Assembly: GCF_041477585.1 (NCBI RefSeq)
Contig: NZ_JBGNYA010000001.1
Coordinates: 2,728,001 to 2,792,000 of the forward strand
DNA length: 64,000 nucleotides
Direction of reading: 5' to 3'
From: Halobellus sp. MBLA0158
Lineage (GTDB): Archaea > Halobacteriota > Halobacteria > Halobacteriales > Haloferacaceae
The notes beneath the pieces are model-generated. The model searched no databases and was not told where the DNA came from. It saw nothing but the letters and a program-made list of their open reading frames with translations. The position numbers and the translations under genes are program-made. Below, piece after piece: positions 1 to 64,000 of this stretch; position 1 is the stretch's first letter, and each line of letters starts with the position of its first letter.

Positions 1-49
1 AGTTGGGAAGCTGTGATATGCTTTTATGCACCGATAGCGTGCAATTTCT

Positions 50-136
50 GTGCTGTTCCCCTACAACGTGGATACGATCATCGTCGCAGTCCTCGCTGCA
101 GGCGCCTATCTGGTGTATAAACTCTGGTTCGAGTAA
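50..136 (+). CDS. Possible 28-residue single-span membrane peptide
   Basis: A short frame opens at GTG 50 and ends at TAA 134-136. The peptide has one hydrophobic stretch of about 14 residues (IIVAVLAAGAYLVY) after a short polar start and ends in KLWFE. No ribosome binding site or clear TATA box was seen, and an in-frame stop precedes it at 35-37. It could be a real mini membrane protein of the element, or chance. Confidence 0.3.
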   Translation: MLFPYNVDTIIVAVLAAGAYLVYKLWFE

Positions 137-147
137 TCATCACACCA

Positions 148-357
148 TCAGTCCAGTGGTGTGTCACCCAGATACCCCGACTGCTTGGTGAAATGGCCCT
201 CGGGGCAGCGCTTGATGGTGCGCCACTTTGCGCCCGTCTCCTCGATGACCTCACAACCACACAGCGGACAGTGTTCGCCATCGAAAAGCGGACCGTATTC
301 GGGATCGTGAGCAGTCTTCGGCACGACGTGTGATACCAGCCAAGCGGGGATAATCAC
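148..357 (-). CDS. Small zinc-finger protein (up to 69 aa)
   Basis: The protein holds CPLCGCE followed about 14 residues later by CPEGH, a plausible Cys/His zinc site, and has the acidic composition typical of haloarchaea. The longest frame starts at GTG 357. A second GTG at 324 (giving MPKTAHDPEYG) is also credible and would remove a hydrophobic N-terminus. A TATA-like tract inside a palindrome lies at 393-417, upstream of both starts. Partner and role are unknown. Many small zinc proteins of this kind occur in this element, and such proteins often act as nucleic acid binders or adaptors, but nothing here shows which. Confidence 0.6.
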   Translation of the reverse strand: MIIPAWLVSHVVPKTAHDPEYGPLFDGEHCPLCGCEVIEETGAKWRTIKRCPEGHFTKQSGYLGDTPLD

Positions 358-392
358 TGGGGACGGCGTGCTGTTCGCAGATGCGATGGCCC

Positions 393-417
393 GACCGGCA
401 TCTATATATCACCGGTC
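393..417. promoter_or_regulatory. TATA tract inside a palindrome, probable promoter/operator
   Basis: GACCGG (393-398) and CCGGTC (412-417) form a perfect 6 bp inverted repeat around CTATATATC. The centre would serve as a TATA box for the minus-strand zinc-finger gene (start near 380 and a leader of about 23 nt), and the arms look like an operator for a dimeric repressor. The rest of 418-620 shows nothing I can call. Confidence 0.45.
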
Positions 418-620
418 GCTGACGTCGCAAGTGGATACGTTCGACCGGCGTATCCTCATTCAATTTGGCCGTCGCTCGTCGCAAGACGGGCTACGGTTTT
501 GGGAACGAGTCCAGAGCCGCTGCGCTCGCGCGTCGTAGTGAGCTTCAGGTATCGGGGCAAAGTACATAACCATCGCCCAAAATGTTCCCGTAGGACACGC
601 CGGCCGTGCCCTACAGGCGG

Positions 621-725
621 TCACTCGTCGATGCTCCGGACGGTGGCCCCAGCCACGATCATCACGAGGACCAGCCCTTCACGAATACCTGCCAAGGCGA
701 GGGCGGTCCCGCAGACCGTGATCAC
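621..725 (-). CDS. Possible 34-residue hydrophobic peptide
   Basis: From GTG 725 the frame gives a peptide with two short hydrophobic stretches (VITVCGTALALAGI and GLVLVMIVAGATV) and the end SIDE, then TGA. No ATG is available and an in-frame stop lies at 753-755. Hydrophobicity and the charged C-terminus suggest a small membrane protein, but the weak start keeps confidence low. Confidence 0.25.
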   Translation of the reverse strand: MITVCGTALALAGIREGLVLVMIVAGATVRSIDE

Positions 726-837
726 GGCCAGCAGGTGTGTCCTATGGAATTTCTATCACGACGCGTGAGCGTCGCACGTGTGTGGTAGAGACGCACACAT
801 AAGCCTTCTTTCGGTTCCACGGTTCTCACACGCGCAG

Positions 838-912
838 TCAGTCGATCTCGTGTTCGTATCTCACCTCCTGATATTTCTGAAACGCCTCGTCGGGCGTCGG
901 CCTCGCGGCCAT
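838..912 (-). CDS. 24-residue acidic mini-protein, leaderless
   Basis: ATG 912 begins MAARPTPDEAFQKYQE and ends HEID before TGA. A TATA-like TTTAAGTA on the minus strand ends 20 nt before the ATG, which is the spacing of leaderless haloarchaeal genes. That spacing is the main support. A longer in-frame extension upstream runs across this promoter and has unnatural composition, so the short form is preferred. Function unknown. Confidence 0.35.
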   Translation of the reverse strand: MAARPTPDEAFQKYQEVRYEHEID

Positions 913-1091
913 ATTGATGAGGCCGCGTTGGGTACTTAAACGACCGTTACACTGCCACGCGGAGGGTACCGGTGAAACAGGACTACTCCCATTGCGTCTG
1001 AGACTATTTCCGTAATCGGTTGCCGTCCAGCCGCAGATAGCCATTCTACTGCTCCGTTTCATCAATATGTCTCTGAAAAGATACAATATTG

Positions 1092-1097
1092 TTATAC
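1092..1097 (+). promoter_or_regulatory. TATA box of the toxin/antitoxin pair
   Basis: TTATAC, in an AT-rich tract (1081-1098), lies about 26 nt before the ATG at 1121, so transcription should begin at or next to the start codon (leaderless mRNA). Confidence 0.6.
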
Positions 1098-1120
1098 GTG
1101 GCAGGATATGACGTTGAGAT

Positions 1121-1339
1121 ATGACTGAGTACGCTGCATCGGTTCTCGAAAACGCCAAACATCGTGATGGCGACCCTGAAGAGGCCCTTGAGCGCCTTCA
1201 CGAACTGGCCGCGGAAGCCGATCTCAACCCAGATGAGCTGCGGTCGCGATACGAATGCTCACCAGAAGCCTATCGACGAACCAAGCCGAAGACTTCGGAT
1301 GATGACGACGATTCCGCGCTAACCGAAGATCTCGCTTGA
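1121..1339 (+). CDS. Putative antitoxin of a PIN-type toxin/antitoxin pair
   Basis: This 72-residue acidic protein has a helical N-terminus (LENAKHRDGDPEEALERLHELAAEAD) and a DDDDD-rich tail. It lies 15 bp upstream of a PIN-domain gene on the same strand and shares its leaderless promoter. Gene order, small size and acidity match a VapB-like antitoxin, but no ribbon-helix-helix or AbrB fold can be recognised from sequence alone. Its partner assignment rests on the neighbour. Confidence 0.6.
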   Translation: MTEYAASVLENAKHRDGDPEEALERLHELAAEADLNPDELRSRYECSPEAYRRTKPKTSDDDDDSALTEDLA

Positions 1340-1354
1340 TCGTGTGTCTCGCGG

Positions 1355-1861
1355 ATGGACGTCTTCGATTCTAATATCTGGTTACACGGATGCTTGTTCC
1401 CCGACTCCGAGCCTGCCACACTCGTCACTGAAGCAACGCGCGGCGAGCGAAAGGTAACTGTCTCCCCATACATCTACAACGAGGTTCTGTTCCGATTTCA
1501 TCACCCGCGTGGGAGATACGACTCTGACTATGCAGACGAGGCTGCGAACCATTTTACCGACATCATCTACAACCAGCCAAATATCACGTGCCCATCACAA
1601 GAGCAAGTCGCGGACGTCGACCTGCAAGACGTCCGATCGCACCCAGCGCACCGGCTCCTCGCGCGGATTCTATCGATTGAAGTGAAAGACGCGCCGGTCA
1701 TCGCGGATGCGTGGGGGCTCGGCCGACAAGTAGACCTCTACACGTGCGACGCGAAGTTTGCTGACTGTGCGCCATCCAAGCACGGAGCTAATTTGGTTTC
1801 AATTCACCACGTGATGCCGCCAGAATCAGAAGACACGATGCCGCCAGGCCCTGATTGGTAG
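1355..1861 (+). CDS. PIN-domain ribonuclease, VapC-like toxin
   Basis: The 168-residue protein starts MDVFDSNIWL, a typical first strand of a PIN domain with the metal-binding Asp at residue 5. Further acidic residues fall where the family needs them: E43 (YNEVL), D112 (KDAPVIADAW) and D132 (LYTCDAKF). PIN toxins are Mg-dependent RNases that cut tRNA or rRNA, and their antitoxin blocks the active site. The upstream gene 15 bp away is the likely antitoxin. The protein is longer than a typical 130-residue VapC, with a C-terminal tail of about 25 residues rich in Pro, Glu and Asp. The pair would serve as an addiction or defence module of the integrated element. Confidence 0.8.
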   Translation: MDVFDSNIWLHGCLFPDSEPATLVTEATRGERKVTVSPYIYNEVLFRFHHPRGRYDSDYADEAANHFTDIIYNQPNITCPSQEQVADVDLQDVRSHPAHRLLARILSIEVKDAPVIADAWGLGRQVDLYTCDAKFADCAPSKHGANLVSIHHVMPPESEDTMPPGPDW

Positions 1862-1891
1862 ATATTCGGGAACGGTTCAAGCAAGAGTTGG

Positions 1892-2092
1892 CTACAGCCA
1901 CCGCGCTTGCAGCTCGCGCTCGACCTGCTCGCGTCCGTGCGTGTCGATGTAGTCGCCAGCCTTCGGCCGAGAGCAGTCGCGCAGCTCCATTACCGGCGCG
2001 AGGAGTTCTTCGTACGAGCGCGGCTCGATCGCGACGTCGTCATCGTCAACGTCCAGCGGATCGGCCTTCGGTGGGTCGACTGGGTTAGGCAT
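1892..2092 (-). CDS. Small conserved-looking acidic protein downstream of the helicase
   Basis: Starting at ATG 2092 the protein is 66 residues (MPNPVDPPKADPLDVDDDD...). Its first codons overlap the helicase stop codon (2085-2087), which suggests translational coupling. A longer start at 2125 would overlap the helicase by about 40 bp and adds unnatural residues. No domain recognised. It is the last gene of a three-gene operon with a winged-helix protein and an XPB-like helicase. Confidence 0.6.
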   Translation of the reverse strand: MPNPVDPPKADPLDVDDDDVAIEPRSYEELLAPVMELRDCSRPKAGDYIDTHGREQVERELQARWL

Positions 2093-4073
2093 CGCTACCC
2101 TCCCACTCTCGCTTCGAGATATCAATCCCTTTCTCGCCGAGATACTGCGTGCTCTCGCGGCCCCAGTCCTCCTCGCCGGAGCCCTTCGTCAGCAGCACGT
2201 AGACCTGCGAATCGCCAAAGGGGCGCATCGTCCGGCCGGCGCGCTGCCCGGTCTGTGAGCGGGACGAGCCCATCGTCGACGCCAGGATCGCGACCTCGGC
2301 GTCAGGCAGATCGATGCCCTCGTCGCCAACGCGGGAGATGATCAGCGCCTCCAACTCGCCCTCGCGGAACTGCTCGTAGATCTCTTCGCGCTCTGAGTGC
2401 CGCGTCTCGCCGTAGATGAACGGGAGGTCAAGCGCCTCAGCGAGATCCTTCCCTTGTCGAATCCAGTCGACGAACACGATCGCCTTCTCGTCGCGATGTT
2501 CTTCGAGAAGCTCGCGAATCACGTCCGTCTTCGCGGAGTTGCGTGCGGCCTCGATCAGTTGTTTGCTTCCGGAGGCCCGCTCATAGGTCTCCCGCTCCGA
2601 TTCTGAGTCCCACGGCACAGTCACGATCTCGACATCGGGTTTCGACACCCAGCCATCAGCGAACAACGAGCCCCAGTCGGTGCCGACCGGCGGCCCGATC
2701 AGCGTGTAGATCTCCTTGGCGTCGCCGCTCTCGCGGACTGGAGTCGCCGACAGTCCGAGCCGGGCGACCGATTGAATCTCGCGGAAGCGCTTCCAGGTAT
2801 CGGCGACCGCGTGGTGACACTCGTCGGCGATGACGAGCCCCCACTCGCGCTCGTTGAACAGTTTGCGGTGTCGGCTCATCGCCGCTGTATCGTACGTGGC
2901 GATTGCAACTGGCCGGATTCTCTTCTCACCACCGTGGTACTGGCCGATTTCGGAGTACGTCGACAGCGTAGTCTTGTCGTAGATCTCGTCTTCCCATTGC
3001 TGCGCGAGCTCCCGGTTCGGCACGAGGATCAGCGTCTCGCCGCCGATCGCCTCCATCGCACCGATCGCGGCGATGGTCTTCCCCGACCCAGATGGGCCGA
3101 CGAACACCCCGGACTTCCGGGCGGTGAAGTGATCCACCCAGTCGCGCTGGTAGTCGCGAAGGTTGATATCCTCACGCAGGTGGACGTCAAGGTCGGCGCC
3201 GGCGTCGAGACGACGCTTGTCCACGGGCGGGTAGCCCTCGTCGTAGAGGTGCTCCTTGACGTCGCCTTCGCTGCCCTTCTTGAGGCGGAAGCGAAGCCCA
3301 TCCCGGTCTGTGCGGGTGTAGTGATCGTTGTATTGCAGCCGGCGTTTGGCGTCCTGCCACGCCTCATCATCGGCGGCGTGCAACCACGTCAGGCCCCCCT
3401 CGCCAGTCTGCAACTCGAAGGTGTGGGCCCGGTCCCAATCGTCCTTGATCCGGCTCTCGAAGCCACCATCCCAACGCTCCTCCCCGACGACGTCGATCAA
3501 GTCCGCCCGGAGTTCGTCGAACGAGTCGTAGGGAGTGGTCCACACCTCACTCTCACCGATCTTGTAGAGATAGCCGTCGCCAGTGGAGTCGATCAGGCGA
3601 GCCGTCTTCGAGAGCGTCGCGCGTGTTTCGGGTGTGGGATCGTCGACGACGATCTCCCGCCGCCCGGGGAAAAACAGCACCCGTTCGCTGGTTTGCTCCG
3701 TAGCAGATTGTTGTGTGACTTCTGTCTGGTCCGGCGCAGACGGTTGGTCTGTCTCAGATTGCTCCGAGGCAGATTCACCAGACTGCGCCGCTTGCTCCGA
3801 GGCAGACCACAAGTCAGCGACGACGTCCTGATCCATCGTCGTCGGGAACCACACACGGGCGCTCGCACCGACCTTTCGCGTGGCGAGGACCCCGTCCTCG
3901 ACGAGATTGTTGAGCTTCACGCGAGCAGTCTCACGGGTGCAACCGACCTGATCGGCGAGGTCGCCGGTCGTGACGAACGCCTGCGTCTGGAATAGATCCG
4001 CGAGTTCGGCGCGGAAGTCATCGAGCGGGAACTGGGTTTCGCCGATCGGCGATCCGTTGTCAGCCGTTCCCAT
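2085..4073 (-). CDS. XPB/Rad25-type superfamily 2 helicase with N-terminal winged helix
   Basis: The 662-residue protein carries all main SF2 motifs: Walker A GPSGSGKT (about residues 326-333), motif II DECHH, motif III SATPVR and motif VI GQRAGRTMRP. The DECHH form and overall layout match the XPB/SSL2 group. A winged-helix domain fills residues 12-75 and is joined by a Ser/Gln/Glu-rich linker (about 90-130) to the rest. The start at 4073 is chosen because GGGAGGGG lies just upstream, although a frame is open to 4097. Its start overlaps the end of the preceding winged-helix gene by 14 bp. It probably opens DNA during repair, replication or restriction of invading DNA. The specific role is not visible. 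Confidence 0.9.
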   Translation of the reverse strand: MGTADNGSPIGETQFPLDDFRAELADLFQTQAFVTTGDLADQVGCTRETARVKLNNLVEDGVLATRKVGASARVWFPTTMDQDVVADLWSASEQAAQSGESASEQSETDQPSAPDQTEVTQQSATEQTSERVLFFPGRREIVVDDPTPETRATLSKTARLIDSTGDGYLYKIGESEVWTTPYDSFDELRADLIDVVGEERWDGGFESRIKDDWDRAHTFELQTGEGGLTWLHAADDEAWQDAKRRLQYNDHYTRTDRDGLRFRLKKGSEGDVKEHLYDEGYPPVDKRRLDAGADLDVHLREDINLRDYQRDWVDHFTARKSGVFVGPSGSGKTIAAIGAMEAIGGETLILVPNRELAQQWEDEIYDKTTLSTYSEIGQYHGGEKRIRPVAIATYDTAAMSRHRKLFNEREWGLVIADECHHAVADTWKRFREIQSVARLGLSATPVRESGDAKEIYTLIGPPVGTDWGSLFADGWVSKPDVEIVTVPWDSESERETYERASGSKQLIEAARNSAKTDVIRELLEEHRDEKAIVFVDWIRQGKDLAEALDLPFIYGETRHSEREEIYEQFREGELEALIISRVGDEGIDLPDAEVAILASTMGSSRSQTGQRAGRTMRPFGDSQVYVLLTKGSGEEDWGRESTQYLGEKGIDISKREWEGSDA

Positions 4074-4287
4074 CAGTCCCCTCCCGTGGGTCGTCAACGA
4101 GTTCGTAAAGCCCGTCGTGAATCTTCTCGACGTGCCCGTGTTTGACCAAATCGGTCAACTGCTCGCGCACGTACTGGAGGCTGTACCCCGTCTCCTCTGC
4201 GACGAACGGCGCCGTAACACGCCCCTCGCGAAGCATCTCCAGCGCCGCCTCCTGTGCTGGCGACAAATCATCTTCGTCTAAGGCCAT
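4060..4287 (-). CDS. Winged-helix DNA-binding protein (75 aa)
   Basis: MALDEDDLSPAQEAALEML opens a compact winged helix: a helix-turn-helix (VTAPFVAEETGYSLQYVREQL) is followed by a wing ending DGLYELVDDP. The ATG at 4287 has CTTATGG centred about 26 nt upstream, so a leaderless start is likely. The frame extends upstream into the intergenic region, but that part is not protein-like. It heads an operon with the helicase and is the natural candidate to regulate it, binding the repeated CTTATG boxes in 4311-4346. Confidence 0.75.
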   Translation of the reverse strand: MALDEDDLSPAQEAALEMLREGRVTAPFVAEETGYSLQYVREQLTDLVKHGHVEKIHDGLYELVDDPREGTDGNG

Positions 4288-4395
4288 ACCGCCGGTTGCC
4301 GCGCTCACACCATAAGCCACGTGTGTATATGACTTATGCCTTATGCCACATACCATAGACCCCAAGGTATAAGGCCACTGCTCTCGTACTATGAA
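4288..4395. promoter_or_regulatory. Divergent promoter region with repeated CTTATG/CATAAG boxes
   Basis: Two outward promoters share 108 bp. The minus promoter uses the box at 4311-4317. The plus promoter uses TATAA at 4368-4372, 26 nt before ATG 4396. CTTATGC occurs twice in tandem (4333-4339 and 4340-4346) and its inverse CATAAG stands at 4311-4316, so the boxes look like operator sites for the flanking winged-helix protein. Confidence 0.6.
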
Positions 4396-4536
4396 ATGAG
4401 CACGGGAGTCCGGTCGCAGAATGGCCGGCGCGTGGTAGGAACACGCCCGACCGTGCTGGAGAAACCAGCAATGACGTCTAACAACCCAACGACGGAAAAT
4501 CGTACCGAACCCGAGGTGGCCAGCCGTGGGCTGTGA
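4396..4536 (+). CDS. 46-residue peptide, leaderless first gene of the plus-strand operon
   Basis: ATG 4396 is exactly 26 nt from the centre of TATAA (4368-4372), so this should be the leaderless first frame of the operon. The product is basic at first (MSTGVRSQNGRR) and ends in TENRTEPEVASRGL. Its last codons overlap the GTG start of the next gene by 11 bp, which suggests a coupling role as well as, or instead of, a function of the peptide itself. Confidence 0.5.
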   Translation: MSTGVRSQNGRRVVGTRPTVLEKPAMTSNNPTTENRTEPEVASRGL

Positions 4537-4771
4537 CCGCTGCGGACGGCCGACGCCGCGGGCGAAACTGTGCAAATCCTGCGCGCGGGATCAGCGCCGC
4601 GAGGAGGCTGCTTCGACGCAATCCCAGCCTGACGCCGGCGACGAGCGGCGCTACGAGTGTACCGAATGCGGCACCGAATACGAGATGTCGCCACTTGACC
4701 GGATCGAGTGCCCCGAGTGTGGCTGTGAGCGCCACCGAAGTCTCGGCGTGGCCGAGGGAGTGTGTGCGTGA
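4526..4771 (+). CDS. Double zinc-ribbon protein (81 aa)
   Basis: The protein has CDRCGRPTPRAKLCKSC at the N-terminus and CTECGTEYEMSPLDRIECPEC in the second half, two CxxC...CxxC zinc knuckles. The second resembles zinc ribbons of RNA polymerase subunits and transcription factors, a resemblance rather than an assignment. It starts at GTG 4526, preceded by GAGGTGG, and overlaps both neighbours. It probably acts as a nucleic-acid-binding or adaptor protein of the element. Confidence 0.8.
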   Translation: MGCDRCGRPTPRAKLCKSCARDQRREEAASTQSQPDAGDERRYECTECGTEYEMSPLDRIECPECGCERHRSLGVAEGVCA

Positions 4772-4863
4772 TGGCGCTCGAAGACCACGAAGACTCGACC
4801 TGGTGCCCGAAATGTCAGCGGTACCGCGTTGACTGCGTCCACCAGCGCGGGGAGGGCAACTGA
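4771..4863 (+). CDS. 30-residue zinc-binding mini-protein
   Basis: ATG 4771 overlaps the previous TGA and the TGA at 4861-4863 overlaps the next ATG, so the gene sits exactly between two TGATG junctions. The peptide contains WCPKCQRYRVDCVH, a CxxC...CxxH site. This tight packing in one polycistron supports it in spite of its size. Confidence 0.65.
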   Translation: MALEDHEDSTWCPKCQRYRVDCVHQRGEGN

Positions 4864-5231
4864 TGAGCTCCAGTACTGCGGCCGCCAGCGGCTCAGACGC
4901 GACCACGCCCGACGCACAGATGCTCCAGGACCTCGCCCAGCTCGACGAGCGCGACGTCCGCGCGCTGACCGAGCCGATGGATGTCTACGCGGACGATCCC
5001 GACTGCTGGGGTTCCGACGAGGTCGCGGTCTACCACGAGGGGCGCCAGCGGATGGTCAACATCGAGACGCGCTCGTGCGACTGCGAGGACGCCTACTACA
5101 ATCACGCGATCTGCAAGCACGTCCGGCGGGCCGAGTTCGCGCTCGGCCGGCGGGAGATTCCGGACGGCATCCGGACCGAGGCACTGGACGACGGACTACG
5201 CACGCGGCTCCAGGAGGCCGATCGACTATGA
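4863..5231 (+). CDS. SWIM zinc-finger protein
   Basis: The 122-residue protein has the SWIM pattern CxCx(n)CxH as C72-D-C74 and C84-K-H86 (sequence CDCEDAYYNHAICKH). SWIM fingers bind DNA or proteins and are found in Rad51-paralogue partners, in MuDR-type transposases and in many small haloarchaeal proteins. The remainder is acidic and without a known domain. It starts at ATG 4863 on a TGATG junction and overlaps the next gene, within the operon that later encodes a Cas4-like nuclease and Orc1/Cdc6, so a role in the element's DNA metabolism is a fair inference. Confidence 0.85.
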   Translation: MSSSTAAASGSDATTPDAQMLQDLAQLDERDVRALTEPMDVYADDPDCWGSDEVAVYHEGRQRMVNIETRSCDCEDAYYNHAICKHVRRAEFALGRREIPDGIRTEALDDGLRTRLQEADRL

Positions 5232-5581
5232 GCTACGCCCACAAACTGCAGTACGCCGGCAACGACCCCTACAAACCCGAGAAACACCGCGCGAAGAGCG
5301 ACGATGACGATCTGACCTACCGCGAATACGAGCAGTTGCGCGACGACGACGTCTACCGGAAGCTCGCGGAACTCCGGTGGCTCGCCAGTGAAGCCGAGTC
5401 CGAACTCCACGCGGTCGACCTCGTCGAGGAGTCGAACGCCGGCGATGCACTGTTCGCGGCGATCGCGACGACGGACGCCCCGCTGCAGCAGGCGGTCGAC
5501 CGGTATGTCGCCCAGTGGCTCGCCGAGCATCGGGTCGACGACGTCGACGCCGACGATCGAGAGGTGAGCGCCGATGTCTGA
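5228..5581 (+). CDS. Uncharacterised acidic protein (117 aa)
   Basis: The frame begins MSYAHKLQYAGNDPYKPEKH at ATG 5228, overlapping the SWIM gene by 4 bp, and ends overlapping the Cas4-like gene by 8 bp. It looks helical (YREYEQLRDDDVYRKLAELRWLASEAESELH) and very acidic at the C-terminus. I do not recognise a family. Position suggests a partner of the SWIM protein or the nuclease. Confidence 0.75.
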   Translation: MSYAHKLQYAGNDPYKPEKHRAKSDDDDLTYREYEQLRDDDVYRKLAELRWLASEAESELHAVDLVEESNAGDALFAAIATTDAPLQQAVDRYVAQWLAEHRVDDVDADDREVSADV

Positions 5582-6278
5582 GCCGATCGACTTCGAGGGT
5601 GCGATCGCCGACGCGCTGGGGGCCGCCAACGACGCCGACAGCCACGTCGAACTGGATCCTGAGACGTTCCACCCCAGCCAGATCGCCCGCTGTCAGCGCC
5701 GGGCGTACTGCTCGAAGCTCGGCCTCGACGATCAGTCAGGTCTCCCCGGGGTCTTTCAGACCGGGACGCTCATCCACGAGTTCCTCGAAGAGTATCTGGC
5801 CGATCGGCTTTCCCACGCCGAGTTCGAACGCGAAGTCACTCACCGCGAGCGCGGCATCATGTTCACTGGCCGTGCCGACTGCTATGATCCCGACGCCGGC
5901 GCAGTATATGACTTCAAAACGCGCAACGGCTGGTACAACTTCGACCCGCCGACGCAGCGCCATCTCGACCAGGTGTACGTCTATATGGCGGCCCTCGGTG
6001 TCGAACGTGGGCAGATCGTCTACCTCTCGAAGAACGATCTGGAGGTCCGCACCTACCCCGAAGATGGGTTCTTCGAGTTCGATGCCGAGCGATTCGGCAC
6101 GCTCGTCGAGAAGGCCAACCGAATCCAACACGTGATCGAAACCGAAGGGCTGCCCACCGGGCCAGAGGATATCCCCTTCGAGCCGTGCGATTGCTTCTTC
6201 TGCGACAACGAATCGCTCATCGACGCGGAGGAGTTCCCAGGGGTCGACCAGGAGGTGCCAGCCGATGCAGATGACTGA
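5574..6278 (+). CDS. Cas4-like PD-(D/E)XK exonuclease of the RecB family
   Basis: The 234-residue protein has the Cas4/Dna2 layout: an N-terminal Cys (C40, with C46), GTLIHEF with H68, GRADCYD with D102/D105, the YDFKT motif (D113, K115) and a C-terminal Cys cluster CDCFFC (C205, C207, C210). The Cys set is spaced as for a 4Fe-4S cluster. Such enzymes are DNA exonucleases or end-processing nucleases. No CRISPR array or other cas gene is nearby, so this is a solo viral or plasmid type, probably used in replication or recombination of the element. It overlaps both neighbours. Confidence 0.88.
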   Translation: MSEPIDFEGAIADALGAANDADSHVELDPETFHPSQIARCQRRAYCSKLGLDDQSGLPGVFQTGTLIHEFLEEYLADRLSHAEFEREVTHRERGIMFTGRADCYDPDAGAVYDFKTRNGWYNFDPPTQRHLDQVYVYMAALGVERGQIVYLSKNDLEVRTYPEDGFFEFDAERFGTLVEKANRIQHVIETEGLPTGPEDIPFEPCDCFFCDNESLIDAEEFPGVDQEVPADADD

Positions 6279-6543
6279 GTCTGCGAACGCCGCCCGATCG
6301 ATGATCGACGAGCTGGACCTCGCCAGCGAGGACGAGGATTACGACCTCTACCAGGCGCTCGTCGCCGACGAGGCGTTCGCCGCGGCGTGTCTCCGCTACC
6401 AGAACGCGGTCATCTACGCGGCCCACGAGCACGCGACTGAAGCTGACCGCGACGCACGCACAGCACTTATGCGCTCGATCCGTGAGCACGCACAACGGGT
6501 CCGCGGCGAGGTCAGCAACGGCCAGGAGGGTGCCGATGCCTGA
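6265..6543 (+). CDS. Uncharacterised helical acidic protein (92 aa)
   Basis: Starts MQMTESANAARSMIDELDLA at ATG 6265, with a second ATG two codons later. It overlaps the nuclease gene end and the next start. Predicted all-helical (LVADEAFAAACLRYQNAVIYAAHEHATEADRDARTALMRSI). No family recognised. Its place directly after the nuclease makes it a candidate accessory subunit, but this is inference only. Confidence 0.75.
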   Translation: MQMTESANAARSMIDELDLASEDEDYDLYQALVADEAFAAACLRYQNAVIYAAHEHATEADRDARTALMRSIREHAQRVRGEVSNGQEGADA

Positions 6544-6784
6544 GCACGCGATGCAGCTCACGTTCCGGCCGCGTGACGGCCCTCGTAAGCGCCTCACCTT
6601 CAAACGCGATCGCACGGTCGGCGACTGGGAGTACGGCTACTGGCTGATCGAAGAGGTCTACGAGACCGACGACGGCCAGGGCTACTGGCGCGAGACCGGT
6701 CGCGAACACGTCACCGAGCCCGAGCTCTGCTTGGAGCGCGAGGGGCGGATCGAGGCCGATCGGGAGGTGCCCGGCGATGCGTGA
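6536..6784 (+). CDS. Uncharacterised small protein (82 aa)
   Basis: ATG 6536 (MPEHAMQLTFRPRDGPRK) overlaps the preceding gene by 8 bp. The frame is open further upstream, but that part shadows the previous gene. The pattern of alternating residues with DWEYGYWLIEEVYETDDGQGYW suggests a small beta-rich fold. No family recognised. Confidence 0.75.
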   Translation: MPEHAMQLTFRPRDGPRKRLTFKRDRTVGDWEYGYWLIEEVYETDDGQGYWRETGREHVTEPELCLEREGRIEADREVPGDA

Positions 6785-6944
6785 GCGCCTCCGGAAGGGT
6801 GCGTACTCCGTGGGGCTGGGTGGCGCCGTCGTCGCGACGCAAGACGTCCCAATCGGCATCGGTCTGGTTGCCATCGGGGCAGCCGCGATCGCACTTGACG
6901 AGCGACTAACGCGGTCGAGTCTCATTCCGTGGGGTGGTCGGTGA
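6777..6944 (+). CDS. 55-residue membrane protein
   Basis: ATG 6777 overlaps the previous stop and TGA 6942-6944 overlaps the next ATG. The product is basic at the start (MRERLRKGAYSVG) and then carries one or two hydrophobic stretches (GLGGAVVATQDVPIGIGLVAIGAA), ending in a charged tail. It fits the TGATG-coupled packing of the operon. A small membrane anchor or holin-like role is possible but not shown. Confidence 0.65.
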   Translation: MRERLRKGAYSVGLGGAVVATQDVPIGIGLVAIGAAAIALDERLTRSSLIPWGGR

Positions 6945-7174
6945 TGCAGTCGTTCGCCGACTCCGACACGCACTTCCAGCTGGAGATCGCCGAGACCTCC
7001 GATGGCTGGGATGGCATTCGTTCTGGCGAGCCCACGGGCTATGTGATCTGTGACGAGTGCGGTGGGCGCGCGAAGACCGTCGAGGAGATTCCCCACGAGG
7101 CCGACTGTCCCCAGCGCGGCGTCGTCTCGAAGTGGTGGGTCGCCCAATTTATCGGCGACACAGTCGACGTCTGA
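6944..7174 (+). CDS. Small zinc-finger protein (76 aa)
   Basis: ATG 6944 sits on the previous stop. CDECGGR followed by HEADCPQR gives a CxxC...HxxxC site, an arrangement common in small archaeal viral and plasmid proteins. The C-terminus (VSKWWVAQFIGDTVDV) is conserved-looking. It is the last gene of the polycistron that begins at 4396. An 84 bp gap follows before the Orc1/Cdc6 gene. Confidence 0.75.
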   Translation: MQSFADSDTHFQLEIAETSDGWDGIRSGEPTGYVICDECGGRAKTVEEIPHEADCPQRGVVSKWWVAQFIGDTVDV

Positions 7175-7258
7175 CCGACGACCGCGACGTTTCTGTTTTC
7201 TGATACAGCCGGAAGTGAGGCAGGGGTTTATGCCGCCGGTTCGCGTCACCCAGGCTGA

Positions 7259-8323
7259 ATGATTACTGACCCCACCGTCTTCGCGGATGAGCCCGCTCGT
7301 GAGTTGATGCACCGCGAGCCCGAGGTCGAGTCGCTCTTCCGCGCGTGGGGGCCGACACTCCAGGGCCAAGCCGGCGACGAGGTCGTGATCTATGGCTCTT
7401 CGGGCGTGGGCAAGACGTCGCTCGCCCGCCGAGCAATCGAGCGGCTCGACGCCGAGGCCGATATCGCCTATACGTACGTCCAGTGTCTCGGAGCCGCACC
7501 GCGGACTGTCCTCACGAATGTCCTGCAGGCTCACCCCGACGGCTCGCTCCCCAGTAGTGAGCCCGCACTCGCGACGCTGACCGAAGCGCTGCGGGACGTC
7601 GTGGACAAACCGTATTTGGTCGTCCTCGACGAGGCCGAAGGACTCCCCGACTCCCGCGCCCTCGATCGCCTTGCGGACGTCACGGGCCTGTCGACGGCCG
7701 TCGTCGTCCACGATCCGCACCGGTGGCGCTCCCGCCTATCGAGTGAGGCCGTCTCCGAGCGCTACATCGATGCCACCGATGTCCCGGTCGAAAAGTTCGG
7801 TGTCGACGAACTGGCCGATATCCTCCAGGCACGAGCCCGGGCTGGTCTGCCGTCCGGGGTAGTCTCTCGATCACAGTTGGAGTGGATTGCCGACGAGGTC
7901 GCGGGGAACACGCGCCGCGGGATCCAGGCGCTGCGGGCAGCCGCCGAGCACGCCTCGAACCGCGGCGCGTGGGAGATCGAAAGCGGCGACATCGAGGCCT
8001 GCTTCGAGATCGCCGACCAGCGGATCCGCCGGTTAAATCTCAAGTCGTTGACTGTCCACCACCACATCCTGTATGCGCTGATCCACGCCGCCGGCGAGAT
8101 CTCCGGTGTCGAGCTCCATGAACGGTACGATGCGATCGCCGAAGACGTGTATGCGGATTCGACACTGACGCCGATCGTCCGGCGGACGCGCCGGGACCGC
8201 CTCCGCAAGCTGGAGGACTACGGCCTGATCACGCGCGAGGGCAACGGCTCAACCGAGTACCGACCCGTGGATTCGTCGATCCAGCCGCCGGTGAACATCG
8301 GCGAGTTGGTCAATCCGGGCTGA
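7259..8323 (+). CDS. Orc1/Cdc6-type replication initiator
   Basis: The 354-residue AAA+ protein has Walker A GSSGVGKTS (residues 46-54), Walker B YLVVLDEAE (119-127), a lid region rich in Arg and a C-terminal winged helix (about 265-340, ending LRKLEDYGLITREGNG). This is the archaeal origin-binding replication initiator family. It is shorter than chromosomal Orc1 proteins of about 400 residues and matches plasmid or viral versions. TTTATG at 7227-7232 lies about 29 nt before the ATG, so it has its own promoter. It probably replicates the element when excised. No obvious cluster of origin repeats was found next to it. Confidence 0.9.
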   Translation: MITDPTVFADEPARELMHREPEVESLFRAWGPTLQGQAGDEVVIYGSSGVGKTSLARRAIERLDAEADIAYTYVQCLGAAPRTVLTNVLQAHPDGSLPSSEPALATLTEALRDVVDKPYLVVLDEAEGLPDSRALDRLADVTGLSTAVVVHDPHRWRSRLSSEAVSERYIDATDVPVEKFGVDELADILQARARAGLPSGVVSRSQLEWIADEVAGNTRRGIQALRAAAEHASNRGAWEIESGDIEACFEIADQRIRRLNLKSLTVHHHILYALIHAAGEISGVELHERYDAIAEDVYADSTLTPIVRRTRRDRLRKLEDYGLITREGNGSTEYRPVDSSIQPPVNIGELVNPG

Positions 8324-8340
8324 CGAGACTCCAGCGTCGG

Positions 8341-9981
8341 CTATGCGAACTCGGTTTTGAGCAGAGCCGTCGCGGCGTCGACATCGAATACTTCTGAGCC
8401 ATAGAAAATCGACAGTGGGAGTTCGCGATCCTCGTCGGCGTACTCGTCACGCCACAGTTCGGCCAGTTGCTTGAAATCTGCCGCTCGCACTAAGCGGATG
8501 TCTTTTCCGACCTGCATCTCCAACTGCGTCGCGTTCGTGGCCGCCTGATCGGTGAAGTCCGGCGCGATGATCAGGAACCACTCGACGTCGTGCTGCTGAT
8601 CCTTCGTGTCGATGTAGTTCTTGATCTTGCTCCGGGCGTCACTTCCCAAGCGGAACTGCTGTCGTCGGCGCTTGTTGTCCCACAGCAGCCACTTGCCGTC
8701 CTGCTCGATCTCGCCGTCGGCGACGACACCGCTGGCGCCCTGGCCGAGTTGGTTCGTTCCCTGAAGGTTGAAGATCTCGCGGAAGATCTCGCCCGTCGCA
8801 TCCTCGAAGAGGATGTCCAACTTCTCCTCGGCGTTGTCGGCGTCGACGAGGTCTTGCAGTTGCGGTGGGACCTGGGTGACCGACCCGTCGGCGATATCTT
8901 CGAACGCTTCCAGGTAGAGGTCGACTTCCGGTTCACTGTCGTCAACGGACTTCTGGGACTGCTCGAAGTATTCGATGATCGCCGTGACCATCTCGTCAGT
9001 CCGTCGCTTGTGCGCATCGAGGCCGTACCGATCGACGATCTGCTTGAGCTCCTCCTTTTCGACGACTCCCTTTAGGAGTTCACTGGGGAACACGCCGGCG
9101 TCGACGATGTTCTCGCGTCGGTTCTGATTCTTGCCGTAGTTCTTCCCCGTGACGCCAAACATCTCGCGGGCCTGGATGAGGACCTCCTGCCGATCGAACA
9201 CGTCCAGAGTATCGAGCATCTGCAGGTAGTTGTCGTCGGACATTTCATAGTAGAGCCAGTCCTGGATGACTGGGATGTAGTCCTCCGGAATGCCGACGAG
9301 TTCACTCTGACTGTCATCGTTGACCTCGTAGACGAGCGCCTGTTCCTGCAGTGACCACATCCCCTTCTCGATCGTGTCACGGGCGTGTTCGGGGCTATCG
9401 GATCGGGAGACCTTCGGGAAGCGACCGATCGAGGCGAGGCGCTTGAAGAAATCGAGCCACGTGTAGTACTCGTGTTTGCTGTCGGCCGCGCGGTTGTGTA
9501 GCTCGAAATAGCTGTAGATCATATGGAGCTCGGAGTCGTCGAGATCGTTGTTGTAGTCGACACCCGCCTTCGCGAGGTGAATTAAATCGTCCGTCTCCGG
9601 GAAGGCATCCTCGTCAAAGGATTCCACGATATCGCGCTGCCACGCCTGGACAGCATCCAAGAGTTGGGGTTTCGGCATACTGTAGTCGGGTTGCTGAATG
9701 AGTTGCCGTAAGACCCCAAAGCGGATCACGAGCGCCTGATACGGCGAATCGTTTATTGCGGATAGTCGAGGTGGTGTGAAATCGTTGAGTTCGGCTCGGA
9801 GGCGTTCTTCTTCGGCCAGCGCCGGAACGTAAGTCTCCAAATATGCCTCCCGATCGTCGAACCCGTCGTGTTTGAACTCCGCTGGATCAAACGCGTCAGT
9901 CTTGGTCTTCGTGTCGTCCTTGATGAAGCGCTTGCGCTCGTAACTGTTCCAGTCTTTGTCGATGAGGTCCCGGAGTTCCAT
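8341..9981 (-). CDS. Large protein with C-terminal FokI-like PD-(D/E)XK nuclease domain
   Basis: The 546-residue protein is mostly unique sequence, acidic and helical. Near the end, VADGEIE (D422) and LLWDNKRRR (D435, K437) form a PD...DxK nuclease core, followed by a long helix and WFLIIAPDF, as in restriction endonucleases of the FokI cleavage-domain type. No methylase lies next to it, though a DPPY methyltransferase is encoded at 14,788. It is alone on the minus strand and convergent with the Orc1/Cdc6 gene. Candidate roles are defence against other elements or a homing/nicking activity. The N-terminal 400 residues may recognise the target. Confidence 0.7.
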   Translation of the reverse strand: MELRDLIDKDWNSYERKRFIKDDTKTKTDAFDPAEFKHDGFDDREAYLETYVPALAEEERLRAELNDFTPPRLSAINDSPYQALVIRFGVLRQLIQQPDYSMPKPQLLDAVQAWQRDIVESFDEDAFPETDDLIHLAKAGVDYNNDLDDSELHMIYSYFELHNRAADSKHEYYTWLDFFKRLASIGRFPKVSRSDSPEHARDTIEKGMWSLQEQALVYEVNDDSQSELVGIPEDYIPVIQDWLYYEMSDDNYLQMLDTLDVFDRQEVLIQAREMFGVTGKNYGKNQNRRENIVDAGVFPSELLKGVVEKEELKQIVDRYGLDAHKRRTDEMVTAIIEYFEQSQKSVDDSEPEVDLYLEAFEDIADGSVTQVPPQLQDLVDADNAEEKLDILFEDATGEIFREIFNLQGTNQLGQGASGVVADGEIEQDGKWLLWDNKRRRQQFRLGSDARSKIKNYIDTKDQQHDVEWFLIIAPDFTDQAATNATQLEMQVGKDIRLVRAADFKQLAELWRDEYADEDRELPLSIFYGSEVFDVDAATALLKTEFA

Positions 9982-10122
9982 ATACTCGTATAGAGTTACA
10001 TCACTGATACTTTAATTTGGGTGACGGCAACACGGCACAAACAACCCAATATATCAGATACGGTATATACCCGGAAGTTGCGGCCCTTTTTATGATAAAT
10101 CCACCCGTCAGTCTGACCTGCG

Positions 10123-10377
10123 ATGTCGCAAGCACAAACCCGCTCAATCGATGTGTACACCGGCGACACGGTGGATGTGACGCCCGTCGACAAACTCTCC
10201 GGTGGCGGCACGCGGATCGAACTCGACGTCGAGGGCGGGCCGCGCTGGCGGTTGGACGTGAACAGTACCGGCAACGACTACGACGTCGTCACGAGCTGGA
10301 ACGAGCGTGGTGAACTAGCGGACGTCGAGGTCCCAGCGTGGATCGACGACGTCCTGGCGCAACTCCATCGGGTGTGA
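10123..10377 (+). CDS. Uncharacterised small protein (84 aa), leaderless
   Basis: The ATG has TATGATAA (10,091-10,098) about 28 nt upstream, so it is leaderless and monocistronic. The protein (SIDVYTGDTVDVTPVDKLSGGG) alternates hydrophobic and polar residues and appears to be a small beta-sheet domain with a C-terminal helix (VPAWIDDVLAQLHRV). I do not recognise a family. Confidence 0.7.
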   Translation: MSQAQTRSIDVYTGDTVDVTPVDKLSGGGTRIELDVEGGPRWRLDVNSTGNDYDVVTSWNERGELADVEVPAWIDDVLAQLHRV

Positions 10378-10388
10378 GAATGGTGGGG

Positions 10389-10676
10389 TTACTCGGACGG
10401 ATCGAGCGTCGAGGCGTCGAGCTCCTCGTCGAGAAAGGCTCGGCCCTCGTTGGTGAGGCGATAAAGACCTCGGGAAACACGTTCAGCGAGACCGTACTCA
10501 ACGAGTACGGACAGACGATCGCGCGCGTAGTTCGCGGCCGCCACGTCGAACTCAGCGAGGGCCTGCGGCGTCATATTGCCCTCGTCGCGCATCACTTCCA
10601 GGATGTGTTCATCCGTGGGCCGCATCCAGTCGGCGCGCTCCCGTGCCACGCCTCCCGTTCGGACTGTGGAACTCAT
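10389..10676 (-). CDS. Winged-helix repressor, phiH1-repressor-like
   Basis: The 95-residue protein follows a pattern common in haloarchaea: ADWMRPTDEHILEVM, then a helix-turn-helix (MTPQALAEFDVAAANYARDRLSVLVEYGL) and a wing ending RGLYRLTNEGRAFLDEELD. Proteins of this type include the repressor of Halobacterium virus phiH. It faces a divergent PadR-like gene across 210 bp with several palindromes, one (10,685-10,696) lying between its start and its probable promoter, so autorepression is likely. It would hold the run of genes from 10,887 onward in check. Confidence 0.75.
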   Translation of the reverse strand: MSSTVRTGGVARERADWMRPTDEHILEVMRDEGNMTPQALAEFDVAAANYARDRLSVLVEYGLAERVSRGLYRLTNEGRAFLDEELDASTLDPSE

Positions 10677-10886
10677 AGATATATCGGTACATACCGCTTT
10701 AGCGGCGAATTACTTGAATCTGCGGGCACTTGTACAGATTCCTATGTGGAATTCACAGAAAACTATTTCACTACCCCGGAATAACAGGGAAGTGACCCAG
10801 CCCCACGCGGGAAATCCCGCCGTGTAGCAGCACGACGGGGGTGGGTCGACACACCGTTCCCCCTGATAGGGGATTTCGATCGACCC
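10677..10886. promoter_or_regulatory. Divergent control region between repressor and PadR-like gene
   Basis: The region holds CGGTA-CA-TACCG (10,685-10,696), CCGC-TTTA-GCGG (10,694-10,705), TGTG-GAATT-CACA (10,745-10,757) and CGGGA-AA-TCCCG (10,808-10,819), all inverted repeats of dimer-site type. The first two lie between the repressor gene start and its promoter position. An AT-rich tract near 10,757-10,771 may be the rightward promoter, giving a leader of about 90 nt to the gene at 10,887. The layout resembles a lysogeny switch. Confidence 0.55.
10843..10886 (+). promoter_or_regulatory. Nested hairpin ending at the start codon
   Basis: GGGTCGA (10,843-10,849) pairs with TCGACCC (10,880-10,886), and inside it CCCCT (10,860-10,864) pairs with AGGGG (10,868-10,872). 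The outer arm ends at the base before ATG 10,887. In an mRNA with a leader this would fold over the ribosome entry point. In DNA it is a bipartite inverted repeat that could be an operator. No Shine-Dalgarno sequence is free of the structure. Confidence 0.5.
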
Positions 10887-11318
10887 ATGAGCGAATCAAA
10901 CGAGCAGGGGTATAATGCTAACCCCACTGACGACGACGCAAGTACCGCCAGCGAACCACACCGGATCGAGTACTTCGACCTCACGGCGTTCCAGCGCGAC
11001 ATCCTCGCGGCGATCGCCGCCCACGAGGGCGTCCCGTACGGCCTCGCGATCAAACGCCGCATCGAAGCCTGGTACGTCGCGGAGATCAACCACGGCCGGC
11101 TGTACCCGAACCTCGATGAGCTGGTCGAACAGGGGCTCATTCGGAAGAGCGAGATAGACAAACGCACCAACGGGTACGAACTGACCGAGCGCGGCGCCGA
11201 CGTGTTGACTGCGGGCGCCGACCTTCTCGATGAGGTCCGTCCGCAGCCACGCCACGCGACCGAACGCCCCACCAAGGACGAACCGGTCGCGCCGGCGCAG
11301 TTCGGAGGTGGCGTGTGA
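10887..11318 (+). CDS. PadR-like winged-helix transcription regulator
   Basis: After a disordered acidic N-terminus of about 30 residues, the domain LTAFQRDILAAIAAHEGVPYGLAIKRRIE...INHGRLYPNLDELVEQGLIRKS...NGYELTERG is a PadR-type winged helix. The motif GRLYPNLDELVEQGLI is the recognition helix and wing typical of the family. It is the first gene of a tightly overlapping run and is preceded by the nested hairpin. It probably regulates this run together with the opposing repressor. The 143-residue length is usual for the group. Confidence 0.85.
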   Translation: MSESNEQGYNANPTDDDASTASEPHRIEYFDLTAFQRDILAAIAAHEGVPYGLAIKRRIEAWYVAEINHGRLYPNLDELVEQGLIRKSEIDKRTNGYELTERGADVLTAGADLLDEVRPQPRHATERPTKDEPVAPAQFGGGV

Positions 11319-11884
11319 TGGCTGACTCCGAATCGGCGATTGAGCCCGCCGACGCCGACACGATCGACGACGTGGACCTGCTGGCGGATCACACCGCCCA
11401 AGCGGTCGCCAACGACCCGCTATGGAGTGCGCTGAGTGAGGTCGTCGACGACCATCTGTACGCGGTCGGAAAGCCAAGTGGCGCGTTCGGCGAGGCGATC
11501 GACCGCGAGATCGAGACCGCCGTCGAGCATCTGAACGCCGCGATGCGGCTCCGCGCGGCGCAGGTGACCAAAGACTACGTCGACGACGAGGGGCGGCAGT
11601 ACGTCCACCGTGACGCCGTCGAGGACGCCAACGAGCACCGCCTCGCCGGCGCCGAACCCGCGACCCAACCTGCCCCAGCGCCATTCGAGCTAGATGCTAT
11701 CGACGGCGTCTCGCCAGCAACCGCCAACCACCTTCGAGACGCGGGCTACGAGACGGTCGACGATATCGCAAACGCGGATAAGTACGCGATCGCCGGCCAG
11801 ACGACACTCTCTGCAGAGCAGGCCGCCCAGGTCATCGACGCCGCCGCCGAACAGACGACTGCCGAACGGGTGGTGACCGACTGA
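11318..11884 (+). CDS. Protein with C-terminal helix-hairpin-helix domain (188 aa)
   Basis: ATG 11,318 overlaps the previous TGA. The GTG one codon earlier is an alternative. The N-terminal two-thirds is helical and unrecognised. Residues from about 125 on read ELDAIDGVSPATANHLRDAGYETVDDIANAD, a helix-hairpin-helix of the kind found at the ends of topoisomerases, RadA and polymerases, which binds DNA non-specifically. An Ala/Pro linker joins the parts. A role in DNA transactions of the element is likely. Confidence 0.75.
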   Translation: MADSESAIEPADADTIDDVDLLADHTAQAVANDPLWSALSEVVDDHLYAVGKPSGAFGEAIDREIETAVEHLNAAMRLRAAQVTKDYVDDEGRQYVHRDAVEDANEHRLAGAEPATQPAPAPFELDAIDGVSPATANHLRDAGYETVDDIANADKYAIAGQTTLSAEQAAQVIDAAAEQTTAERVVTD

Positions 11885-12090
11885 TGTCGGCGGGGCCCGA
11901 AGAGATCATCACCGACGCGTCGGACACCGCCGAGCCGCGCGCGCCAACGCCACTCGAAGCCCACGAAACGGTGGGTGGCAAACTCCTGTGTATCGAGCCA
12001 CCGCGTATGCGACGCGATCGCCCCGACGAGGAGCACGCGTGGATCCAGATCGATCCAACAGCCTTTGTCGACGGCCAGGAGGTGCGCTGA
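11884..12090 (+). CDS. Uncharacterised small protein (68 aa)
   Basis: It sits between two one-base TGATG junctions. The first 28 residues are acidic and disordered. The second half (VGGKLLCIEPPRMRRDRPDEEHAWIQIDP) looks like a small folded unit. No family recognised, but the coupling to both neighbours supports expression. Confidence 0.7.
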   Translation: MSAGPEEIITDASDTAEPRAPTPLEAHETVGGKLLCIEPPRMRRDRPDEEHAWIQIDPTAFVDGQEVR

Positions 12091-12341
12091 TGTCGACGGC
12101 GACGCTTCCCCCGCGGACGCTGGATGTGGTTGACGCGCCCGACGGCCGGGACTGCCAACTGTGGTCCGTCGGCGAGGACGACGACGAAGCCACGCCGTCG
12201 CCGTGTGACAACGACGCCGACTACTTGTTCGTCTACGAAGCCTCAACGGATCCGAGTGAGGACGGGCGGCGGAACGCGCTGGCGTGTTCGGATTGCTTCA
12301 CACCGCCGGGTGACCCGGTTGCCGAGGAGGTGCCGGTCTAA
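12090..12341 (+). CDS. Small Cys-containing protein, possible zinc binder (83 aa)
   Basis: ATG 12,090 overlaps the previous stop. The protein has CDND-YLFVYEA followed by LACSDCFTP, which can be read as a split zinc site similar to phage proteins of the DksA or Zn-knuckle type, though one CxxC is missing. Ends overlapping the next ATG by one base. Function unknown. Confidence 0.7.
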   Translation: MSTATLPPRTLDVVDAPDGRDCQLWSVGEDDDEATPSPCDNDADYLFVYEASTDPSEDGRRNALACSDCFTPPGDPVAEEVPV

Positions 12342-13174
12342 TGCACGCCGCACTCCTGTACGCCTTCCCCGAGCCCGACACCGTCGACGAACCCGACGAA
12401 CTGCCTTCGAACTTTGAAGGACTCCCGGCGGCAGACATCGACGCGACGCAGTACCTCGACGGTCGGCGCATCTTCGATGGCGCACTTGCTGACGAGATCG
12501 AAGTCGAGGCTGACGTCGCCGTCGTCGGTGAGGACTTCATCACCGAAGAACGCGATCAACAGCCACGCCGGATCAAGACCGACGTCTACCTGGATCCACA
12601 CGCCGGCTGGGTCGGCTGCGACAGCAGCGATGGGGAGGAACTGCTCATCAACTACGCGCAGGCGACGCTTGGCCAGCGCCCCGAACCGGCTGTGTTGGAT
12701 CTCGAAGGCTTCGCCGAGCGACACGCCGACGAGCTGGACACGCAAGGGATCGTCTACAGTCAGTCGGTCGACGAGGGCCACCACCGCGATGCTGCCGGCG
12801 CCCACTGGCACGAGGATGCCTCGACGGACCGGATCCCGACGGAGGGCACGGCGATGCTGTCTGTCTCGTATATGTGGGATGGAATCCACGTCGACGGCGC
12901 CCTCGCCGCCAGCGGGTATCTCGCGATTTACAAGGACTGGACGACGGCGACGTTCGCCCGGTGGGTCGCCGAGGAGATCACGCCGCACCTGGCGATCGAA
13001 CGCGAGGAGGAGATCCAGAAAGAGCTGACGAGCGGCGATGCGTGTGCGGACTGCGGCCGCGAGAGCGACGACCTCGAACCGCTTGAGGCAGCGCCGATCG
13101 AGGGGCCGCTGTGTCCGGTCTGCCGGGACAAGCACGATGAGGCCGCCGACGAGTCGGGAGGTGAGGCGGCGTGA
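12341..13174 (+). CDS. Uncharacterised element protein with C-terminal zinc ribbon (277 aa)
   Basis: The N-terminus (MHAALLYAFPEPDTVDEPDE) and middle have no domain I recognise. The middle contains several His and Trp residues (GHHRDAAGAHWHED, SVSYMWDGIHVDG). Near the end, CADCGRESDD...GPLCPVCRDKH forms a CxxC...CxxC zinc ribbon. It is one of the larger proteins of this operon and overlaps genes on both sides. It might be a structural or DNA-handling protein of the element. No stronger call is possible. Confidence 0.75.
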   Translation: MHAALLYAFPEPDTVDEPDELPSNFEGLPAADIDATQYLDGRRIFDGALADEIEVEADVAVVGEDFITEERDQQPRRIKTDVYLDPHAGWVGCDSSDGEELLINYAQATLGQRPEPAVLDLEGFAERHADELDTQGIVYSQSVDEGHHRDAAGAHWHEDASTDRIPTEGTAMLSVSYMWDGIHVDGALAASGYLAIYKDWTTATFARWVAEEITPHLAIEREEEIQKELTSGDACADCGRESDDLEPLEAAPIEGPLCPVCRDKHDEAADESGGEAA

Positions 13175-13305
13175 GCCAGCAGTTCCGCGTGGTCGACCAC
13201 GTCGAGCGCGAGACCGCCGAGTACCTCGAAAAGACCGGGGCGACGCTCGCCCACGACGAGGACATCACCTACGTCCTGGAGGAGATCGACGATGGCGACC
13301 GCTGA
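13171..13305 (+). CDS. 44-residue mini-protein, GTG start
   Basis: GTG 13,171 overlaps the end of the previous gene, and the TGA at 13,303-13,305 lies inside the next gene (start 13,292). The peptide MSQQFRVVDHVERETAEYLEKTG...ITYVLEEIDDGDR is acidic and probably a helix-strand unit. Supported by the coupled arrangement. Function unknown. Confidence 0.6.
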   Translation: MSQQFRVVDHVERETAEYLEKTGATLAHDEDITYVLEEIDDGDR

Positions 13306-13999
13306 AACCGCGGCACAGTCCGAACGCCCGGAGTCGGTCGGCGAGTGGTGCGATCACCACGGCCTGATCGGCGCGCTGCTACCGTTCGGATACCGGCGAA
13401 CCGAGACCTTCGACCAGTTCCGGACGCTGGCGGCGGAGGTCAAGGTACTGCCGAAGTACCAAGCGACGTTCAAACTCTCGGACCTGCTGGACGATGATGA
13501 CATTACGCGGCCGTTCGCCAGCTCCACGGTCGTCACAACGCAGCTCAAACACCTCGGGGCGTGGCCGTATCGCCAGACCTCAAGCGGGATGCGATGGATC
13601 AACCCGAACTACGTCCACGATCACCCGTGGGAGACGGCTCAGTGCTCGACCGACAAGCGAACGGACATTCTTCGAGAGGCAGCGAGCTACGGTGTGCTGA
13701 CAGTCAGCGATGTCGCACCGCGCTTCGGGCTAACGACCGAGAGTTTACGGCGGTTCCTGACGCGCCAGGAATTCGACTGGTCGCGATACCGGTGTGAGGG
13801 CATCCGGCGGTTGGCACGAACGCTGGCGACCGTCCACGCGTGGCGCGACTGGAGTGAGCGCGAGCTCGCGGCGCCGTTCCGGCGGAAGACCCCGACTGTT
13901 CGTAGCTGGATCCACACCTACGCCCGGACTGCCGACTGGACGCCGCCCGCGGATCCGTCCTATCGGAGCGACTTCCAACAGGGAGAGTCTCGCCAATGA
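13292..13999 (+). CDS. Protein with helix-turn-helix-like segment (235 aa)
   Basis: The C-terminal half contains YGVLTVSDVAPRFGLTTESLRRFLTRQ, which reads as a helix-turn-helix, followed by RLARTLATVHAWRDWSERELAAPFRRKTPTVRSWI, a second similar unit. This resembles homing or transposase-type DNA-binding modules with two HTH units. The N-terminal part (EWCDHHGLIGALLPFGYRRTETFDQF) is unrecognised. It lies within the overlapping run and is probably a DNA-binding or packaging-associated protein. No catalytic motif was seen. Confidence 0.65.
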   Translation: MATAETAAQSERPESVGEWCDHHGLIGALLPFGYRRTETFDQFRTLAAEVKVLPKYQATFKLSDLLDDDDITRPFASSTVVTTQLKHLGAWPYRQTSSGMRWINPNYVHDHPWETAQCSTDKRTDILREAASYGVLTVSDVAPRFGLTTESLRRFLTRQEFDWSRYRCEGIRRLARTLATVHAWRDWSERELAAPFRRKTPTVRSWIHTYARTADWTPPADPSYRSDFQQGESRQ

Positions 14000-14643
14000 G
14001 CCTCGCAACGCAACTCCGAGACCTCGCCACGCTCGTCGATCGGATCGAGGATCATCTGGACGTCGACGTTCAGTCGGCCCAGCCCGCCGGCGGCGACCCC
14101 GATAGTGACCTGCTACGAGCCGACCTCACAGTCGTCGTGCCGACCGACGCGTTGGATACCGCTGCTGGATCGGAAACCGATCCCGCGCAGGTTCACGAGA
14201 GCATCGACGATGGTGCGCTCGAAGGCGAGGTGGAGACGCCGGATCCCCAGACAGCCTCCAACAGTAGTGAGCGACCCAGCGGAGGTACTGAGCGTCTCGA
14301 AGACCTCGAAGCCGGCGACGTGGTAGAGTTCGAGCTCTCCGGCACGTCGGGCGTCCATCAGGCCAACGTCGGCCCGGTGATCGTTGATCCGCCGTTCCCG
14401 CCGGCGAACGTTGCCGAGCAGACCAACGAAGAGCAGCTGCCCGGCCACCTGCAAGTCTCGCTCGAAAACACCGACACCGGCACGAAGTGGTGTTTCAATC
14501 GGGAGATCGACCCGGAGGACGGGCTCACCGGCCCGATTGAAGCGAAGGTGAAGGCGTGTATCGACATCCGCCACCCGCCGCGCTATCGCTGGCAGGACCG
14601 CGGGACTGTGGAGTCGCTGGAGGTGGTCGGCCGTGCCGAGTAA
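13996..14643 (+). CDS. Uncharacterised acidic protein (215 aa)
   Basis: It starts MSLATQLRDLATLVDRIEDHLDVDV, a short amphipathic helix, followed by a low-complexity acidic region (about 50-100) and a beta-rich C-terminal domain beginning DLEAGDVVEFELSGTSGVHQANVGPVIVD. The start overlaps the previous gene by 4 bp and the next gene starts 11 bp before its end. No family recognised. Confidence 0.7.
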   Translation: MSLATQLRDLATLVDRIEDHLDVDVQSAQPAGGDPDSDLLRADLTVVVPTDALDTAAGSETDPAQVHESIDDGALEGEVETPDPQTASNSSERPSGGTERLEDLEAGDVVEFELSGTSGVHQANVGPVIVDPPFPPANVAEQTNEEQLPGHLQVSLENTDTGTKWCFNREIDPEDGLTGPIEAKVKACIDIRHPPRYRWQDRGTVESLEVVGRAE

Positions 14644-14791
14644 GCACAAGATCGTCTGCCGCGGCGGGACGTGCGACTACTGTGGTGGCTCCGAAGAAGT
14701 CGTCAAGTACCGCCGCCCGGACGGGTCGACGTATCGGGTCTGCGACCCGTGTGAACAGGCTGCTGCGGCAGCGCGAGGTGTTTCATCGTGA
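14633..14791 (+). CDS. 52-residue zinc-finger protein, GTG start
   Basis: CRGGTCDYCGGSEE followed by RVCDPCEQ gives a CxxC...CxxC zinc ribbon in a 52-residue protein. GTG 14,633 lies in the end of the preceding gene and the stop overlaps the next GTG. Basic N-terminus (MPSKHKIV) suits nucleic acid binding. Confidence 0.75.
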   Translation: MPSKHKIVCRGGTCDYCGGSEEVVKYRRPDGSTYRVCDPCEQAAAAARGVSS

Positions 14792-15435
14792 CGGTCGAAC
14801 GCATCCCGATCGGCGGCAAGACCGGCGACGGCGACCCCGTCCATCTGTCACCGTGGACTTTCGAGGTGCCGCAGATTCGAGAACTCGTCGAGCGCTGGCT
14901 GGCTGGCGAGGTGCTGAACGCCTGCGCCGGCAAGACTAAACTCGACCACGACGGCCCGGTGCTCCGGAACGACATCGATCGCGATCGAGATGTCGACACG
15001 CATCACGACGTCCGCGAGCTCGACGAACATTTCGATCACGGCCGGTTCGACACCGTCGTCTACGACCCGCCGTACACGAAAGAGATGGCAGAGCGCCACT
15101 ACGACGGCAACCATGTCGGTCATCCCTGGGAGCCCCGCGGAGCGATCGCCAACGTCACCGCGCCCGGCGGTCACGTCCTTACGTTTGGGTACAACTCGGA
15201 CGGGCTCGACGGCTGGGAGGGCTGGGAACGCGTCGCTACGTACTACTTCCGGACGCCGAACTGGTCAGGGAACGACATCGCGCTCTCCGTCGATCGAAAA
15301 GGTGGGAGCGCTCCCGTCGCTGGCGAGGTGCCGGAACTCACCGAGCAAGCGACTTTAGTCCAGCCCGACGGTGGACGGAACAGCCAACCTGAGAACACGG
15401 GAATTGAGCGATCCGCGGGAGGTGACGGACGGTGA
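14788..15435 (+). CDS. DNA N6-adenine or N4-cytosine methyltransferase
   Basis: The 215-residue protein contains VVYDPPYT (DPPY at residues 93-96), the catalytic motif of amino-methyltransferases, and upstream LNACAGKT (43-50) followed by NDID, the AdoMet-binding motif I and II region. Motif order I then IV matches most DPPY enzymes. No target-recognition domain is obvious and the protein is short, as in viral orphan methyltransferases. It probably protects the element's DNA from host restriction, perhaps also against the FokI-like nuclease encoded at 8,341. GTG start overlapping the preceding gene by 4 bp. Confidence 0.82.
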   Translation: MTVERIPIGGKTGDGDPVHLSPWTFEVPQIRELVERWLAGEVLNACAGKTKLDHDGPVLRNDIDRDRDVDTHHDVRELDEHFDHGRFDTVVYDPPYTKEMAERHYDGNHVGHPWEPRGAIANVTAPGGHVLTFGYNSDGLDGWEGWERVATYYFRTPNWSGNDIALSVDRKGGSAPVAGEVPELTEQATLVQPDGGRNSQPENTGIERSAGGDGR

Positions 15436-15737
15436 CCGACCACCCCACCGACGGTCTCGAACGCCGCCAGGAACTCTACGAAGAAGCCGAAGCGGCCTGG
15501 GGGCGCGAGGCGCAGCTGAACAAGGCCGCCGAAGAGTTCGGCGAGGCCGCGGCCGCACTGAACCGCGCGCTCAACGGCCAGGAGAGCCGCGAGAACCTGC
15601 TCGAAGAACTGGCGGACGCCCGCCTGATGTTAGAGCAGATGGAGTGGGCGCTGTTCGATGATGACGAAGTCGGTGCCGCTCTCGACGAGGCCGTCGCGAA
15701 TCTCGAAGCGCGCCTGGAGGTGGACGGTGATGGGTGA
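15432..15737 (+). CDS. MazG-like nucleotide pyrophosphohydrolase-type protein
   Basis: The 101-residue all-helical protein shows the MazG/dUTPase-like pattern of paired acidic helices: LNKAAEEFGEAAAAL (ExxE) and NLLEELADARLMLEQM (ExxxD). This superfamily hydrolyses NTPs to NMPs with Mg held by the Glu/Asp residues. Viral versions alter the host nucleotide pool or alarmone level. It follows the methyltransferase with a 4 bp overlap (GTG start at 15,432). Confidence 0.7.
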   Translation: MTDHPTDGLERRQELYEEAEAAWGREAQLNKAAEEFGEAAAALNRALNGQESRENLLEELADARLMLEQMEWALFDDDEVGAALDEAVANLEARLEVDGDG

Positions 15738-16191
15738 GCACGACGTCGAACAGATTGTCGTCGAGTGTGTCGCCGACGACTGCAACTGCCGGCTCATCGT
15801 TCCCGAGAACATCCTACAGGTCCAGCAACTGCTCTCGTGTCCGGACTGCGGCTCTCGGATGGATCACGATCCCGACACGGAATGGGTCTTCGTCGCGGAG
15901 AATACCGAAGACGTCTACCACACCGACCCGGAGTGTCAGCGGCTCAACTGCGGTGGTCGTGTCGACGAGACGGCGAGCGTCGAGCCGGTGCCGCGGTCCG
16001 AGCTGGGCCCGAGCGCCCGGGAGTGTGAGACCTGTCGGGTATCGTGGGTCCCGACACTCGACGACGTACCGGACGAGCGCGACCGCGATCGAGATCGCGC
16101 CCAAACCGAAACCGCGCCGTGGCTGGTCGCCCTCGGTTCGGCGCTCGGGTTGGCGATCCTGCTGTGGGGCATCTACGGAGGTGTTCTGTGA
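15730..16191 (+). CDS. Zinc-ribbon membrane protein (153 aa)
   Basis: The N-terminal part has CVADDCNCRLIV and SCPDCGSRM, the middle has CQRLNCGGR and CETCRVSW, and the end is one transmembrane helix (WLVALGSALGLAILLWGIYGGVL). It is therefore a membrane-anchored protein with up to two zinc sites on one side. The HTDPECQRL piece resembles the Ada-type or 'metal-binding' segment seen in secreted phage proteins. ATG 15,730 overlaps the MazG-like gene. Confidence 0.75.
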   Translation: MGEHDVEQIVVECVADDCNCRLIVPENILQVQQLLSCPDCGSRMDHDPDTEWVFVAENTEDVYHTDPECQRLNCGGRVDETASVEPVPRSELGPSARECETCRVSWVPTLDDVPDERDRDRDRAQTETAPWLVALGSALGLAILLWGIYGGVL

Positions 16192-16625
16192 TGGCCGCCC
16201 GGCAGTCCCACGATGCCGCGAGTCCGTTCACGCCCGACGCCTGGACCCGACAGGATGGCGTCATCGTCACCGAGCCATCGGCCGACCGCCGCTCCCACAT
16301 CGGCCACCGCTGGGACGAGCGCTGTCGCCCTGGCTGGGAGGGCTACAACATCCGCCAGGCGTGGCGCGAGGGCGAGACAGTCTCGTACGGCGATGACGAG
16401 GTCGTTGCGCGGTTGCACACCGGCGCGGCCGTTGTGTTGGTCGTCGAACTGGGATTCGTTCAGACCGTCATCACGGCCGCCGACGCCGGCTACGCGGATG
16501 TGGTCGCCGCGGCCGAGGCCGAGGCGGAGATCGAGACCGCAGCCACGACAGGCCCAGCCGCAGACGCACAGCCCGACGAGGAGATTCCATCTAGCGAAAT
16601 GCGGTTTACGGAGGGTTCACGATGA
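16191..16625 (+). CDS. Uncharacterised protein (144 aa)
   Basis: ATG 16,191 lies on the previous stop (TGATG). The middle (RCRPGWEGYNIRQAWREGETVSYGDDEVVARL) looks folded, the end is Ala/Glu/Pro-rich and disordered. No family recognised. It overlaps the next gene by 4 bp. Confidence 0.7.
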   Translation: MAARQSHDAASPFTPDAWTRQDGVIVTEPSADRRSHIGHRWDERCRPGWEGYNIRQAWREGETVSYGDDEVVARLHTGAAVVLVVELGFVQTVITAADAGYADVVAAAEAEAEIETAATTGPAADAQPDEEIPSSEMRFTEGSR

Positions 16626-16807
16626 GCAACACACAGCGACGATCGGCGGATGTTGAGAGCACAGGTCCTGATGATGAGGGCTTCGACGAGGACGATCTCG
16701 AACCGTTCCGGTACTTTGCAGAGACTCGCGATGAAGGCGATCCGATCGGCGACTTTTGCCGGAGTGTCGTCCGAGATCACTCGTCAGATAATCGGGAGGC
16801 CAACTGA
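16622..16807 (+). CDS. Acidic mini-protein (61 aa), last gene of the run
   Basis: MSNTQRRSADVES begins at ATG 16,622 and the product is strongly acidic (GPDDEGFDEDDLEP). It ends 31 bp inside the 3' end of the convergent integrase gene, so the two transcripts overlap at their ends. Function unknown. Confidence 0.65.
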   Translation: MSNTQRRSADVESTGPDDEGFDEDDLEPFRYFAETRDEGDPIGDFCRSVVRDHSSDNREAN

Positions 16808-18039
16808 TGCAGGTCGTCGCGATCAATATGGTTCGGTTCGCTCCGGACCTTTCGACTGGCTTCGATGGCGCGTTGGGCTTCAGTGGGGTCTTCAGCAGCG
16901 ATCGCCTGGTCCTCGAAGCCACGGGCGACCGTTTCGACGAGCTCCTGCGCCTCGGGATCGAGCGTCTGCCGGCAGTGGATGCAGAAATCCAACTCCTGCG
17001 GCGTCGGTTTCTGGCAGCGCGGGCAGATGACGGGTGCGACTTCCAGGCCGCTGTCGTCTGTCTCGACGTCCTCGCCGTGGAGCGCGGCGTAGGAGTGTTC
17101 CAGAGACTCGTCGCCGAACTCGGCTTCGTAGCGGGCGGTGTGTTCGGAGCCGGGGACACGACCCTGGCGCTGTTCGATCTTCCCGCGATCCATTCCAAGG
17201 CGCGTGAGCCAGCGCGTGTTCGACTTCCGGAAGTTCGTCGGCGTTGCGTCCTTGTTGACGTCGGCAGCTCTGGCCGCCCGCCGGAACGTCTTGTAGACCA
17301 TCGTCGAGGAGATCGTCTCCGGGCGGTCGAGTTTCGACCACAGCGGCGCTTCCGGATCTCCGAAGCCCGGATGCCGATCGGGGGCGAGCCAACGGTTCAG
17401 ATACGGCACAGCGACGACGAGATGAACGACGCGCTCGCCCTGTTTGCCGTCGACGTGGACGGCCATCGAGTGCTCGGAGTCGAAGACGTCGCCGATAGTG
17501 AGGTCCTGGAGCTCGCCGGAGCGCAGGCCCGCCTCGAACTGGAGGATGATCAGCGCCTCGTCGCGAGCGTTCGAGGTCTCTTCAAGCATCAGTCGCATCT
17601 CATCGTAGGTGATGAGATCGCGCTCGCTGGGACGCGGGTTGAAGTCGTTGGGCGTGTCGGTCGGGATCCACGCCAGCGATTCCGGCGGATCGTCGGTGAT
17701 CTGGTCCGCGTAGCGGCCGATCGCTCGGAGATCGCGTCGGTAGTCCTTGTTGGTGTGGACGTTCTCGTACTCGCGGTTGATCCAGCGGACGATCTCCTCG
17801 GCCGCATCACGATCCTCCAGGGCCGCGACGAGCGTGTCGCCGCCGACGTTCTCGGCGATGATGGCGCCGTGCCGCAGGATGTCGCGGTGACGGTAGTCGC
17901 CAGCCTTAGACGGCACCAACGCGATGTTGTCGGAGATGTCAAGCAACAGCTCGCGGGCGGCTTCAGTGTCGCCCCGCTCGCCCTTTTGGAGCCGGTCGCG
18001 GATTCGGTCGACCGCCTCACGTGGATCACTGCGCGCCAT
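16777..18039 (-). CDS. Tyrosine recombinase (integrase) with C-terminal zinc ribbon
   Basis: About 420 residues. The N-terminal SAM-like core-binding domain (about 60-125) is followed by the catalytic domain: first Arg in FEAGLRSGEL (about R173), second Arg in TPTNFRKSNTRW (about R271) and the probable nucleophile Tyr in EHTARYEAEFG (about Y304). Box II normally reads HxxR. Here Asn replaces His. A CxxC...CxxC zinc ribbon (CPRCQKPTPQELDFCIHC, about 339-356) follows, then a helical tail. The start at 18,039 gives MARSDP. A start two codons earlier is possible. The gene adjoins the tRNA-fragment att site, so it should integrate and excise the element. Confidence 0.9.
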   Translation of the reverse strand: MARSDPREAVDRIRDRLQKGERGDTEAARELLLDISDNIALVPSKAGDYRHRDILRHGAIIAENVGGDTLVAALEDRDAAEEIVRWINREYENVHTNKDYRRDLRAIGRYADQITDDPPESLAWIPTDTPNDFNPRPSERDLITYDEMRLMLEETSNARDEALIILQFEAGLRSGELQDLTIGDVFDSEHSMAVHVDGKQGERVVHLVVAVPYLNRWLAPDRHPGFGDPEAPLWSKLDRPETISSTMVYKTFRRAARAADVNKDATPTNFRKSNTRWLTRLGMDRGKIEQRQGRVPGSEHTARYEAEFGDESLEHSYAALHGEDVETDDSGLEVAPVICPRCQKPTPQELDFCIHCRQTLDPEAQELVETVARGFEDQAIAAEDPTEAQRAIEASRKVRSEPNHIDRDDLHQLASRLSDE

Positions 18040-18069
18040 ACGCAAGCCGATGCGCTATGGATTGTTAAC

Positions 18070-18099
18070 CGTTGGTTCGAATCCCACCCCTGGCTTCCC
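18070..18099 (+). other. tRNA 3'-end fragment, attachment site of the element
   Basis: The sequence GGTTCGAATCCCAC followed by CCCTGGCT reads as a T loop, the right T-stem arm, a 7-nt acceptor strand and a U discriminator. No matching 5' acceptor (GCCAGGG) or D and anticodon arms precede it, so it is a 3' remnant. The left T-stem arm mismatches once, as expected if the crossover lies in the T loop and the left part comes from the element. It lies about 30 bp from the integrase start. The U73 suggests a Thr or Cys tRNA, but this is a guess. Confidence 0.7.
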
Positions 18100-18180
18100 A
18101 ACGCCGATGCCGCAGTTCTCCGCCTCCGTCCAGTCGTCCGACGCTCGCATCCGCGGCCGATCCCACGGGGAGCGACAGCG

Positions 18181-18711
18181 ATGACCGGCCGACTGATCGT
18201 CGTCGCCGGCCTCCCGGGCGTCGGGAAGACGACCGTCTCCCGTGAGATCACAGACCGGCTCGACGGCCGCCTGATCCGGACCGACGTCGTCCGGAAGGAC
18301 CGCTTTCCCGACCCGCAGTACACCGCCGAAGAGCGCGCCGCCGTCTACGACGAACTGTTCGCCCGGGGGCGGCGCGAAGCCGCCGACGGCGGGGTCGCCG
18401 TCCTCGACGGGACGTTCCGGAAGCGCGCGGACCGCGACCGTGCCGCGGCGGTCGCCGCCGAGATCGGCGTCCCGCTCGACATCGTCGCCGTCGAGTGCGA
18501 CGACGCCGTCGTCGAGAGGCGGATCCGCGAGCGGGAGGGCGACGAGAGCGACGCCGACGTGGAGATCTACCGACAGTTCCGCGACCGGTACGAGCCCATC
18601 GAGCGGACGCACGCGACGATCGACAACTCCGGAGACTTGGCGTCGACGCGTCGGCAGGTCGCCGAGGCGCTGGCGGCCATCCAGGACCGCTCGTCCGACA
18701 CAACCGACTGA
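18181..18711 (+). CDS. P-loop kinase (AAA/zeta-toxin-like small kinase)
   Basis: The 176-residue protein opens MTGRLIVVAGLPGVGKTT (Walker A), has RTDVVRKDRF after the second strand, a hydrophobic strand ending VLDGTF and an Arg-rich lid (ERRIREREGDESDADVEIYRQFRDRYEPI). This matches the family of small phosphotransferases that includes gluconate- and chloramphenicol-kinase-like proteins (COG0645 type). The substrate cannot be told from sequence. It is the first chromosomal gene past the att site, so its promoter region may have been affected by integration. Confidence 0.8.
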   Translation: MTGRLIVVAGLPGVGKTTVSREITDRLDGRLIRTDVVRKDRFPDPQYTAEERAAVYDELFARGRREAADGGVAVLDGTFRKRADRDRAAAVAAEIGVPLDIVAVECDDAVVERRIREREGDESDADVEIYRQFRDRYEPIERTHATIDNSGDLASTRRQVAEALAAIQDRSSDTTD

Positions 18712-19156
18712 TTCTGCGGCGACAGATCTCGGCGCATTCGGGCCTATCACCGGCCAATTTAGACCGATCGCCGGGACTACGTTTAGAACAACTGAGGCAC
18801 TGGTCTGGCGCGCAGATCGGAACGAAGCGGAGGAATGCGTCAGCGGGGGTGCCCGGTCGGAAGCCACCGATCCGGAGAGGCTCAGGTGAGGGTGGGTGGG
18901 GAGGGGATGGATCGGGGTGCGTCGCGTCGGCGGGGACCGGATCGCGGGCGGCCCAACCGGGGCACTTCCGGCTACGTGGGAGAACCACCTAAAAGCGACT
19001 TAGTCTCAAAGAACCGTTTGACCTATTCGCTCGTTCGGACCTGATCGGCGATTTTCTCCACGTATACCCGTCGAGAGTCCGAAATCGCGACAGTACCGGA
19101 GAACGGACGATTCCGGCAACCCCGCCGCTGTCGAACCGTCGGGTCTCGCCGACCGA
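18712..19156. other. Intergenic region of 445 bp without a recognisable gene
   Basis: No frame here has convincing protein character. A TATA-like CACCTAAAAGC stands near 18,986-18,996 on the plus strand, followed by an AT-richer stretch, so a short transcript or RNA is possible. The signature segments of RNase P RNA and of SRP RNA were looked for and not found. Confidence 0.5.
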
Positions 19157-19570
19157 TCAGTTCTTTCGGTTCGACGGGAGCAGGATCAACGCCCCGGGGA
19201 TCGAGAGCGTGACGAGCTGGAGCGGATTCTCCCGGATGTCGAAGTCGGGATCGACCGGCTGGCTCTGCACGTCGGTGATGTGGAGCGACGAGTAGTAGAC
19301 GATGACGTGTGTGAGGCCGTAAGCGACCGCGAAGGGGACGACGAGCGGGTACGTGGTCCCGAAGAGCGTCGCCAGGAGGTCGAACCCGATGGCGATCACC
19401 GACGAGACGGCGAGGAAGTCGCCGACGTGGAGGGTCACGCCGGTAAACGCCGTGATCGCGGTGTCGATCGACGACGACGTGGTCGGCGTGTACATAAACG
19501 CGGTCAGGATGCTCGTGGCGACGAGCCCCATCCCGACGAAGAACCCGACGATCGGGTACGCGTACTCCAT
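19157..19570 (-). CDS. Membrane protein with about three spans (137 aa)
   Basis: Hydrophobic segments lie at about residues 5-27, 47-70 and 75-95, followed by a soluble acidic tail with a further hydrophobic patch (LVTLSIPGALILL). It ends in SNRKN. No family recognised. It is a single gene, and about 100 bp separate its start from the convergent-end region of the next gene. Confidence 0.7.
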   Translation of the reverse strand: MEYAYPIVGFFVGMGLVATSILTAFMYTPTTSSSIDTAITAFTGVTLHVGDFLAVSSVIAIGFDLLATLFGTTYPLVVPFAVAYGLTHVIVYYSSLHITDVQSQPVDPDFDIRENPLQLVTLSIPGALILLPSNRKN

Positions 19571-19666
19571 CGTTCGCGTACTGAGTGCCGACGGATATAA
19601 CGCTATCCCCTCGATATCAAATCCGAATATCGGACGCGTCCGAAGAGTGCGAGCGGAGGAGATCCG

Positions 19667-20845
19667 TCAGCTATCGTCCGAGCCGCTGTTTCCGGAGCCA
19701 CCGCCGCTTCGGCCGGGGGCGTCGTTCGATCCGCCACGGTTACCGTTGTCAGAACCCGAATCTCCGTTTCCGCTATTTCCGTTACCCTTGTTTCCCTGCC
19801 TGCGTTCGCCTTCACCACTGTTCCCGTTTCCCGAGTTTCGCTCGTCGTTACCGGGAGCCGCCTGATTCCCGTTTCCCGAATCACCGGGGCCGTTTCCGGA
19901 CCGGCCGGGAGCGCCGTCTCCGTTTCCGTTTCCGTTCTCGTTTCCGCTCCCGTTACCGTTTCCCCGGGCCGAGTCGTTATCCGCTGCCGGCGGCCCCTGG
20001 CCGTTCCCGGGACCCCCGCTCGTCTCGTTGCCGTCCGTGGCGTTGCTCCGACCCGGGGCTTCGCCGCTACGTCCGGGGGCGCCGACGTCCTCGGGCGGTC
20101 CGGCGTCTTCGGGCGGGCCGGCGTTCGCCGGCGGGCCGCCCATCCCGCGACCGGGGTTCTCGCCCGCGATCTCACGCGCGATGGCGGCGACTTCGGGGCC
20201 CGTGAGGTTCCTGGCCTCCGTTCGGAGCCGCTCGATGCTCGAGGCGTTGACGCCGTGTTCCTCGCGGACGGCCTCGGGAAGCCCCGATGCGGTCTCGTTC
20301 GCCTGGTCCAGCCGTCGTTCGATGGCGTTGATCCGAGCCGACACCTGTGCCGTGCGAGCGCGGTACCGGCCCTCGGAGATGTTGCCGCTCTCGTGGGCCG
20401 CTTCCAACTCCGCGAGTCGGTCGCGGAGCTCCGTCAGCTGCTCTCGGCTGTCGTTGAGAGAGTCAGCAACGACCTCGGCCTTCGAGTCGTTGCTGTTGGC
20501 CGCGGCGACCCGCTGGCCGAAGGCCCGAGCCTCGACCTCGCTACCGATCTCAGTCTGTTGGACGCCGACGACAGCGGCCAGCTGGGCTCCCGGCTCAGCC
20601 GACCCCGAGTCGGCGGAGTCGTTTTCGCCCGCCGCGTCGTCGCTCGACGTCGGCTCGGCGGTCGCCGTGTCCGTCTCGTTCGGTTCGGTCGTCGTGTTCG
20701 TCGCCGTCGCCTGTGCGGTGATTCCGTCGTCCTGCATCTCGGCCAGTCCCGTCGCGGCGGCTGGCATCCCCGATGCGGCAGCGACGCCGATCGGTGCGGC
20801 CGCCACGACCACGAGGGCGACGAAGAGCGCGGATACTGACCTCAT
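19667..20845 (-). CDS. Secreted coiled-coil protein with Gly/Asn-rich tail (392 aa)
   Basis: A Sec signal peptide (MRSVSALFVALVVVAAAPIGVAAASG) is followed by a Thr/Asp/Glu-rich linker, a helical hairpin (about 130-200, LTELRDRLAELEAAHESGNI and onward) and a long low-complexity C-terminus of Gly, Asn, Ser and Asp with repeats of the GNGNS and APGRSG type. Several N-glycosylation sequons are present. The hairpin module aligns with a similar one in the secreted protein at 44,778. Both lie beside a membrane-anchored winged-helix regulator, which suggests an extracellular partner of that regulator. It is transcribed after the regulator at 20,970, with a gap of 124 bp. Confidence 0.75.
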   Translation of the reverse strand: MRSVSALFVALVVVAAAPIGVAAASGMPAAATGLAEMQDDGITAQATATNTTTEPNETDTATAEPTSSDDAAGENDSADSGSAEPGAQLAAVVGVQQTEIGSEVEARAFGQRVAAANSNDSKAEVVADSLNDSREQLTELRDRLAELEAAHESGNISEGRYRARTAQVSARINAIERRLDQANETASGLPEAVREEHGVNASSIERLRTEARNLTGPEVAAIAREIAGENPGRGMGGPPANAGPPEDAGPPEDVGAPGRSGEAPGRSNATDGNETSGGPGNGQGPPAADNDSARGNGNGSGNENGNGNGDGAPGRSGNGPGDSGNGNQAAPGNDERNSGNGNSGEGERRQGNKGNGNSGNGDSGSDNGNRGGSNDAPGRSGGGSGNSGSDDS

Positions 20846-20969
20846 CGATTCCCCCTTGGCATCGTATCGTCATATACCTCGATCATACTCGTCCCAATTT
20901 TGCGCGGATTAACTCGGTTTATCGTCCGATTGTGGCCGCTCTCGCCGCAAACGCGTGATTCGACGGCCG

Positions 20970-22274
20970 TCATTCGTCTCCCTCCGGTCCCGGACCGATA
21001 TCCTCGTCCGGCAACACGAGGACGTTCTCGCGACCCAGGCGGAACGCGTCCAAATCGCCCTCGTCGCGCATCTTCCGGACGACCTGGCTCGTCTTCGCGT
21101 CGGTCCAATCGAGCGTCTGTGCGACCTCCTGCTGTTTCATCCGCCCGCCCTCGTGTTCGACGAGCGCGAGGACGCGCTCCTCGTTGCTCAGCAGTTCGTC
21201 CTCCCACGGGGGCTCTTGGGCCGCCGCTTCTGCCGCATCGTCGCCGCCGGCGTCGGGCGACTGCGATGCCGACACGTCGCTTTCGGCGCTCGATGCCTCG
21301 TCCGGGGCGGCCGTCGTATCCGCGGCCGCACCCGCATCGTCGTCGGCGTCTGGGCCGGTATCGGCCGCCGCAGTCGGCGACGACGTGTCTGCCCCCGCGT
21401 TGGTACCGGCTCCGCCCGAATCCCCGGTCGAATCGGTGGCACCCGCCCCGACTCCGTCCGGGAACCCGGACGGGCCGCGCCGTCGGTAGAGGACCCACCC
21501 GCCGGCCGCGACGGCGACGACGAGGAGACCGACCGCCCCCCAGACGATCGGTCCGAGCCCTCCGGGATCCCTCGGAGGCGCCGTGGTCGTCGTCCCCCCG
21601 TCCGGTGTCTGTGTCCCGCCGGCCGCCGCTTCGGAGACGGCAAGCGTCGGCTCGTCCGGCCCGAAGTCCAGCGGGCCGCTCCAGACGACGATCCGCGACT
21701 CCTCGCGGAGGTCGGAGGGCTCCGGGCGGACGGTCTCCAACCCGTAGCCTTCGGGCCAGGCGAACTGCAGCGAGGTCTCGCTATCGAGGAAGAGCCCCCC
21801 GAGCGCGTCGCCGGCGCGGAGCTCGCCGCCGTCGACCGCCGCGAAGTTCGTCCAGACGAACGTGTAGGTGACGATCCCATAGTCCTGCGGGAGCTGCTGT
21901 CTGGTCGCGGAGACCGAGACGTTGCGGATGGCCATCTCCCGCCCGGTCGCGTTCTCCGCGCTGGCGGCCGTCGAGGCCATTCGGTCGCGGAACTGACTCG
22001 CGTATCGCGACTCGTTCGTTCGGATGTCCTCGCGCAAGGAGAGGAACGCGTCCGTCGTCTCGTTGGTATCCAGGCGGACGCGGTAGTCGATCGCCCAGGC
22101 CGCGTCGCCGTTCTCGCGGAGGGTGATTCGCATCGAGACGTCGTCGGGGTTGATCCCCGTCTGCGCGATGGTGTCCGTCGGCTGAGCCGACGCGCTCGTC
22201 GTCGTCGCGGCGCCCCCGACGACCACGGCGAGGACGAGGGCGACGCCGGCGAGCCGCACTACGCGGTCTCTCAT
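20970..22274 (-). CDS. Membrane-anchored winged-helix regulator with extracellular domain (434 aa)
   Basis: The order is signal peptide (1-30), extracellular beta-rich domain (about 40-220) with ATGREMAIRNV and TFVWTNF, one transmembrane helix (about 240-262, VWGAVGLLVVAVAAGGWVLY), an acidic cytoplasmic linker and a C-terminal winged helix (LLSNEERVLALVEHEGGRMKQQEVAQ, then DAKTSQVVRKMRDEGDLDAFRLGREN). It is a paralogue of the protein at 46,328, with which it shares the motifs above and the winged helix. It should sense something outside the cell and bind DNA inside without a kinase. Ligand and targets are unknown. Confidence 0.85.
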   Translation of the reverse strand: MRDRVVRLAGVALVLAVVVGGAATTTSASAQPTDTIAQTGINPDDVSMRITLRENGDAAWAIDYRVRLDTNETTDAFLSLREDIRTNESRYASQFRDRMASTAASAENATGREMAIRNVSVSATRQQLPQDYGIVTYTFVWTNFAAVDGGELRAGDALGGLFLDSETSLQFAWPEGYGLETVRPEPSDLREESRIVVWSGPLDFGPDEPTLAVSEAAAGGTQTPDGGTTTTAPPRDPGGLGPIVWGAVGLLVVAVAAGGWVLYRRRGPSGFPDGVGAGATDSTGDSGGAGTNAGADTSSPTAAADTGPDADDDAGAAADTTAAPDEASSAESDVSASQSPDAGGDDAAEAAAQEPPWEDELLSNEERVLALVEHEGGRMKQQEVAQTLDWTDAKTSQVVRKMRDEGDLDAFRLGRENVLVLPDEDIGPGPEGDE

Positions 22275-22332
22275 CTCGGTGGGACATCGAACCGGTCACA
22301 CAAACCACTTCCGAGAGCGAGGGGCCGCTCGG

Positions 22333-22755
22333 TCACACGTCGAAGACGACGTACGCCGACCAGCCCGCGTCCGTCTCGTCGAGCCGCATCTCCGAGTACG
22401 TCACCGCCTTCACCTCTCTGGCGTCGACGCGTTCCAGCGGGACGCCGCGGTACGTCCCGGCCAGCCGCCACTCGTCGCGATCTCCGGACGGTTCCTCGAT
22501 CCGGACCTCGTGGTCGACCGGGAGCACGGCGCGGACGTCGCGCTCGTAGATGAGCTCATCGAGGTAGTCGAACAGCAGCGCCTCCGGTCGCTGGGCGTCG
22601 ACCGCGACCTCGACGGTCTCGCCCCCCGCGGCCGGGATCTCGTCGCAGGACGCCGCGGCGAGGCCGTCTGCGATCGCCGCGAAGACGCCCGACAGCGTGG
22701 GTGCGACGGCTTCGACGGCGACGTCGGCGGTGTGGTCCCGAAGCTCGAACGGCAT
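22333..22755 (-). CDS. Archease, RtcB ligase activator
   Basis: The 140-residue protein starts MPFELRDHTADVAVEAVAPT and contains LLFDYLDELIYERDV, VKAVTYSEMRL and the C-terminal strand AYVVFDV, the conserved blocks of archease. Archease speeds the guanylylation and turnover of the tRNA-splicing ligase RtcB, with acidic residues binding Ca or Mg. No rtcB gene lies in the window. Size and ends match the family. Confidence 0.9.
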   Translation of the reverse strand: MPFELRDHTADVAVEAVAPTLSGVFAAIADGLAAASCDEIPAAGGETVEVAVDAQRPEALLFDYLDELIYERDVRAVLPVDHEVRIEEPSGDRDEWRLAGTYRGVPLERVDAREVKAVTYSEMRLDETDAGWSAYVVFDV

Positions 22756-22814
22756 ACTCGGTTACGGGCGGCCGCCGAGGGTGTGCTTTGCGGTCGCGGC
22801 CTCCCGGCGACGGG

Positions 22815-23819
22815 TCACTCGTCCTCCTCGTCGGGGGGCCGGACAGCGGCCCGCTCGGGGGGCACCTCGGTCTCCTCGTGGCGGTCCGGGTCGCGCTCGC
22901 GGCGCGCGAGGTCCGCGGGCGTCTCGGCGTGTTTGGGGTCGACCCGGTCGTCGTAGCGGGCCTGTACCGACTCTCGTGGGTCGGCGTCGGGGGCGGGATC
23001 CTCCGGGCCCGCCTCTCGCCGACGGTCCGCATCGGCGTCCGCGTCGGCGGTTCCGTCGTCCCCCTCGGTCGCGATCGAGTCGGCCGTCAGCGACGCGAGC
23101 TCCTCACGGGAGAGTCCAGCGTCGTCGCCGCCCGACATCGCGACGCCGCTCGTGACGATCGCCTGGATGCCCTCCTCGACGGTCAGGTCGACGTCCATCA
23201 CCCGCTCGGCGGGCATGTGGACGAGGTGGCCGCCCATTACGGGGTTGGGCGCCATCGGGAGAAACAGCGTGAGCATCTCCCCGTGGCCCGCGGCCGCGCG
23301 AAGCGCCTCGGGCGTCTCGGTCGTCACGAACCCGAGCGTGTACGCGTCCTCGTGGGGGAACTCCACGAGCTTGACCTCGCGGAAGTTCTCGGCATCGGAC
23401 TCGATCATCACGTCGCTCATCCGCCGGAAGCTCTCGTAGACCGAGCCGACGCCCGGGACCTGCGCCATCACGTAGTCGAAGTACTCGACGGCGCGCTCGC
23501 CGTACCGGGAGCTGTTCACCACGAGGCCGACGGCCAGCACCGCCCCGAAGACCACGACCGGCACCGCGGCCTCCAGGACCGTCTCGGGGCTGACGTTCAG
23601 GACGGCGGGGATGAGAGAGACGACCGGCAGGGAGAGCACGAGGTCCGAAAACAGGCTGATGTACTGATAGACCGTGTTGAAGAGAAAGAGGAAGACCGCG
23701 ACGGTGATGACGAGGGGAACCACGACCGCGAGCCCCGAGATGAACGCTTCGCGCAGCACGTCGTACATCGAATTCCGGACGCGACGTATCGAGGGCCTGT
23801 CCCGGGGCGCGTCTGACAT
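22815..23819 (-). CDS. DUF502 family membrane protein (334 aa)
   Basis: Two transmembrane helices lie near the N-terminus (about 25-52 and 80-102, AVVVPLVITVAVFLFLFNTVY and VVVFGAVLAVGLVVNS), followed by a soluble beta domain containing VPGVGSVYESFRRM, VKLVEFPHEDAYTLGFVT and LFLPMAPNPVMGGHLVHMP, the signature of DUF502. The last 100 residues form an acidic, charged disordered tail seen in haloarchaeal members. Function of the family is unknown. A trafficking or membrane role has been suggested for plant homologues. Confidence 0.85.
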   Translation of the reverse strand: MSDAPRDRPSIRRVRNSMYDVLREAFISGLAVVVPLVITVAVFLFLFNTVYQYISLFSDLVLSLPVVSLIPAVLNVSPETVLEAAVPVVVFGAVLAVGLVVNSSRYGERAVEYFDYVMAQVPGVGSVYESFRRMSDVMIESDAENFREVKLVEFPHEDAYTLGFVTTETPEALRAAAGHGEMLTLFLPMAPNPVMGGHLVHMPAERVMDVDLTVEEGIQAIVTSGVAMSGGDDAGLSREELASLTADSIATEGDDGTADADADADRRREAGPEDPAPDADPRESVQARYDDRVDPKHAETPADLARRERDPDRHEETEVPPERAAVRPPDEEDE

Positions 23820-23923
23820 TCTATCGGCCCCTACGACGGAGCCCGTGAAAGGTGTCCCGGCCGGGGGCCGCCCCAGCGACGGTCCCGAAAGGCGTTAGAC
23901 ACGCCGTCGACTATGGAGCGGCG

Positions 23924-25198
23924 ATGACCGTCATCGGCCTCGACGACACCGACTCCCGCGAGCGAGGGATGTGTACCACGTACCTCGCGGCGCGGCTCGC
24001 CGAGGCCATCGAGCGCGCCGGCGCGACCGTCCACCGCCGACTGCTGGTCCGTCTCAATCCGGCGGTCGAGCACAAGACCCGCGGCAACGCCGCGCTCGCG
24101 CTCCACACGGACCTCGACGCCGACCGCGCGCTCGACCTCGCCGCGACCGAGCTCGAACCGCTGGCGGAGACCGACGACCCGCGGACGAGTCCGGGCGTCG
24201 TCGTCGCCGACGTCGATCCCGACGGGGTGCCCGCCCCGGTCGCGGCGTTCGCGACCCGCGCCGTTCGGGAGCTACTGGAGCTCGACGAGGCCCGATCCCT
24301 GATCGAGACCCACGGGTACGCACACCGCGGTTGGGCCGGCGGCCGAGGGCGGATCGGCGCGCTCGCGGCCGTCGGCGCCTGGGCCGGCCTCGACGAGTGG
24401 ACCTACGAGCACGTCGCCTACCGCGCGTTCGAGCGGTGCGGCACGCCCAGGGACGTCGACGAGGCGTCGGTCTTCGAGGCGGCCGCCGACCACTACCCGA
24501 CGGCCTGGGACACCGTCGACAGAGCCGAAGGCGAGGCCGTCTGCGTCCCGAACGCGCCGGGGCCGATCCTCTATGGGATCCGCGGCGACGACCCCGAGAC
24601 CGTCCGCGCGGTCGCCGACCGCATCGAGAGCGAGCCGATCGAGCGCGCCGCGACGTTCCTGACGAATCAGGGGACGGACGGGCACCTCCGCGAGGGCACC
24701 GTCGGCGACCTCCGCGACGGCCGCGCGTACCGCGTCGACGGCGTCGTCGCCGACGCCCCGGAGACGCGCCGCGGCGGTCACGTCTTCTTCGGCCTCCGCG
24801 GCCTGGACACCGACGCGACCGTCGACTGCGTCGCCTTCGAGCCGACGAAGCGCTTCCGCGACCGGGTCCGCGCGCTCCGGGCGGGCGACGAGCTCACGGT
24901 CTGCGGCGAGGTGAGCGAGGGCACCCTGAAGGTCGAGAAGTTCGCGGTCCGGTCGCTGGACCGGACGGCGGAGACGACGCCGACCTGCGGCGAGTGCGGT
25001 CGCTCGATGGAGAGCGCCGGACGCGGCCAGGGCTACCGGTGTCGCGACTGCGGGACGTCGGCGCCGGGGCCCGAGACGGTCGAAATCGACCGCGATCTCG
25101 AAGTCGGGTGGTACGAGGTGCCGCCGTGTGCGCGCCGGCACATCGCGAAGCCGCTCGTCCGCGGCGGCTTCGACGCGCCGGTCCACCCCGAGCGGTGA
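23924..25198 (+). CDS. tiaS: tRNA(Ile2) 2-agmatinylcytidine synthetase TiaS
   Basis: The 424-residue protein begins MTVIGLDDTDSRERGMCTTY, the conserved TiaS start, and continues with a kinase-like catalytic part, an OB-fold (about 270-345) and a zinc ribbon (CGECGRSMESAGRGQGYRCR). TiaS attaches agmatine to C34 of tRNA-Ile(CAU) using ATP, so that the tRNA reads AUA rather than AUG. It is essential in archaea. The ATG at 23,924 is chosen over an upstream in-frame start because of the family N-terminus. Confidence 0.92.
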   Translation: MTVIGLDDTDSRERGMCTTYLAARLAEAIERAGATVHRRLLVRLNPAVEHKTRGNAALALHTDLDADRALDLAATELEPLAETDDPRTSPGVVVADVDPDGVPAPVAAFATRAVRELLELDEARSLIETHGYAHRGWAGGRGRIGALAAVGAWAGLDEWTYEHVAYRAFERCGTPRDVDEASVFEAAADHYPTAWDTVDRAEGEAVCVPNAPGPILYGIRGDDPETVRAVADRIESEPIERAATFLTNQGTDGHLREGTVGDLRDGRAYRVDGVVADAPETRRGGHVFFGLRGLDTDATVDCVAFEPTKRFRDRVRALRAGDELTVCGEVSEGTLKVEKFAVRSLDRTAETTPTCGECGRSMESAGRGQGYRCRDCGTSAPGPETVEIDRDLEVGWYEVPPCARRHIAKPLVRGGFDAPVHPER

Positions 25199-25228
25199 GT
25201 CGGCGGATCGTCCCGCACAGTCAGGGAA

Positions 25229-25681
25229 TCACCCCTCGACGACGAGGATATCCGTGTTGGCGCGGCGGTCGACGAACTGGCTCCCCGAGGGCGGCTTGAC
25301 CGCGATTTCGAGCGTGCCGGTCGCCTGGTTCGCGCGGGTGTCGGCATCGACGGTCACGGTCGCTCTCCCGTCGGCGTTCGACTTCGCCGTCACCACGCCG
25401 TCGAGGTCCGCGCTCCCGGATCTGACGATCACGGTCGCGCCCTCGACGCCGTCGCCGTCGTCGTCGACGACGGTGAGAGCCAGCTCCCGTTCGCCCGGCT
25501 CGATCACGTCCGGCGACGGGCGGACGTCGAGTTCGGAGACGGCGAGGCCGGACACGCCGGAGAGCATATTCAGCATCACGCTCATCGTGGCGACGCCGAC
25601 CACGAGCGCGATGACGAGTCTGATCGGCAGGCCTTCGATCGCACGGTCGTCGGCGGCGAAGCGCCGGAGGTCGTGGAACAT
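25229..25681 (-). CDS. Membrane-anchored protein with Ig-like domain (150 aa)
   Basis: The N-terminus carries FAADDRAIEGLPIRLVIALVVGVATMSVMLNML, a charged stretch before a hydrophobic helix, which resembles archaeal type IV pilin-like signal segments. The remainder is an Ig-like or carboxypeptidase-regulatory-like domain (VVDDDGDGVEGATVIVRSG...NADGRATVTVDAD). Probably a surface or pilin-associated protein. It is convergent with TiaS and divergent from the HerA-like ATPase gene. Confidence 0.65.
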   Translation of the reverse strand: MFHDLRRFAADDRAIEGLPIRLVIALVVGVATMSVMLNMLSGVSGLAVSELDVRPSPDVIEPGERELALTVVDDDGDGVEGATVIVRSGSADLDGVVTAKSNADGRATVTVDADTRANQATGTLEIAVKPPSGSQFVDRRANTDILVVEG

Positions 25682-25756
25682 ACCCGCCCTGGCCTCGGCT
25701 TCGTATATAAACGGTCGTGCGAGGGTTCAAGTGCGATCCCGGGGCCAGTCCCGCCG

Positions 25757-26851
25757 ATGCAGACGGAAGTACTCGGTCGCGGGAGCGGCGAACCGTCGGG
25801 ACCGACGGGCCGGCTCGGTCACCACCGCGCGCGGGACGGGAGCCGGGGCGCCCCGGTCGACGTCGATCTGGATCGCCCGCACGCCACGCTCGTCGTCGGC
25901 AAGCGCGGCTACGGCAAGTCCTACACGCTGGGCGTCCTCGCGGAGGCGGCCGCGCGGGCCGACGGGGTCGCGCCCGTGGTGATCGATCCGATGGGCGTCT
26001 TCCGCGGGCTCGCCGCCGACTGCGATGCGGTGCCCGCGCGAGTCGTCGCCGAACCCACGGTCCGCGCCGACGCGGTTCCGCCGCGGCGGTGGCCCGCGCT
26101 CGTCGGTTCCGAGCCCGACAGCCCGGTCGGGGCGCTCGTGTGGCACGCCGCGGCCGAAAGCGAGACCGGGACCCTGGCGGGGATGCGGGCCGTCGTCGAG
26201 GGCGCGGACGCGACGAGCGCGGTCGAGCGGGCCGCGACGAACCGCCTCCGGCGCGCCGCGGGGTGGGGCGTCTTCGATCCCGACGGGCTGGACGCGAGGG
26301 AGCTGGGCGGGAGCGAGGCCACCGTCCTCGACTGCTCGGGACTGGACGACGCGGCCTCGAACGCCGTTGTCGCGGGCGTCGCGGCCGCGCTCTACGCCGG
26401 ACGGGCGCGGGCGTCCGACCCGACTACCGGCGGGAGCGGTCCCATCGAGCGCCTCCCCTGGCTCTTCGTCGACGAGGCGCACGTCTTCTTCGAGGGCGTC
26501 GCGTGCGGTCCGCTGCGGGCGATCCTCACCCGCGGTCGGGCGCCGGGCGTCTCGCTCGTCACCGCGACACAGCGACCCAGCGCGCTCCCCGACGTGGCGG
26601 TCTCCCAGTCGGACCTCCGGATCGTCCACCGGCTGACGGCCGGCCCGGACGTGCGCGCGCTCGCGGCCGCGGAGCCGGCGTACGTCGACCGGGCGGTGAC
26701 AGAGGCGATGCCGACCGCTCCCGGCGAGGCGCTGGTGGTCGACGACACCGCAGAGTCCGTACGAACCGTGGCGGTCCGCGAGCGCGACACGCCACACGGC
26801 GGCGACAGCCCGCGGGCGTCCGCCGTCGACGCCTCACCGGCCACGTCGTAA
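25757..26851 (+). CDS. HerA/VirB4-like ATPase (DUF87 type)
   Basis: ATG 25,757 gives a 364-residue protein with Walker A VVGKRGYGKSYTLG and Walker B PWLFVDEAHVFF, followed by LVTATQRPSALPD, the Q/R motif of HerA-type ATPases. This group pumps DNA or is involved in end resection with NurA. The protein is short and has no clear HAS-barrel. It stands alone without nurA, so its role is open. Its end overlaps the 3' end of the convergent surface protein gene by 18 bp. Confidence 0.8.
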   Translation: MQTEVLGRGSGEPSGPTGRLGHHRARDGSRGAPVDVDLDRPHATLVVGKRGYGKSYTLGVLAEAAARADGVAPVVIDPMGVFRGLAADCDAVPARVVAEPTVRADAVPPRRWPALVGSEPDSPVGALVWHAAAESETGTLAGMRAVVEGADATSAVERAATNRLRRAAGWGVFDPDGLDARELGGSEATVLDCSGLDDAASNAVVAGVAAALYAGRARASDPTTGGSGPIERLPWLFVDEAHVFFEGVACGPLRAILTRGRAPGVSLVTATQRPSALPDVAVSQSDLRIVHRLTAGPDVRALAAAEPAYVDRAVTEAMPTAPGEALVVDDTAESVRTVAVRERDTPHGGDSPRASAVDASPATS

Positions 26852-28057
26852 CGCCAGCGCGCCGATCGCTCCCGCCACAGCGAGCACCGCGGTGAACAGC
26901 GTGAAGCCCGGAGTGCTCGATCCGGACCCGGAGGCCGTTCCCGTGGAGGTGTCCGAGGGCGTCGCGGACGGCGTCAGCGTCTCGCCGTCTTCGGGGATCG
27001 CACGGATCGTCACCGGATCGGAGCGCAGGCCGTCCGCGGTGGCGACGAGCGAGTGCGTCCCGGGCTCTTCGACGACGAGGGTCACGCGGCCGTCGGCTCC
27101 GGACGTGCCGGCGGAATCGTCGTCGAGCAGCACCGTCGCCCCCTCGACCGGCTCGCCGTATTCGTTGACGATGTCGACGCCCAGCCGCTCGCCCGCGACG
27201 ATGCGCTGATTGTCCGGTTCGAGGCGCAGCGTGGGCGTCCGGCTCGTCGAGAGGTTCACGCGGCGAGCCGACTCGTTGACGCGTACCCGCGTGGTCGCCT
27301 CGGCGTAGGACTCCTTGGCGACCGCGACGGACAGGTCGGTGTTGACCGGCACGCTGACGCTCGTCTCGCCGCCCGCCAGCGTCTGGAACTGCCCGATCGA
27401 CGCGATGCGAACCGTGGCGTTACTGACGGGACGGGGCGGAGAGAAGTGGGGGTCCCGAACCGCGACGGTGAGTATCACGGTCCCGCGCTCGATCAGGACC
27501 CGACTCTGCGTCGACGCTCCGACCTGAACGGTGGTGCTGTTCCGGAGGTATCCCGGCTTCGCCACCGAGACCGTGTACTCGCCCTGCTCGATGTCGCCCG
27601 AGGCGACCATCCCGCTACCGTTGGTCGACATCCGGGACGTGACTCGGCCGTCCTTCCGGAGGACGACCCGCGCGTCGGCGACGCGTCCGCCCTCGTCAGC
27701 GACCACGACCGAGAGCTGGCCGCGGTGGTGGACCGGCACCGTCACCTCCCGCTCGCTGGCGTCCTGGACGACGATCGGGTGATTGCGGATGTACTCGGGA
27801 TGGGAAGTCGAGATCGTCACGTCCGCGCCGCTCGGGACGTCGACGAAGGCCTTGCCGTTGCTCGCGGTCGATTCGGTCGTCGAGCCGTTCCCCCAGGTCG
27901 CGGTCAGTTCGGCGTTCCGGACCGGATCGCCGTCCTGGTTCTCCACCGAGACGGTCAGGGTGACCACATCCGAGGACTGCGCGCTCCCGACCGTCGCTGC
28001 CGGTCCGGCGAGGAGCAGCCCCGACACGACCAGCCCCACCAAAATCCCGGATCTCAT
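26834..28057 (-). CDS. Secreted surface protein with regulatory-like repeats and PGF-CTERM
   Basis: Starting at ATG 28,057 (MRSGILVGLVVSGLLLAGPA, a Sec signal) the 407-residue protein has at least three carboxypeptidase-regulatory or PEGA-like beta repeats (VSVENQDGDPVRNAELTATW, VVADEGGRVADARVVLRKDG, VDIVNEYGEPVEGATVLLDD). It ends in a Thr/Ser linker, TPGF, a hydrophobic helix and RRGR, which is a PGF-CTERM signal processed by archaeosortase A and linked to a lipid anchor. It is therefore a surface-anchored protein. Longer in-frame starts have no signal peptide and are rejected. Confidence 0.85.
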   Translation of the reverse strand: MRSGILVGLVVSGLLLAGPAATVGSAQSSDVVTLTVSVENQDGDPVRNAELTATWGNGSTTESTASNGKAFVDVPSGADVTISTSHPEYIRNHPIVVQDASEREVTVPVHHRGQLSVVVADEGGRVADARVVLRKDGRVTSRMSTNGSGMVASGDIEQGEYTVSVAKPGYLRNSTTVQVGASTQSRVLIERGTVILTVAVRDPHFSPPRPVSNATVRIASIGQFQTLAGGETSVSVPVNTDLSVAVAKESYAEATTRVRVNESARRVNLSTSRTPTLRLEPDNQRIVAGERLGVDIVNEYGEPVEGATVLLDDDSAGTSGADGRVTLVVEEPGTHSLVATADGLRSDPVTIRAIPEDGETLTPSATPSDTSTGTASGSGSSTPGFTLFTAVLAVAGAIGALALRRGR

Positions 28058-28146
28058 ACCTCGCAGTTGTCCGGAAGCGATAAAATAGTTCGCAGGGGAT
28101 CGACGGATCGAAACCGACGAGTGCGCCGCCCGCGGAGTCGGGACCG

Positions 28147-28494
28147 ATGGCCGACCGTTTGGTCCCCGTCCTGGTCGCACTCGGCGGGTTCTGTGGCGCC
28201 GTCTCGCGCTACCTCGTCGGCGTCGCGGTTCCCGGTCCCGACCCGCTCGGGACGCTGACGGCGAACGTCCTCGGGAGTTTCGTCCTCGCGGCCGCCGTCG
28301 GCGTCGTGCGTTCGCGGCGGTTCCGGTTCTTCCTCGCGACCGGACTGCTCTCGTCGTTCACGACCTACAGCACCTTCGCGGTCGAGACGGCGATGCTCGG
28401 GCCCGCGTGGGGCGTGGCGAACGTCGGACTCACTTACGGGCTGGGTTTCGGCGCCGCGCTCGCGGGCTTGCTCATCGGGAGGCGGTTCGCGTGA
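28147..28494 (+). CDS. crcB: Fluoride channel CrcB/Fluc, subunit 1
   Basis: A 115-residue, four-span protein with GGFCGAVSRYLVG, TANVLGSFVLA and SSFTTYSTFAVET, the Fluc signatures, including the TTFSxF-type track that lines the fluoride pore. It overlaps the next crcB by 4 bp. In haloarchaea two different CrcB proteins are often encoded in tandem and probably form an antiparallel heterodimer that exports fluoride. No fluoride riboswitch was recognised upstream. Confidence 0.92.
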   Translation: MADRLVPVLVALGGFCGAVSRYLVGVAVPGPDPLGTLTANVLGSFVLAAAVGVVRSRRFRFFLATGLLSSFTTYSTFAVETAMLGPAWGVANVGLTYGLGFGAALAGLLIGRRFA

Positions 28495-28853
28495 TCGACG
28501 CGCTCGCCCGGCTTCCGGTCCCGATCCTCGTCGGTCTCGGCGGTGCCGCGGGGGCGCTCGCCCGGTACGCGGTCGACGTCGCGCTCGACGGCGGCCGACC
28601 GAGCACGTTCGCGGTCAACGTCCTCGGGAGCGTCCTCCTCGGCGGCCTCGTCGCCTCGGGGCCGCCCGAAGCGGCCCTGACGATCGCCGGCACGGGCTTT
28701 TGCGGGGCGTTCACGACCTTCTCGTCGTTCGCGGTCAACGTCGCGGAGGTGGCCTCTGACGGTCGAGTCCGGCTGGCGGTCGTCGACGCTCTCGGGACGC
28801 TCGTGGCGGCGCTGCTCGGGGTCGGTATCGGCACCGCGATGGTCGCCTGGTGA
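28491..28853 (+). CDS. crcB: Fluoride channel CrcB/Fluc, subunit 2
   Basis: GTG 28,491 begins a 120-residue protein with GGAAGALARYAVDV, AVNVLGSVLLGG and GFCGAFTTFSSFAVNV, again the Fluc signature. The start overlaps the stop of the first crcB gene, so the two chains are made in a coupled way. Four transmembrane spans are predicted, with opposite charge bias to the first copy. Confidence 0.92.
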   Translation: MIDALARLPVPILVGLGGAAGALARYAVDVALDGGRPSTFAVNVLGSVLLGGLVASGPPEAALTIAGTGFCGAFTTFSSFAVNVAEVASDGRVRLAVVDALGTLVAALLGVGIGTAMVAW

Positions 28854-28941
28854 CCGCCGCCGACCGGCGACGCCGGCGGGATCGATCTCGGACCCGATCG
28901 GCCGCAACCTCCTTTCCCCGCGGGACGCTAGCCACAGGCGA

Positions 28942-29298
28942 ATGCGCGTCGAGTGTCCGTACTGCGACCGCGAGGTGGACGTCACGAGTCTCAAATCGCA
29001 CGTCCGCCGGATGGAGGGCGGTGGTCACGGCGACCACGGGACGGTCCCGCGGGAGCGCGTCGACAGCCCCTGGAACATCCGCATCGAGACCTCGCCCGCT
29101 GAGGCGAGGGCCGATCGGGACTCGGAACTCGACGCCGAGTACGTCGAAGAGCGGATCCGTCGCGGTCGGTGCCCCGGCTGCGACCTGGGCGTGGTCGGGC
29201 TGAAGGGCGGCGACGGATGGCTCTCCAGCGGCCGCCGTCGGCTGGCGTGCCCGAACTGCGGGTGGGAGAGCCCCGAGTGGGTCACGATCCGGGACTGA
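28942..29298 (+). CDS. Double zinc-finger protein (118 aa)
   Basis: The N-terminus MRVECPYCDREVDVTSLKSHVRRM is a C2H2-like finger (CPYC...H...H) and the C-terminus CPGCDLG...LACPNCGWESPEWV is a zinc ribbon. A charged helix joins them. Probably a nucleic-acid-binding protein. No family assigned. It stands between crcB and the tRNA-Asp pair. Confidence 0.8.
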   Translation: MRVECPYCDREVDVTSLKSHVRRMEGGGHGDHGTVPRERVDSPWNIRIETSPAEARADRDSELDAEYVEERIRRGRCPGCDLGVVGLKGGDGWLSSGRRRLACPNCGWESPEWVTIRD

Positions 29299-29349
29299 CG
29301 GTCACAGAATTCGGCAGAGAAATGACTACGCGCGAGATGTCGGAAAAAG

Positions 29350-29422
29350 CGCCCGAGGCGGGATTTGAACCCGCGTCACGACCGTGACAGGGTCGTATGA
29401 TGGGCCACTACACCACCCGGGC
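29350..29422 (-). tRNA. tRNA-Asp (anticodon GTC), second of two in transcription order
   Basis: Reading the minus strand from 29,422: acceptor GCCCGGG pairs with CTCGGGC with one G-U pair, the anticodon loop is CTGTCAC with GTC, the T arm is GCGGG-TTCAAAT-CCCGC and the discriminator is G73. The 73 nt gene has no encoded CCA. It is an exact repeat of the gene 21 bp upstream. Confidence 0.95.
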
Positions 29423-29442
29423 ACACATCGGAGCGAAGACAA

Positions 29443-29515
29443 CGCCCGAGGCGGGATTTGAACCCGCGTCACGACCGTGACAGGGTCGTATGATGGGCCA
29501 CTACACCACCCGGGC
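29443..29515 (-). tRNA. tRNA-Asp (anticodon GTC), first of two in transcription order
   Basis: Same 73-nt sequence as the copy at 29,350-29,422: acceptor GCCCGGG/CTCGGGC, anticodon GTC, G73. The two are 93 bp apart start to start and probably form one precursor transcript. A TATA-like TAATTAGAC lies 26-34 nt upstream of this copy only. Confidence 0.95.
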
Positions 29516-29540
29516 TTGCTCCACTTCCTCGTTGCCCGGT

Positions 29541-29550
29541 AGTCTAATTA
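29541..29550 (-). promoter_or_regulatory. TATA box of the tRNA-Asp pair
   Basis: On the minus strand TAATTAGACT is centred about 30 nt upstream of the tRNA 5' end at 29,515, within an AT-rich tract in an otherwise GC-rich region. Confidence 0.6.
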
Positions 29551-29706
29551 AGACTTATCATCTGCCGACGGCGTGGGACCGACCCCCGCGCGGCGGTGCC
29601 GTGGCAGTGGCTGTCGGAGGTCCGGGAGAGAAAAAGACAGAGCCGCGAGCCGGTCCGGTCGGGCCGATCGACCGATCCGCCAAAGACGCGTCGGGGACCG
29701 CAGCCC

Positions 29707-30387
29707 TCAGTCGTCGGCGGGGACCGCTTCCGCCTCGGCCGCCGCTTCGGCCTCTTCCTCTTCTTCTTCCTTCTTGTTCTTGATCTTCTTCAGCCGGAAG
29801 ATCTCCTCGCGCTCCTGTTCTTCGAGCTTCTGCTCGATGTACTCCTTGTTCTCGTAGAGCTCGGGTAGGAGCTTGAACTCCAGGGCGTTGACGCGGCGCT
29901 TCGTCGTCTCGATCTCTTCGAGCATCTTCTTCATCGCGGTCTCGACCTCGGCCGCGAGGATGATCGTCTCCAAGAGCTCCTCGTAGGCGTCGGCCGCCTC
30001 GTCGATCCGGGCCGAGGAGCCGAGCAGGCCGTAGCCGCGCTGGTCGAGGCTCTTCTGGACGCGCGAGGACTCGATCTGCGGCACGACGACGCCCATAATG
30101 TTCTTCGATTGGGTCGTGATCTCGGGGTGTTCCTTCAGCGCCGCGGCGGCGCCCCGAACGGCGACGTCGCCCTCCATCGCCCGCGCCATATTGATCTTCT
30201 CCTGGGCGGTCTGGTAGTTCTCCTCCAGGTCGGATCGGACGTCCTGGGCCTGATCGAGGATGTCCATAAACTCCATAATGAGGCCGTCGCGCTTCTGTTC
30301 GAGCGTGTCGTGGCCCCGCTCGGAGAGCTGGATCCGGTCCTCGATCGCCATCAAGTTCTTCCGGGTCGGTTTGACGTCTTCGGCCAT
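29707..30387 (-). CDS. atpD: A-type ATP synthase subunit D (central stalk)
   Basis: The 226-residue protein starts [19 protein letters not shown] and is a long antiparallel coiled coil with the family middle segment [26 protein letters not shown]. Subunit D forms the rotating shaft with F inside the A3B3 head. The C-terminal 25 residues are Glu/Ala-rich, a halophilic extension. It is separated from atpB by four bacteriorhodopsin genes, although all are on the same strand. GGTTAAC at 30,413-30,419 is centred about 28 nt before the ATG, so it probably has its own leaderless promoter. Confidence 0.93.
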
Positions 30388-30421
30388 TGAGAGGGAATTG
30401 TGATCCGAGCCTGTTAACCTT

Positions 30422-31495
30422 TTACTGTTCGCGGACGAGCCGCGCCAGACCGGCCGTTTCGGCCCAGTCCATCCAGGCCACGACCGCGACGTGCGGGAGC
30501 GTGAGCACGGCGATGAACACCAGGTACAGCGCGGCTAACGCCTCTATGTCGGCGTCGAAGCCGGCGACGATCGCGACCCCGACCAGGAGCGCGATCGAGA
30601 CCGCCGTCAGGGGGACGGCGTCGCGGCCGACCCGGAACAGCGCGGCCGCGGTGCCGCGGTCGTCGAAGGCGTCACGCGCTCCGGGGTCGACGGCGACGAG
30701 CCGAGCGATGTGACGCAACGAGTGCCACACGCAGAAGTACACCCCGACGGCGACGAGCGGCGGCACGACGAGGAAGTACGCCCACAGCAGGAGCGTCTCG
30801 CCGGCGTCGCGGACCCACGCGTCCCCGCCGCCGCGCAGGCGCCCGAGCAGGAGCGTCGCGGCCGTGACGCCCGCGAACGCCCCGCCGAGGGCCAGCCGCG
30901 TCTCGGGCGCGACGAGCCACGCGGCGTCGAGTCCGCCGCCGAACAGCGCCACCCACGCGTCGACGACGTCGCGGTAGCGACCCGGAAAGCGGAGGAGCGG
31001 AACGAGCATCGGGAGCCCGCCGCGGACCACCAGCGTCCCGACGCGGACCGCTCGGTCGTCGAGGTGCGCCCCGCCGAGCGCGTCCAGCGCGTAGAGGTCG
31101 CCCTGGCCCCAGTGGAACCACGTGAGGCCGATGAAGAACGCGGCCGACGCCGCGGGCGCGACGTACCACAGCGCCGCGTACCCGACGCCGAGGAGCAGAT
31201 ACGCGAGCCCCACCAGAGCGAGCCACCGGAGCGTCGGACGCTCGCCCGCCGCGCGGGCGGGCGCGAGGTGGTCGACCGCGCCGTGCGGGAGACCGAAGGC
31301 GACGAGGCTCACCGCCAGCGGCGCGTACCGGAGCCAGGCGGGGAGCGTCGCGGCGACGCCCACGAAGGCGTCCGCAACGGCGAGGAGCGTGGTCGAACCG
31401 ATCGCGAGCCACGCGGGACCGACGCCGATCGCGAGCATCGGGCCGCGCGCCGCCGACACTGACTTCGACACCGCCGCCGGTCCGGTCCCGACCAT
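30422..31495 (-). CDS. brp: Brp/Blh beta-carotene 15,15'-dioxygenase (retinal synthesis)
   Basis: The 357-residue multi-span membrane protein contains His residues placed as in Brp/Blh: [29 protein letters not shown] and LTLPHVAVV. These ligate the iron that cleaves beta-carotene into two retinal molecules. About eight hydrophobic spans are present. It starts 2 bp after the crtY stop, so the two are co-transcribed, and ends 34 bp before atpD. Together with crtY it makes the chromophore of the neighbouring opsin. Confidence 0.92.
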
Positions 31496-31497
31496 CG

Positions 31498-32337
31498 TCA
31501 CCGCTCGACGTCGGCGTCGATGTCGATCCCGAGCGTTCGGAGCCGTCGGCGCCAGGCCGCTCCCGGGATCGAGTCGGCCGACAGCAGTTCGGCCACGACC
31601 GGCCGGTACAGGACGAGCCCCTGGACCACGAACAGATTGGTCACGAGGAAGAACGTCGCCTCCTCGACGGGAAGGCCGAGGAGGTACAGTCCCGTGGTGT
31701 ACTGCTCGGAGAGCACCCAGATCCCGAGTTCGATGGCGACTCGGTCGACGGTACACAGATACAGCGTCGGGAGGAGCGTCCCGGCCGCGACGAGTCGGCG
31801 CCGCGCCCACAACTGCGGCGCGCCGACGGCCCACTGCAGGGCGACCACCGGCGCCGCCCACGCGAGGATCGCCCCGAGGTAGAACGTCGCATCGAGCGCG
31901 AGCAGCCGCCATCCGAGGAGGCCGATCCCCGCGGCGAGCGCGAGCGCGACGACCCGACCGGCGACGGGACGTTCGGTCTCCGGCCACGTGGTCGGGACCG
32001 ACAGGTGCGAGAGCCACAGCGCGGTCAGCCAGGGCTGGACGAGGATGAAGAGGTACTCCTCGATCGGTGCGTGGCCGACCGTAGCGATCGTGGTGCCGTC
32101 GCCGTACCACCAGACGCCGCGCGCGATGAGCAGATTGTCCCACGGCGTCGTGTACACCACGGCGACGACGGTGATGATCGCCACCCCGACCCAGTACCGG
32201 CGGAGGCCGCCACTGCTCCACGGTGTCGCCGACTCCCCGATCCGGGCGCGGCTCACCGCCCCGGTCGCGACGAGGAGCATCACTGCGGGCAACAGGAACG
32301 CCAGGTGAAACTGGAGGTACGTGAGCGTCGTCGTCAT
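31498..32337 (-). CDS. crtY: Lycopene beta-cyclase, fused CrtYc-CrtYd type
   Basis: The 279-residue protein has about seven spans in two related halves: YTTPWDNLLIARGVWWY with PIEEYLFILVQ in the first, and IELGIWVLSEQYTTGLYLLG with GLPVEEATFFLVTNLFVVQ in the second. This is the archaeal fusion of CrtYc and CrtYd, which turns lycopene into beta-carotene. The conserved acidic motifs PxEE in both halves are present. It overlaps nothing but is spaced 2 bp from brp. A strong inverted repeat lies between it and bop. Confidence 0.92.
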   Translation of the reverse strand: MTTTLTYLQFHLAFLLPAVMLLVATGAVSRARIGESATPWSSGGLRRYWVGVAIITVVAVVYTTPWDNLLIARGVWWYGDGTTIATVGHAPIEEYLFILVQPWLTALWLSHLSVPTTWPETERPVAGRVVALALAAGIGLLGWRLLALDATFYLGAILAWAAPVVALQWAVGAPQLWARRRLVAAGTLLPTLYLCTVDRVAIELGIWVLSEQYTTGLYLLGLPVEEATFFLVTNLFVVQGLVLYRPVVAELLSADSIPGAAWRRRLRTLGIDIDADVER

Positions 32338-32395
32338 CGGTGTTCCTCGTGTCTCGGGATCGGGCGGCGAGCCGCCGACAGGAACGGGCGCGGGA

Positions 32396-32425
32396 GACCG
32401 GGGCCGCGGCGCCGCGACCCCGGTC
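32396..32425 (-). terminator. Strong hairpin between bop and crtY
   Basis: GACCGGGG (32,396-32,403) pairs with CCCCGGTC (32,418-32,425) across a 14 nt loop that itself contains the palindrome CGCGGCGCCGCG. A second smaller inverted repeat (GGCGGC-GA-GCCGCC) lies about 25 bp further along the transcript. There is no T run, so an attenuator or RNA-processing site is more likely than a classical terminator. Confidence 0.5.
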
Positions 32426-32525
32426 GACGTCGGTTCGCGTCGATCAGTCGTGCGGTGCGATCAGCCGGCGAGCCGGCCGATTCGTCGGCGTCCGCGTCGG
32501 CCGGCAGTCGGTGGACCGCCCGCGA

Positions 32526-33269
32526 TCAGTCGGCGGGTTCGGCGCCCGCGGCCGAGCCGGCGGCGTCGAGGACCTCGCGGCTCGACAGCAGGATGATCCC
32601 GAATCCGACCTTAGCAACCAGGTCCAGCACCATAAATCCGGCCGTCTCGACGTACAGCGGGACGATCCGGAGCCCCTCGGTACCGACGATCCACCAGACC
32701 GGGTAGATCAGCCAGACAACGACGATCAGCGTCCGGAGCGTGCTGAACGTCGACGCGGCGTCGCCGGAGAGCTGACTGGCCTTCTCGTCGAGGGAGCCGT
32801 ATAGCATATACAGCAGGACGAGCAGGAAGCCCGTCGAGACGCCCCACCAGACGATCCGGCGCGCGCCCTCGGAGAGGACGCCGGCACCGCCCGACAGCGT
32901 CGCCAGCACGCCGGTGCCGATCATCAGCATGTCGAGGCCGACGAGCGAGGCGAGCTCGTTCCGGTTCGCCCCGGCGAGGAGCCCGAGGTCGATGAGCAAC
33001 AGCGGGGTCGTGAAGAACCAGTCGGTGTACCGGGCCCAGTAGATCGGCAGCTCCTCGCCGCCGACCGTGACGGTCGTGAGCCCGAAGCCGAGCGCCATCG
33101 CGAGGTAGTTTACGAACGCGATGGCGGTGATGAATATCGTGACGATATAGAACTCCTGTCTCCGTCTGTCCGTTTCGCCCCAGCCCCTGGCGATGAAGTA
33201 CAGCATCCCCAGGAACATTCCGAGCGTGCCGATCCACAGCCATATTCCTTCGCTACCAGGTTGCGGCAT
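32526..33269 (-). CDS. bop: Bacteriorhodopsin, light-driven proton pump
   Basis: The 247-residue seven-helix opsin has all residues needed for proton pumping: R80, D83 and D94 in [18 protein letters not shown] (equal to R82, D85, D96 of Halobacterium bacteriorhodopsin), E198 and E208 as the release pair, D216 and the retinal-binding K220 in VLDLVAK. Asp at the D85 place and Asp at D96 exclude halorhodopsin and sensory rhodopsin. The N-terminal leader is short ([10 protein letters not shown]). It lies 47 bp downstream of bat and upstream of crtY, and its promoter overlaps the end of bat. Confidence 0.95.
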
Positions 33270-33290
33270 AGTACGTGTGATAGTAGGGAG

Positions 33291-33324
33291 GTAAACGGGG
33301 TAAGCACCGTACACAACTAGTTGG
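33291..33324 (-). promoter_or_regulatory. bop promoter with bat-dependent upstream activator site
   Basis: The perfect palindrome CAACTAGTTG (33,314-33,323) matches the core of the bop upstream activating sequence known from Halobacterium (ACCcnactagTTnGG). It is centred about 49 nt before the bop ATG at 33,269. A TATA-like GTTTACC lies at about 33,290-33,296, 21-28 nt before the ATG, so bop is probably leaderless. The TAG stop codon of bat (33,317-33,319 on the minus strand) lies inside the palindrome. Confidence 0.7.
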
Positions 33325-35077
33325 ACCCGTGGCCGTCGATCTCCCGAGACCGCAGGACGTCGTCGTCGACGACGGCGCCGACGAGCTTTCGCTGGGCGCT
33401 CCGGAGATGTTGATGAAAGGTCGAGCGGCCGATCCCCATCGACTCGGCGATCTCGTCGCCGGTCGCCTCGTGGGGCCACTCGAAGTAGCCGGCCGTGTAC
33501 GCGCGGGTCAGCGCCGCCTGTTGCCGCTCGGTCAGTTCGGACTGGAGTTCGGCGACGAACTCCCGCCGCGTCTCGTTGCGCTGGGTTCGCCGCTGGTATC
33601 CGACCAGTTCCGCGTCCGCGAAGCGCTCCATCACGGCGTCGGCCAGCGACTGCGCCATCGCTTCGCGACCCACCTCGACGGTGCTCGTCGCGCTCGCGGC
33701 GTCGACTCCGAGCGCCCGGAGCTCGGCTCCGTGCTCTTCGAGCAGGTCGCGGAACCGCGAGTCGGCCACCGAGAGCTCGACCACCGGGCTGTCCGCGGAT
33801 TCGGCCAGTACGCTGTGGACCTCGATCGAGGGCGTGATCTCCGCGGCGTCGCGGACCGCGGCCGCGTCGACCGGCGAGCCCGTGTCCTCGCGGCCGATCT
33901 CGAAGAGCATCGTCGAGCGCTCGCGGTCGGCGAGGCTCCCCGCGTACCGGAGCCGGCACCCGAGCGCGTCGGCGAACGCGACGAGCGGGTGGTCGCGCGT
34001 CTCGAACCGGACCTCGACGGCGGACTCGCTCTGGAGCGTCCGGTGGCTCTCCAGGGCGTTGATCCCGGTCGCGATCGAGCGACCGAGCGCCGTCAGCACC
34101 GCCCGCTCGTAGTTGTGGAACGGCGTCGCGTCCGCGTACACGGCCACGATCCCGTAGGTCACGTCGCCGTAGTGGAGGGGGACGGCAGCGACGGCGGAGA
34201 CGCGGTCTCCCCCGTCGCCGTCGACGGACTCGATGTGAACGTACTGGTCGGCACACGCGTCCGCGACGGCTGTGATGGTGGCGCCCGTGATGGCGGCCGT
34301 CCCGTGGCCGGTCGGGGCCTCGCTATCGTCGCAGCCGCCGATGGGGAGCGCGTCGTCGACGCCGATGCCACCGGTCTCGCCGACGGACTCCCGGGGTACG
34401 ATCGCCTCCGCCGAGGGGTCGTACGTGCCGATCCACGCGCCGGCGTACGCCCCGCGGACCGTCTCGGCGACGCGCCGTTCGAGGTCGGCCCGCGAATCCG
34501 CCCGCGTCACCGCTTCCGTGACGTCGGCGACGACGCCGTTGAGGCGCTCCAACAAGCGCTTTTGCGCCTCGCGCTCGCGCTCGATCCGCGCCGCGCGGTG
34601 CTCTGCGGCCCGCTCGGCGCGCTTGCGTCGCGTGACGTCCTGCTGGAAGCCGACGAAGTACGCGATCTCGCCGGCGCCGTCCCGGAGCGGGGCGAGAGTC
34701 ACCTCGTTCCAGAAGAGTTCGCCGTCCCGGCGGTAGTTCCGGAGTTCGACCGTCGTCGTCCGCCCCTCCTCGATGGCCCGCCGCATCTCGGCGACCGGTT
34801 CGTCGCGGGTCTCTTCGCCCTGGAGGAACCGACAGTTGCGCCCGACGGCGTACTCCGGCGGGTAGCCCGTGATCCGCTCGAAGGCGGCGTTGGCGTACAC
34901 GAGCGGCATATCCGGCTTCCTGGCGTCGGCGACGGTGATGCCGACCGGCGCCTCGTCCATCGCCCGCGTCTTCAGCGACTCGTCGACGGCGTCGGTGCTG
35001 GCGGACGTCGGCGGGTCGTCGGTGCTGGCCGTCCGCCGCTCGTAGATCGTCGTCTCGCCGTCTCCACCCACACCCAT
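33317..35077 (-). CDS. bat: Bacterio-opsin activator Bat with PAS/LOV, GAF and HTH domains
   Basis: Starting at ATG 35,077 the 586-residue protein has a PAS domain (about 37-160) whose helix reads [17 protein letters not shown]: the GRNCRFLQ motif with Cys82 is the flavin-binding and adduct-forming motif of LOV photosensors. A GAF-like domain follows (about 195-345), then a Bat-specific region and a C-terminal helix-turn-helix ([21 protein letters not shown]...[27 protein letters not shown]) of the bacterio-opsin activator type. It should activate bop via CAACTAGTTG and perhaps crtY and brp. The longer in-frame start adds residues unlike the family. Confidence 0.9.
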
Positions 35078-35230
35078 ACGGGCGACTGTAACCGCACGAA
35101 CAAAACGTATTGGGCCGGCCGGCGCCGCGGCTAGCCGAAATCGGCAAGCGGACGCGAAAACGGAACGCATCCGGCGCGTAAATCGAGTCCGGCGATCGGA
35201 CGTGGACGGGCGTGGAAGAGCGTGAAGGCC

Positions 35231-36658
<1,428 letters not shown>

Positions 36659-36659
36659 G

Positions 36660-38429
36660 TTAGTAGAGACTCCGGAGCTGTTCCGTGATGTCCGATGTGA
36701 GCTCCTCGACGAACTCCTCGTAGTCCTCCTGGACGCCGATGCGGTTGATCCGCGGCGCGGCGTCGATGTCGATGATCTCGTCGACCGGGACGCCGGCCTC
36801 GAGCGCGTCGAAGGCCTCGTCGTTGAACGTCTCGATCGTCGTCAGCATCAGGTAGGTCTTCTCCGGCGGACAGTAGGTGTCGACCGGGTGGAACGCGTTC
36901 TGCTGGAGGTAGGCCTCGCGCAGGTAGCGCGCGACCTCGAGGGTGAGCTGCTGGTCCTCCGGCAGGGCGTCCTTGCCGACGAGCTGGACGATCTCCTGGA
37001 GCTCGGCCTCCTCGTCGAGGACGTCGACCGCCCACTGGCGCTTCTCGGGCCAGTCGTCGGCGACCTCGTCCTGGAACCAGGGGTCGAGCTGGTCCTTGTA
37101 CAGCGAGTAGGACTCGTTCCAGTTGATCGACGGGAAGTGCCGGCGTTCGGCCAGGTCCGCGTCGAGCGCCCAGAAGGTCTTGACGATGCGCAGGGTGTTC
37201 TGGGTGACCGGCTCGGAGAAGTCGCCGCCGGGCGGCGAGACCGCGCCGATCGCCGAGACCGAGCCCTCGGTCCCGTTGACGTTCTCGAAGTAGCCGGCGC
37301 GCTCGTAGAACTGCGAGAGGCGCGCGGCCAGGTAGGCGGGGTAGCCCTCCTCGCCGGGCATCTCCTCCAGCCGCGAGGAGATCTCCCGCATCGCCTCGGC
37401 CCACCGCGAGGTGGAGTCGGCCATCAGCGCGACGTCGTAGCCCATATCGCGGTAGAACTCCGCGATCGTGATCCCGGTGTAGACGCAGGACTCGCGGGCC
37501 GCGACGGGCATATTCGAGGTGTTGGCGATGAGCGATGTCCGGGCCATCAGGGGGTTCCCCGTCGAAGGGTCTTCCAGCTCGGGGAAGTCGTCGATGACCT
37601 CGGTCATCTCGTTGCCGCGCTCGCCGCAGCCGACGTAGATGATGATATCGGCGTCGGCGTACTTCGCGAGCTGGTGCTGGGTGACCGTCTTCCCGGAGCC
37701 GAACGGCCCCGGAATGGCGGCGGTCCCGCCCTTCGCGATCGGGAAGAGGCCGTCGAGGATGCGCTGGCCGGAGACCAGCGGCGTCCGCGGCGTCTTCTTC
37801 TCGACCGTGGGCCGGGCCTCACGGACCGGCCACTCCTGGCGCATCTGGACGTCGACGCCGTTGTCGAGTTCGACGACCGTCTCGTCGACGGTGAACGACC
37901 CCGACTCGACGGAGACGACTTCCGCGGTCTCGCCCTCTTCGAGGGCGTCCGGCGGCACCATCACCTTGTGGTCGATGGTGATCGTCTCCTCGACGACGCC
38001 GACCACGTCGCCGCGGCCGACCTCGTCGCCCTCCTCGACTTCGGGCTCGAACTCCCACTCCTCGTCGAGTTCGATCCCCGGCGCGTCCACGCCGCGGTCG
38101 AGGTACGGGCTGCCCATCTTGTCTTCGAGGACGTCGAGCGGACGCTGGACGCCGTCGTAGATGGTGTCGAGCAGCCCCGGACCGAGGTCGACGGTCAGGG
38201 GGTCGCCGGTGTTCTCGACTGGCTCTCCGGGGGCGATCCCGGAGGTCTCTTCGTACACTTGGATCGTCGTCGTGTCGCCCTCGATCTCGATGACTTCGCC
38301 CATCAGCCCCTCGTCGCCCACGTAGACGACGTCGTTCATTCGGGCGTCGAGATCGCGGGCGGTCACGACGGGACCACTCACGCTCGCGATGATGCCGTCC
38401 TCGCGGACGGACTGTTCTGTCTGACTCAT
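36660..38429 (-). CDS. atpA: A-type ATP synthase subunit A (catalytic)
   Basis: The 589-residue protein has the catalytic Walker [14 protein letters not shown] (about residues 236-243), Walker B region [18 protein letters not shown] and the archaeal non-homologous insert near residues 120-190. It binds and hydrolyses or forms ATP in the A3B3 head. No intein is present. It ends 1 bp before atpB and starts 3 bp after atpF. Confidence 0.96.
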
Positions 38430-38432
38430 ATG

Positions 38433-38756
38433 TTAGTCTTCCTCCATCAGGTCGATGCCGATGGCGCGTTTGATCTGGTCTCGGAGGCCGCCGGCGCCCG
38501 CGCCGCCGCCGAGGGTGACAAGCGTCGGTTCGATGCTGGTCTCGACGTCGTTGCGGACGTTGCGGGAGAGATGATCGAGGTCGTCGTCGTGCATCACCAC
38601 GATGCCGACGTCGTCGTCTTCGAGCACCTCGGAGACGGCCTCGTCGAGCTGTTCGTCCTTCTCCTCGTCGGGGACGTTCTGGAACTTCCGGACGCCCGCG
38701 AGGCGGAACCCCGTGGTGAAGTCCGGACTCCCGACGACGGCGATCTCCTGGCTCAT
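38433..38756 (-). CDS. atpF: A-type ATP synthase subunit F (rotor)
   Basis: A 107-residue Rossmann-like protein: EIAVVGSPDFTTGFRLAGVRKF, then VSEVLEDDDVGIVVMHDDDLDHL. Subunit F binds subunit D in the central shaft. Overlaps atpC by 4 bp. Confidence 0.93.
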   Translation of the reverse strand: MSQEIAVVGSPDFTTGFRLAGVRKFQNVPDEEKDEQLDEAVSEVLEDDDVGIVVMHDDDLDHLSRNVRNDVETSIEPTLVTLGGGAGAGGLRDQIKRAIGIDLMEED

Positions 38757-39799
38757 AGGATCACCAGTTCCTGTTCGATCTGCTCCTCGGAGAGGCCGGC
38801 CTCGCGGCCGCGAGCGATCGCCCGGATGTTGTCGACCTCGCGCTCCTTCGCCAGGATGTACGAGGCGATCGGGGTGATCGAAAGCGGGAACACGTGGCCG
38901 AGCTGGTCGGTGTACTCCAAGAGGGCCTCGTCGAGCGCGCGCTCGAAGTCGATGAGGCTGTCGGCGTCTTCGAGGTCGTCGAGCGCCTCCGAGAGGTCGT
39001 CTCCGTACTTCGACTCGCGTATCTTCGTGACGAGCTCGTCGCGGTTCTGCGCCAGCGTCGCGAGCTCGCTCGCCGAAAAGAGCGATCCGCCGTCGATGAA
39101 GTACTCGGCGGGGTCGATGTCGGCGCCGCTCTGGGCGAGCCGGAGCGCGTTCCGTGCGTTCCGGAAGTCGATCTCGGCCTCCAGGAACTCGCGGTACTGC
39201 TGGGTCGCCTCGTCGACGGTGAGCCCCTCGAGGAGGTGGTCGTAGTACGTCCGGTCGATCGCGTTCTCCAGGGGAACGAGGACGCCCGAGTCGTCGTAGT
39301 CGTCGTAGGCGTCTTCGAGCCCCGGGCCGAAGATCGTCCCGGAGAGCCGCTCGACGACCTCCTCGATCGACGGCGCGTCGAGCAGCCGATCGAGGAAGTC
39401 GTCGTCGAACTCGCCGGCGCGGATGAGGTCGTCGGAGACCGCCTCCCGGTCGGCGTCCGAATAGAGGCCGCGGATGACGGTCTTGACGTTCCAGGCGTCG
39501 AACTTGCGCAGGTAGCGCGCGATGAGGTCGTAGAGGCGCCCGTCGGCCCAGCGGAGCAGGTCGTCGAACTGCTTCGCGAGGTTGCGGTTGAGCGCGTACT
39601 CGATGAGGTCGACGCCGGAGTGGCGGGAGCCGAGCGCGTTGATCTCCGCTTCGTAGTCGGACTCCTCCATGAACCGAGCGATCTCGGCCGGCCCCATCCG
39701 AATCAGCTTGCGGTACTCCTCGTCCCCGTACAGGGCGCTTCGACGCGCCCTGACGCGGGCAGTCACGTACTCCGGATTGGAACCGCCGGCAGTACTCAT
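38753..39799 (-). CDS. atpC: A-type ATP synthase subunit C (socket)
   Basis: The 348-residue all-helical protein begins with NPEYVTARVRARRSALYGDEEY and includes three repeats of the subunit C/d type, for example NVKTVIRGLYSDADREAVSDDLIRAGEF. It couples the c-ring to the central stalk. Overlaps both atpE and atpF by 4 bp. Confidence 0.93.
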   Translation of the reverse strand: MSTAGGSNPEYVTARVRARRSALYGDEEYRKLIRMGPAEIARFMEESDYEAEINALGSRHSGVDLIEYALNRNLAKQFDDLLRWADGRLYDLIARYLRKFDAWNVKTVIRGLYSDADREAVSDDLIRAGEFDDDFLDRLLDAPSIEEVVERLSGTIFGPGLEDAYDDYDDSGVLVPLENAIDRTYYDHLLEGLTVDEATQQYREFLEAEIDFRNARNALRLAQSGADIDPAEYFIDGGSLFSASELATLAQNRDELVTKIRESKYGDDLSEALDDLEDADSLIDFERALDEALLEYTDQLGHVFPLSITPIASYILAKEREVDNIRAIARGREAGLSEEQIEQELVIL

Positions 39800-40377
39800 T
39801 GGTCGAACAGTTTCTCGCTCACGTCCTTGAGGTTGTCCTCCCAGACGTCCTCGAGGACCGAGTCGAAGGTGTTGTTCACCCGGACCCGGGAGCCGGTGCC
39901 CTCGACGACCACGCCGCCGAGACAGTCGTACTCGCCGGCGTACTCGAAGCCGTCGTAATCGGCGACGAGGTCTTCGAGCAGGTCCGCGTCGTCGGCGCGG
40001 CCGTAGACCGACACCGACTCCTCGCCTTCGAACTCGGCGACAGCGTCCTCGAGGAGCGCGCGCGTCAGCGTCTCGCGCTTCTCGCCGGAGAGCGCCACGA
40101 GCTCGTCTTCGACCTGCGAGCGGACGTCTTCGAGGACGTCGCGACGGGCTTCGAGCCGCTCCTGCTTCGCTTCCAGCTTCGCGCTCGAGAGCGCCTGTTC
40201 GCGCTCCTGTTCGATCTGGCGCTCTACCTCTTCCTTCCGGGCTTCGAGGAGCTCCTCGGCGTCTGTCTCTGCCGTCTCGACGATCTCCTCGGCGCGGCGC
40301 TCGCCCTGCTCACGAATGTCCTCTGCACGCGCGCGGGCTTCGTCTCGGATGTCTTCGACGACGTTGTCCAAACTCAT
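39796..40377 (-). CDS. atpE: A-type ATP synthase subunit E (peripheral stalk)
   Basis: A 193-residue protein with an N-terminal coiled coil rich in Glu and Arg (EQGERRAEEIVETAETDAEELL) and a globular C-terminus (LLEDLVADYDGFEYAGEYDCLGGVVVEG). It pairs with subunit H in the peripheral stalk. Overlaps atpC by 4 bp and lies 21 bp after atpK. Confidence 0.93.
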   Translation of the reverse strand: MSLDNVVEDIRDEARARAEDIREQGERRAEEIVETAETDAEELLEARKEEVERQIEQEREQALSSAKLEAKQERLEARRDVLEDVRSQVEDELVALSGEKRETLTRALLEDAVAEFEGEESVSVYGRADDADLLEDLVADYDGFEYAGEYDCLGGVVVEGTGSRVRVNNTFDSVLEDVWEDNLKDVSEKLFDQ

Positions 40378-40398
40378 TGATGGAAAGAGCGGGGGCGC

Positions 40399-40638
40399 TT
40401 AGACCAGGAATACGACGACGAGAGCGAGGATGACGAGCGTCTCCGGCAGGACGGTCAGGATCAGACCGTTGACGAAGAGGTCGTTGTCCTCGGCGATGGC
40501 GCCCATCGCGGCGGCGCCGATTCCGCGCTCCGCGTAGCCCGCGCCGAACGCGGCGAGGCCGACCGCGATCGCGGCGGCGGCGGTTGGTTCAAGAGCCGGG
40601 GCAGCTGCCTGGGTCTGCTGTAGGAGTGCTTCGAACAT
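40399..40638 (-). CDS. atpK: A-type ATP synthase subunit K (c-ring proteolipid)
   Basis: The 79-residue protein has two hydrophobic hairpin helices. The carboxylate that carries the proton is Glu66 in LPETLVILALVV. The start at 40,638 (MFEALLQQTQ) is preferred over the upstream in-frame extension, which crosses the promoter region. A 240 bp gap separates it from atpI, and a separate promoter (40,697-40,705) may raise its expression, since the ring needs many copies. Confidence 0.93.
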   Translation of the reverse strand: MFEALLQQTQAAAPALEPTAAAAIAVGLAAFGAGYAERGIGAAAMGAIAEDNDLFVNGLILTVLPETLVILALVVVFLV

Positions 40639-40696
40639 TGTCTTAAGTTGCGACTTGATCAGTCGTCTCCGAACGTGCGTTATTGGAGGGACACGA

Positions 40697-40705
40697 CTCT
40701 TAAAG
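40697..40705 (-). promoter_or_regulatory. Probable separate promoter for atpK
   Basis: On the minus strand CTTTAAGAG is a good TATA box preceded by a purine-rich BRE-like GGGAAC, in the 240 bp gap between atpI and atpK. Transcription should start near 40,672, giving a leader of about 34 nt. The rest of the gap (40,706-40,878) holds no gene. Confidence 0.5.
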
Positions 40706-40878
40706 GTTCCCAAACTACCTCATCAGAACGGGTGTCAAGAAGCCGCATACGGCGGTATTCGTCGGTTCGGCGAATCGACTCTTCGGGCGCGGACGCCGGC
40801 CCGGGAAAACCGCGTCGGGCCGACGGAATCGGGAGCCGTCGGTCCTCGAACGAGAGGGACCGAGGGCGAGCGGCCGGC

Positions 40879-43113
40879 TCAGTCCTCGGTCGTGAACTGC
40901 CGCTCGTAGCCGAAGGGCTCGTACTCGCGGCCGCCGCCGTCGAAGAACTTGTTGAAGAACTCGACGTACTCGAGACGCACCGCCTGCAGGCCAGCGCTCG
41001 TGACGCCGAGCGCCAGGACGAGCAGGTGTCCGAGCACCAGCACGAGGAGCCCGATCAGGATCGTCGCCGCGTCGCCGTGGACGAGGCCGCCGAACATAAT
41101 CTCGGTGACCTCGTGGCCGTGGTACATATCGCCGACGTGGGGCATGTGGCCCAGGCCGAAGTGCCACTCGGCCTCGCCGCCGTGGCCGGTGACGTAGACG
41201 CCGAAGAACAGGAGATTGACCGTGAAGGCCATCCCCGCCTTCGCGAGCAGCACCGCGGCGATCCGGGTGTACGAGAGCACGTTCACGAGCACGTTCAGGA
41301 ACTCGACGACCTCGATCGGCTCGCCGGCCGCGAGCAGGATCAGACCGACGACGAAGACCAGAAGCGGCACCGTAACCGGTCCGACGCCGGGGATGGTGAA
41401 GACCTCCATCGCCGGGAAGCCGTTGAATCCGAGGGGCAGAACGCCCTCACTGGAGAACGTCGTGTAGATGAACTCCGGCGCGACAGAGCGGAGCGCGTCG
41501 CTGAAGACCCACACCCACAGGCCGTTCATCATCAGGAGCCACGAGCCGTTCTCGTAGATCGCGTGTTCGAGGTCGTGGAGTTCGAGGTCCTCGAAGAACC
41601 CGAAGATCCACGCCACGTTCAGGTGAAGGATGCCGACCAGCACGCTCACGACGAGCCAGCCGCGGGCCCAGTCGATGCCGGCGGGCGAGAGGCCCTTCTC
41701 GATCGGGGCGTGGGAGAGGCCGACGACGCCCTCCCAGAAGTACGTCGCGATGACGTGGAGGCCGAACAGCTCGCCGTAGAGGATCCCGAAGACCGCGGTG
41801 AAGATCCCCGCGGCGATCGTCACGCCGCCCATACTCCGGAACGCCGGGCTCTCGAAGTTGCTGTAGAGGTAGTACCCGATTCCGGTGTAGATGAGCCCGT
41901 AGCCGAGGTCCCCGATCATGAAGCCGAAGAACGCCGGGAACGTGAGGAAGAGCACGACCGTCGGGTCGAACTCGTAGTAGCTCGGGCGGTTGACCGCCTG
42001 CACCAGGATCTCGAACGGCTTGACCGGGCCGGGGTTGTCCTGGACGGTCGGCGGCTCGTCGTCGCCCATCACGACCGCGCTGCCGCCGTCGGCGCGGGCG
42101 TCGGCCTCCGCGCCGCCGTCAGCCGCCGCCGCACCGCCGGGGTCGACGTCCTCGCGGACGTGGTCGGTCCCGTCCTTCGAGAACGTCGCGCGTTCGAGCT
42201 CTTCGATCTCGACGCGCTCGCCGACCTCGTCCTTGATGGCGCTCGTGAACTCGGTGTAGCGCTCGCTCGGGATCCAGCCCTCGGCGACGAAGGCGTTCTC
42301 GGTCGTCGCAAAGGAGAGCGGCGCCTCCGTCTTCTGGACGTCGATCGAGAGCTTCTCCTCGGCGGCGAGCAGGAAGCCCGCGGCGTCCATCTTCTCGGCT
42401 TCGAGCTCGTTTTCGACCGTCGAGAGCTTGGATTCGAGCTGCTGTTTCTCGTGTTCGAGCTCCTTTTTGTACTCGCTCGGCGTCCCGTCGGCGTCGGGGA
42501 TCTCATAGGAGTTGAAGTCCGCGCTGACGAGCGCGTCGGTGAGCGCCGACGCGTCGGCGTCCGACGTCGGGTACGCGAAGATCCCCAGCACGCCGTCGCC
42601 CGCGAAGATCTCGTGCGAGCGGATCTCCTCGGCGTCGATGACCGCGCGCTCGATCGCGTCGCGGTCGCCCTCGCCGACGGCGACCTGGAGCGTGTCGTAG
42701 CCCGACAGCAGATCGAGGTCGATCCCGAGGTCGACGAACGGGTCGATCGCGTCGATCCGGTCTTCGACGTCGCGGATGTCCTGTCGGAGCTCCTGGCGCC
42801 GGTCGTCGAGGTCGTTGACGCGGGTCCGGATCTCTTCGAGTTCCTCGTCGAGCGCCTCGTCGGTGACGATCCGGGTCGGGCCGGCGTCCTCCTCGTCGAC
42901 GTCGAGGATGCTCTCCAGCGAGCGCACGGTGACGAGGCGGTCCGAGGACTCCTCGGCGCCCTCGATCGGGCTGCCCGGCTGGAAGCCCTCCCAGGAGCCG
43001 TCGTACTCGGTGACGTGCAGAAGGTTCAGGCCGTGGGCCGTCTCGATGACGTCGTCCATCACGGCCTTCGATCCCGTCACCGAGACCTTGCTCATCTGCT
43101 CAGGTCTGAGCAT
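40879..43113 (-). CDS. atpI: A-type ATP synthase subunit I (membrane, a-subunit)
   Basis: The 744-residue protein has a cytoplasmic N-terminal half with coiled coils (LRQDIRDVEDRIDAI and others) and a C-terminal half with about eight transmembrane spans, including FFGFMIGDLGYGLIYTGIGY, SYTRIAAVLLAKAGMAF and LVLGHLLVLALGVTSAGLQAVRLEYVEFF, typical of subunit a. The conserved Arg that faces the c-ring lies in SYTRIA. An Ala/Gly/Asp-rich linker (about 325-365) between the halves is a local insertion. It overlaps atpH by 14 bp. Confidence 0.94.
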   Translation of the reverse strand: MLRPEQMSKVSVTGSKAVMDDVIETAHGLNLLHVTEYDGSWEGFQPGSPIEGAEESSDRLVTVRSLESILDVDEEDAGPTRIVTDEALDEELEEIRTRVNDLDDRRQELRQDIRDVEDRIDAIDPFVDLGIDLDLLSGYDTLQVAVGEGDRDAIERAVIDAEEIRSHEIFAGDGVLGIFAYPTSDADASALTDALVSADFNSYEIPDADGTPSEYKKELEHEKQQLESKLSTVENELEAEKMDAAGFLLAAEEKLSIDVQKTEAPLSFATTENAFVAEGWIPSERYTEFTSAIKDEVGERVEIEELERATFSKDGTDHVREDVDPGGAAAADGGAEADARADGGSAVVMGDDEPPTVQDNPGPVKPFEILVQAVNRPSYYEFDPTVVLFLTFPAFFGFMIGDLGYGLIYTGIGYYLYSNFESPAFRSMGGVTIAAGIFTAVFGILYGELFGLHVIATYFWEGVVGLSHAPIEKGLSPAGIDWARGWLVVSVLVGILHLNVAWIFGFFEDLELHDLEHAIYENGSWLLMMNGLWVWVFSDALRSVAPEFIYTTFSSEGVLPLGFNGFPAMEVFTIPGVGPVTVPLLVFVVGLILLAAGEPIEVVEFLNVLVNVLSYTRIAAVLLAKAGMAFTVNLLFFGVYVTGHGGEAEWHFGLGHMPHVGDMYHGHEVTEIMFGGLVHGDAATILIGLLVLVLGHLLVLALGVTSAGLQAVRLEYVEFFNKFFDGGGREYEPFGYERQFTTED

Positions 43114-43432
43114 TTACCGCCTCCTCGAACTGACTGATCGCGTACTCGACCGCTTCCTCCTTGTTGTCCTCGGCCGACGCGATCAGTTCCTCTCGCGCTT
43201 CGGTGCCCTCCGCGAGGATCTCCTTTCGCTCTTCTTCGATCTCCTCGCGGGCCTCGGCGAGCCGCTCTTCTTCGTACTCGTCGGCCTCAGCTTCTGCGTC
43301 GGTGCGGATCTCCTCGGCCTCGCGCCGCGCCTCCTCGATGCGCTCGTCGCGGTCGTCCTCCGCCTCCGCAACGATGTCGTCGGCTTCGGACTCGGCCGTT
43401 TTGATCCGTTCGAGAACCTCTGGTCTCGGCAT
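43100..43432 (-). CDS. atpH: A-type ATP synthase subunit H (peripheral stalk)
   Basis: A 110-residue, almost entirely Glu/Ala/Arg-rich coiled coil (EDDRDERIEEARREAEEIRT), the usual form of subunit H, which pairs with E. It is the first gene of the operon. The promoter TATAAGG-like box at 43,464-43,471 lies about 35 nt upstream. Confidence 0.9.
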   Translation of the reverse strand: MPRPEVLERIKTAESEADDIVAEAEDDRDERIEEARREAEEIRTDAEAEADEYEEERLAEAREEIEEERKEILAEGTEAREELIASAEDNKEEAVEYAISQFEEAVNAQT

Positions 43433-43463
43433 ACTCGTATCACCGAAACGTTGCGCAAGCGCC

Positions 43464-43471
43464 GTATAAGG
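43464..43471 (-). promoter_or_regulatory. Main ATP synthase operon promoter
   Basis: On the minus strand CTTATACG lies about 35 nt before the atpH ATG at 43,432, giving a leader of about 8 nt. It is the only good TATA-like box in the 134 bp between atpH and the divergent gene. Confidence 0.6.
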
Positions 43472-43566
43472 TGTTTGCGGAACTCCCTGGAGAGGCGACG
43501 GCGCGACGGCAACGGCGACGTCTGGGATCCGCAGGGTTATGATCGTCCCGTCCCAAACGCCGCCCG

Positions 43567-44190
43567 ATGGGTGTCCTCGAAGACAAGGCCAACGCGCGCC
43601 TGTTCTACAAGTACCTCTCGAAGGTATACGACCGGATCAACCCCTTCATCTGGAACGCGGAGATGCGCGACGAGGCGCTGGAGTGGTTCGGGCTCGAAGC
43701 GGGCGACCGCGTCCTCGACGTCGGCTGCGGGACCGGCTTCGCCACCGAGGGCCTGCTCCGGTACACCGACGACGTCCACGGCCTCGACCAGAGCCGCCAC
43801 CAGATGGAGAAGGCGTTCGAGAAGTTCGGGACCACGGACCGGGTGCGGTTCTACCGCGGCGACGCCGAACGGCTCCCGTTCGCCGACGGCGCGTTCGACG
43901 CCGTCTGGTCGTCGGGATCGATCGAGTACTGGCCGAACCCCGTCGACGCCCTGGCGGAGTTCCGCCGCGTCGTGGAGCCCGGCGGCCGCGTCCTCGTCGT
44001 CGGCCCCGACTACCCGAACAACCGACTGTTCCAGGAGCTCGCGGACGCGATTATGCTGTTCTACGACGAGAGCGAGGCCCAGCGGATGTTCGAGGAGGCC
44101 GGCTTCGTCGACATCGAGCACCACATCCAGCAGGCGTATCCCGGCAGCCCTCGCGCCATCACGACCATCGCGCGAGCGCCCGAGGAGTAA
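43567..44190 (+). CDS. SAM-dependent methyltransferase, probable quinone methyltransferase
   Basis: The 207-residue class I methyltransferase has motif I VLDVGCGTGFATEG, acidic motif II at HGLDQS, motif III RGDAERLPFADGAFD and the later GGRVLVVGPD. The N-terminus LFYKYLSKVYDRINPFIWN is the pattern of menaquinone/MPBQ methyltransferases (MenG/UbiE-like). Haloarchaea use menaquinone and need such an enzyme. It is adjacent to but divergent from the atp operon. The exact substrate is inference. Confidence 0.8.
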   Translation: MGVLEDKANARLFYKYLSKVYDRINPFIWNAEMRDEALEWFGLEAGDRVLDVGCGTGFATEGLLRYTDDVHGLDQSRHQMEKAFEKFGTTDRVRFYRGDAERLPFADGAFDAVWSSGSIEYWPNPVDALAEFRRVVEPGGRVLVVGPDYPNNRLFQELADAIMLFYDESEAQRMFEEAGFVDIEHHIQQAYPGSPRAITTIARAPEE

Positions 44191-44195
44191 TTTTT
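44191..44195 (+). terminator. T-run terminator after the methyltransferase gene
   Basis: TTTTT directly follows the TAA stop codon, the oligo-T form expected of archaeal terminators, in a region otherwise low in T. Confidence 0.55.
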
Positions 44196-44241
44196 CCGCT
44201 CGCTTCCCCCGCATACTTCCGCTCGTATCCCATCGCGCAGG

Positions 44242-44730
44242 TCACACCACCCCGCGGACGCTACCGACGGTCCGTCCCTTGACGGCGACGGTCACCGAAA
44301 CCGTCCGCCCCGGGGCCAGCCCCGGCGCGTTGGTCGACGCCAGTCGGAACGACGCCGACTCCCCCGCCGACCAGACGCCGTCGCCCGCGACGTTGAACGG
44401 GCCGGTCGGCCCCGCGCGGAACCCCCGCGCCGCGAAGAACGGCACCGGCGGCTGGTGGCGGAGTTCCCGCCCGTCGACGGCGACGACAAGGCGGAGGTCC
44501 GCGACCGAAAGCGGCGCGCCGGCCTCGTGGGTAAGCGTGATCGCGTCGCCGTCGAGTCGGAGCGAGAGCGCGATCGGGCCCGGGGCGTCGCCGCCCGCGT
44601 CTGCGGCGAGATCGACGCCGGCCCCGGCCGCGACGGCGTCCGCACCGGCGGCGACGACGCTGCCGAGGCCGACGCCGACCAGGAGCAAGAGCACGACACC
44701 GACCGCGGGGGCTGAAGCGCGGGCTGTCAC
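44242..44730 (-). CDS. Archaeal type IV pilin-like protein (162 aa)
   Basis: GTG 44,730 gives MTARASAPAVGVVLLLLVGVGLGSVVAAG, a short charged start followed directly by a hydrophobic helix with the AxAVGVVL context of haloarchaeal pilin signal segments cleaved by PibD. The remainder is a beta-rich domain (PGPIALSLRLDGDAITLTHEAG), as in the archaeal pilin DUF1628-type family. No ATG is available in frame near the signal, so a GTG start is proposed. It is convergent with the methyltransferase gene. Confidence 0.7.
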   Translation of the reverse strand: MTARASAPAVGVVLLLLVGVGLGSVVAAGADAVAAGAGVDLAADAGGDAPGPIALSLRLDGDAITLTHEAGAPLSVADLRLVVAVDGRELRHQPPVPFFAARGFRAGPTGPFNVAGDGVWSAGESASFRLASTNAPGLAPGRTVSVTVAVKGRTVGSVRGVV

Positions 44731-44777
44731 GGGGCGTCTGGGCTCGCGATCGGTACTAAAGTCTCGGGCGGGCTCGG

Positions 44778-46178
44778 CTACGCGGACGCGTCCGGGGTCG
44801 GCGTCGCCGTGCCGCTCCCGCCGCTGTCGTTGATCGCGCCGTAGACGAACGGCGTCGACGTCGGCTCGACCGAGAGGAGCACGACGGAGCTCCCGTCGAT
44901 GGCCGTCACCTGGTAGGTACCGGCGGGCGCCATCGTCCACAGCGAGCCGTCGGAGCCGGTCCGGCCGACGACCGAACTCCGGCCGCCCGCGGGCCCGACG
45001 GTGATCTGGGCGTCGACTGGCTCGCCGGACGTCGTGCTGTTGAGTTGGAGCCGCACGGGGCCGCCGGGGTAGGTGCGGTGTGCCGTCAGATTCAGCGCGT
45101 CCTTTTCGGCCGACACGGGCGCCCGCGTGGTCATCTGATCCAGGGGGCGGTACTGGTACTCCTTGAACACGCGCTTGCTCCCGCTGTCGACGTAGGTCAC
45201 GAGGCGACCGCGCTCGTGTTCGATCGTCACGCGCGTGCTGTCGCTGTCGGGGTTGCCGAGCACGTCGTCGCGCAGGCGGAGTTCCGCCACCGTCGGGTAG
45301 GCCTGCTCTGTGGCGTTCACCGCCTCGACGAGCGAGAAGGACTCGGAGCCGCCGGTGCGGAGCGGTCCCCGGTACGCTTCACGCACGTACGTCCCGTCGC
45401 GGATGACGCCGAGGACGACGCTGTCGTCCCCCGACTGGACGAAGAAGCGCGAGGACGCGGCCTCGCCGCGGAGCACGGCGGCCGCGTAGCCGCGGACCGG
45501 TCCGGTCAGCGTGTTCAGTTCGAGCTCGATGTTGCCGAAGCGCGAGGCCGAGATCGTGAAGCCGGACGCCTCCCGAGCGAACGACTGGAGCCGCGCCCGG
45601 CGATCTTCGAGCTCGCGGGCCTCGGCGTCGATCAGCGCGAGCTCGTACAGGAGTCGCCGCGGCGAGAGGTCCCCCCGGCTGTACGCCGCGACGACTTGTC
45701 GCTGCCGCGCGCGGAGCGAGACCACGCGCTGTTCGACCGCGCTGACCTCCTGGAGCAGGTACTGCTGGCGCGTGGCGTCGGTCTCGGCCGCCTCGATCCG
45801 GGCGAGCACGGTCGTCGTCTCCAGCCGCGCGTCGGTCGTGGCCGAGGTGAACGCGAGCCCGCTGCCGAGTTCGACGTACTCGGTTTCGAGGGTGCTCCGG
45901 GCCGACGATGCCGCGGGGATGCCGAGGACATTGATCACCCGGCGCTGGGCCGCCTCGGCCTCGGCGTCGTCCAACTGGGCGGTGCCGGCGAAGTCCGCCC
46001 CGGTCGAGGCGGTCGCAGTGGCCGTACCGGCCTCCGGCGTGGGAGAGGCGATTTGGGCTCTCGGCGTCGACGACTGATCGACAGCCGGGGCTCCGTCGGC
46101 CGCCGAGAGGGCTGGCGCGCCCCCGGCCACGGCCGAGAGCGCGAGGAGGAAAGCGAGGGCGAGCGGGACGGCACGCAT
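44778..46178 (-). CDS. Secreted coiled-coil protein (466 aa), partner of a membrane regulator
   Basis: The protein has a Sec signal (MRAVPLALAFLLALSAVAGG), an Ala/Thr/Ser-rich linker and a helical hairpin (about 150-220, LRARQRQVVAAYSRGDLSPRR and onward). It continues into a beta-rich half (about 210-440) with TIEHERGRLVTYVDSG and a final Ig-like unit (PVDAQITVGPAGGRSSVVGR). No lipobox and no C-terminal anchor were seen. The hairpin aligns with that of the protein at 19,667 (shared LRxR...AA...G..S..R pattern). The divergent neighbour at 46,328 is a membrane winged-helix regulator. The two loci thus repeat the same pairing. Confidence 0.75.
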   Translation of the reverse strand: MRAVPLALAFLLALSAVAGGAPALSAADGAPAVDQSSTPRAQIASPTPEAGTATATASTGADFAGTAQLDDAEAEAAQRRVINVLGIPAASSARSTLETEYVELGSGLAFTSATTDARLETTTVLARIEAAETDATRQQYLLQEVSAVEQRVVSLRARQRQVVAAYSRGDLSPRRLLYELALIDAEARELEDRRARLQSFAREASGFTISASRFGNIELELNTLTGPVRGYAAAVLRGEAASSRFFVQSGDDSVVLGVIRDGTYVREAYRGPLRTGGSESFSLVEAVNATEQAYPTVAELRLRDDVLGNPDSDSTRVTIEHERGRLVTYVDSGSKRVFKEYQYRPLDQMTTRAPVSAEKDALNLTAHRTYPGGPVRLQLNSTTSGEPVDAQITVGPAGGRSSVVGRTGSDGSLWTMAPAGTYQVTAIDGSSVVLLSVEPTSTPFVYGAINDSGGSGTATPTPDASA

Positions 46179-46327
46179 ACCCGGACCTTCACCGTCCGAT
46201 AGTAAAAAACGACGTCATACGGTCGGCCGGGCGGGCGGCGCCGACAGCGGGACGCCGTCGACGGCTGCGGCCCTCGCGAGTGGCGTGATGGAAAGCGTTT
46301 TGAGCGTTCCACGTGGACTCCCTGCAA

Positions 46328-47512
46328 ATGCGGACACCCGCGCTGTGGTTCGCCCTCCTCCTCGTCTTCGCCGCCGTCGCTCCGGCCCCGGCGCTCGCCG
46401 CCACCGACGACCCGTCGGCGTCGGCCGCCCGGCCGCAGGTGACCGACGGCGACGGCGCCGTCCCCCGGACGAGCGTGGACATCGCGCTCCGCCCGGACCG
46501 AAGCGCGTACTGGCGGATCGAAGTCCGGTACGACCTCGAAACCGAAAACGAGACTCAGGGGTTCCGGGAGATCGCCTCGCGCTACGAGTCGGGGACGGCC
46601 GACGTGGGCCCGAGCGCCGTCCTCTTCCGATCGCTCAGCCAGCGGGCGAGCGAGGCGACCGGGCGGGAGATGGCGATCGAGAACGTCACCTACCACAGTT
46701 CGCTCGACGCCGAGGCGGGCCGCGGGACGCTCGCGCTGACGTTCGAGTGGACGAACTTCCTCCGGCAGGGCGACAACGAGACGCTCGTCCTCGACGACGC
46801 CTTCCTGCTCCCGACCGCCGAGGCCGACGACCAGCGGACCTGGCTTTCGATCTTCGATCAGAACCAGGAGATCCGGATCAGTCCGCCCGAGGGATACACC
46901 GTCTCGAGTACGAGCATCGCCGTCCAGCAGCGCGAGAGCGCCGTCGTCCTCACCCAGCCCTCCGACTTCGAAGACGAGGGGCAGCTCCGGATCACATACA
47001 GCGCGATCGGCCCCGCCGGCCGGCTGCCGCTCGGACTCATCGCGGGCGCGCTCGTCGCCGTCGCGCTCGTCGCCGGCGCGTGGGCGTTCCGCAGCGGCGG
47101 ACGGGTGCCGCTCCTCGGGTCGCTGTTCGGAGCCGCAGACGAGCACGAGGAGTCGGTCGCGGTCGATCCCGACGGACCCGTCACCGAGGGGACGCACGTC
47201 GACGAACACGCCGAGAGGGTCGAAAGCGAGGATGACGCCGACGGCGATGGAGACGGCGACGAAGCCGGCGTCGATCTCTCGCTGCTCTCCGACGAGGAGC
47301 GCGTCGAGCGCCTGTTGGAGCAGAACGGCGGGCGGATGAAGCAGGCCACGATCGTCGACGAGACCGGCTGGTCGGACGCGAAGGTCTCGCAGTTGCTGTC
47401 GACGATGGCCGACGAGGGGCGAGTCGACAAGCTCCGACTCGGCCGCGAGAACCTGATCTCGCTTCCGGACGACGAGGCGGGCGCCGACGACGGCGCGGAC
47501 GAAAGTCAGTGA
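46328..47512 (+). CDS. Membrane-anchored winged-helix regulator with extracellular domain (394 aa)
   Basis: ATG 46,328 gives a signal peptide (MRTPALWFALLLVFAAVAPA), an extracellular domain with ATGREMAIENV and TFEWTNF, one transmembrane helix (LPLGLIAGALVAVALVAGAW), an acidic linker and a winged helix (LLSDEERVERLLEQNGGRMK, DAKVSQLLSTMADEGRVDKLRLGREN). It is a clear paralogue of the protein at 20,970. It should carry an outside signal straight to DNA. A longer start at GTG 46,313 is less likely, because TTTTGAG at about 46,296-46,302 lies 26-32 nt before ATG 46,328. Confidence 0.85.
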   Translation: MRTPALWFALLLVFAAVAPAPALAATDDPSASAARPQVTDGDGAVPRTSVDIALRPDRSAYWRIEVRYDLETENETQGFREIASRYESGTADVGPSAVLFRSLSQRASEATGREMAIENVTYHSSLDAEAGRGTLALTFEWTNFLRQGDNETLVLDDAFLLPTAEADDQRTWLSIFDQNQEIRISPPEGYTVSSTSIAVQQRESAVVLTQPSDFEDEGQLRITYSAIGPAGRLPLGLIAGALVAVALVAGAWAFRSGGRVPLLGSLFGAADEHEESVAVDPDGPVTEGTHVDEHAERVESEDDADGDGDGDEAGVDLSLLSDEERVERLLEQNGGRMKQATIVDETGWSDAKVSQLLSTMADEGRVDKLRLGRENLISLPDDEAGADDGADESQ

Positions 47513-47602
47513 GGTAGGTCGGGACGGAACGGGGCGGGACGGTCCGCGATCGGCTTTTCGCTTCCGGAACCTCTTTTGCCGCGCCATCCTCAGCGACGGG
47601 TA

Positions 47603-48445
47603 ATGGAGTACCTGGAGCGTCGGGTGTCGATGGTCGAAGAGCGCCTCGAGGAGGTCGTCGAGGCGGTCGACCCCCCGGAGCTGTCCGACGAGGTCGCACA
47701 CGTCGCGCTGGCGGGCGGCAAGCGCGTCCGCCCCGCCGTGACGGTACTCACGTGCGAGGCCTGCGGCGGCGACCCCGCGGACGCGGTCGACTTCGCGGTC
47801 GCGGTCGAGTTGGTCCACAACGCGTCGCTCGTCATCGACGACATCATCGACCGCTCGGACGTCCGCCGGGGGACGGCGAGCGCGTGGGCGGAGTACGGGT
47901 ACGGCCCGGCGATCATCGCCTCAGACGGCCTCCTCGGCGAGGCCTTCGCGCTGCTCTCGGCGAACGACCACGCGACTCAGATCGTCGCCGAGGCGATGGT
48001 CGAGCTGGGCGAGGGCGAGGCCACCGAACTCGTCGCGCGGCCGACGAATGAGCACGAGTATATGGAGCTCGCGCGCCGGAAGACGGGCGCGCTGTTCCGC
48101 GCGGCGGCCGAGCTCGGCGCCGTCGCCGGCGACGCCGATCCCTTCACCGTCGAGGCGTTCGGGGAGTACGCCGAGCGGGTCGGCGTCGCGTTCCAGATCC
48201 GCGACGACGTGCTCGACGCGACGGCCGACGCAGAGGAACTGGGCAAGCCGACGGGCCAGGACGCCGAGATGGACCGGCCGTCGCTGGTGCAGGTCACGAA
48301 GCTCTCCGCCGAGGAGGCGAACGAGCGGGCCCACGACCAGTCCGAGCAGGCGCTCGACGCGCTGGAGGCCTCGAACGTCGGCGACAGCGAACCGCTCGGC
48401 TACCTCCAGGACCTGGCCGAGTTCGTCGTCGTCCGCGAGCGGTAA
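47603..48445 (+). CDS. idsA: Isoprenyl diphosphate (GGPP/FPP) synthase
   Basis: The 280-residue protein contains HVALAGGKRVRP, the first Asp-rich motif DDIIDRSDVRRG and the second QIRDDVLDATADAEELGK, the FARM and SARM that bind Mg and the diphosphates. It builds the C20 or C25 chains for archaeal lipids and for carotenoids, so it also feeds the retinal pathway encoded at 30,422-32,337. Residues just before the FARM (VHNASLVIDDI) are small, consistent with a C20 or longer product. Confidence 0.92.
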   Translation: MEYLERRVSMVEERLEEVVEAVDPPELSDEVAHVALAGGKRVRPAVTVLTCEACGGDPADAVDFAVAVELVHNASLVIDDIIDRSDVRRGTASAWAEYGYGPAIIASDGLLGEAFALLSANDHATQIVAEAMVELGEGEATELVARPTNEHEYMELARRKTGALFRAAAELGAVAGDADPFTVEAFGEYAERVGVAFQIRDDVLDATADAEELGKPTGQDAEMDRPSLVQVTKLSAEEANERAHDQSEQALDALEASNVGDSEPLGYLQDLAEFVVVRER

Positions 48446-48499
48446 GCGGACCGGAATCGACAGCCGGCGACGCCGAGGACGCGTCGTCGATCTCAGAAG

Positions 48500-49627
48500 C
48501 TACCCCTTCGTCGCGTCCGCGGCCGTCGGGAACCGCGACTCCGCGATCGCGAACGCGAGCGTGCTGAACACGCCCAGCAGCGTCCCGACCGTGAGCCCGA
48601 TCGCCAGCTGCGTCATCGTGAACGACTGCACCCCCGCGGCGTCCGGCGGGAGGAAGAAGCCCGAGACGACGTAGAGCACGACCGCGATGGCGACGACGTA
48701 GAAGGGCGCGTTCAGGTAGCGCCACTTGAACCGGTCCGAGAGGTACTCGTCGGTCACCTGCCCCAGGCTGGAGGTGACGCCCGCGGCCGCGAACCACTGG
48801 ACCGCGCCGTGGACGAGCGCCGCGAGCACGATCGGCGGCGTCGGGTCGGCGACGGTCGCGCGCACGGTCTCGAAGAGCGCGTAGCCGCGGAAGCCGCCGA
48901 CGACGAGCAAGGCCGCGGCGGCGACGTAGGTGATGAGCGTGACCCGGCCCTCGTAGAGGACTTCCCGGATCCGGTTTGCGGTGTCGTCGACGGCGTCCTC
49001 CAGGCCGAGCCCACGGAAGAGGGTGTACAGACCCAAGAGCGCCGAGATGACGCCGAGGACGACCGCGCCGGGGACGTCGAAGAGGCTCGCGATCGTGACG
49101 AACGGGTAGATGAGAAGCAGGATCCCGAGCGGGACCAGAATCGTCCCGCGGGTCTCCGGGTCGGCGAGGACCTGCTTCATCGTGTAGTACATCGACTCCA
49201 GATCCTGCGCCTGGCGGACGACGACGCGGCGCACGCTGTCGATGGGGACCCGCGAGCGGACGATCGGCAGCACCGACTCGTCCTGGGCGCCGTCTGTGAT
49301 GACGATGGCGCTCACGTTCTCGCCGGTCGACAGGCCCGCGAGCACGCGGTCGATCTCCTCGCCGATCGCGCGGTTGGCCTTTACGTCGCCGCCCTGGGTC
49401 CCCGTGACCGCCGCGACCGTGACCTCCTCGTCGACGTCGGGGTCCTCGTCGAGGTCGTCGTACTCGTGGATCCCCTGAAAGAGGACGTTGACGTCGGAGT
49501 CCTCCGGGTCCGCGGTCGCGAGGGCGACGGCGGCCGACTCGACGGCCTCGCGGCTGACGACGGGGGTGTCGAGCCCCGTCTTCCGGCCGAGGTCGTCGTC
49601 GAGGTCGACACAGAGGACCAGCAGCAT
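48500..49627 (-). CDS. DUF373 family membrane protein (375 aa)
   Basis: Starting at ATG 49,627 (MLLVLCVDLDDDLGRKTGLD) the first 170 residues form a soluble domain with VNVLFQGIHEYDDL and SAIVITDGAQDESVLPIV, followed by seven or so transmembrane spans, the layout of DUF373. The start is set by a TATA tract (AGATATAC, about 49,649-49,656) centred near -26. Two further upstream in-frame ATGs would lie too close to or before it. Function of the family is unknown. Confidence 0.88.
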   Translation of the reverse strand: MLLVLCVDLDDDLGRKTGLDTPVVSREAVESAAVALATADPEDSDVNVLFQGIHEYDDLDEDPDVDEEVTVAAVTGTQGGDVKANRAIGEEIDRVLAGLSTGENVSAIVITDGAQDESVLPIVRSRVPIDSVRRVVVRQAQDLESMYYTMKQVLADPETRGTILVPLGILLLIYPFVTIASLFDVPGAVVLGVISALLGLYTLFRGLGLEDAVDDTANRIREVLYEGRVTLITYVAAAALLVVGGFRGYALFETVRATVADPTPPIVLAALVHGAVQWFAAAGVTSSLGQVTDEYLSDRFKWRYLNAPFYVVAIAVVLYVVSGFFLPPDAAGVQSFTMTQLAIGLTVGTLLGVFSTLAFAIAESRFPTAADATKG

Positions 49628-49728
49628 CCATCGAGCATACGCCATCGGAGTATATCTGTTTTCGGGACCGGCGGCTCCGCGTTCCACATAGCACGACTTT
49701 TGAGGCTCCGACAGGTACCGTAAGTCGA

Positions 49729-50724
49729 ATGATCTCGAAGGGCTGTGAGCAGTGCGCGAAGGGGGGCAAGATGGTGCTCTTCGTCTACGGTTACTGCGAC
49801 CAGCGCGACTGCTTTTACTGCCCGCTCGGCGAGAACCGCAAGAACGTCACCGACGTCTACGCCAACGAACGCCTCGTCGAGTCCGACGAGGACGTGATCG
49901 AGGAGGCAAAGCGGATGAACGCCCTGGGGACCTCGATCACCGGCGGCGAGCCCCAGGAGGCGATGGCGAAGACGACGCGGTACCTCTCGCTGTTGAAAGA
50001 CGAGTTCGGCGAGGACCACCACACGCACCTCTACACCGGCATCACCGGCGGCCGGGAGAATATGCGCCGCCTCTCGGAGGCGGGGCTCGACGAGATCCGG
50101 TTCCACCCGCCGTACGAGCTGTGGGGCGACCTCCACGGGACCGAGTGGGAGGACATCCTCTACATCGCTCGCGAGGAGGGACTCACGCCCGCGTTCGAGA
50201 TCCCCGGGATCCGCGCCGAAGCGGAGTTCCTGGAGTTCCTCGACGAGGGCGCCGCGGAGTTCTGCAACATCAACGAGTTCGAGATGAGCGACGGCAACTA
50301 CCGCCGGATGCAAGAGCAGGGCTACGAACTCCAGGAGAACCACATGTCCGCCGTCGACGGCTCGAAAGAGGAGATCCTGGAGACGATGGGCGACCACGAG
50401 CGGGTGTACTTCTGCACCTCCGTGTTCAAAGACGCCGCGCAACACCGGAACCGCCTCAAGCGGATGGCCCGGAACATCCGGCGGCCGTTCGACGAGGTGA
50501 CGGACGACGGGACGCTCGTCTACGGCAAGACCTGGATCCCGCCGGAGGAACTCGACGCCCTCGGCGTGCCCGAGGAGTTCTACACCGTCAAGTCCGATCA
50601 CGTCGAGGTGGCGTGGTGGCTCCTCGAAGAGATGATCGAGGAGGGCGACGTCCCCGAGGGCGAGATCGTCGAGCAGTATCCGACCGTCGAGGGGACGGTC
50701 GTCGAGCGAACGCCGCTGGCGTAG
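49729..50724 (+). CDS. Radical SAM protein (331 aa)
   Basis: The cluster motif is CDQRDCFYC (C23, C28, C31), a CX4CX2C form rather than the usual CX3CX2C. GGEPQEAM follows as the SAM-contacting GGE motif and the remainder is a TIM barrel with YTGITGGRENMRRL. A second Cys pair (GCEQCAKGGK, C6 and C9) precedes the cluster. This type is common in haloarchaea and has no assigned reaction. The last 33 bp of the gene are repeated 128 bp downstream around a 95 bp insertion. Confidence 0.88.
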   Translation: MISKGCEQCAKGGKMVLFVYGYCDQRDCFYCPLGENRKNVTDVYANERLVESDEDVIEEAKRMNALGTSITGGEPQEAMAKTTRYLSLLKDEFGEDHHTHLYTGITGGRENMRRLSEAGLDEIRFHPPYELWGDLHGTEWEDILYIAREEGLTPAFEIPGIRAEAEFLEFLDEGAAEFCNINEFEMSDGNYRRMQEQGYELQENHMSAVDGSKEEILETMGDHERVYFCTSVFKDAAQHRNRLKRMARNIRRPFDEVTDDGTLVYGKTWIPPEELDALGVPEEFYTVKSDHVEVAWWLLEEMIEEGDVPEGEIVEQYPTVEGTVVERTPLA

Positions 50725-50852
50725 TCTCGCGAGAGCGAGAGCGGCCGAGCCGGCAGGCGAGGCTTTTGGTCCAGGTTTTGCCGAGCGAGCGTCGCGAGCG
50801 CAGCGCAAAAGCTGGGAGCGGGACGGTCGTCGAGCGAACGCCGCTGGCGTAG
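50692..50852 (+). repeat. 95-bp insertion flanked by a 33-bp direct repeat of the gene 3' end
   Basis: The 33 bp from 50,692 to 50,724, ending exactly at the TAG stop of the radical SAM gene, recur unchanged at 50,820-50,852. The 95 bp between them (50,725-50,819) contain CTCGC-GAGA-GCGAG, a hairpin, and CTTTTGG...GTTTTGC...GCGCAAAAG, a longer interrupted inverted repeat. T5 follows the second copy at 50,858-50,862. The gene itself keeps an intact end. I recall similar 'GGTCCAGGTTTTTGC...AAAAG' sequences as dispersed repeats in haloarchaea, but cannot check this. Confidence 0.85.
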
Positions 50853-50861
50853 GTCGATTTT

Positions 50862-51557
50862 TCATCGCGATCTGACGGACCGCCCGTCCGATTCCCGCGT
50901 CAGCGCCGCGTAGAGGCTCGGGACCAGCGCGATCGCGGTCCCGACGAGTAGCCAGTCGGTCAGCGGACCGCCGCGCGCGACGCCGGCGGCGACGATCCCG
51001 AGACCGAGGAGCGCGCCGCCCGCGGCCGCCCGCCGCTTCGTCCGCGCCGCGAACGCGACGCCGCGGGCCGTGCCGTAGAGCGCGGCGCCGAGTCCGGCGG
51101 CGATGCCGACCGCGGTACCGACGTACGGCGCGCCGATGGCGAGTCCTGCGACGACAAGCGCGGTCCCGACGGTGCCGCCGGCAAACACCGTCGCCGTCGG
51201 GGAGAGCGGATTGACGTCCGCGCCGTAGCGAGTGGCGTATCCCGCGGGCGGCGCGGCGAGGAGCGCGGCGATCAAGAGCGCGAAGAGGGCGCCCCGCGGA
51301 GTCGGATCGTCGAGGAGCACGCCGACGGCGCCCGCGGCGGCGACGGCGAGGCCGAGCGCGAGCACCGGCCGAGGGCGGATCGTCGCCGCGGGGTCGTCGT
51401 CGCGGAGGATCCCGAAGGCGACGAACGGGTAGGCGACGCCGGCCGCGACGACGACGGTCGCATAGAGGCCCCACCCGAGGGCGACGCCCGAGACGAGCGC
51501 GGAGAGCCCGAGGAAGACGCCGGTGACGACTGCGAACTCGGGGACGCGGCGGCTCAT
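50862..51557 (-). CDS. Multi-span membrane protein (231 aa)
   Basis: ATG 51,557 gives MSRRVPEFAVVTGVFLGLSALVSGVALGW and about seven Ala/Gly/Val-rich spans, with a short basic cytoplasmic loop (AARTKRRAAAGG) and a charged end (TRESDGRSVRSR). The longer frame upstream is not protein-like. No family recognised. It ends convergent with the repeat region of the radical SAM gene. Confidence 0.75.
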   Translation of the reverse strand: MSRRVPEFAVVTGVFLGLSALVSGVALGWGLYATVVVAAGVAYPFVAFGILRDDDPAATIRPRPVLALGLAVAAAGAVGVLLDDPTPRGALFALLIAALLAAPPAGYATRYGADVNPLSPTATVFAGGTVGTALVVAGLAIGAPYVGTAVGIAAGLGAALYGTARGVAFAARTKRRAAAGGALLGLGIVAAGVARGGPLTDWLLVGTAIALVPSLYAALTRESDGRSVRSR

Positions 51558-51676
51558 ACGGGGGCTGGGAACGAGACGGCCGAAAGCGTTGCGGTGGGCG
51601 GCGGTCCCGACACCGGCACGGCGCTCGGGGGTGGGGACCCGCAAGCGTTTAGACAGGCCGTGGAGTACGTCACGCT

Positions 51677-52144
51677 ATGTCCGACTGTCCGCTGGCCGAC
51701 GACTGCCCCCGGTACTCCGAGCGGATCGACGGGATGGGGTGTCAGTACTACGGCGACCGGGGCGGTGCCGAATGGTGTAACAACTACGACCAGCCGATCC
51801 GCGACCTGAAGGCCCAGCCGGTCAAGCCGGGCGAGGAGATCGTCGTCGAGGTCGACGACATCCACGAGAGCGGGGCCGGCGTCGGCCGGACCGACGACGG
51901 CTTCATCGTCCTCATCGACGGAATCCTCCCGCCGGCGCGCGCGGTGGTCCGGATCGACCGAGTGAAGTCGAACCACGCGACCGCCAAGAAGGTCGTCGAG
52001 CGGCTCCCCTTGGACGAGGACGAAGCCGACGAGAGCGACACCGACGAGCGCGCAGACGAGGGAAGCGAGTCCGACGAGGGCGGGAGCAGCGGGCCCGATC
52101 GCCCGACCGCGCTCGGCAGCCGGGACAACTTCTGGGGCGGATAG
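51677..52144 (+). CDS. TRAM-domain protein (155 aa)
   Basis: Residues about 48-110 (PVKPGEEIVVEVDDIHESGAGVG...GFIVLIDGILPPARAVVRIDRV) form a TRAM beta-barrel, known from tRNA-modifying enzymes and archaeal RNA-chaperone-like proteins. The N-terminus carries a Cys-rich segment (CPLADDCPRYSERIDGMGCQYYG...WCNNY) that may bind zinc, and the C-terminus is an acidic tail. Haloarchaeal single-TRAM proteins are thought to act as cold-shock-like RNA binders. The Cys-rich front is a distinctive addition. Confidence 0.85.
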   Translation: MSDCPLADDCPRYSERIDGMGCQYYGDRGGAEWCNNYDQPIRDLKAQPVKPGEEIVVEVDDIHESGAGVGRTDDGFIVLIDGILPPARAVVRIDRVKSNHATAKKVVERLPLDEDEADESDTDERADEGSESDEGGSSGPDRPTALGSRDNFWGG

Positions 52145-52193
52145 CCCGCCCACGGCGGCGGCGCGAACGGCACGGACAGTCGCAGTATTCCGG

Positions 52194-52255
52194 TTTTTTG
52201 CTCCGAGTTCTCCTCCGAAGCGGCAGTACCGCGGCCGCGCTTCTGTATCTTTTTT
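52194..52255 (+). terminator. Two T6 runs after the TRAM-protein gene
   Basis: T6 runs at 52,194-52,199 and 52,250-52,255 lie between the TRAM gene (end 52,144) and the Tfx gene (start 52,280). Archaeal termination at oligo-T is expected here. The second run may also serve as part of the Tfx promoter (CTTTTTTGC about 28 nt before the ATG). Confidence 0.55.
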
Positions 52256-52279
52256 GCGCGCGGGGCGCTACGGACGCGT

Positions 52280-52843
52280 ATGGACGACGCCGAGCGCGAC
52301 GGCGGCGACAGCGCGGACGGGTCGGGAACCGGAAACGGCGGGAGCGAGGACGCCGCCGGGAGCGACACGCCCGGGCTGGCGTCGACAGCCGACGTCGACG
52401 AGATCCTCGCCGAGACCGGCTTCGACGCGGACGAGAGCGTCCTGACGCGGCGGCAGGCCGAGGTGCTCGTCCTGCGCGAGCAGGGCGTCCGGCAGTCCGA
52501 GATCGCCTCGATGCTCGGGACGTCGCGGGCGAACGTCTCCAGCGTGGAGTCGAGCGCGCGCCGGAACGTCGAGCGGGCGCGCGAGACCGTCGCGTTCGCG
52601 GAGGCGCTCGCCGCCCCGGTCCGGATCACCGTCGAGGCGGGCGCCGACCTCTACGACGTCCCGAAACAGGTCTACGACGCCTGCGACGAGGCGGGCGTGA
52701 AGGTGAACCGGACCGCGCCGGAGCTGATGAAAGCCATCTCCGACGCCGCCGGCGACGCCGTTCAGGGTCGGGAGGTCCGCGAGCCCCTGCTCGTGGGCGT
52801 GACGACCGGCGGGCGCGTGCAGGTGCGGCGCTCTGTCGACTGA
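52280..52843 (+). CDS. tfx: Tfx-family transcription regulator
   Basis: After an acidic disordered N-terminus of about 50 residues comes VLTRRQAEVLVLREQGVRQSEIASMLGTSRANVSSVESSAR, the Tfx helix-turn-helix, and then the C-terminal domain with TVEAGADLYDVPKQVYDACDEAGVKV. Tfx was first described as a regulator of the molybdenum formylmethanofuran dehydrogenase operon in methanogens. In haloarchaea the target is not known. The N-terminal extension is longer than in methanogens. Confidence 0.87.
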   Translation: MDDAERDGGDSADGSGTGNGGSEDAAGSDTPGLASTADVDEILAETGFDADESVLTRRQAEVLVLREQGVRQSEIASMLGTSRANVSSVESSARRNVERARETVAFAEALAAPVRITVEAGADLYDVPKQVYDACDEAGVKVNRTAPELMKAISDAAGDAVQGREVREPLLVGVTTGGRVQVRRSVD

Positions 52844-52854
52844 AAACTGCGGCC

Positions 52855-53946
52855 TCAGAACTCCCCGCGGTCTTCGAGGTCCCGGACGAGGCGCTTGACG
52901 TCCTGCGCCCGCTCTTTCGGCACGACGAGCACGCGGTCGTCCCACGCCACGACGGCCAGTTCCGAGACGCCGACGAGCGACACGTGCGCGCCGTCGGCGG
53001 CGACGACGTTGTCCGCGGCGTCGAGCGAACGGACGGTGACGTCGCCGGCCGCGACGGTGCCGTCGGCGTCGGGCTCGACCACGCGCTCTAGGGCGTCCCA
53101 CGACCCGACGTCGTCCCAGCGGAAGGAGACGGGGACGACCGCGACGTCGTCGGCGACCTCGAAGATCGCGTAGTCGACGCTCACCGGATCGGCGGCGTCG
53201 AACGCCGCTCGGACGTCGGGATCGACGGCGTCGGCCGCGAGATCGGCGGGCAAGTCCGCCGCGCGGAGCGCGTCGTAGAGCTCGAAGATCGGCGAGGTCG
53301 CGGCCGCTTCGAGGAAGACCTCGGGGCGCCACGCGAACAGCCCGGCGTTCCAGTAGTGGCCGGCCGCGACGTACGACTCGGCGGTGTCGGCGTCGGGCTT
53401 CTCGTGGAACGAGCGGACCGGCGCCCAGTCCGCGTCTGGGCCGTCGGCGTCGGCGTCCGCGTCGGGCTCGATGTAGCCGTAGCCGGTCTCCGGGCGGGTC
53501 GGCTCGACGCCGAACGTAACGAGGCGGTCCGTCGCGGCGGCGACGTCGACGCCGCGACCGACGGCCTCGGCGAAGCCCTCGCCGACGAAGTGGTCGCTCG
53601 GCAGCGCCAGGACCACGCAGTCGTCGTAGGCGGCGTCGATCCGGGCCGTCGCGTAGAGCAGCGCCGGGGCGGTGTCGCGGCCCGCGGGCTCGACGAGCAC
53701 GTCGGCGTCGGGAGCGCGCTCGCGGACCCCCTCGGCGTACGACTCGCGCGTGACCACGACGACCTCGTCGGCGACCTCGCGGGCGCGGGAGACGGTCCGC
53801 TCCAGCAGCGACGCCTCGCCGAGGAGCGGGAGGAACTGCTTCGGGCGATCGGCGCGGCTCGCCGGGTAGAGCCGCGAGCCCGTGCCGCCGGCGAGGACGA
53901 CCGCGACGACTGGCCGCTCGGTCTCGGTGTGGGTCGACTCGCTCAT
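52855..53946 (-). CDS. Mannose-1-phosphate guanylyltransferase-like nucleotidyltransferase
   Basis: The 363-residue protein has VVAVVLAGGTGSRLYPASRADRPKQFLPLLG, the nucleotidyltransferase signature with the GMP-type PKQFLPL, then ALPSDHFVG, ETGYGYIEPD and FHEKPDADTAESY, as in ManC/GMP. It would make GDP-mannose from mannose-1-phosphate and GTP for glycans of the S-layer. There is no C-terminal isomerase domain. It overlaps the preceding small gene by 4 bp. The sugar specificity is inferred from motif similarity only. Confidence 0.85.
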   Translation of the reverse strand: MSESTHTETERPVVAVVLAGGTGSRLYPASRADRPKQFLPLLGEASLLERTVSRAREVADEVVVVTRESYAEGVRERAPDADVLVEPAGRDTAPALLYATARIDAAYDDCVVLALPSDHFVGEGFAEAVGRGVDVAAATDRLVTFGVEPTRPETGYGYIEPDADADADGPDADWAPVRSFHEKPDADTAESYVAAGHYWNAGLFAWRPEVFLEAAATSPIFELYDALRAADLPADLAADAVDPDVRAAFDAADPVSVDYAIFEVADDVAVVPVSFRWDDVGSWDALERVVEPDADGTVAAGDVTVRSLDAADNVVAADGAHVSLVGVSELAVVAWDDRVLVVPKERAQDVKRLVRDLEDRGEF

Positions 53947-54251
53947 CCCCACGTCTCCACGATCCCGTCGCGGACGTCCTGTGCGCACCCCTCGCAATCG
54001 GGGTGGTCCGCCTCGAAGCACGACGGCCGGCCCTCGTCGTCGACGTCGACGGCCCGACGGTCGGCGTGGCGGCGACAGACGATGCGGACGCGACCCTCGT
54101 CGTCGCGCGGGAGGGCGCCGGCGGCGTCGGTGCCGGCCGCCTGGCCCTCGGAGTCCACGCGACCTTCCTGGTATGCGTCGCGGGCGCGGGCGTACTGCCG
54201 CCCGGCCTCGCGGAACTTCTCTCGCAGGAGCCGTTCGAGGCGGTCGCTCAT
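53943..54251 (-). CDS. Small Cys-containing protein (102 aa)
   Basis: The N-terminal helix (LERLLREKFREAGRQYARARDAYQEG) is followed by a Cys/His set (IVCRRHADRR...SCFEADHPDCEGCAQ) that may bind zinc. It overlaps the nucleotidyltransferase gene by 4 bp, so they are co-transcribed. No function assigned. Confidence 0.75.
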   Translation of the reverse strand: MSDRLERLLREKFREAGRQYARARDAYQEGRVDSEGQAAGTDAAGALPRDDEGRVRIVCRRHADRRAVDVDDEGRPSCFEADHPDCEGCAQDVRDGIVETWG

Positions 54252-54419
54252 CGGTCACTGGTCGAACTGCGACCGGTATAGGTCCGTTGGTGGCGGCGTC
54301 CGACGGGACGGAGAACGCCCGAATTTCCACTTTCACTCCGGTCACGACAGTTTATTACCGATTGGGAACCAAGCCCCGTGTGCCTCCCAACGAAAACCAA
54401 GGTGGAGGCGATTGCAACC

Positions 54420-55349
54420 ATGTCAGACCTGCGAACGCACGCAGCGGAGATAGCCGAACAGTTCTCGGACCACTTGGACATCGACCAGTCGGACGTCGAA
54501 GAGCGCCTGGAGACGCTCGTAAACGAGTACCGCGTGCCCGTCGAGGAGGCGCGGCGCTCGGTCGAAAACAGCTACCTCGAAGAGGCCGGCCTCGAACGCG
54601 ACGAGATCGGCCAGGGCGGCAACGACGAGGTCCGCCTGACCGACATCGACCAGGACGAGCAGTGGATCGACGTGACCGCGAAGGTCGTCGAACTCTGGGA
54701 GCCCAGAAGCGAGTCGATCGCCCAGGTCGGCCTGCTCGGCGACGAGTCCGGCCGGACGAAGTTCGTCGCCTTCGAGACCTCCGACCTACCGGAGCTCGAA
54801 GAGGGCGCGGTCTACCGCCTCGGGAACGTCGTCACCGACGAGTACCAGGGCAACTTCTCGGTAAAGCTCAACAAGACCACGACCATCGAGAAGCTCGATA
54901 CGGACATCGAGGTCGGCGACGACGCCGTCACCGTCGAGGGAGCGCTCGTGGACATTCAGTCCGGGAGCGGCCTGATCAAGCGGTGCCCCGAGGAGGGCTG
55001 TACGCGCGTCCTCCAGAACGGGCGCTGCTCCGAGCACGGCGACGTCGAAGGCGAGTTCGACCTGCGGATCAAGGGCGTCCTCGACGACGGCGAGACCGTC
55101 CACGAGGTCATCTTCGGCCGCGAGGTCACAGAAGACCTCACCGGGATCGAGCTGGAAGAGGCCCAGCAGATGGCGATGGACGCCCTCGACACCACCGTCG
55201 TCGTCGACGAGATGCGCGAGGACCTGGTCGGGACGTACTACCGCGTCTCCGGCCCGGAGCTCGGGCGCTACGTCCTCGCCGACGAGGTCGAGCGGCTCAC
55301 CGAACCGGCGGACCCGGAAGCGGTCCTGATCAAAGCGAGGTCGATCTGA
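54420..55349 (+). CDS. rpa: Replication protein A (single-strand DNA-binding), OB-fold protein
   Basis: ATG 54,420, 12 nt after GGTGGAGG, gives 309 residues with at least two OB-folds (about 70-170 and 175-270) and a zinc motif CPEEGCTRVLQNGRCSEHG (CX4C...CX2H) in the second. A helical N-terminal region precedes them. RPA binds single-stranded DNA in replication and repair. It starts the operon with the RPA-associated protein 1 bp downstream. An upstream in-frame start would include the promoter region. Confidence 0.92.
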   Translation: MSDLRTHAAEIAEQFSDHLDIDQSDVEERLETLVNEYRVPVEEARRSVENSYLEEAGLERDEIGQGGNDEVRLTDIDQDEQWIDVTAKVVELWEPRSESIAQVGLLGDESGRTKFVAFETSDLPELEEGAVYRLGNVVTDEYQGNFSVKLNKTTTIEKLDTDIEVGDDAVTVEGALVDIQSGSGLIKRCPEEGCTRVLQNGRCSEHGDVEGEFDLRIKGVLDDGETVHEVIFGREVTEDLTGIELEEAQQMAMDALDTTVVVDEMREDLVGTYYRVSGPELGRYVLADEVERLTEPADPEAVLIKARSI

Positions 55350-55350
55350 A

Positions 55351-56010
55351 ATGAGTGCCAACGAGATTCCCTCCCGCGAAGTCGCCCGGCGTGTGTTCGC
55401 AGACGAATTCAACGACGCCGCCTTCACCTTCAAAGAGTCCGACGACGACCGCGCGCCGGTCTACCTGCTGCTCCCGACGGGGGCGAAGGCCAACCGCGTG
55501 TTCTTCGTCGGCACGCTGACCGAGAAAGACGACGTCGGCGAGGACAACGAGTACTGGCGCGGCCGCATCGTCGACCCCACGGGGACGTTCTTCGTCTACG
55601 CGGGGCAGTACCAGCCCGAGGCCGCGAGCACGCTCCGGGACCTCGAACCGCCCGCCTACGTCGCCGTCGTGGGCAAGCCGCGGACCTACGAGACCGACGA
55701 CGGCTCGGTCAACGTCTCCGTCAGGCCGGAGTCGATCCAGGTGGTCGACGCCGCGACCCGGGACCGCTGGGTCGTCGAGACCGCCGAGCGGACGCTCGAT
55801 CGCATCGACGCCTTCGACGAGGAGGGCAACGAGTACGCGCGGATGGCCCGCGAGGAGTACGACCTCCCGATCGATCGATACAAGGAGTCGACCGTCTCGG
55901 CGCTGGAGGGCCTCGAAGAGTCCGACGGCGACGAGCTCGGCCTCGGCGACAGCGGTCCCGCGGACGCGGGTGCGGACGAGCCGGACGCCGACCTCCAGCC
56001 CGAGCCGTAG
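55351..56010 (+). CDS. RPA-associated OB-fold protein (COG3390)
   Basis: A 219-residue OB-fold protein (VYLLLPTGAKANRVFFVGTLTEKDD... and FFVYAGQYQPEAASTLRDL), the standard partner of haloarchaeal RPA, encoded 1 bp behind it. The two proteins form a complex on single-stranded DNA and give resistance to DNA damage in Haloferax. The C-terminal 40 residues are an acidic tail. The third gene often found with this pair, a phosphoesterase, is absent here. Confidence 0.9.
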   Translation: MSANEIPSREVARRVFADEFNDAAFTFKESDDDRAPVYLLLPTGAKANRVFFVGTLTEKDDVGEDNEYWRGRIVDPTGTFFVYAGQYQPEAASTLRDLEPPAYVAVVGKPRTYETDDGSVNVSVRPESIQVVDAATRDRWVVETAERTLDRIDAFDEEGNEYARMAREEYDLPIDRYKESTVSALEGLEESDGDELGLGDSGPADAGADEPDADLQPEP

Positions 56011-56088
56011 CCCGCTGCCGGCGGCCGCCCTTTTATGCTGTCTGACGAAGCATTAAGTGGGTAGGACGACGAACTGGGGAACGAGCCA

Positions 56089-56499
56089 ATGGGCAACAAA
56101 AACAAGACCATCTCGTTCCGCGTCAACGAGGACGCGTTCGAGACGCTCCGAGAGATCGCCGAGGAGCGCGACATCTCCCTGTCGGCGGTCTTCCGCGACT
56201 ACGTCGACACGCTCGTTGCCCACGACGGCCAGGTCCAGGTCGTCCCCGAACACGAACTCGAACAGCTCCGCAACGGCGACGAGGAGAGCTTCCCGCCGAA
56301 AGTCAAGGTGCCGAAGAGCTTCGTTCGGGAGCACGAGCGCCTCGAACTGGAGGCCGATCACCTCCGCGAGCAACTCGAAGAGCACAAGCGGTACGTGAAC
56401 TACCTCCGCGAGCAGCTCGAAGACGAGAACGAGGAGGTCATCCAGCTCGAAGACCTCGACGGCAGCGAGGCGGATGAGCCCTCCTTTCGACTTGGATAG
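56089..56499 (+). CDS. Ribbon-helix-helix protein with coiled coil (136 aa)
   Basis: The N-terminal 45 residues (NKTISFRVNEDAFETLREIAEERDISLSAVFRDYV) are a ribbon-helix-helix DNA-binding fold. The second half is a heptad-rich coiled coil (LELEADHLREQLEEHKRYVNYLREQLED). A promoter-like CATTAAGTG lies about 35 nt upstream. The protein should form a dimer with a long stalk. It follows the RPA operon but has its own promoter. Confidence 0.8.
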   Translation: MGNKNKTISFRVNEDAFETLREIAEERDISLSAVFRDYVDTLVAHDGQVQVVPEHELEQLRNGDEESFPPKVKVPKSFVREHERLELEADHLREQLEEHKRYVNYLREQLEDENEEVIQLEDLDGSEADEPSFRLG

Positions 56500-56560
56500 C
56501 CTCGGCATCGACCTCGATCGGCCGCCGTCGCGCGACCGCCTGCGGGACGACTCGCCCTGA
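56474..56560 (+). CDS. Possible 28-residue overlapping peptide
   Basis: ATG 56,474 overlaps the end of the ribbon-helix-helix gene in another frame and gives MSPPFDLDSLGIDLDRPPSR... then TGA. The acidic-basic composition is natural for haloarchaea, but there is no independent support apart from the coupled position. Confidence 0.3.
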   Translation: MSPPFDLDSLGIDLDRPPSRDRLRDDSP

Positions 56561-56576
56561 GCGCCGTCTCAGAGCC

Positions 56577-57032
56577 TTAGCCGGAGAGCGCCTTCCGAGC
56601 TTTCCGCATCTTCGCTTCCATCTCGTCGTCGCCATCGACCTCGGCGAGCGTCTCGGCCGCCTCAAGCGTCCGAACGGCGCTGTCGAGGAACGAGAGGACG
56701 TCGCCGGGGTAGGCGTACAGCATATACTCGTCGCTCATCACGTCGACGATGGCGTCGGGGCCGAGCCCCTGCGCGCGGAGCTCCAGGAGGTAGCGCACGA
56801 ACTGCCGCTCGGGGTAGCCGGTGTAGAGGTCGTCGGGATTCTCCGGGTCGAGGAAGTCCTCCGCGAAGTCAAGCAGCCGGTCGCGGGTGGCGTCGTCGAG
56901 CTTCGCGAGGCCTTCCCCGGAGTAGAGGACGTCCATCGTCGCCCCCGAGAACGCCCCCTTCGGGATGTTGACGTCGAGCTGGGAGACGATCTGGCGGTGG
57001 TTCTTCAGGTAGATCTTGTCCGTGATGGCCAC
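56577..57032 (-). CDS. Conserved-looking haloarchaeal protein (151 aa)
   Basis: The protein starts MAITDKIYLKNHRQIVSQLDVNIPKGAF and is mostly helical (DATRDRLLDFAEDFLDPE...RQFVRYLLELRAQGLGPDAIVDVMSDEYMLYAYPGDVLSFL). The N-terminal motif KNHRQIxSQL resembles proteins I associate with haloarchaeal RPA neighbourhoods, but I do not recognise a family. It is convergent with the ribbon-helix-helix gene and divergent from tRNA-His. Confidence 0.8.
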   Translation of the reverse strand: MAITDKIYLKNHRQIVSQLDVNIPKGAFSGATMDVLYSGEGLAKLDDATRDRLLDFAEDFLDPENPDDLYTGYPERQFVRYLLELRAQGLGPDAIVDVMSDEYMLYAYPGDVLSFLDSAVRTLEAAETLAEVDGDDEMEAKMRKARKALSG

Positions 57033-57177
57033 GGTTGGCCGTCCGTAGCGCGCTGTGGCTCAAAAGTCTCGCGGTGGGACTCGGCGAGCGCGCCGTCGAG
57101 CGGATCGTGTGAGACCGGCGCACTCCACCCGAGAGTCGTAACGTATTTGCCTTCGACCGGGATACCTCAAGGTGCGT

Positions 57178-57251
57178 GTCCGGGTTAGGGTAGTGGACTA
57201 TCCTTCAGCCTTGTGGAGGCTGAGACGCGGGTTCAATTCTCGCACCCGGAC
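57178..57251 (+). tRNA. tRNA-His (anticodon GTG)
   Basis: An encoded G-1 at 57,178 pairs with C73 (57,251), as tRNA-His requires. The acceptor is TCCGGGT/ACCCGGA, the anticodon stem CAGCC/GGCTG encloses TTGTGGA with GTG, and the T arm is GCGGG-TTCAATT-CTCGC. There is no encoded CCA. The last 22 nt, with 6 nt of trailer, are duplicated 122 bp downstream. Confidence 0.95.
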
Positions 57252-57379
57252 CTTCTGTCTACGAACGAAGTGAGTAGACGAATGTCCGCACGGAGAAATC
57301 AACCCTATCAGTCGCGCGCAGCGAACGCAGTGAGCGAGCACGTCTGATTTCGGTTCAATTCTCGCACCCGGACCTTCTG
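57230..57379 (+). repeat. 94-bp insertion flanked by a 28-bp direct repeat of the tRNA-His 3' end
   Basis: The 28 bp at 57,230-57,257 (T-arm to 6 nt past the discriminator) recur unchanged at 57,352-57,379. The 94 bp between hold two copies of CGAACGNAGTGAG (57,262-57,274 and 57,322-57,334, 60 bp apart) and the hairpin GTCTAC...GTAGAC at the left edge. The tRNA stays functional on the left. The arrangement closely resembles the insertion at 50,692-50,852. Confidence 0.88.
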
Positions 57380-57456
57380 CGATACACTGCGCCCGCGAGC
57401 GGTCGCTCTGTCGAGAACGACGCGAGCGAACCGTCCGTCACGGACGTCCGAATCGC

Positions 57457-58395
57457 TCACACCACCTGATTCGCGAGCGAGTCGCCGTCGCGAATCCGCG
57501 TGAGGTTCTCCCGAATCAGGGCGGCCACGCGCCCGGCGTAGTCCCGCGTCGCGCCGGCGGCGTGGGGCGTCACGATCACGTTCTCCAGCTCCCACAGCGG
57601 CGAGTCGTCGGGGAGGGGCTCCTCCTCGAAGACGTCCAGCGCCGCGCCCGCGATCTCGCCGGCCTCCAGCGCGTCCACGAGGGCGTCCTGGTCGACCACG
57701 CCGCCGCGCGCGACGTTGACGAGGTAGGCGTCGTCCCGCATCGCCGCGAGTTCGTCGGCGCCGACGAGGTCGCGCGTCCGTTCGGAGAGCGGGACCGTCA
57801 GGACCACGAAGCGCGCGTCCGCGACGGCCTCGGTGAGCGCGTCCGGCGTGTAGAGGTCGTCAACCGAGGGGATCGGCGTCGGCGTCCGGCGCACGCCCGC
57901 GACGTCCATCCCGACGCCCTGCGCGCGCGAGGTGACGCCCTGGCCGAGCGTCCCGAGGCCGACGACACAGACGGTCTCTCCCGACAGCGTGAACGTCTCG
58001 TGCCAGTCGGGGTAGCGCCACGTCCGCTCGGGCTCGTTGTCGCGGTAGACGTGGAGCCGGCGGGCGAACTGGAGCAGATAGCCCAGAACCGTGTCGCCGA
58101 CGGCGTCGCCGTGGACGCCGCTGCTGTTCGTGAGCCGGATTCCCGCCCGCTCCAGGTCGTCGAGCGGGAAGGCGTCGACGCCCGCGAGGACGCAGTGGAT
58201 CCACTGGAGGTCCGCGTCGAGGAACGCCTCGCTGTAGGTGAACGTCACCACGCCGTCGAGGCCGTCGGTGTCGGCGTCGCCGTCCATCCCCTCGACGACG
58301 ACGGGGGCGTCGCCGAGTTCCTCGCGCAGCTTCGACGGGGGAAAGAGCTCCGATACCGAGGGGTGGATCCCGAGTACGAGTCCGTCCTCTGACAT
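57457..58395 (-). CDS. D-2-hydroxyacid dehydrogenase (312 aa)
   Basis: ATG 58,395 gives MSEDGLVLGIHPSVSELFPP. The Rossmann fold shows VVGLGTLGQGVTSRAQG, and the catalytic set is R in NVARGGVVDQ, E in FEEEPLPDDSPLW and H in TPHAAGATRDY. The enzyme reduces 2-keto acids with NAD(P)H. The substrate is unknown. The upstream open frame adds unrelated residues and is ignored. Its end is convergent with the tRNA-His insertion. Confidence 0.92.
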   Translation of the reverse strand: MSEDGLVLGIHPSVSELFPPSKLREELGDAPVVVEGMDGDADTDGLDGVVTFTYSEAFLDADLQWIHCVLAGVDAFPLDDLERAGIRLTNSSGVHGDAVGDTVLGYLLQFARRLHVYRDNEPERTWRYPDWHETFTLSGETVCVVGLGTLGQGVTSRAQGVGMDVAGVRRTPTPIPSVDDLYTPDALTEAVADARFVVLTVPLSERTRDLVGADELAAMRDDAYLVNVARGGVVDQDALVDALEAGEIAGAALDVFEEEPLPDDSPLWELENVIVTPHAAGATRDYAGRVAALIRENLTRIRDGDSLANQVV

Positions 58396-58574
58396 ACGTT
58401 GTCCGTGCGCGTAGCGGTACAAAAACCCACCGCGCAGTCGGGCGGCCCCAGCTACGGTTCGAGGAATTAGATCGGACTGAGAGACACTGGCACGCGCCAT
58501 TTCCGGCGATTCGGGAATCAGATGTCCGTTATATGCGCTCTGCTCGCGACGGTACAGTTGTAAGGTGAAGAACA

Positions 58575-59126
58575 ATGACCACGGCAACCCCCACAACCCA
58601 AGCGGCGACTGAAACGACGTTCGGAAACGTCCTCGACTTCGATCTCCAGGGAACGGTCGCCGGCTACTGGCTCGCGATCCTGCGAGTCGTCACCGGCTAC
58701 TGGTTCCTCCACGCAGGCTTCACGAAGTTCGCCTTCGTGGCGGGCGAGCCCTTCGACGCGACGGGCTACCTGCTCCACGGGACCTCGGCGAGCCCGATCC
58801 ACGGCTTCTTCGCGTGGGCCGCGGGGACGCCGTGGCTGATGGAGTTCACGAACGTGATGATCCCGGCCGGCGAGTTCCTCATCGGACTCGGCCTGATCGT
58901 GGGCGCGCTCGTCAGGCTGGCCTCGTTCTTCGGGGCCTTCCTGATGGTGTTCTTCTACCTGGGGAACGCCGACTGGGCGCACGGGCTGGTCAACGGTGAC
59001 CTGATGGGCCTGCTGCTCTTCGTCACCCTCGCGACGCTCGGTGCGGGCCGGATCCTCGGACTCGACGCCTACATCGAGGAGCTCGACCTCGCGAACACCC
59101 GGATCGCGAAGTTCCTGCTCGGCTGA
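58575..59126 (+). CDS. DoxX-family membrane protein (183 aa)
   Basis: Four hydrophobic spans follow a Thr-rich N-terminus: AILRVVTGYWFLHAGFTKFAF, MEFTNVMIPAGEFLIGLGLIVGALVRLA, FFGAFLMVFFYLGNAD and GLLLFVTLATLGAGRILGL. The motif GxxFLxAGxxK...P and GEFLIGLGLI match the DoxX/terminal quinol oxidase small-subunit family. Function is probably membrane redox-linked, but homologues vary. Confidence 0.85.
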   Translation: MTTATPTTQAATETTFGNVLDFDLQGTVAGYWLAILRVVTGYWFLHAGFTKFAFVAGEPFDATGYLLHGTSASPIHGFFAWAAGTPWLMEFTNVMIPAGEFLIGLGLIVGALVRLASFFGAFLMVFFYLGNADWAHGLVNGDLMGLLLFVTLATLGAGRILGLDAYIEELDLANTRIAKFLLG

Positions 59127-59161
59127 GCCGGGCGGGACCAGCGCGGCTTTTCGGGGCCGAA

Positions 59162-59166
59162 TTTTT
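59162..59166 (+). terminator. T-run terminator after the DoxX gene
   Basis: TTTTT lies 36 bp after the stop codon, preceded by T4 at 59,148-59,151, in a GC-rich context, as expected for archaeal oligo-T termination. Confidence 0.5.
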
Positions 59167-59261
59167 CGACGGCATCCTCTAGTAGAATATCCCCGACCGA
59201 GGCGACGCCGATTCGCGACGCGGACCACCTCCTTCTTGGCGCCGGCCGACGACTACGACGT

Positions 59262-60293
<1,032 letters not shown>

Positions 60294-60317
60294 GAAGCCG
60301 GCCGTCGGACCCCGAGA

Positions 60318-61259
60318 TCAGACCTCGGGCTCGACGTAGACGTGTTCGATGCGGTCGTCGACGGCTCTGAGCTCGGCTTCGAGGTCGGCGATCAGCTCGT
60401 CGAGGTCGGTCGCTTGGGTCTCCGGGACGAAGCTCACGTCCGTCGTGACCAACACGCTCTGCGGGCCGATGTAGACCGTCCGGAAGGTGTCGACGTGGAC
60501 GACCTGCGGCGCGTTCTCGATGGCCGCTCTGAGCTCCGCTTCGACCTCCGCCGGGAGGCTCTCACCGAGGAGGAGCCGCTTGTTCTCCCACGCGAGCGCG
60601 ACCGCGAACCCCATCAGCATAATCCCGATAAGCAGCGCCGTGACGGCGTCGTAGATCTCGTTGCCCGTCGCCTTCGAGAGGAGGATGCCCGCAAGGGCGA
60701 GCCCCGCGCCCAGAAGGGCGATCGTGTCCTCTGTGAACGCCGTAAGCGTCGTCACGTCGCTGGTCTTCCGGAAGGCGTCCCGGAGGCCCGTCCAGCCGTA
60801 CTTGTCGATCTGGCGTCTGAGCTCCTTGTTCGCCTTCGCGAACGCATAGCTCTCGAAGCCGATCGCGCCCAGGAGGACGGCGACGTTGACGTACCACGAC
60901 GGAAAGGAGAACCCGGCGATCGAGACCGGGCCGGCGACGCCGTGGGTCCCGTGGACGATCGCGTCGTAGCCGTGCTTGACCGACTCCCAGCCGGCGATGC
61001 CGAAGAGCAGGACGGCGACGAGGAAGGAGTAGAAGAACTGCGCCTTCCCGTAGCCGAAGGGGTGCTCGCGGCTCGTCTGCTTGTCGCTGTAGCGGATCCC
61101 GATCAGGAGGAACACCTGATTGCCCGTGTCCGAGACCGAGTGGTACGTCTCCGACAGCATCGAGGGGCTGCCGGTGAGGATGAATCCGAGGAACTTCAAG
61201 ACGGCAATCGCCCCGTTCGCGAAGAGCGCGGCGAGGACGACGCCTCTGCTTCCGGCCAT
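60318..61259 (-). CDS. Cation diffusion facilitator (zinc/iron/manganese efflux)
   Basis: ATG 61,259 gives a 313-residue protein with about six spans: SMLSETYHSVSDTGNQVFLL has the metal site region with H and D, and EHPFGYGKAQFFYSF is the CDF motif. The second site lies in LTAFTEDTIALLGAGLAL. The C-terminal domain (LPAEVEAELRAAIENAPQVVHVDTFRTVYIGPQSVLVTTDV) is the usual ferredoxin-like metal sensor. TTTATCC lies about 27 nt upstream, so the gene is leaderless. Which metal is moved cannot be told. Confidence 0.9.
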   Translation of the reverse strand: MAGSRGVVLAALFANGAIAVLKFLGFILTGSPSMLSETYHSVSDTGNQVFLLIGIRYSDKQTSREHPFGYGKAQFFYSFLVAVLLFGIAGWESVKHGYDAIVHGTHGVAGPVSIAGFSFPSWYVNVAVLLGAIGFESYAFAKANKELRRQIDKYGWTGLRDAFRKTSDVTTLTAFTEDTIALLGAGLALAGILLSKATGNEIYDAVTALLIGIMLMGFAVALAWENKRLLLGESLPAEVEAELRAAIENAPQVVHVDTFRTVYIGPQSVLVTTDVSFVPETQATDLDELIADLEAELRAVDDRIEHVYVEPEV

Positions 61260-61405
61260 ACGATTGCTCTCTAACGACGGGGATAAAGTGGTTTTCACGT
61301 GAGTGCGACCCGCGGCGTCGTCGCGTGTCTGCCTTGTCCCGCCGGACACCGTTGCCCCGCCGAACGTCGGACAGTTCTTGTGGGCCGCCGGCGTACGGCC
61401 CCGTA

Positions 61406-61936
61406 ATGCTCACCGTCGTCTCGGACACCCACAGCACCGACACCCACCGCCTCTCCGGTCGGACGCTCGACGCCGTCCGGGAGGCCGACCTCGTCGCCCA
61501 CGCGGGGGACTTTATGCGCGAGTCCGTCCTCGACGAATTCGAGCGCGAGGCCGACCGCCTGCTGGGCGTCTCCGGTAACAACGACGACGCGGGGATCCGC
61601 GACCGACTGCCGGAGGCGCGGACGTTCACCTTCGGCGGGCTGACGTTCGCGATGACCCACCGGCAGCGGGGCGGCTCGACGGCGCTGGCGCTGTTCGGTC
61701 GCCAGCGCGCCGCCGACGTCGTCCTGTTCGGCCACAGCCACCGCCCCACCTACGAGCCGACCGACGAGGTCGTCCTCGTCAATCCCGGCAGCCACGCCCA
61801 GCCCCGCGGCAACCGGGCCGCACACGCGGAGTTCGAGCGGCGCGAGGGAGGTGGCGTCGAGGGCCGGCTCGTCACGGTCGACGGCGAGCCGTTCGAGTCC
61901 TTCGTCGTCGACGGACGCGGGGCTCGGGACCGGTAG
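61406..61936 (+). CDS. YfcE/MJ0936-type metallophosphoesterase
   Basis: The 176-residue protein has the metal-binding set in order: VVSDTHS, HAGDF, VSGNNDD, MTHRQRG and LFGHSHRP with NPGSHAQPRGN at the end. This family hydrolyses phosphodiesters such as bis-p-nitrophenyl phosphate with Mn or Ni. The natural substrate is unclear. The start is ATG 61,406. Upstream in-frame residues are not family-like. Confidence 0.9.
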   Translation: MLTVVSDTHSTDTHRLSGRTLDAVREADLVAHAGDFMRESVLDEFEREADRLLGVSGNNDDAGIRDRLPEARTFTFGGLTFAMTHRQRGGSTALALFGRQRAADVVLFGHSHRPTYEPTDEVVLVNPGSHAQPRGNRAAHAEFERREGGGVEGRLVTVDGEPFESFVVDGRGARDR

Positions 61937-62221
61937 GAGGCGAGGGAAAGAAAGTGCGCGTGGGGCCGTCGCCGGCGGCTGAGACGTTCGGCCGCCGTGG
62001 CTCGAAGGGGGGGCAGGGGGCAGGGAGCAGCTTCGGCGACCGGCACGGCCGTCCGGAGGGGGAGAGGCGTCGGACCGGACGGCCGACCGCGGGCGACGAC
62101 CCTGCAAGTGGTGCTTGGGGTGGAAACGTTATATAAACGGCGTAGACTCAAATGTCGCTTTGATCATTCTCGATCAGCGACAGAATCGGCGCGGGCGCAC
62201 CGCGGTCCCGACAGCCGCGGA
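61937..62221. promoter_or_regulatory. Intergenic region with a strong orphan TATA box and hairpin
   Basis: The plus strand has GTTATATAAACG (62,128-62,139), the best TATA box in the neighbourhood, but no reading frame follows: ATG 62,151 gives only three codons. A hairpin (CGCTTTGATC...GATCAGCG, 62,155-62,178) lies just past the expected transcription start. A small RNA, or a promoter reading the other way, is the simplest explanation. No gene of more than 30 codons was found. Confidence 0.4.
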
Positions 62222-63112
62222 CTACCGCTGCCACGCGATCGCGACGAAGGCCAGCGCGACCACGCCGCCGAGGAAGAAGAACGCCCCCGGCGGGAGCGAC
62301 GCCACGGCCGATCCGAGCGCGCCGATCGGATCCCCGCCCGCGGCCGACTGGGTCGTCGCCGCGGCGGTCTGGGCCGCCTCCGTCGCCGTCCGCGTCGCCT
62401 CCGCGACCGTCTCTGTGGGTTCCGGAAGCGGAGTCTGGGTCGGCGTCTGGGTGGGCGAGCCGGTCGCCTCCGCGATCTGCATATCGCTCTCTGTCGCCGT
62501 TGGCGTCGCGGGTTCGGCCGTCGGCGTCGCGGTCGGCTCGGCCGTCGTCCCTCCGGTGAGATTCGCCCCGCCGCCCCCGGCGTCGGCCGCCGTCGCACCG
62601 CCGTCGGCGGATCCGCCCGCGCCGCCGTCGCCCCCCGCGCTCCCCGCTCCGGTCGAGAGCGTCGGGCCGGCGCCCGCCCGCACGAGCCGGTCGACGACGA
62701 CGCTCCCGAGCGCGACGACGCCCAGCCCGCCGAGGAGTTGGGTGAGCGCGGACTGGAGCCCGGTGGTGTCGTCCTCGCTCCCGGCGACGACGACGAGCGC
62801 CTGGTCCGAGGGCGCATAGACCGTCATCTCCCGACCCTTCGCGGAGTAGGCCGTGCCGGCCGGTTCGATGAGGCCGGCGGTCTCCAGGCGATCGAGGTGG
62901 TACTGGGCGTTCTGGATCGAGGTGTCCGCGCGGTCTGCGAGGTCCGATGGCGGCCCCGGTTCCTCGTGGAGTTCCCCCAGGAGCTGCCGCGCCGTCTCGG
63001 AGGAGATTGCCGCCAGAAGGTCGTCGACGTCGTCGCTGTCGAGCCCGACGACGCGGGGGTCTTTGTCCTCGTCGTCGGGGAGGTCCGGCCGGGAGGGCAG
63101 GATATCGGCCAT
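62222..63112 (-). CDS. Membrane-anchored ArsR-like winged-helix protein (296 aa)
   Basis: ATG 63,112 gives an acidic N-terminus and then an ArsR-type winged helix (SSETARQLLGELHEEPGPPSDLADRADTSIQNAQYHLDRLETAGLIEPAGTAYSAKGREMTVY). A first hydrophobic segment (LLGGLGVVALGSVVVDRLV) follows, then a Thr/Ala/Gly-rich low-complexity region with many PTQTPTQT-like repeats and a C-terminal transmembrane helix (GAFFFLGGVVALAFVAIAW). It is a regulator tied to the membrane, of a type common in haloarchaea. Signal and targets are unknown. Confidence 0.85.
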   Translation of the reverse strand: MADILPSRPDLPDDEDKDPRVVGLDSDDVDDLLAAISSETARQLLGELHEEPGPPSDLADRADTSIQNAQYHLDRLETAGLIEPAGTAYSAKGREMTVYAPSDQALVVVAGSEDDTTGLQSALTQLLGGLGVVALGSVVVDRLVRAGAGPTLSTGAGSAGGDGGAGGSADGGATAADAGGGGANLTGGTTAEPTATPTAEPATPTATESDMQIAEATGSPTQTPTQTPLPEPTETVAEATRTATEAAQTAAATTQSAAGGDPIGALGSAVASLPPGAFFFLGGVVALAFVAIAWQR

Positions 63113-63239
63113 CGCCCCACGGTATCGACGCCTGTATGATGAGTCTTCCCCCTGTCGGCGGCCGGAGCGCCGCGTCGCCGTCGCACCGCCGCGCGACGCC
63201 GGCGAAACGCCTTTACTGACGCCGGGGAAAGCGGGGCGT

Positions 63240-63461
63240 ATGTCCACCTCCCGGCCGGGCGTCGTCGGCCGATCTCTCGATCTCGAACGCGGCGGCGGGC
63301 CCGCACAGGTCGACGCCGTCGTCGACTTCGCGGCGTCGAACCCGGCGCTGATCGTGCTCGTCGTCTTCCTCCTGGGCTTCGTCTTCTTCGCGTATCTGTT
63401 CGTCAGGCGGACGCTGACGGGGCTCCGGGACGGCTTCGACGAGGGCTACCGGGGGAAGTAA
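63240..63461 (+). CDS. Small single-span membrane protein (73 aa)
   Basis: The protein starts MSTSRPGVVGRSLDLERGG and has one transmembrane helix (NPALIVLVVFLLGFVFFAYLFV) and a short basic-acidic tail. It ends 5 bp before the phosphate transporter gene and may be an accessory subunit of it. Confidence 0.75.
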   Translation: MSTSRPGVVGRSLDLERGGGPAQVDAVVDFAASNPALIVLVVFLLGFVFFAYLFVRRTLTGLRDGFDEGYRGK

Positions 63462-63466
63462 TCGCG

Positions 63467-64000
63467 ATGGTCGCGGCCGCCATCCTCGCGACGCTCGTCG
63501 TCGCCGCGCTCGCCAGCCTGTTCATGGCGTGGTCGATCGGCGCCGGCTCGTCGGGGTCGACGCCCTTCGCTCCCGCGGTCGGCGCGAACGCCATCTCGGT
63601 GATGCGCGCGGGGTTCATCGTCGGCGTGCTCGGCCTCGCAGGCGCCGTCCTCCAGGGCGCGAACGTCACGGAAGCGGTCGGGACCGAGCTCGTCGTCGGC
63701 AACGTCCTGACCGCGTCGGCGTCGACGGTCGCGCTCCTGGTCGCGGCGGCGCTCGTCGCCACCGGCGTCTTCGCCGGCTACCCGATCGCGACCGCGTTCA
63801 CCGTCACGGGCGCGGTCGTCGGCGTCGGCCTCGCCAACGGCGGCGGGCCGGCGGTCGCCAAGTACCAGGAGATCGCGGCGCTGTGGATCCTGACGCCGTT
63901 CGTCGGCGGCGGGATCGCCTACGGGACGGCGCGGTTCCTCCGCAACGAGTCCGTCCCGGAGCCCGTCGCGGTGCCCGCACTCGGCGGCGTCGTCGGCCTG
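63467..64000 (+). CDS. PiT-family inorganic phosphate transporter, 5' part
   Basis: The frame from ATG 63,467 stays open to the window end (178 codons). It begins with a hydrophobic helix (VAAAILATLVVAALASLFMAW) and has PAVGANAISVMRAGFIVGVLG and GYPIATAFTVTGAVVGVG, the two conserved parts of Pho4/PiT proteins, although the GANDVANA motif is altered to GANAISVM as in haloarchaeal members. It uses Na or H to import phosphate. Only the N-terminal half is in the window. Confidence 0.85.
   Translation, partial: MVAAAILATLVVAALASLFMAWSIGAGSSGSTPFAPAVGANAISVMRAGFIVGVLGLAGAVLQGANVTEAVGTELVVGNVLTASASTVALLVAAALVATGVFAGYPIATAFTVTGAVVGVGLANGGGPAVAKYQEIAALWILTPFVGGGIAYGTARFLRNESVPEPVAVPALGGVVGL

Follow-up and report, generated by a model that had tools for sequence, protein, structure and literature searches.

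A membrane-anchored winged-helix regulator, its secreted partner gene, and a candidate 10-bp repeat operator in haloarchaea

How is a membrane-anchored regulator related to the secreted protein that is encoded next to it? This question is raised by a locus, here called locus A, in a window of 64 kb (the whole stretch of DNA that was analyzed) from a 3.29-Mb haloarchaeal genome. The gene for a membrane-anchored winged-helix regulator of 434 aa, REG_A, is found on the minus strand at 20970..22274. It is followed, after a gap of 124 bp, by a minus-strand gene for a secreted protein of 392 aa, SEC_A, at 19667..20845. Both ORFs have the coordinates given in a first-pass annotation, which had proposed that the secreted protein presents or modulates a signal for the regulator.

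REG_A begins with a Sec-type N-terminus, followed by a DUF7345 ectodomain and a membrane helix with the residues RRR after it; a long acidic linker then leads to a DUF7343 winged helix. Residues 49-177 correspond to DUF7345 (E=1.6e-33, 116.1 bits, cut-off 27.5), and residues 361-422 (21009..21194, minus strand) correspond to DUF7343 (E=7.4e-27, 93.4 bits, cut-off 27.6). In the AlphaFold2 model, the ectodomain (about residues 41-220; 21615..22154, minus strand) is predicted with very high confidence (pLDDT mostly >90) as a mixed sheet with two long helices. The model places the membrane helix at residues 243-265 (21480..21548, minus strand) and the winged helix at residues 364-420. As RRR follows the membrane helix, the C-terminus is predicted to be inside. 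The two domain matches and the model thus agree with the earlier description of an outside domain, one membrane helix, and an inside winged helix. Foldseek searches indicated that the fold of the winged helix is similar to those of SmtB, CzrA, and MarR proteins, and gave no convincing structural match for the ectodomain. Matches of the whole regulator model to antenna (FMO) proteins (TM <0.2) and LppM (TM 0.39) were not accepted as homology. DUF4897, also a family without an assigned function, matches 24 of 66 homologues of the regulator at E<=0.01. REG_A carries both a membrane segment and a DNA-binding domain within a single chain, the structural criterion for transmembrane transcription regulators (PMC10269533). 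A domain search detected neither a histidine kinase nor a receiver domain in REG_A or SEC_A, and the pair is not a two-component system.

The downstream gene also has the features that had been described. SEC_A consists of a Sec-type signal, a conserved helical domain of 150 residues (20159..20608, minus strand), delimited by the SEC_A alignment and a genome search, and a Gly/Asn-rich tail. Its similarity to DUF7096 is weak (E=8e-6 and 26.3 bits when searched alone, cut-off 27; 28 bits in a whole-frame search). The N-terminal signal is the only hydrophobic stretch that was found in most SEC_A homologues, and, judging from sequence, SEC_A appears to be unanchored in the membrane.

The first-pass annotation had stated that the same combination recurs at 44778-47512. 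A homologous pair is indeed present there, but locus B is divergent and not tandem, with SEC_B at 44778..46178 on the minus strand and REG_B, a second membrane winged-helix regulator, at 46328..47512 on the plus strand (conserved start ATG at 46328; longest ORF from 46313). According to the domain search and the model, SEC_B is not just a hairpin protein: besides DUF7096, matched with 81.7 bits, it contains DUF7094 and an archaeal Fn3 domain. The two regulators share ATGREMAI and TFxWTNF, and the alignment of the secreted hairpins noticed earlier holds, as LRxR......AA...G..S..R is present in both proteins. Although pairwise BLASTP of SEC_A against SEC_B gave no signal (E=2.1), profiles grown from either protein converge on the same 134 ORFs, which indicates that the homology is real. 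The SEC_B model contains long helices at residues 134-167 and 173-203 with a G-D-L-S-P turn between them; Foldseek found no significant match to this model, only generic Fn3-like domains. In this genome, the cut-off is exceeded by exactly two genes for DUF7345 and two for DUF7096, and they are paired one to one. The gene beside SEC_B, at 44242-44694, encodes a small protein whose N-terminus shows a weak pilin-like match, and such a gene accompanies SEC_B in 15 of the 20 B loci that were examined.

DUF7345 is present in 242/242 haloarchaeal genomes sampled from the class. In a 44-genome sample, all DUF7345 and DUF7096 matches were tabulated; because the Pfam cut-off misses many A-type partners, the flanks were searched with profiles built in this analysis, and start codons of homologues were picked by their hydrophobic N-terminus. 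The regulator tree comprises clades A, B, and C together with a "short" clade of DUF7345 proteins without the winged helix, and the secreted-protein tree splits into A and B in parallel with it. A named set of 80 REG_A loci was obtained in a separate search with the REG_A alignment and overlaps partly with the training genomes (e.g., Halorubrum sodomense). A neighborhood survey, the check proposed in the first-pass annotation, favors the pairing for the linked clades, as the divergent B pair occurs in 42/44 genomes and SEC_A lies inside the examined flank in 78/80 named REG_A loci. It does not extend to clade C, whose partner is encoded elsewhere in the genome, or to A2, an A-type sub-clade confined to family f4, for which neither a secreted neighbor nor a partner elsewhere was found (L137, L139, L145, L150, L151, L153, L199, L207, and L229).

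Adjacency might also reflect chance or general synteny, with no functional link. The B pair is consistent with this, as it lies within a largely conserved housekeeping block that extends from ATP synthase genes to GGPP synthase, and B adjacency is therefore weaker evidence than A adjacency. The A loci, in contrast, vary in surroundings and gene order: the regulator comes first in Halobellus, Haloferax, Haloarcula, and Natrinema, the secreted gene comes first in Halorubrum, and the two are on opposite strands in Natronomonas. Moreover, the same 33 of 44 genomes harbor both REG_A and SEC_A and the same 11 harbor neither (Fisher p=1.3e-10, a value that ignores phylogeny, though the absences recur across many genera). 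Here the REG_A count excludes the A2 sub-clade, SEC_A was called by a SEC_A-specific profile, and for genome G043 the adjacent, more divergent partner was included in the count. The 11 genomes are scattered over the tree and include G014, a congener of this organism; G014 and G018 lack both genes, which are present together in congeners. REG_A and SEC_A are not linked in genus g23, and G018, the only sampled species of the genus without REG_A, is also without SEC_A. The same behavior is seen in clade C. A third secreted sub-family, SEC_C (L198 and L209-L226), is encoded away from the regulator and is present in 19/21 genomes with REG_C and 0/23 without it (Fisher ~1e-10 over the 44 genomes, again ignoring phylogeny). 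Varied surroundings and the co-loss of both genes show that the A pair is not mere synteny, and co-occurrence of unlinked genes shows the same for the C pair. We consider an explanation by chance or synteny hardly credible, and the results support a functional tie between regulator and secreted protein.

Two variants of these loci were observed. Most of the short DUF7345 proteins without a winged helix adjoin SEC_A, in several genera (L109:1873-2589, L111:6067-6732, L117:5939-6628, L143:3697-4371, and L208:3779-4489). A C-terminal PGF-CTERM anchor motif was found in two of the five that were scanned, and these proteins are perhaps decoy receptors or co-receptors. In the other, L133:4514-6601 encodes a secreted protein of 695 aa that combines DUF7096 with carboxypeptidase-regulatory-like and Fn3 domains; the gene is divergent from a DUF7345 regulator gene, and a short DUF7345 gene comes after.

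If the two genes are tied, in which direction does the tie run? The SEC_A promoter provides a clue. Three 10-bp direct repeats, ATAAACCGAG TTAATCCGCG CAAAATTGGG, the last of them degenerate, lie at 20893..20922 on the minus strand and are proposed as the REG_A operator. The consensus of the repeat unit is TTAATCCGGC, which drifts to a GTTGAACGGC-like form in family f4. A TATA box read from the sequence, TATAT, follows at 20872..20876 (minus strand), 27-31 nt before the ATG at 20845, and this spacing suggests that the transcript is probably leaderless. When SEC_A promoters are placed side by side, the rows of direct repeats end shortly before the TATA box. With one sequence per genus (15 genera), self-match at lag 10 gave z=10.5 upstream of SEC_A, and the same test gave nothing for B intergenic regions or for the DNA upstream of the regulators. 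The array was recovered in 15/15 genera by leave-one-genus-out matrices (p=0.005, the floor, in 14, and 0.025 in the remaining one). Within the named set, the 99th percentile of 525 neighboring promoters was exceeded by 66 of the 76 SEC_A promoters that were scored. The array tracks SEC_A whether the regulator or the secreted gene comes first, whether they are on opposite strands, and when they are unlinked; in genus g23, where SEC_A is at an unrelated location, the array is retained. No 30-mer on either strand of the window scores higher than the array at 20893..20922, which reaches 17.5 (shuffle p=0.001). The second-best array-like site, at 32418-32447 with a score of 12.1, precedes a lycopene cyclase-like gene on the minus strand (31498-32337); it is weak and may be due to chance.

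A conserved array at the SEC_A promoter is what is expected of a target gene, and the arrow that is best supported therefore most likely runs from REG_A to SEC_A, opposite to the one drawn earlier. From the first-pass annotation, the one-component outside-to-DNA design and the functional tie stand, while the role of SEC_A as signal or presenter does not follow, as the promoter array points the other way. A model in which the secreted protein is the input, and not chiefly a target, would account for the tight pairing and co-inheritance, and has a precedent in ToxS and TcpH as associated proteins (PMC10269533), but the class-wide promoter array of SEC_A is a trait expected of a target gene, and we regard this model as unlikely.

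The array is found upstream of SEC_A and not of REG_A, so the DNA alone does not name REG_A as the binder. We therefore also considered that another transcription factor binds the array and that REG_A and SEC_A are linked for different reasons. Pattern searches across genomes bear on this. A two-repeat pattern with <=2 mismatches occurs at four places in this genome (one on both strands), and its reversed control at none. Three of the four are just upstream of genes for secreted proteins, namely SEC_A, a DUF4382 lipoprotein, and a small secreted protein; the fourth is without a called gene. In genera g23 and g2, the array is likewise found at genes for a DUF4382 lipoprotein or a small secreted protein. 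A DUF4382 protein of Haloferax volcanii, HVO_1030, is N-glycosylated and carries a lipobox (PMC8241124). Among 194 genomes, there are 10 exact two-repeat sites, of which eight precede genes for exported proteins: SEC_A (one), DUF4382 lipoproteins (three), a larger secreted protein (one), and pairs of a small secreted protein and a DUF4382 protein (three, two of them in one genome). The other two, from two genomes of genus g21 (L320 and L321), each adjoin a CspA-like cold-shock gene, a location that, like the lack of an array at the REG_A promoter, would favor a different binder. On the other hand, strict two-repeat sites are confined to REG_A-bearing genomes in the 44-genome sample, and the array stays with SEC_A even when SEC_A is unlinked from the regulator. 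The overlap between array and REG_A genomes is partly circular, because SEC_A is absent from genomes without REG_A; for arrays at genes other than SEC_A, the association with REG_A presence has p=0.037. A different binder seems to us rather improbable.

Other elements of these promoters and of the regulators also differ by clade. The recognition helices read AKTSQVV in clade A, AKVSQLL in clade B, and SKVSMLL in clade C, and the conserved promoter elements are the decamers at SEC_A, TGAACGGTnCGAACGAAGGT at SEC_C, and ATGGAAAGCGTTTT at REG_B. These clade-specific helices and elements suggest, as the simplest account, that each regulator would control its own partner from the membrane. At SEC_C promoters, TGAACGGTnCGAACGAAGGT is fixed at ~56 nt before the ATG; periodicity is weak (lag-9 z=4.1), too weak for us to claim a tandem array. 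Element B, ATGGAAAGCGTTTT, is conserved across the class, and the copy at the core-promoter position of REG_B (46288..46301, plus strand) is the only exact one in this genome. Element B (ATGGAAAGNNTTTT) was considered as an operator, but it occupies the BRE/TATA position of REG_B and, in three family-f4 genomes, is also found at the promoter of an unrelated conserved gene, a GTPase-like one. Element B may therefore be an extended core promoter.

Taken together, the account that we favor, and consider probable, is as follows. REG_A would hold its DUF7345 ectodomain outside, cross the membrane with one helix, and place its ArsR/MarR-like winged helix inside, where it would bind the 10-bp direct repeats just upstream of the SEC_A BRE/TATA as well as those at a few other genes for secreted proteins (DUF4382 lipoproteins and a small secreted protein). 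The 10-bp spacing would put successive monomers on the same face of the DNA, and a position upstream of BRE/TATA suits an activator. REG_A is thus most likely an activator of the array-bearing genes, with SEC_A as its main conserved target. The A, B, and C pairs would be the products of divergence within the family, with every regulator clade keeping a secreted partner of its own. SEC_A would in turn act back on the REG_A ectodomain, as ToxS does on ToxR; this feedback, proposed by analogy, is the weakest step, and we put it forward tentatively.

A serious competitor, in our estimate somewhat short of an even chance, omits this last step: the regulator senses the envelope itself and drives exported proteins including the SEC protein, which never contacts it. 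SEC_A is one array-marked target among several exported proteins, co-inheritance requires just that the SEC protein be the main job of the regulator, and the clade C partner is unlinked, all of which agree with such a scheme. It is harder to reconcile with the homologous partner kept by each of the three regulator clades, and with the finding, in several genera, of DUF7345 proteins that lack the winged helix and adjoin SEC_A, which hints at contact between the two domains. Going beyond the feedback that we favor, SEC_A might even be an archaeal protein autoinducer, secreted under the control of REG_A and activating REG_A ectodomains on its own and neighboring cells. We consider this a long shot; if true, the A, B, and C pairs would form three channels insulated from one another, with a separate promoter code and a separate secreted helical ligand for each.

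DUF7345, DUF7343, DUF7096, and DUF7094 have only DUF names, and our literature search found no paper naming them. The regulator families among them would represent further transmembrane transcription regulators, their transcriptional action being predicted. The pairing, the array, and the small predicted regulon of exported proteins provide a testable signaling system for the archaeal cell surface, and the three paralogous pairs are a natural test of specificity among regulator, secreted partner, and promoter code. Among archaeal proteins, ArnR and ArnR1 of Sulfolobus are also membrane-bound one-component regulators with a helix-turn-helix (PMC6396743; PMC13286277). They differ in that this domain is in the N-terminal region and their targets are archaellum and pilus genes, and they are listed without an associated protein (PMC10269533). 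A closer parallel in design is ToxR/ToxS of Vibrio, which likewise consists of a single-pass membrane one-component regulator with a winged helix and an accessory protein encoded nearby, the place taken here by SEC_A. ToxR is the prototype of transmembrane transcription regulators, and its DNA-binding end is N-terminal with an OmpR-like winged helix. In REG_A, this end is C-terminal and the winged helix is ArsR/MarR-like; the two proteins have no sequence relation, REG_A would act on an archaeal basal promoter, and SEC_A, unlike ToxS, appears to be secreted without a membrane anchor. By topology and fold, REG_A is not a member of the ToxR family. The ToxR box, 5'-TNAAA-N5-TNAAT-3' (PMC7496328), nevertheless resembles the SEC_A array (TTAAT-N5-TTAAT, with REG_A as its presumed binder) in its direct repeats at 10-bp spacing just upstream of the core promoter. 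As the proteins are unrelated and their topology is opposite, this common operator spacing would be a case of convergence. If our account is correct, REG_A and SEC_A would represent a counterpart of ToxR-type regulation that arose independently in archaea, in which an unrelated protein of opposite topology uses the same operator spacing.

Follow-up and report, generated by a model that had tools for sequence, protein, structure and literature searches.

Two inserts between perfect repeats at gene 3' ends

The window, i.e. the whole 64-kb stretch of DNA analysed here, contains two short inserts, each lying between perfect direct repeats at the 3' end of a gene. The first follows a radical-SAM-like open reading frame (ORF), whose match to PF04055 (E 1.7e-6, 28.7 bits) is just under the curated cut-off of 29.5. 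The repeat of this pair 1, GGGACGGTCGTCGAGCGAACGCCGCTGGCGTAG, is 33 bp long, occurs at 50692-50724 and 50820-50852, and encloses an insert of 95 bp (50725-50819). Repeat copies are designated D and hairpins H, and the features of element 1 are as follows.

49729-50724, + strand: host protein gene 1, radical-SAM-like (ORF); its last 33 bp are D1
50692-50724, + strand: D1, the gene end with the stop codon; perfect 33-bp repeat ending at the ORF stop
50725-50740, + strand: H1-like hairpin TCTCGC-GAGA-GCGAGA, from the sequence and from DNA and RNA folds
50763-50781, + strand: left arm of the protein-gene (P) family, CTTTTGGTCCAGGTTTTGC, kept in three other carriers at the same site
50782-50802, + strand: H2 hairpin, with the tandem-GA module GCGAGCGTCGCGAGC at 50785
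50803-50819, + strand: right arm, GCGCAAAAGCTGGGAGC, from comparison with the carriers and direct alignment of the inserts
50820-50852, + strand: D2, identical to D1 at 33/33 positions

The insert was present in 4 of the 14 genus genomes read at the host site. Within these four genomes D1 and D2 were alike at 33, 32, 33, and 32 of 33 positions, and between them the inserts were 80-90% alike (10-20% different). In genome G008 a 136-bp segment at this site was doubled exactly in tandem. This within-genus comparison shows that an insert can be present, doubled, or absent at the site. No flanking D was seen at three P-family copies (L002, L139, and L143), and Rfam gave zero matches at gathering on six P-family loci.

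The second insert is located behind a tRNA-His gene. Its repeat (pair 2), GGTTCAATTCTCGCACCCGGACCTTCTG, is perfect over 28 bp at 57230-57257 and 57352-57379, and the insert spans 57258-57351 (94 bp). The features of element 2 are as follows.

57179-57252, + strand: host gene 2, tRNA-His (GTG), by ARAGORN and Rfam
57230-57257, + strand: D1, starting 2 nt upstream of the T-loop; covers the 3'-terminal 23 nt of tRNA-His, then TTCTG
57258-57278, + strand: H1 hairpin TCTAC-GA-AC-GAA-GT-GA-GTAGA, from the sequence and the RNA fold; tandem-GA module at 57261
57280-57304, + strand: I, GAATGTCCGCACGGAGAAATCAACC, the tRNA-His 3' end copied imperfectly in inverted orientation, from its pairing with D2 in the RNA fold and from family statistics
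57305-57348, + strand: H2 conserved core, CTATCAGTCGCGCGCAGCGAACGCAGTGAGCGAGCACGTCTGAT, from the strict core in class genomes and compensatory pairs; tandem-GA module at 57321
57352-57379, + strand: D2, a perfect 28-bp copy of D1

RNA folding of 57258-57379 gave H1 and an I-H2-D hairpin with a mismatched centre; the minimum-energy structure coincided with the centroid. The z-scores of the RNA folds were modest (-1.75 and -2.14). Folded as DNA, the + strand of 57258-57379 was no better than its shuffles (z 0.19) and the - strand little better (z -1.26). Single-strand DNA folding of five stretches gave z-scores of only 0.19 to -1.58. Among 31 parsed tRNA-His loci, a D copy was found in 19 and none in 12.

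Both inserts hold a stem-GA-nn-NNN-nn-GA-stem hairpin (at 50785, 57261, and 57321). Direct alignment of the inserts was weak, 10 of 500 shuffles being as good, and the conserved core of the tRNA type, CAGTCGCGCGCAGCGA, differs from that of the P type, TTTTGGTCCAGCTTTTGC; a close sequence kinship of the two inserts is therefore rejected. The original prediction had assigned them to one class on the basis of their layout, and the common plan and tandem-GA hairpin agree with this, whereas the two sequence families and the weak alignment do not, so that one of the outcomes by which it was to be refuted, unrelated inserts, applies in part. The insert and repeat lengths that it gave (95 and 94 bp, 33 and 28 bp), the location of both targets at gene 3' ends (the ORF stop at 50724 and the tRNA-His end at 57252), and the early hairpin in each insert were all recovered from the sequence and the folds. 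The TCT with which both inserts begin is not conserved in relatives and carries no weight.

The repeats exceed chance expectation

Only four perfect direct repeats of at least 16 bp at distances of 40-400 bp were found in the window: pair 1, pair 2, a tandem tRNA-Asp pair, and one 17-mer. Each of 20 Markov-5 controls of the window contained 0 or 1 repeat, no longer than 17 bp, in agreement with the prediction that the layout is unlikely by chance. When the sample was extended to 464 kb (the window plus 20 stretches of 20 kb from the same genome), perfect repeats of at least 17 bp at 60-260 bp numbered 12 versus 1, 0, and 0 in three controls. These 12 comprised pairs 1 and 2, two tRNA-Val-like repeats, the tRNA-Asp pair, and several ordinary-looking coding repeats. 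Since the window and sample scans both exceed their controls, chance is rejected as the source, and both repeat pairs are real, far beyond chance.

An unbiased count was obtained from the 48 tRNA loci of the same genome, 45 of which were taken in by the array parsing. A D copy, scored over 21 nt from the T-loop onward with at most 4 mismatches, was present downstream of 14/48 tRNA genes and upstream of 1/48, an excess like that of the repeat scan; the other outcome by which the prediction was to be refuted, no excess over controls, did not occur. The single upstream case is the tandem tRNA-Asp, which is counted once on each side. A foreign D, i.e. that of another tRNA, occurred within 280 bp at up to 2 mismatches in 3 of 1978 pairs. 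A D copy with at most 6 mismatches was found at 92 of 153 tRNA loci and a perfect copy at 61, which are not frequencies because it was searches for the element that supplied the majority of the loci. Within the sampled DNA, tRNA 3' ends are the main home of the units and protein-gene ends are the rare case; the predicted preference for gene ends is borne out with this shift of emphasis.

A family of units behind haloarchaeal tRNA genes

The units have the plan D-H1-I-H2-D. D repeats the end of the tRNA, H1 and H2 each form a tandem-GA hairpin, and I is an inverted copy. The tRNA in front of a unit keeps its intact end, and another copy of that end closes the unit. One search matched at least 120 stretches. 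The median unit length in relatives' loci was 122 bp, and D consisted of 22-28 nt of exact tRNA sequence. From 112 parsed units, the 37 without an exact anchor were dropped for the statistics on I, and the remaining 75 spanned 25 isoacceptors, repeats within one array being counted separately. I agreed with the variable T-loop bases of its own tRNA in 71/75 units at R57 and in 74/75 at W59, where the anchor leaves two choices at each position; permutation of isoacceptors did as well in 0 of 2000 trials. The acceptor half of I barely tracked the tRNA (2.07 versus 1.93 matches of 7).

The strict H2 core was found in 99 of the 391 genomes of the class, spread over 35 of the 86 genera, with 0 matches for a reversed-pattern control, and is common to several tRNA types. 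The H2 stem covaries: two positions were paired in 57/59 and 50/59 sequences versus ~31 expected, and the outer pair of the GA-framed helix held in 57/59 versus 28 expected. Among the 16-mer matches, 87 without the rest of the core were set aside and 48 were kept, of which 36 had a tRNA upstream within the stretch. The longest perfect repeat at these 48 matches, determined with no start assumed, had its first base at GGTTC itself in 23 and at most one base off in 5 others; it began away from the T-loop in 20. Some of these 20 were repeats of the same array that differed in length, and at least four were chance matches in bacteria or viruses.

Exact or near-exact tandem doublings occur at L053 and L037, and arrays also join unlike units between identical D copies, which rejects plain tandem slippage as the sole cause. 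Among the open-licence papers listed by literature searches, none describes such arrays in archaea in its title or abstract opening.

Comparison with RtT and other short repeats

RtT repeats have long been regarded as a peculiarity of E. coli tyrT. The number of units differs among strains: 1 to 6 follow the second tRNA-Tyr gene, and one or none follows tRNA-Pro. Like the archaeal units, RtT (rttR, RF00391) is non-coding, lies behind a tRNA gene, is tandem at tRNA-Tyr, and ends in a perfect duplicate of the tRNA 3' end, starting in the T-loop (19 nt each for tyrV and tRNA-Pro, 18 nt for tRNA-Lys). Closure by a copy of the host tRNA 3' end, in tandem, was equally seen in the archaeal units. RtT also carries an inverted stretch able to pair with the tRNA-end copy (10 nt at Tyr), as I does, and the E. 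coli tRNA-Pro unit has a strict tandem-GA hairpin, CTCGAGCGAAGCGAGAG; this strict module was not found in the Tyr or Lys locus of E. coli K-12. A covarying tandem-GA motif is reported for RtT RNA in PMC8250186 and PMC7657543, and the archaeal H2 helix also covaries, as the count for its outer pair indicates.

The RtT units measure 178 bp (Tyr), 168 bp (Pro), and 100 bp (Lys), compared with the archaeal median given above. Unlike RtT, the archaeal units occur at 25 isoacceptors with a tailored I and have a second family at protein-gene ends. The RF00391 covariance model gave no match in the whole window at gathering, in 50600-57500 at E ≤5, or in L053, L036, and L044 at E ≤1. All strain-level evidence comes from E. 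coli, in which the tRNA-Pro allele without a unit retains the first 89 bases of the unit; this looks like a unit lost or gained between tandem copies rather than like a clean insertion.

The archaeal units are thus a real class of RtT-like character, partly as the original prediction had it: tiny non-coding units at gene 3' ends, each terminated by a duplicate of that end, do exist, but with RtT as a close look-alike the class is not wholly undescribed. With 25 isoacceptors, 35/86 sampled genera, a tailored I, and a tandem-GA hairpin, this archaeal counterpart means that what was an isolated curiosity can be compared across two domains of life.

The SMR, PATE, and MITE elements of Haloquadratum, according to PMC3119063, resemble the units in length (~110 bp for SMR-A) and in being transposase-free, haloarchaeal, and palindromic. 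The paper also describes SMR and PATE as making no target duplication and SMR-A as favouring PATE palindromes, whereas the units here duplicate the gene end, perfect D copies flanking both inserts, and have tRNA ends as their home.

Possible origins of the units

Our favoured reading, held with middling confidence, is that short non-coding hairpin units were added behind gene 3' ends with duplication of the end, and that the tRNA-His unit belongs to an RtT-like haloarchaeal family.

It is possible, although we think it doubtful, that the units owe their existence to an RNA function, being transcribed as tRNA 3' trailers from which the tRNA 3'-end machinery would release structured RNAs by cleavage at every D; D would then stay perfect as a processing signal. 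The agreement of minimum-energy structure and centroid for 57258-57379, the compensatory changes in H2, and the covarying motif of RtT RNA are consistent with this, as is the RefSeq record, in which the E. coli units are labelled RtT sRNA, processed from the tyrT transcript. On the other hand, the fold z-scores are modest, the sense-strand G.T and A.C mismatches fail to separate RNA from DNA, and the E. coli tRNA-Pro unit is preceded by a hairpin and T run that resemble a terminator.

Integron cassette arrays consist of tandem units added at one end, with an imperfect palindrome with a mismatched centre at the unit ends. The archaeal units share the tandem arrangement and may share such a palindrome, but they contain no gene and their D is exact tRNA sequence. 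It is unlikely that the tRNA genes of haloarchaea serve as platforms on which integron-like cassettes devoid of ORFs accumulate; a tyrosine recombinase would join I-H2-D, folded into a single-stranded recombination site, to the 7-nt T-loop of the tRNA gene, arrays would grow at the tRNA end, and enterobacterial RtT would be the same system. Tyrosine recombinases were the only one of four enzyme families tested that was present in 4/4 array-bearing genomes; since they were also present in 14/14 control genomes, this says little.

Slightly less probable still is replication error alone: at tRNA genes, slippage and template switching at quasi-palindromes would produce the direct and inverted copies, and the units would be neither mobile nor functional. 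The exact or near-exact doublings in G008, L053, and L037 and the imperfect palindromes formed by I and D would fit such errors. The H2 core shared by different tRNA types and by 35/86 genera, and the joining of unlike units between identical D copies, argue against it.

Integrating mobile DNA lands most often in tRNA genes. The repeats could be att sites left behind by ordinary viruses or plasmids that had integrated. According to PMC8371274, tRNA genes are the usual attB, and archaeal tRNA-targeting integrative elements, which use tyrosine recombinases, resemble the units in using tRNA genes and restoring an intact copy but differ in bearing an integrase. In the genome studied here some integrase matches lie 1-3 kb from tRNA genes; no integrase gene lies between the repeat copies, where the inserts are only 94 and 95 bp. 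The long tRNA repeats in nine stretches read near integrases start within the anticodon arm or upstream of it, not at the T-loop (index 28 or 29 in tRNA-Thr, 24 in tRNA-Leu, and 3-7 in tRNA-Glu, where the second gene is nearly whole). Because of these different boundaries, remnants of islands are rejected. A search of IMG/VR viral contigs gave no convincing unit: of 14 matches, 13 lacked the remainder of the core and one had neither a tRNA nor D, and the exact P core was absent from them, so viral carriage is likewise rejected. We regard the att reading as very improbable; perfect repeats at tRNA ends are no proof of an integrated virus or plasmid.

Least probable is that an enzyme like Cas1 or a casposase inserted the units at tRNA 3' ends and duplicated the target: staggered insertion of casposons duplicates a tRNA end and the D-unit-D arrays look CRISPR-like, but no Cas1 family member was found in the 4 array-bearing genomes, including the one with most H2 cores (G030), which mostly refutes present-day Cas1 activity. 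With a reverse transcriptase in 1/4 of these genomes (G000 only) and a Y1 transposase in 2/4 (absent from G000 and G010), none of these three enzymes is needed at present.

Under the favoured reading of added units, founding would be an insertion with duplication of the gene end, the most tentative step, for which a tyrosine recombinase is at best a candidate enzyme. We infer that units move and restore the gene end. Recombination between two D copies could then multiply or delete whole units and keep the D copies alike, and pairing of D with I, followed by hairpin-templated correction, may keep I matched to its own tRNA. The arrays give concrete loci for testing gain, loss, and transcription. 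Fresh copies would adjoin the tRNA, and older ones would decay at the far end. Among 37 multi-copy arrays, at loci mostly found through one H2 type, the nearest D was better kept than the farthest in 14, worse in 2, and tied in 21; at no more than 3 mismatches the figures were 8 versus 1 of 29 arrays.

Repeat pairs at two gene ends

Perfect direct repeats of 33 and 28 bp, enclosing inserts of 95 and 94 bp, were confirmed at the ends of a protein gene (element 1) and of the tRNA-His gene (element 2). D denotes a copy of the gene end (window coordinates, forward strand).

49729-50724, host ORF of element 1
50692-50724, D1 of element 1
50725-50819, insert of element 1
50820-50852, D2 of element 1
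57179-57252, tRNA-His gene
57230-57257, D1 of element 2
57258-57351, insert of element 2
57352-57379, D2 of element 2

Just four perfect repeats of at least 16 bp at distances of 40-400 bp were present in the 64-kb window, including one tandem pair of tRNA-Asp genes (29349-29515; 73 bp identical, spaced 93 bp). Each of 20 Markov controls gave at most one perfect repeat, the longest being 17 bp, and neither repeat pair is due to chance. Three fetched loci (L223, L232, and L237) also have tRNA-Asp genes in tandem, followed there by units.

The original prediction of a tiny element class at gene ends holds in that such elements are real and widespread, and only in part in the form first inferred. 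They are best classified as RtT-like tRNA-tail repeats in a new archaeal variant (RtT, the tyrT repeats behind E. coli tRNA genes; Rfam RF00391), together with a smaller protein-gene family sharing the plan.

Organization of the tRNA-tail units

Homologues in relatives revealed that the second D of the tRNA-His unit is one of a series. At least one further copy of the tRNA end lay downstream in 19 of 31 parsed tRNA-His loci and none in 12, a ratio that is no frequency because the loci were chosen by similarity rank. Successive D copies followed ~100-165 bp on, often with unlike spacers within one array. Similar series occurred behind Gly, Lys, Val, Leu, Glu, Arg, and Pro tRNA genes. The parsed set comprised 112 units of 13 amino-acid types (tandem tRNA-Asp genes are counted among the Asp rows), with a median period of 122 bp (10th percentile, 105; 90th percentile, 154).

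The units consist, in order, of D, a hairpin (H1), an imperfect inverted copy of D (I), a second hairpin (H2), and D, which spans from the GG preceding the T-loop through the tRNA end. When 48 H2-core matches were analyzed with no start position presupposed, the longest perfect repeat started exactly at GGTTC in 23 and within one base of it in five more. H2 frequently reads CYACCAGTCGCGCGCAGCGAnnGNAnnGAGCGAGCACGTCTGGTTYC, and sorting assigned 64 of 104 distinct units to this or a loosely similar type. Among 59 distinct copies, two outer pairs held in 57 and 50 (~31 expected after shuffling), the outer pair of the tandem-GA-framed helix was kept in 57 (28 expected), and the loop was GNA in 39. 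H2 is thus structurally conserved. RNA folding of the window tRNA-His unit recovered H1 and an I-H2-D hairpin; DNA folds were weak. The hairpin module stem-GA-nn-NNN-nn-GA-stem is present in both window inserts. Its strict form, reached there by the His insert only, matched 13 times in a 464-kb sample and three times in each of the controls.

I was complementary to base 57 of its own tRNA in 71 and to base 59 in 74 of the 75 units with an exact anchor, although the anchor itself permits two choices at each base. Over 13 positions of the T-stem, acceptor, and discriminator, matches summed to 438, whereas 2000 isoacceptor permutations averaged 363 (sd 16) and never exceeded 418. The signal was located in the T-stem beside the loop, and the acceptor half was barely above other tRNAs. 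These matches indicate that I is tailored to its own tRNA.

Frequency and distribution

The own-genome survey covered 48 tRNA genes, all those found by Rfam. The 21 nt beginning at the T-loop recurred (≤4 mismatches) within 330 bp downstream of 14 genes, perfectly in 9, and upstream of one; the tandem tRNA-Asp pair accounts for one of the 14 and for the sole upstream copy. The 13-nt I core (≤2 mismatches, within 200 bp) lay downstream of 11 genes and upstream of none. As a control, D copies of other tRNAs were found in 3 of 1978 pairs. A strict H2 pattern was present in 99 of the 391 class genomes and 35 of 86 genera; the reversed pattern had no match among the control results listed. Among the carriers identified by name are records of Halorubrum, Haloarcula, Halosimplex, Halobellus, Halorhabdus, Natronorubrum, and Halobacterium.

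Comparison with E. coli RtT

In E. coli K-12, three 178-bp units follow tyrV, each ending in 19 nt that repeat the tRNA-Tyr end perfectly, beginning in the T-loop. Each unit holds GGGGAAGGAT, the inverse of ATCCTTCCCC inside its tRNA-end copy, a match that is modest taken alone (equally good in 55 of 2000 shuffles). Comparable units occur behind tRNA-Pro (19 nt) and between tRNA-Lys and tRNA-Val (18 nt); the Pro and Lys units have similar hairpins and a tRNA end of their own. The Tyr, Pro, and Lys units (L330, NC_000913.3 1286400-1288200; L333; L337) each have a stretch able to pair with their own tRNA end. Published covariation analysis describes a tandem-GA motif in RtT RNA (PMC8250186, PMC7657543). 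In plan, the archaeal arrays thus work like RtT; Rfam's model does not place them in that family.

Unit number varied among E. coli strains. Behind the second tRNA-Tyr gene, four strains besides K-12 had 1, 2, 3, and 6 annotated units; at tRNA-Pro, two strains had one unit and two had none. The tRNA-Pro unit query was covered to at least 80% at some place in 2635 of 5426 E. coli genomes. This unit sits behind a terminator-like hairpin, which is itself also repeated.

The protein-gene family

The core of element 1, TTTTGGTCCAGCTTTTGC...GCAAAAGGTGG, differs from that of the tRNA units. The query matched in 14 of 17 genus genomes searched, including its own. At this gene end, element 1 was present in four genomes (G000, G002, G008, and G010), in G008 as an exact tandem doubling of 136 bp, and absent from the ten other genus genomes read there. 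Within each carrier D1 and D2 were alike at 32-33 of 33 bases; between species the inserts were 80-90% alike and D1 differed at 2-6 of 33 positions. If the carriers inherited the insertion from a common ancestor, its two D copies have evolved in concert; the alternative would be independent insertions.

G004 and, as a longer array, G005 also had members of this family at other gene ends. In three genus genomes (L138, L141, and L146), members occupied a third kind of site, flanked by a GATGTACGCCCGGAACACTAACGG-like repeat of 20-24 bp; no RNA was named in these loci by Rfam at gathering. No flanking repeat was seen at three copies of the family, one of them in the own genome (L002). Another locus, L119, carries from 17481 three tandem copies of CGAATCGAATCAGATCGGACAGTTCGGATC, 39 bp apart, near an ORF end, a type unlike the D-H1-I-H2-D units.

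Possible mechanism

The D copies and their position, the matched I, and a site of element 1 that is occupied, doubled, or empty within the genus were observed. The founding event may have been an insertion duplicating the gene end. Recombination between D copies would let arrays grow and shrink and keep the copies alike, and hairpin-templated correction could keep I matched. The D nearer the tRNA was better preserved in 14 of 37 arrays, worse in 2, and tied in 21; under a stricter cut it was better in 8 and worse in 1 of 29.

Among four array-bearing genomes, Cas1 was found in none, a Y1 transposase in two, and a tyrosine recombinase in all four, but the last also in 14 of 14 control genomes. 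A reverse transcriptase was found in one: its RVT_1 domain (G000:C1:2807896-2808303; 64.6 bits) has a phage-integrase match (2806259-2806813) ~1 kb away, and none was found in the other three genomes tested. The arrays do not resemble att scars of integrated elements because long tRNA repeats near integrases (nine stretches) start at the anticodon arm or earlier. One region, G000:C1:632601-692600 (L316-L318), which has integrase matches and a partial tRNA-Thr copy ~50 kb from tRNA-Thr(GGT), is likely an integrated element.
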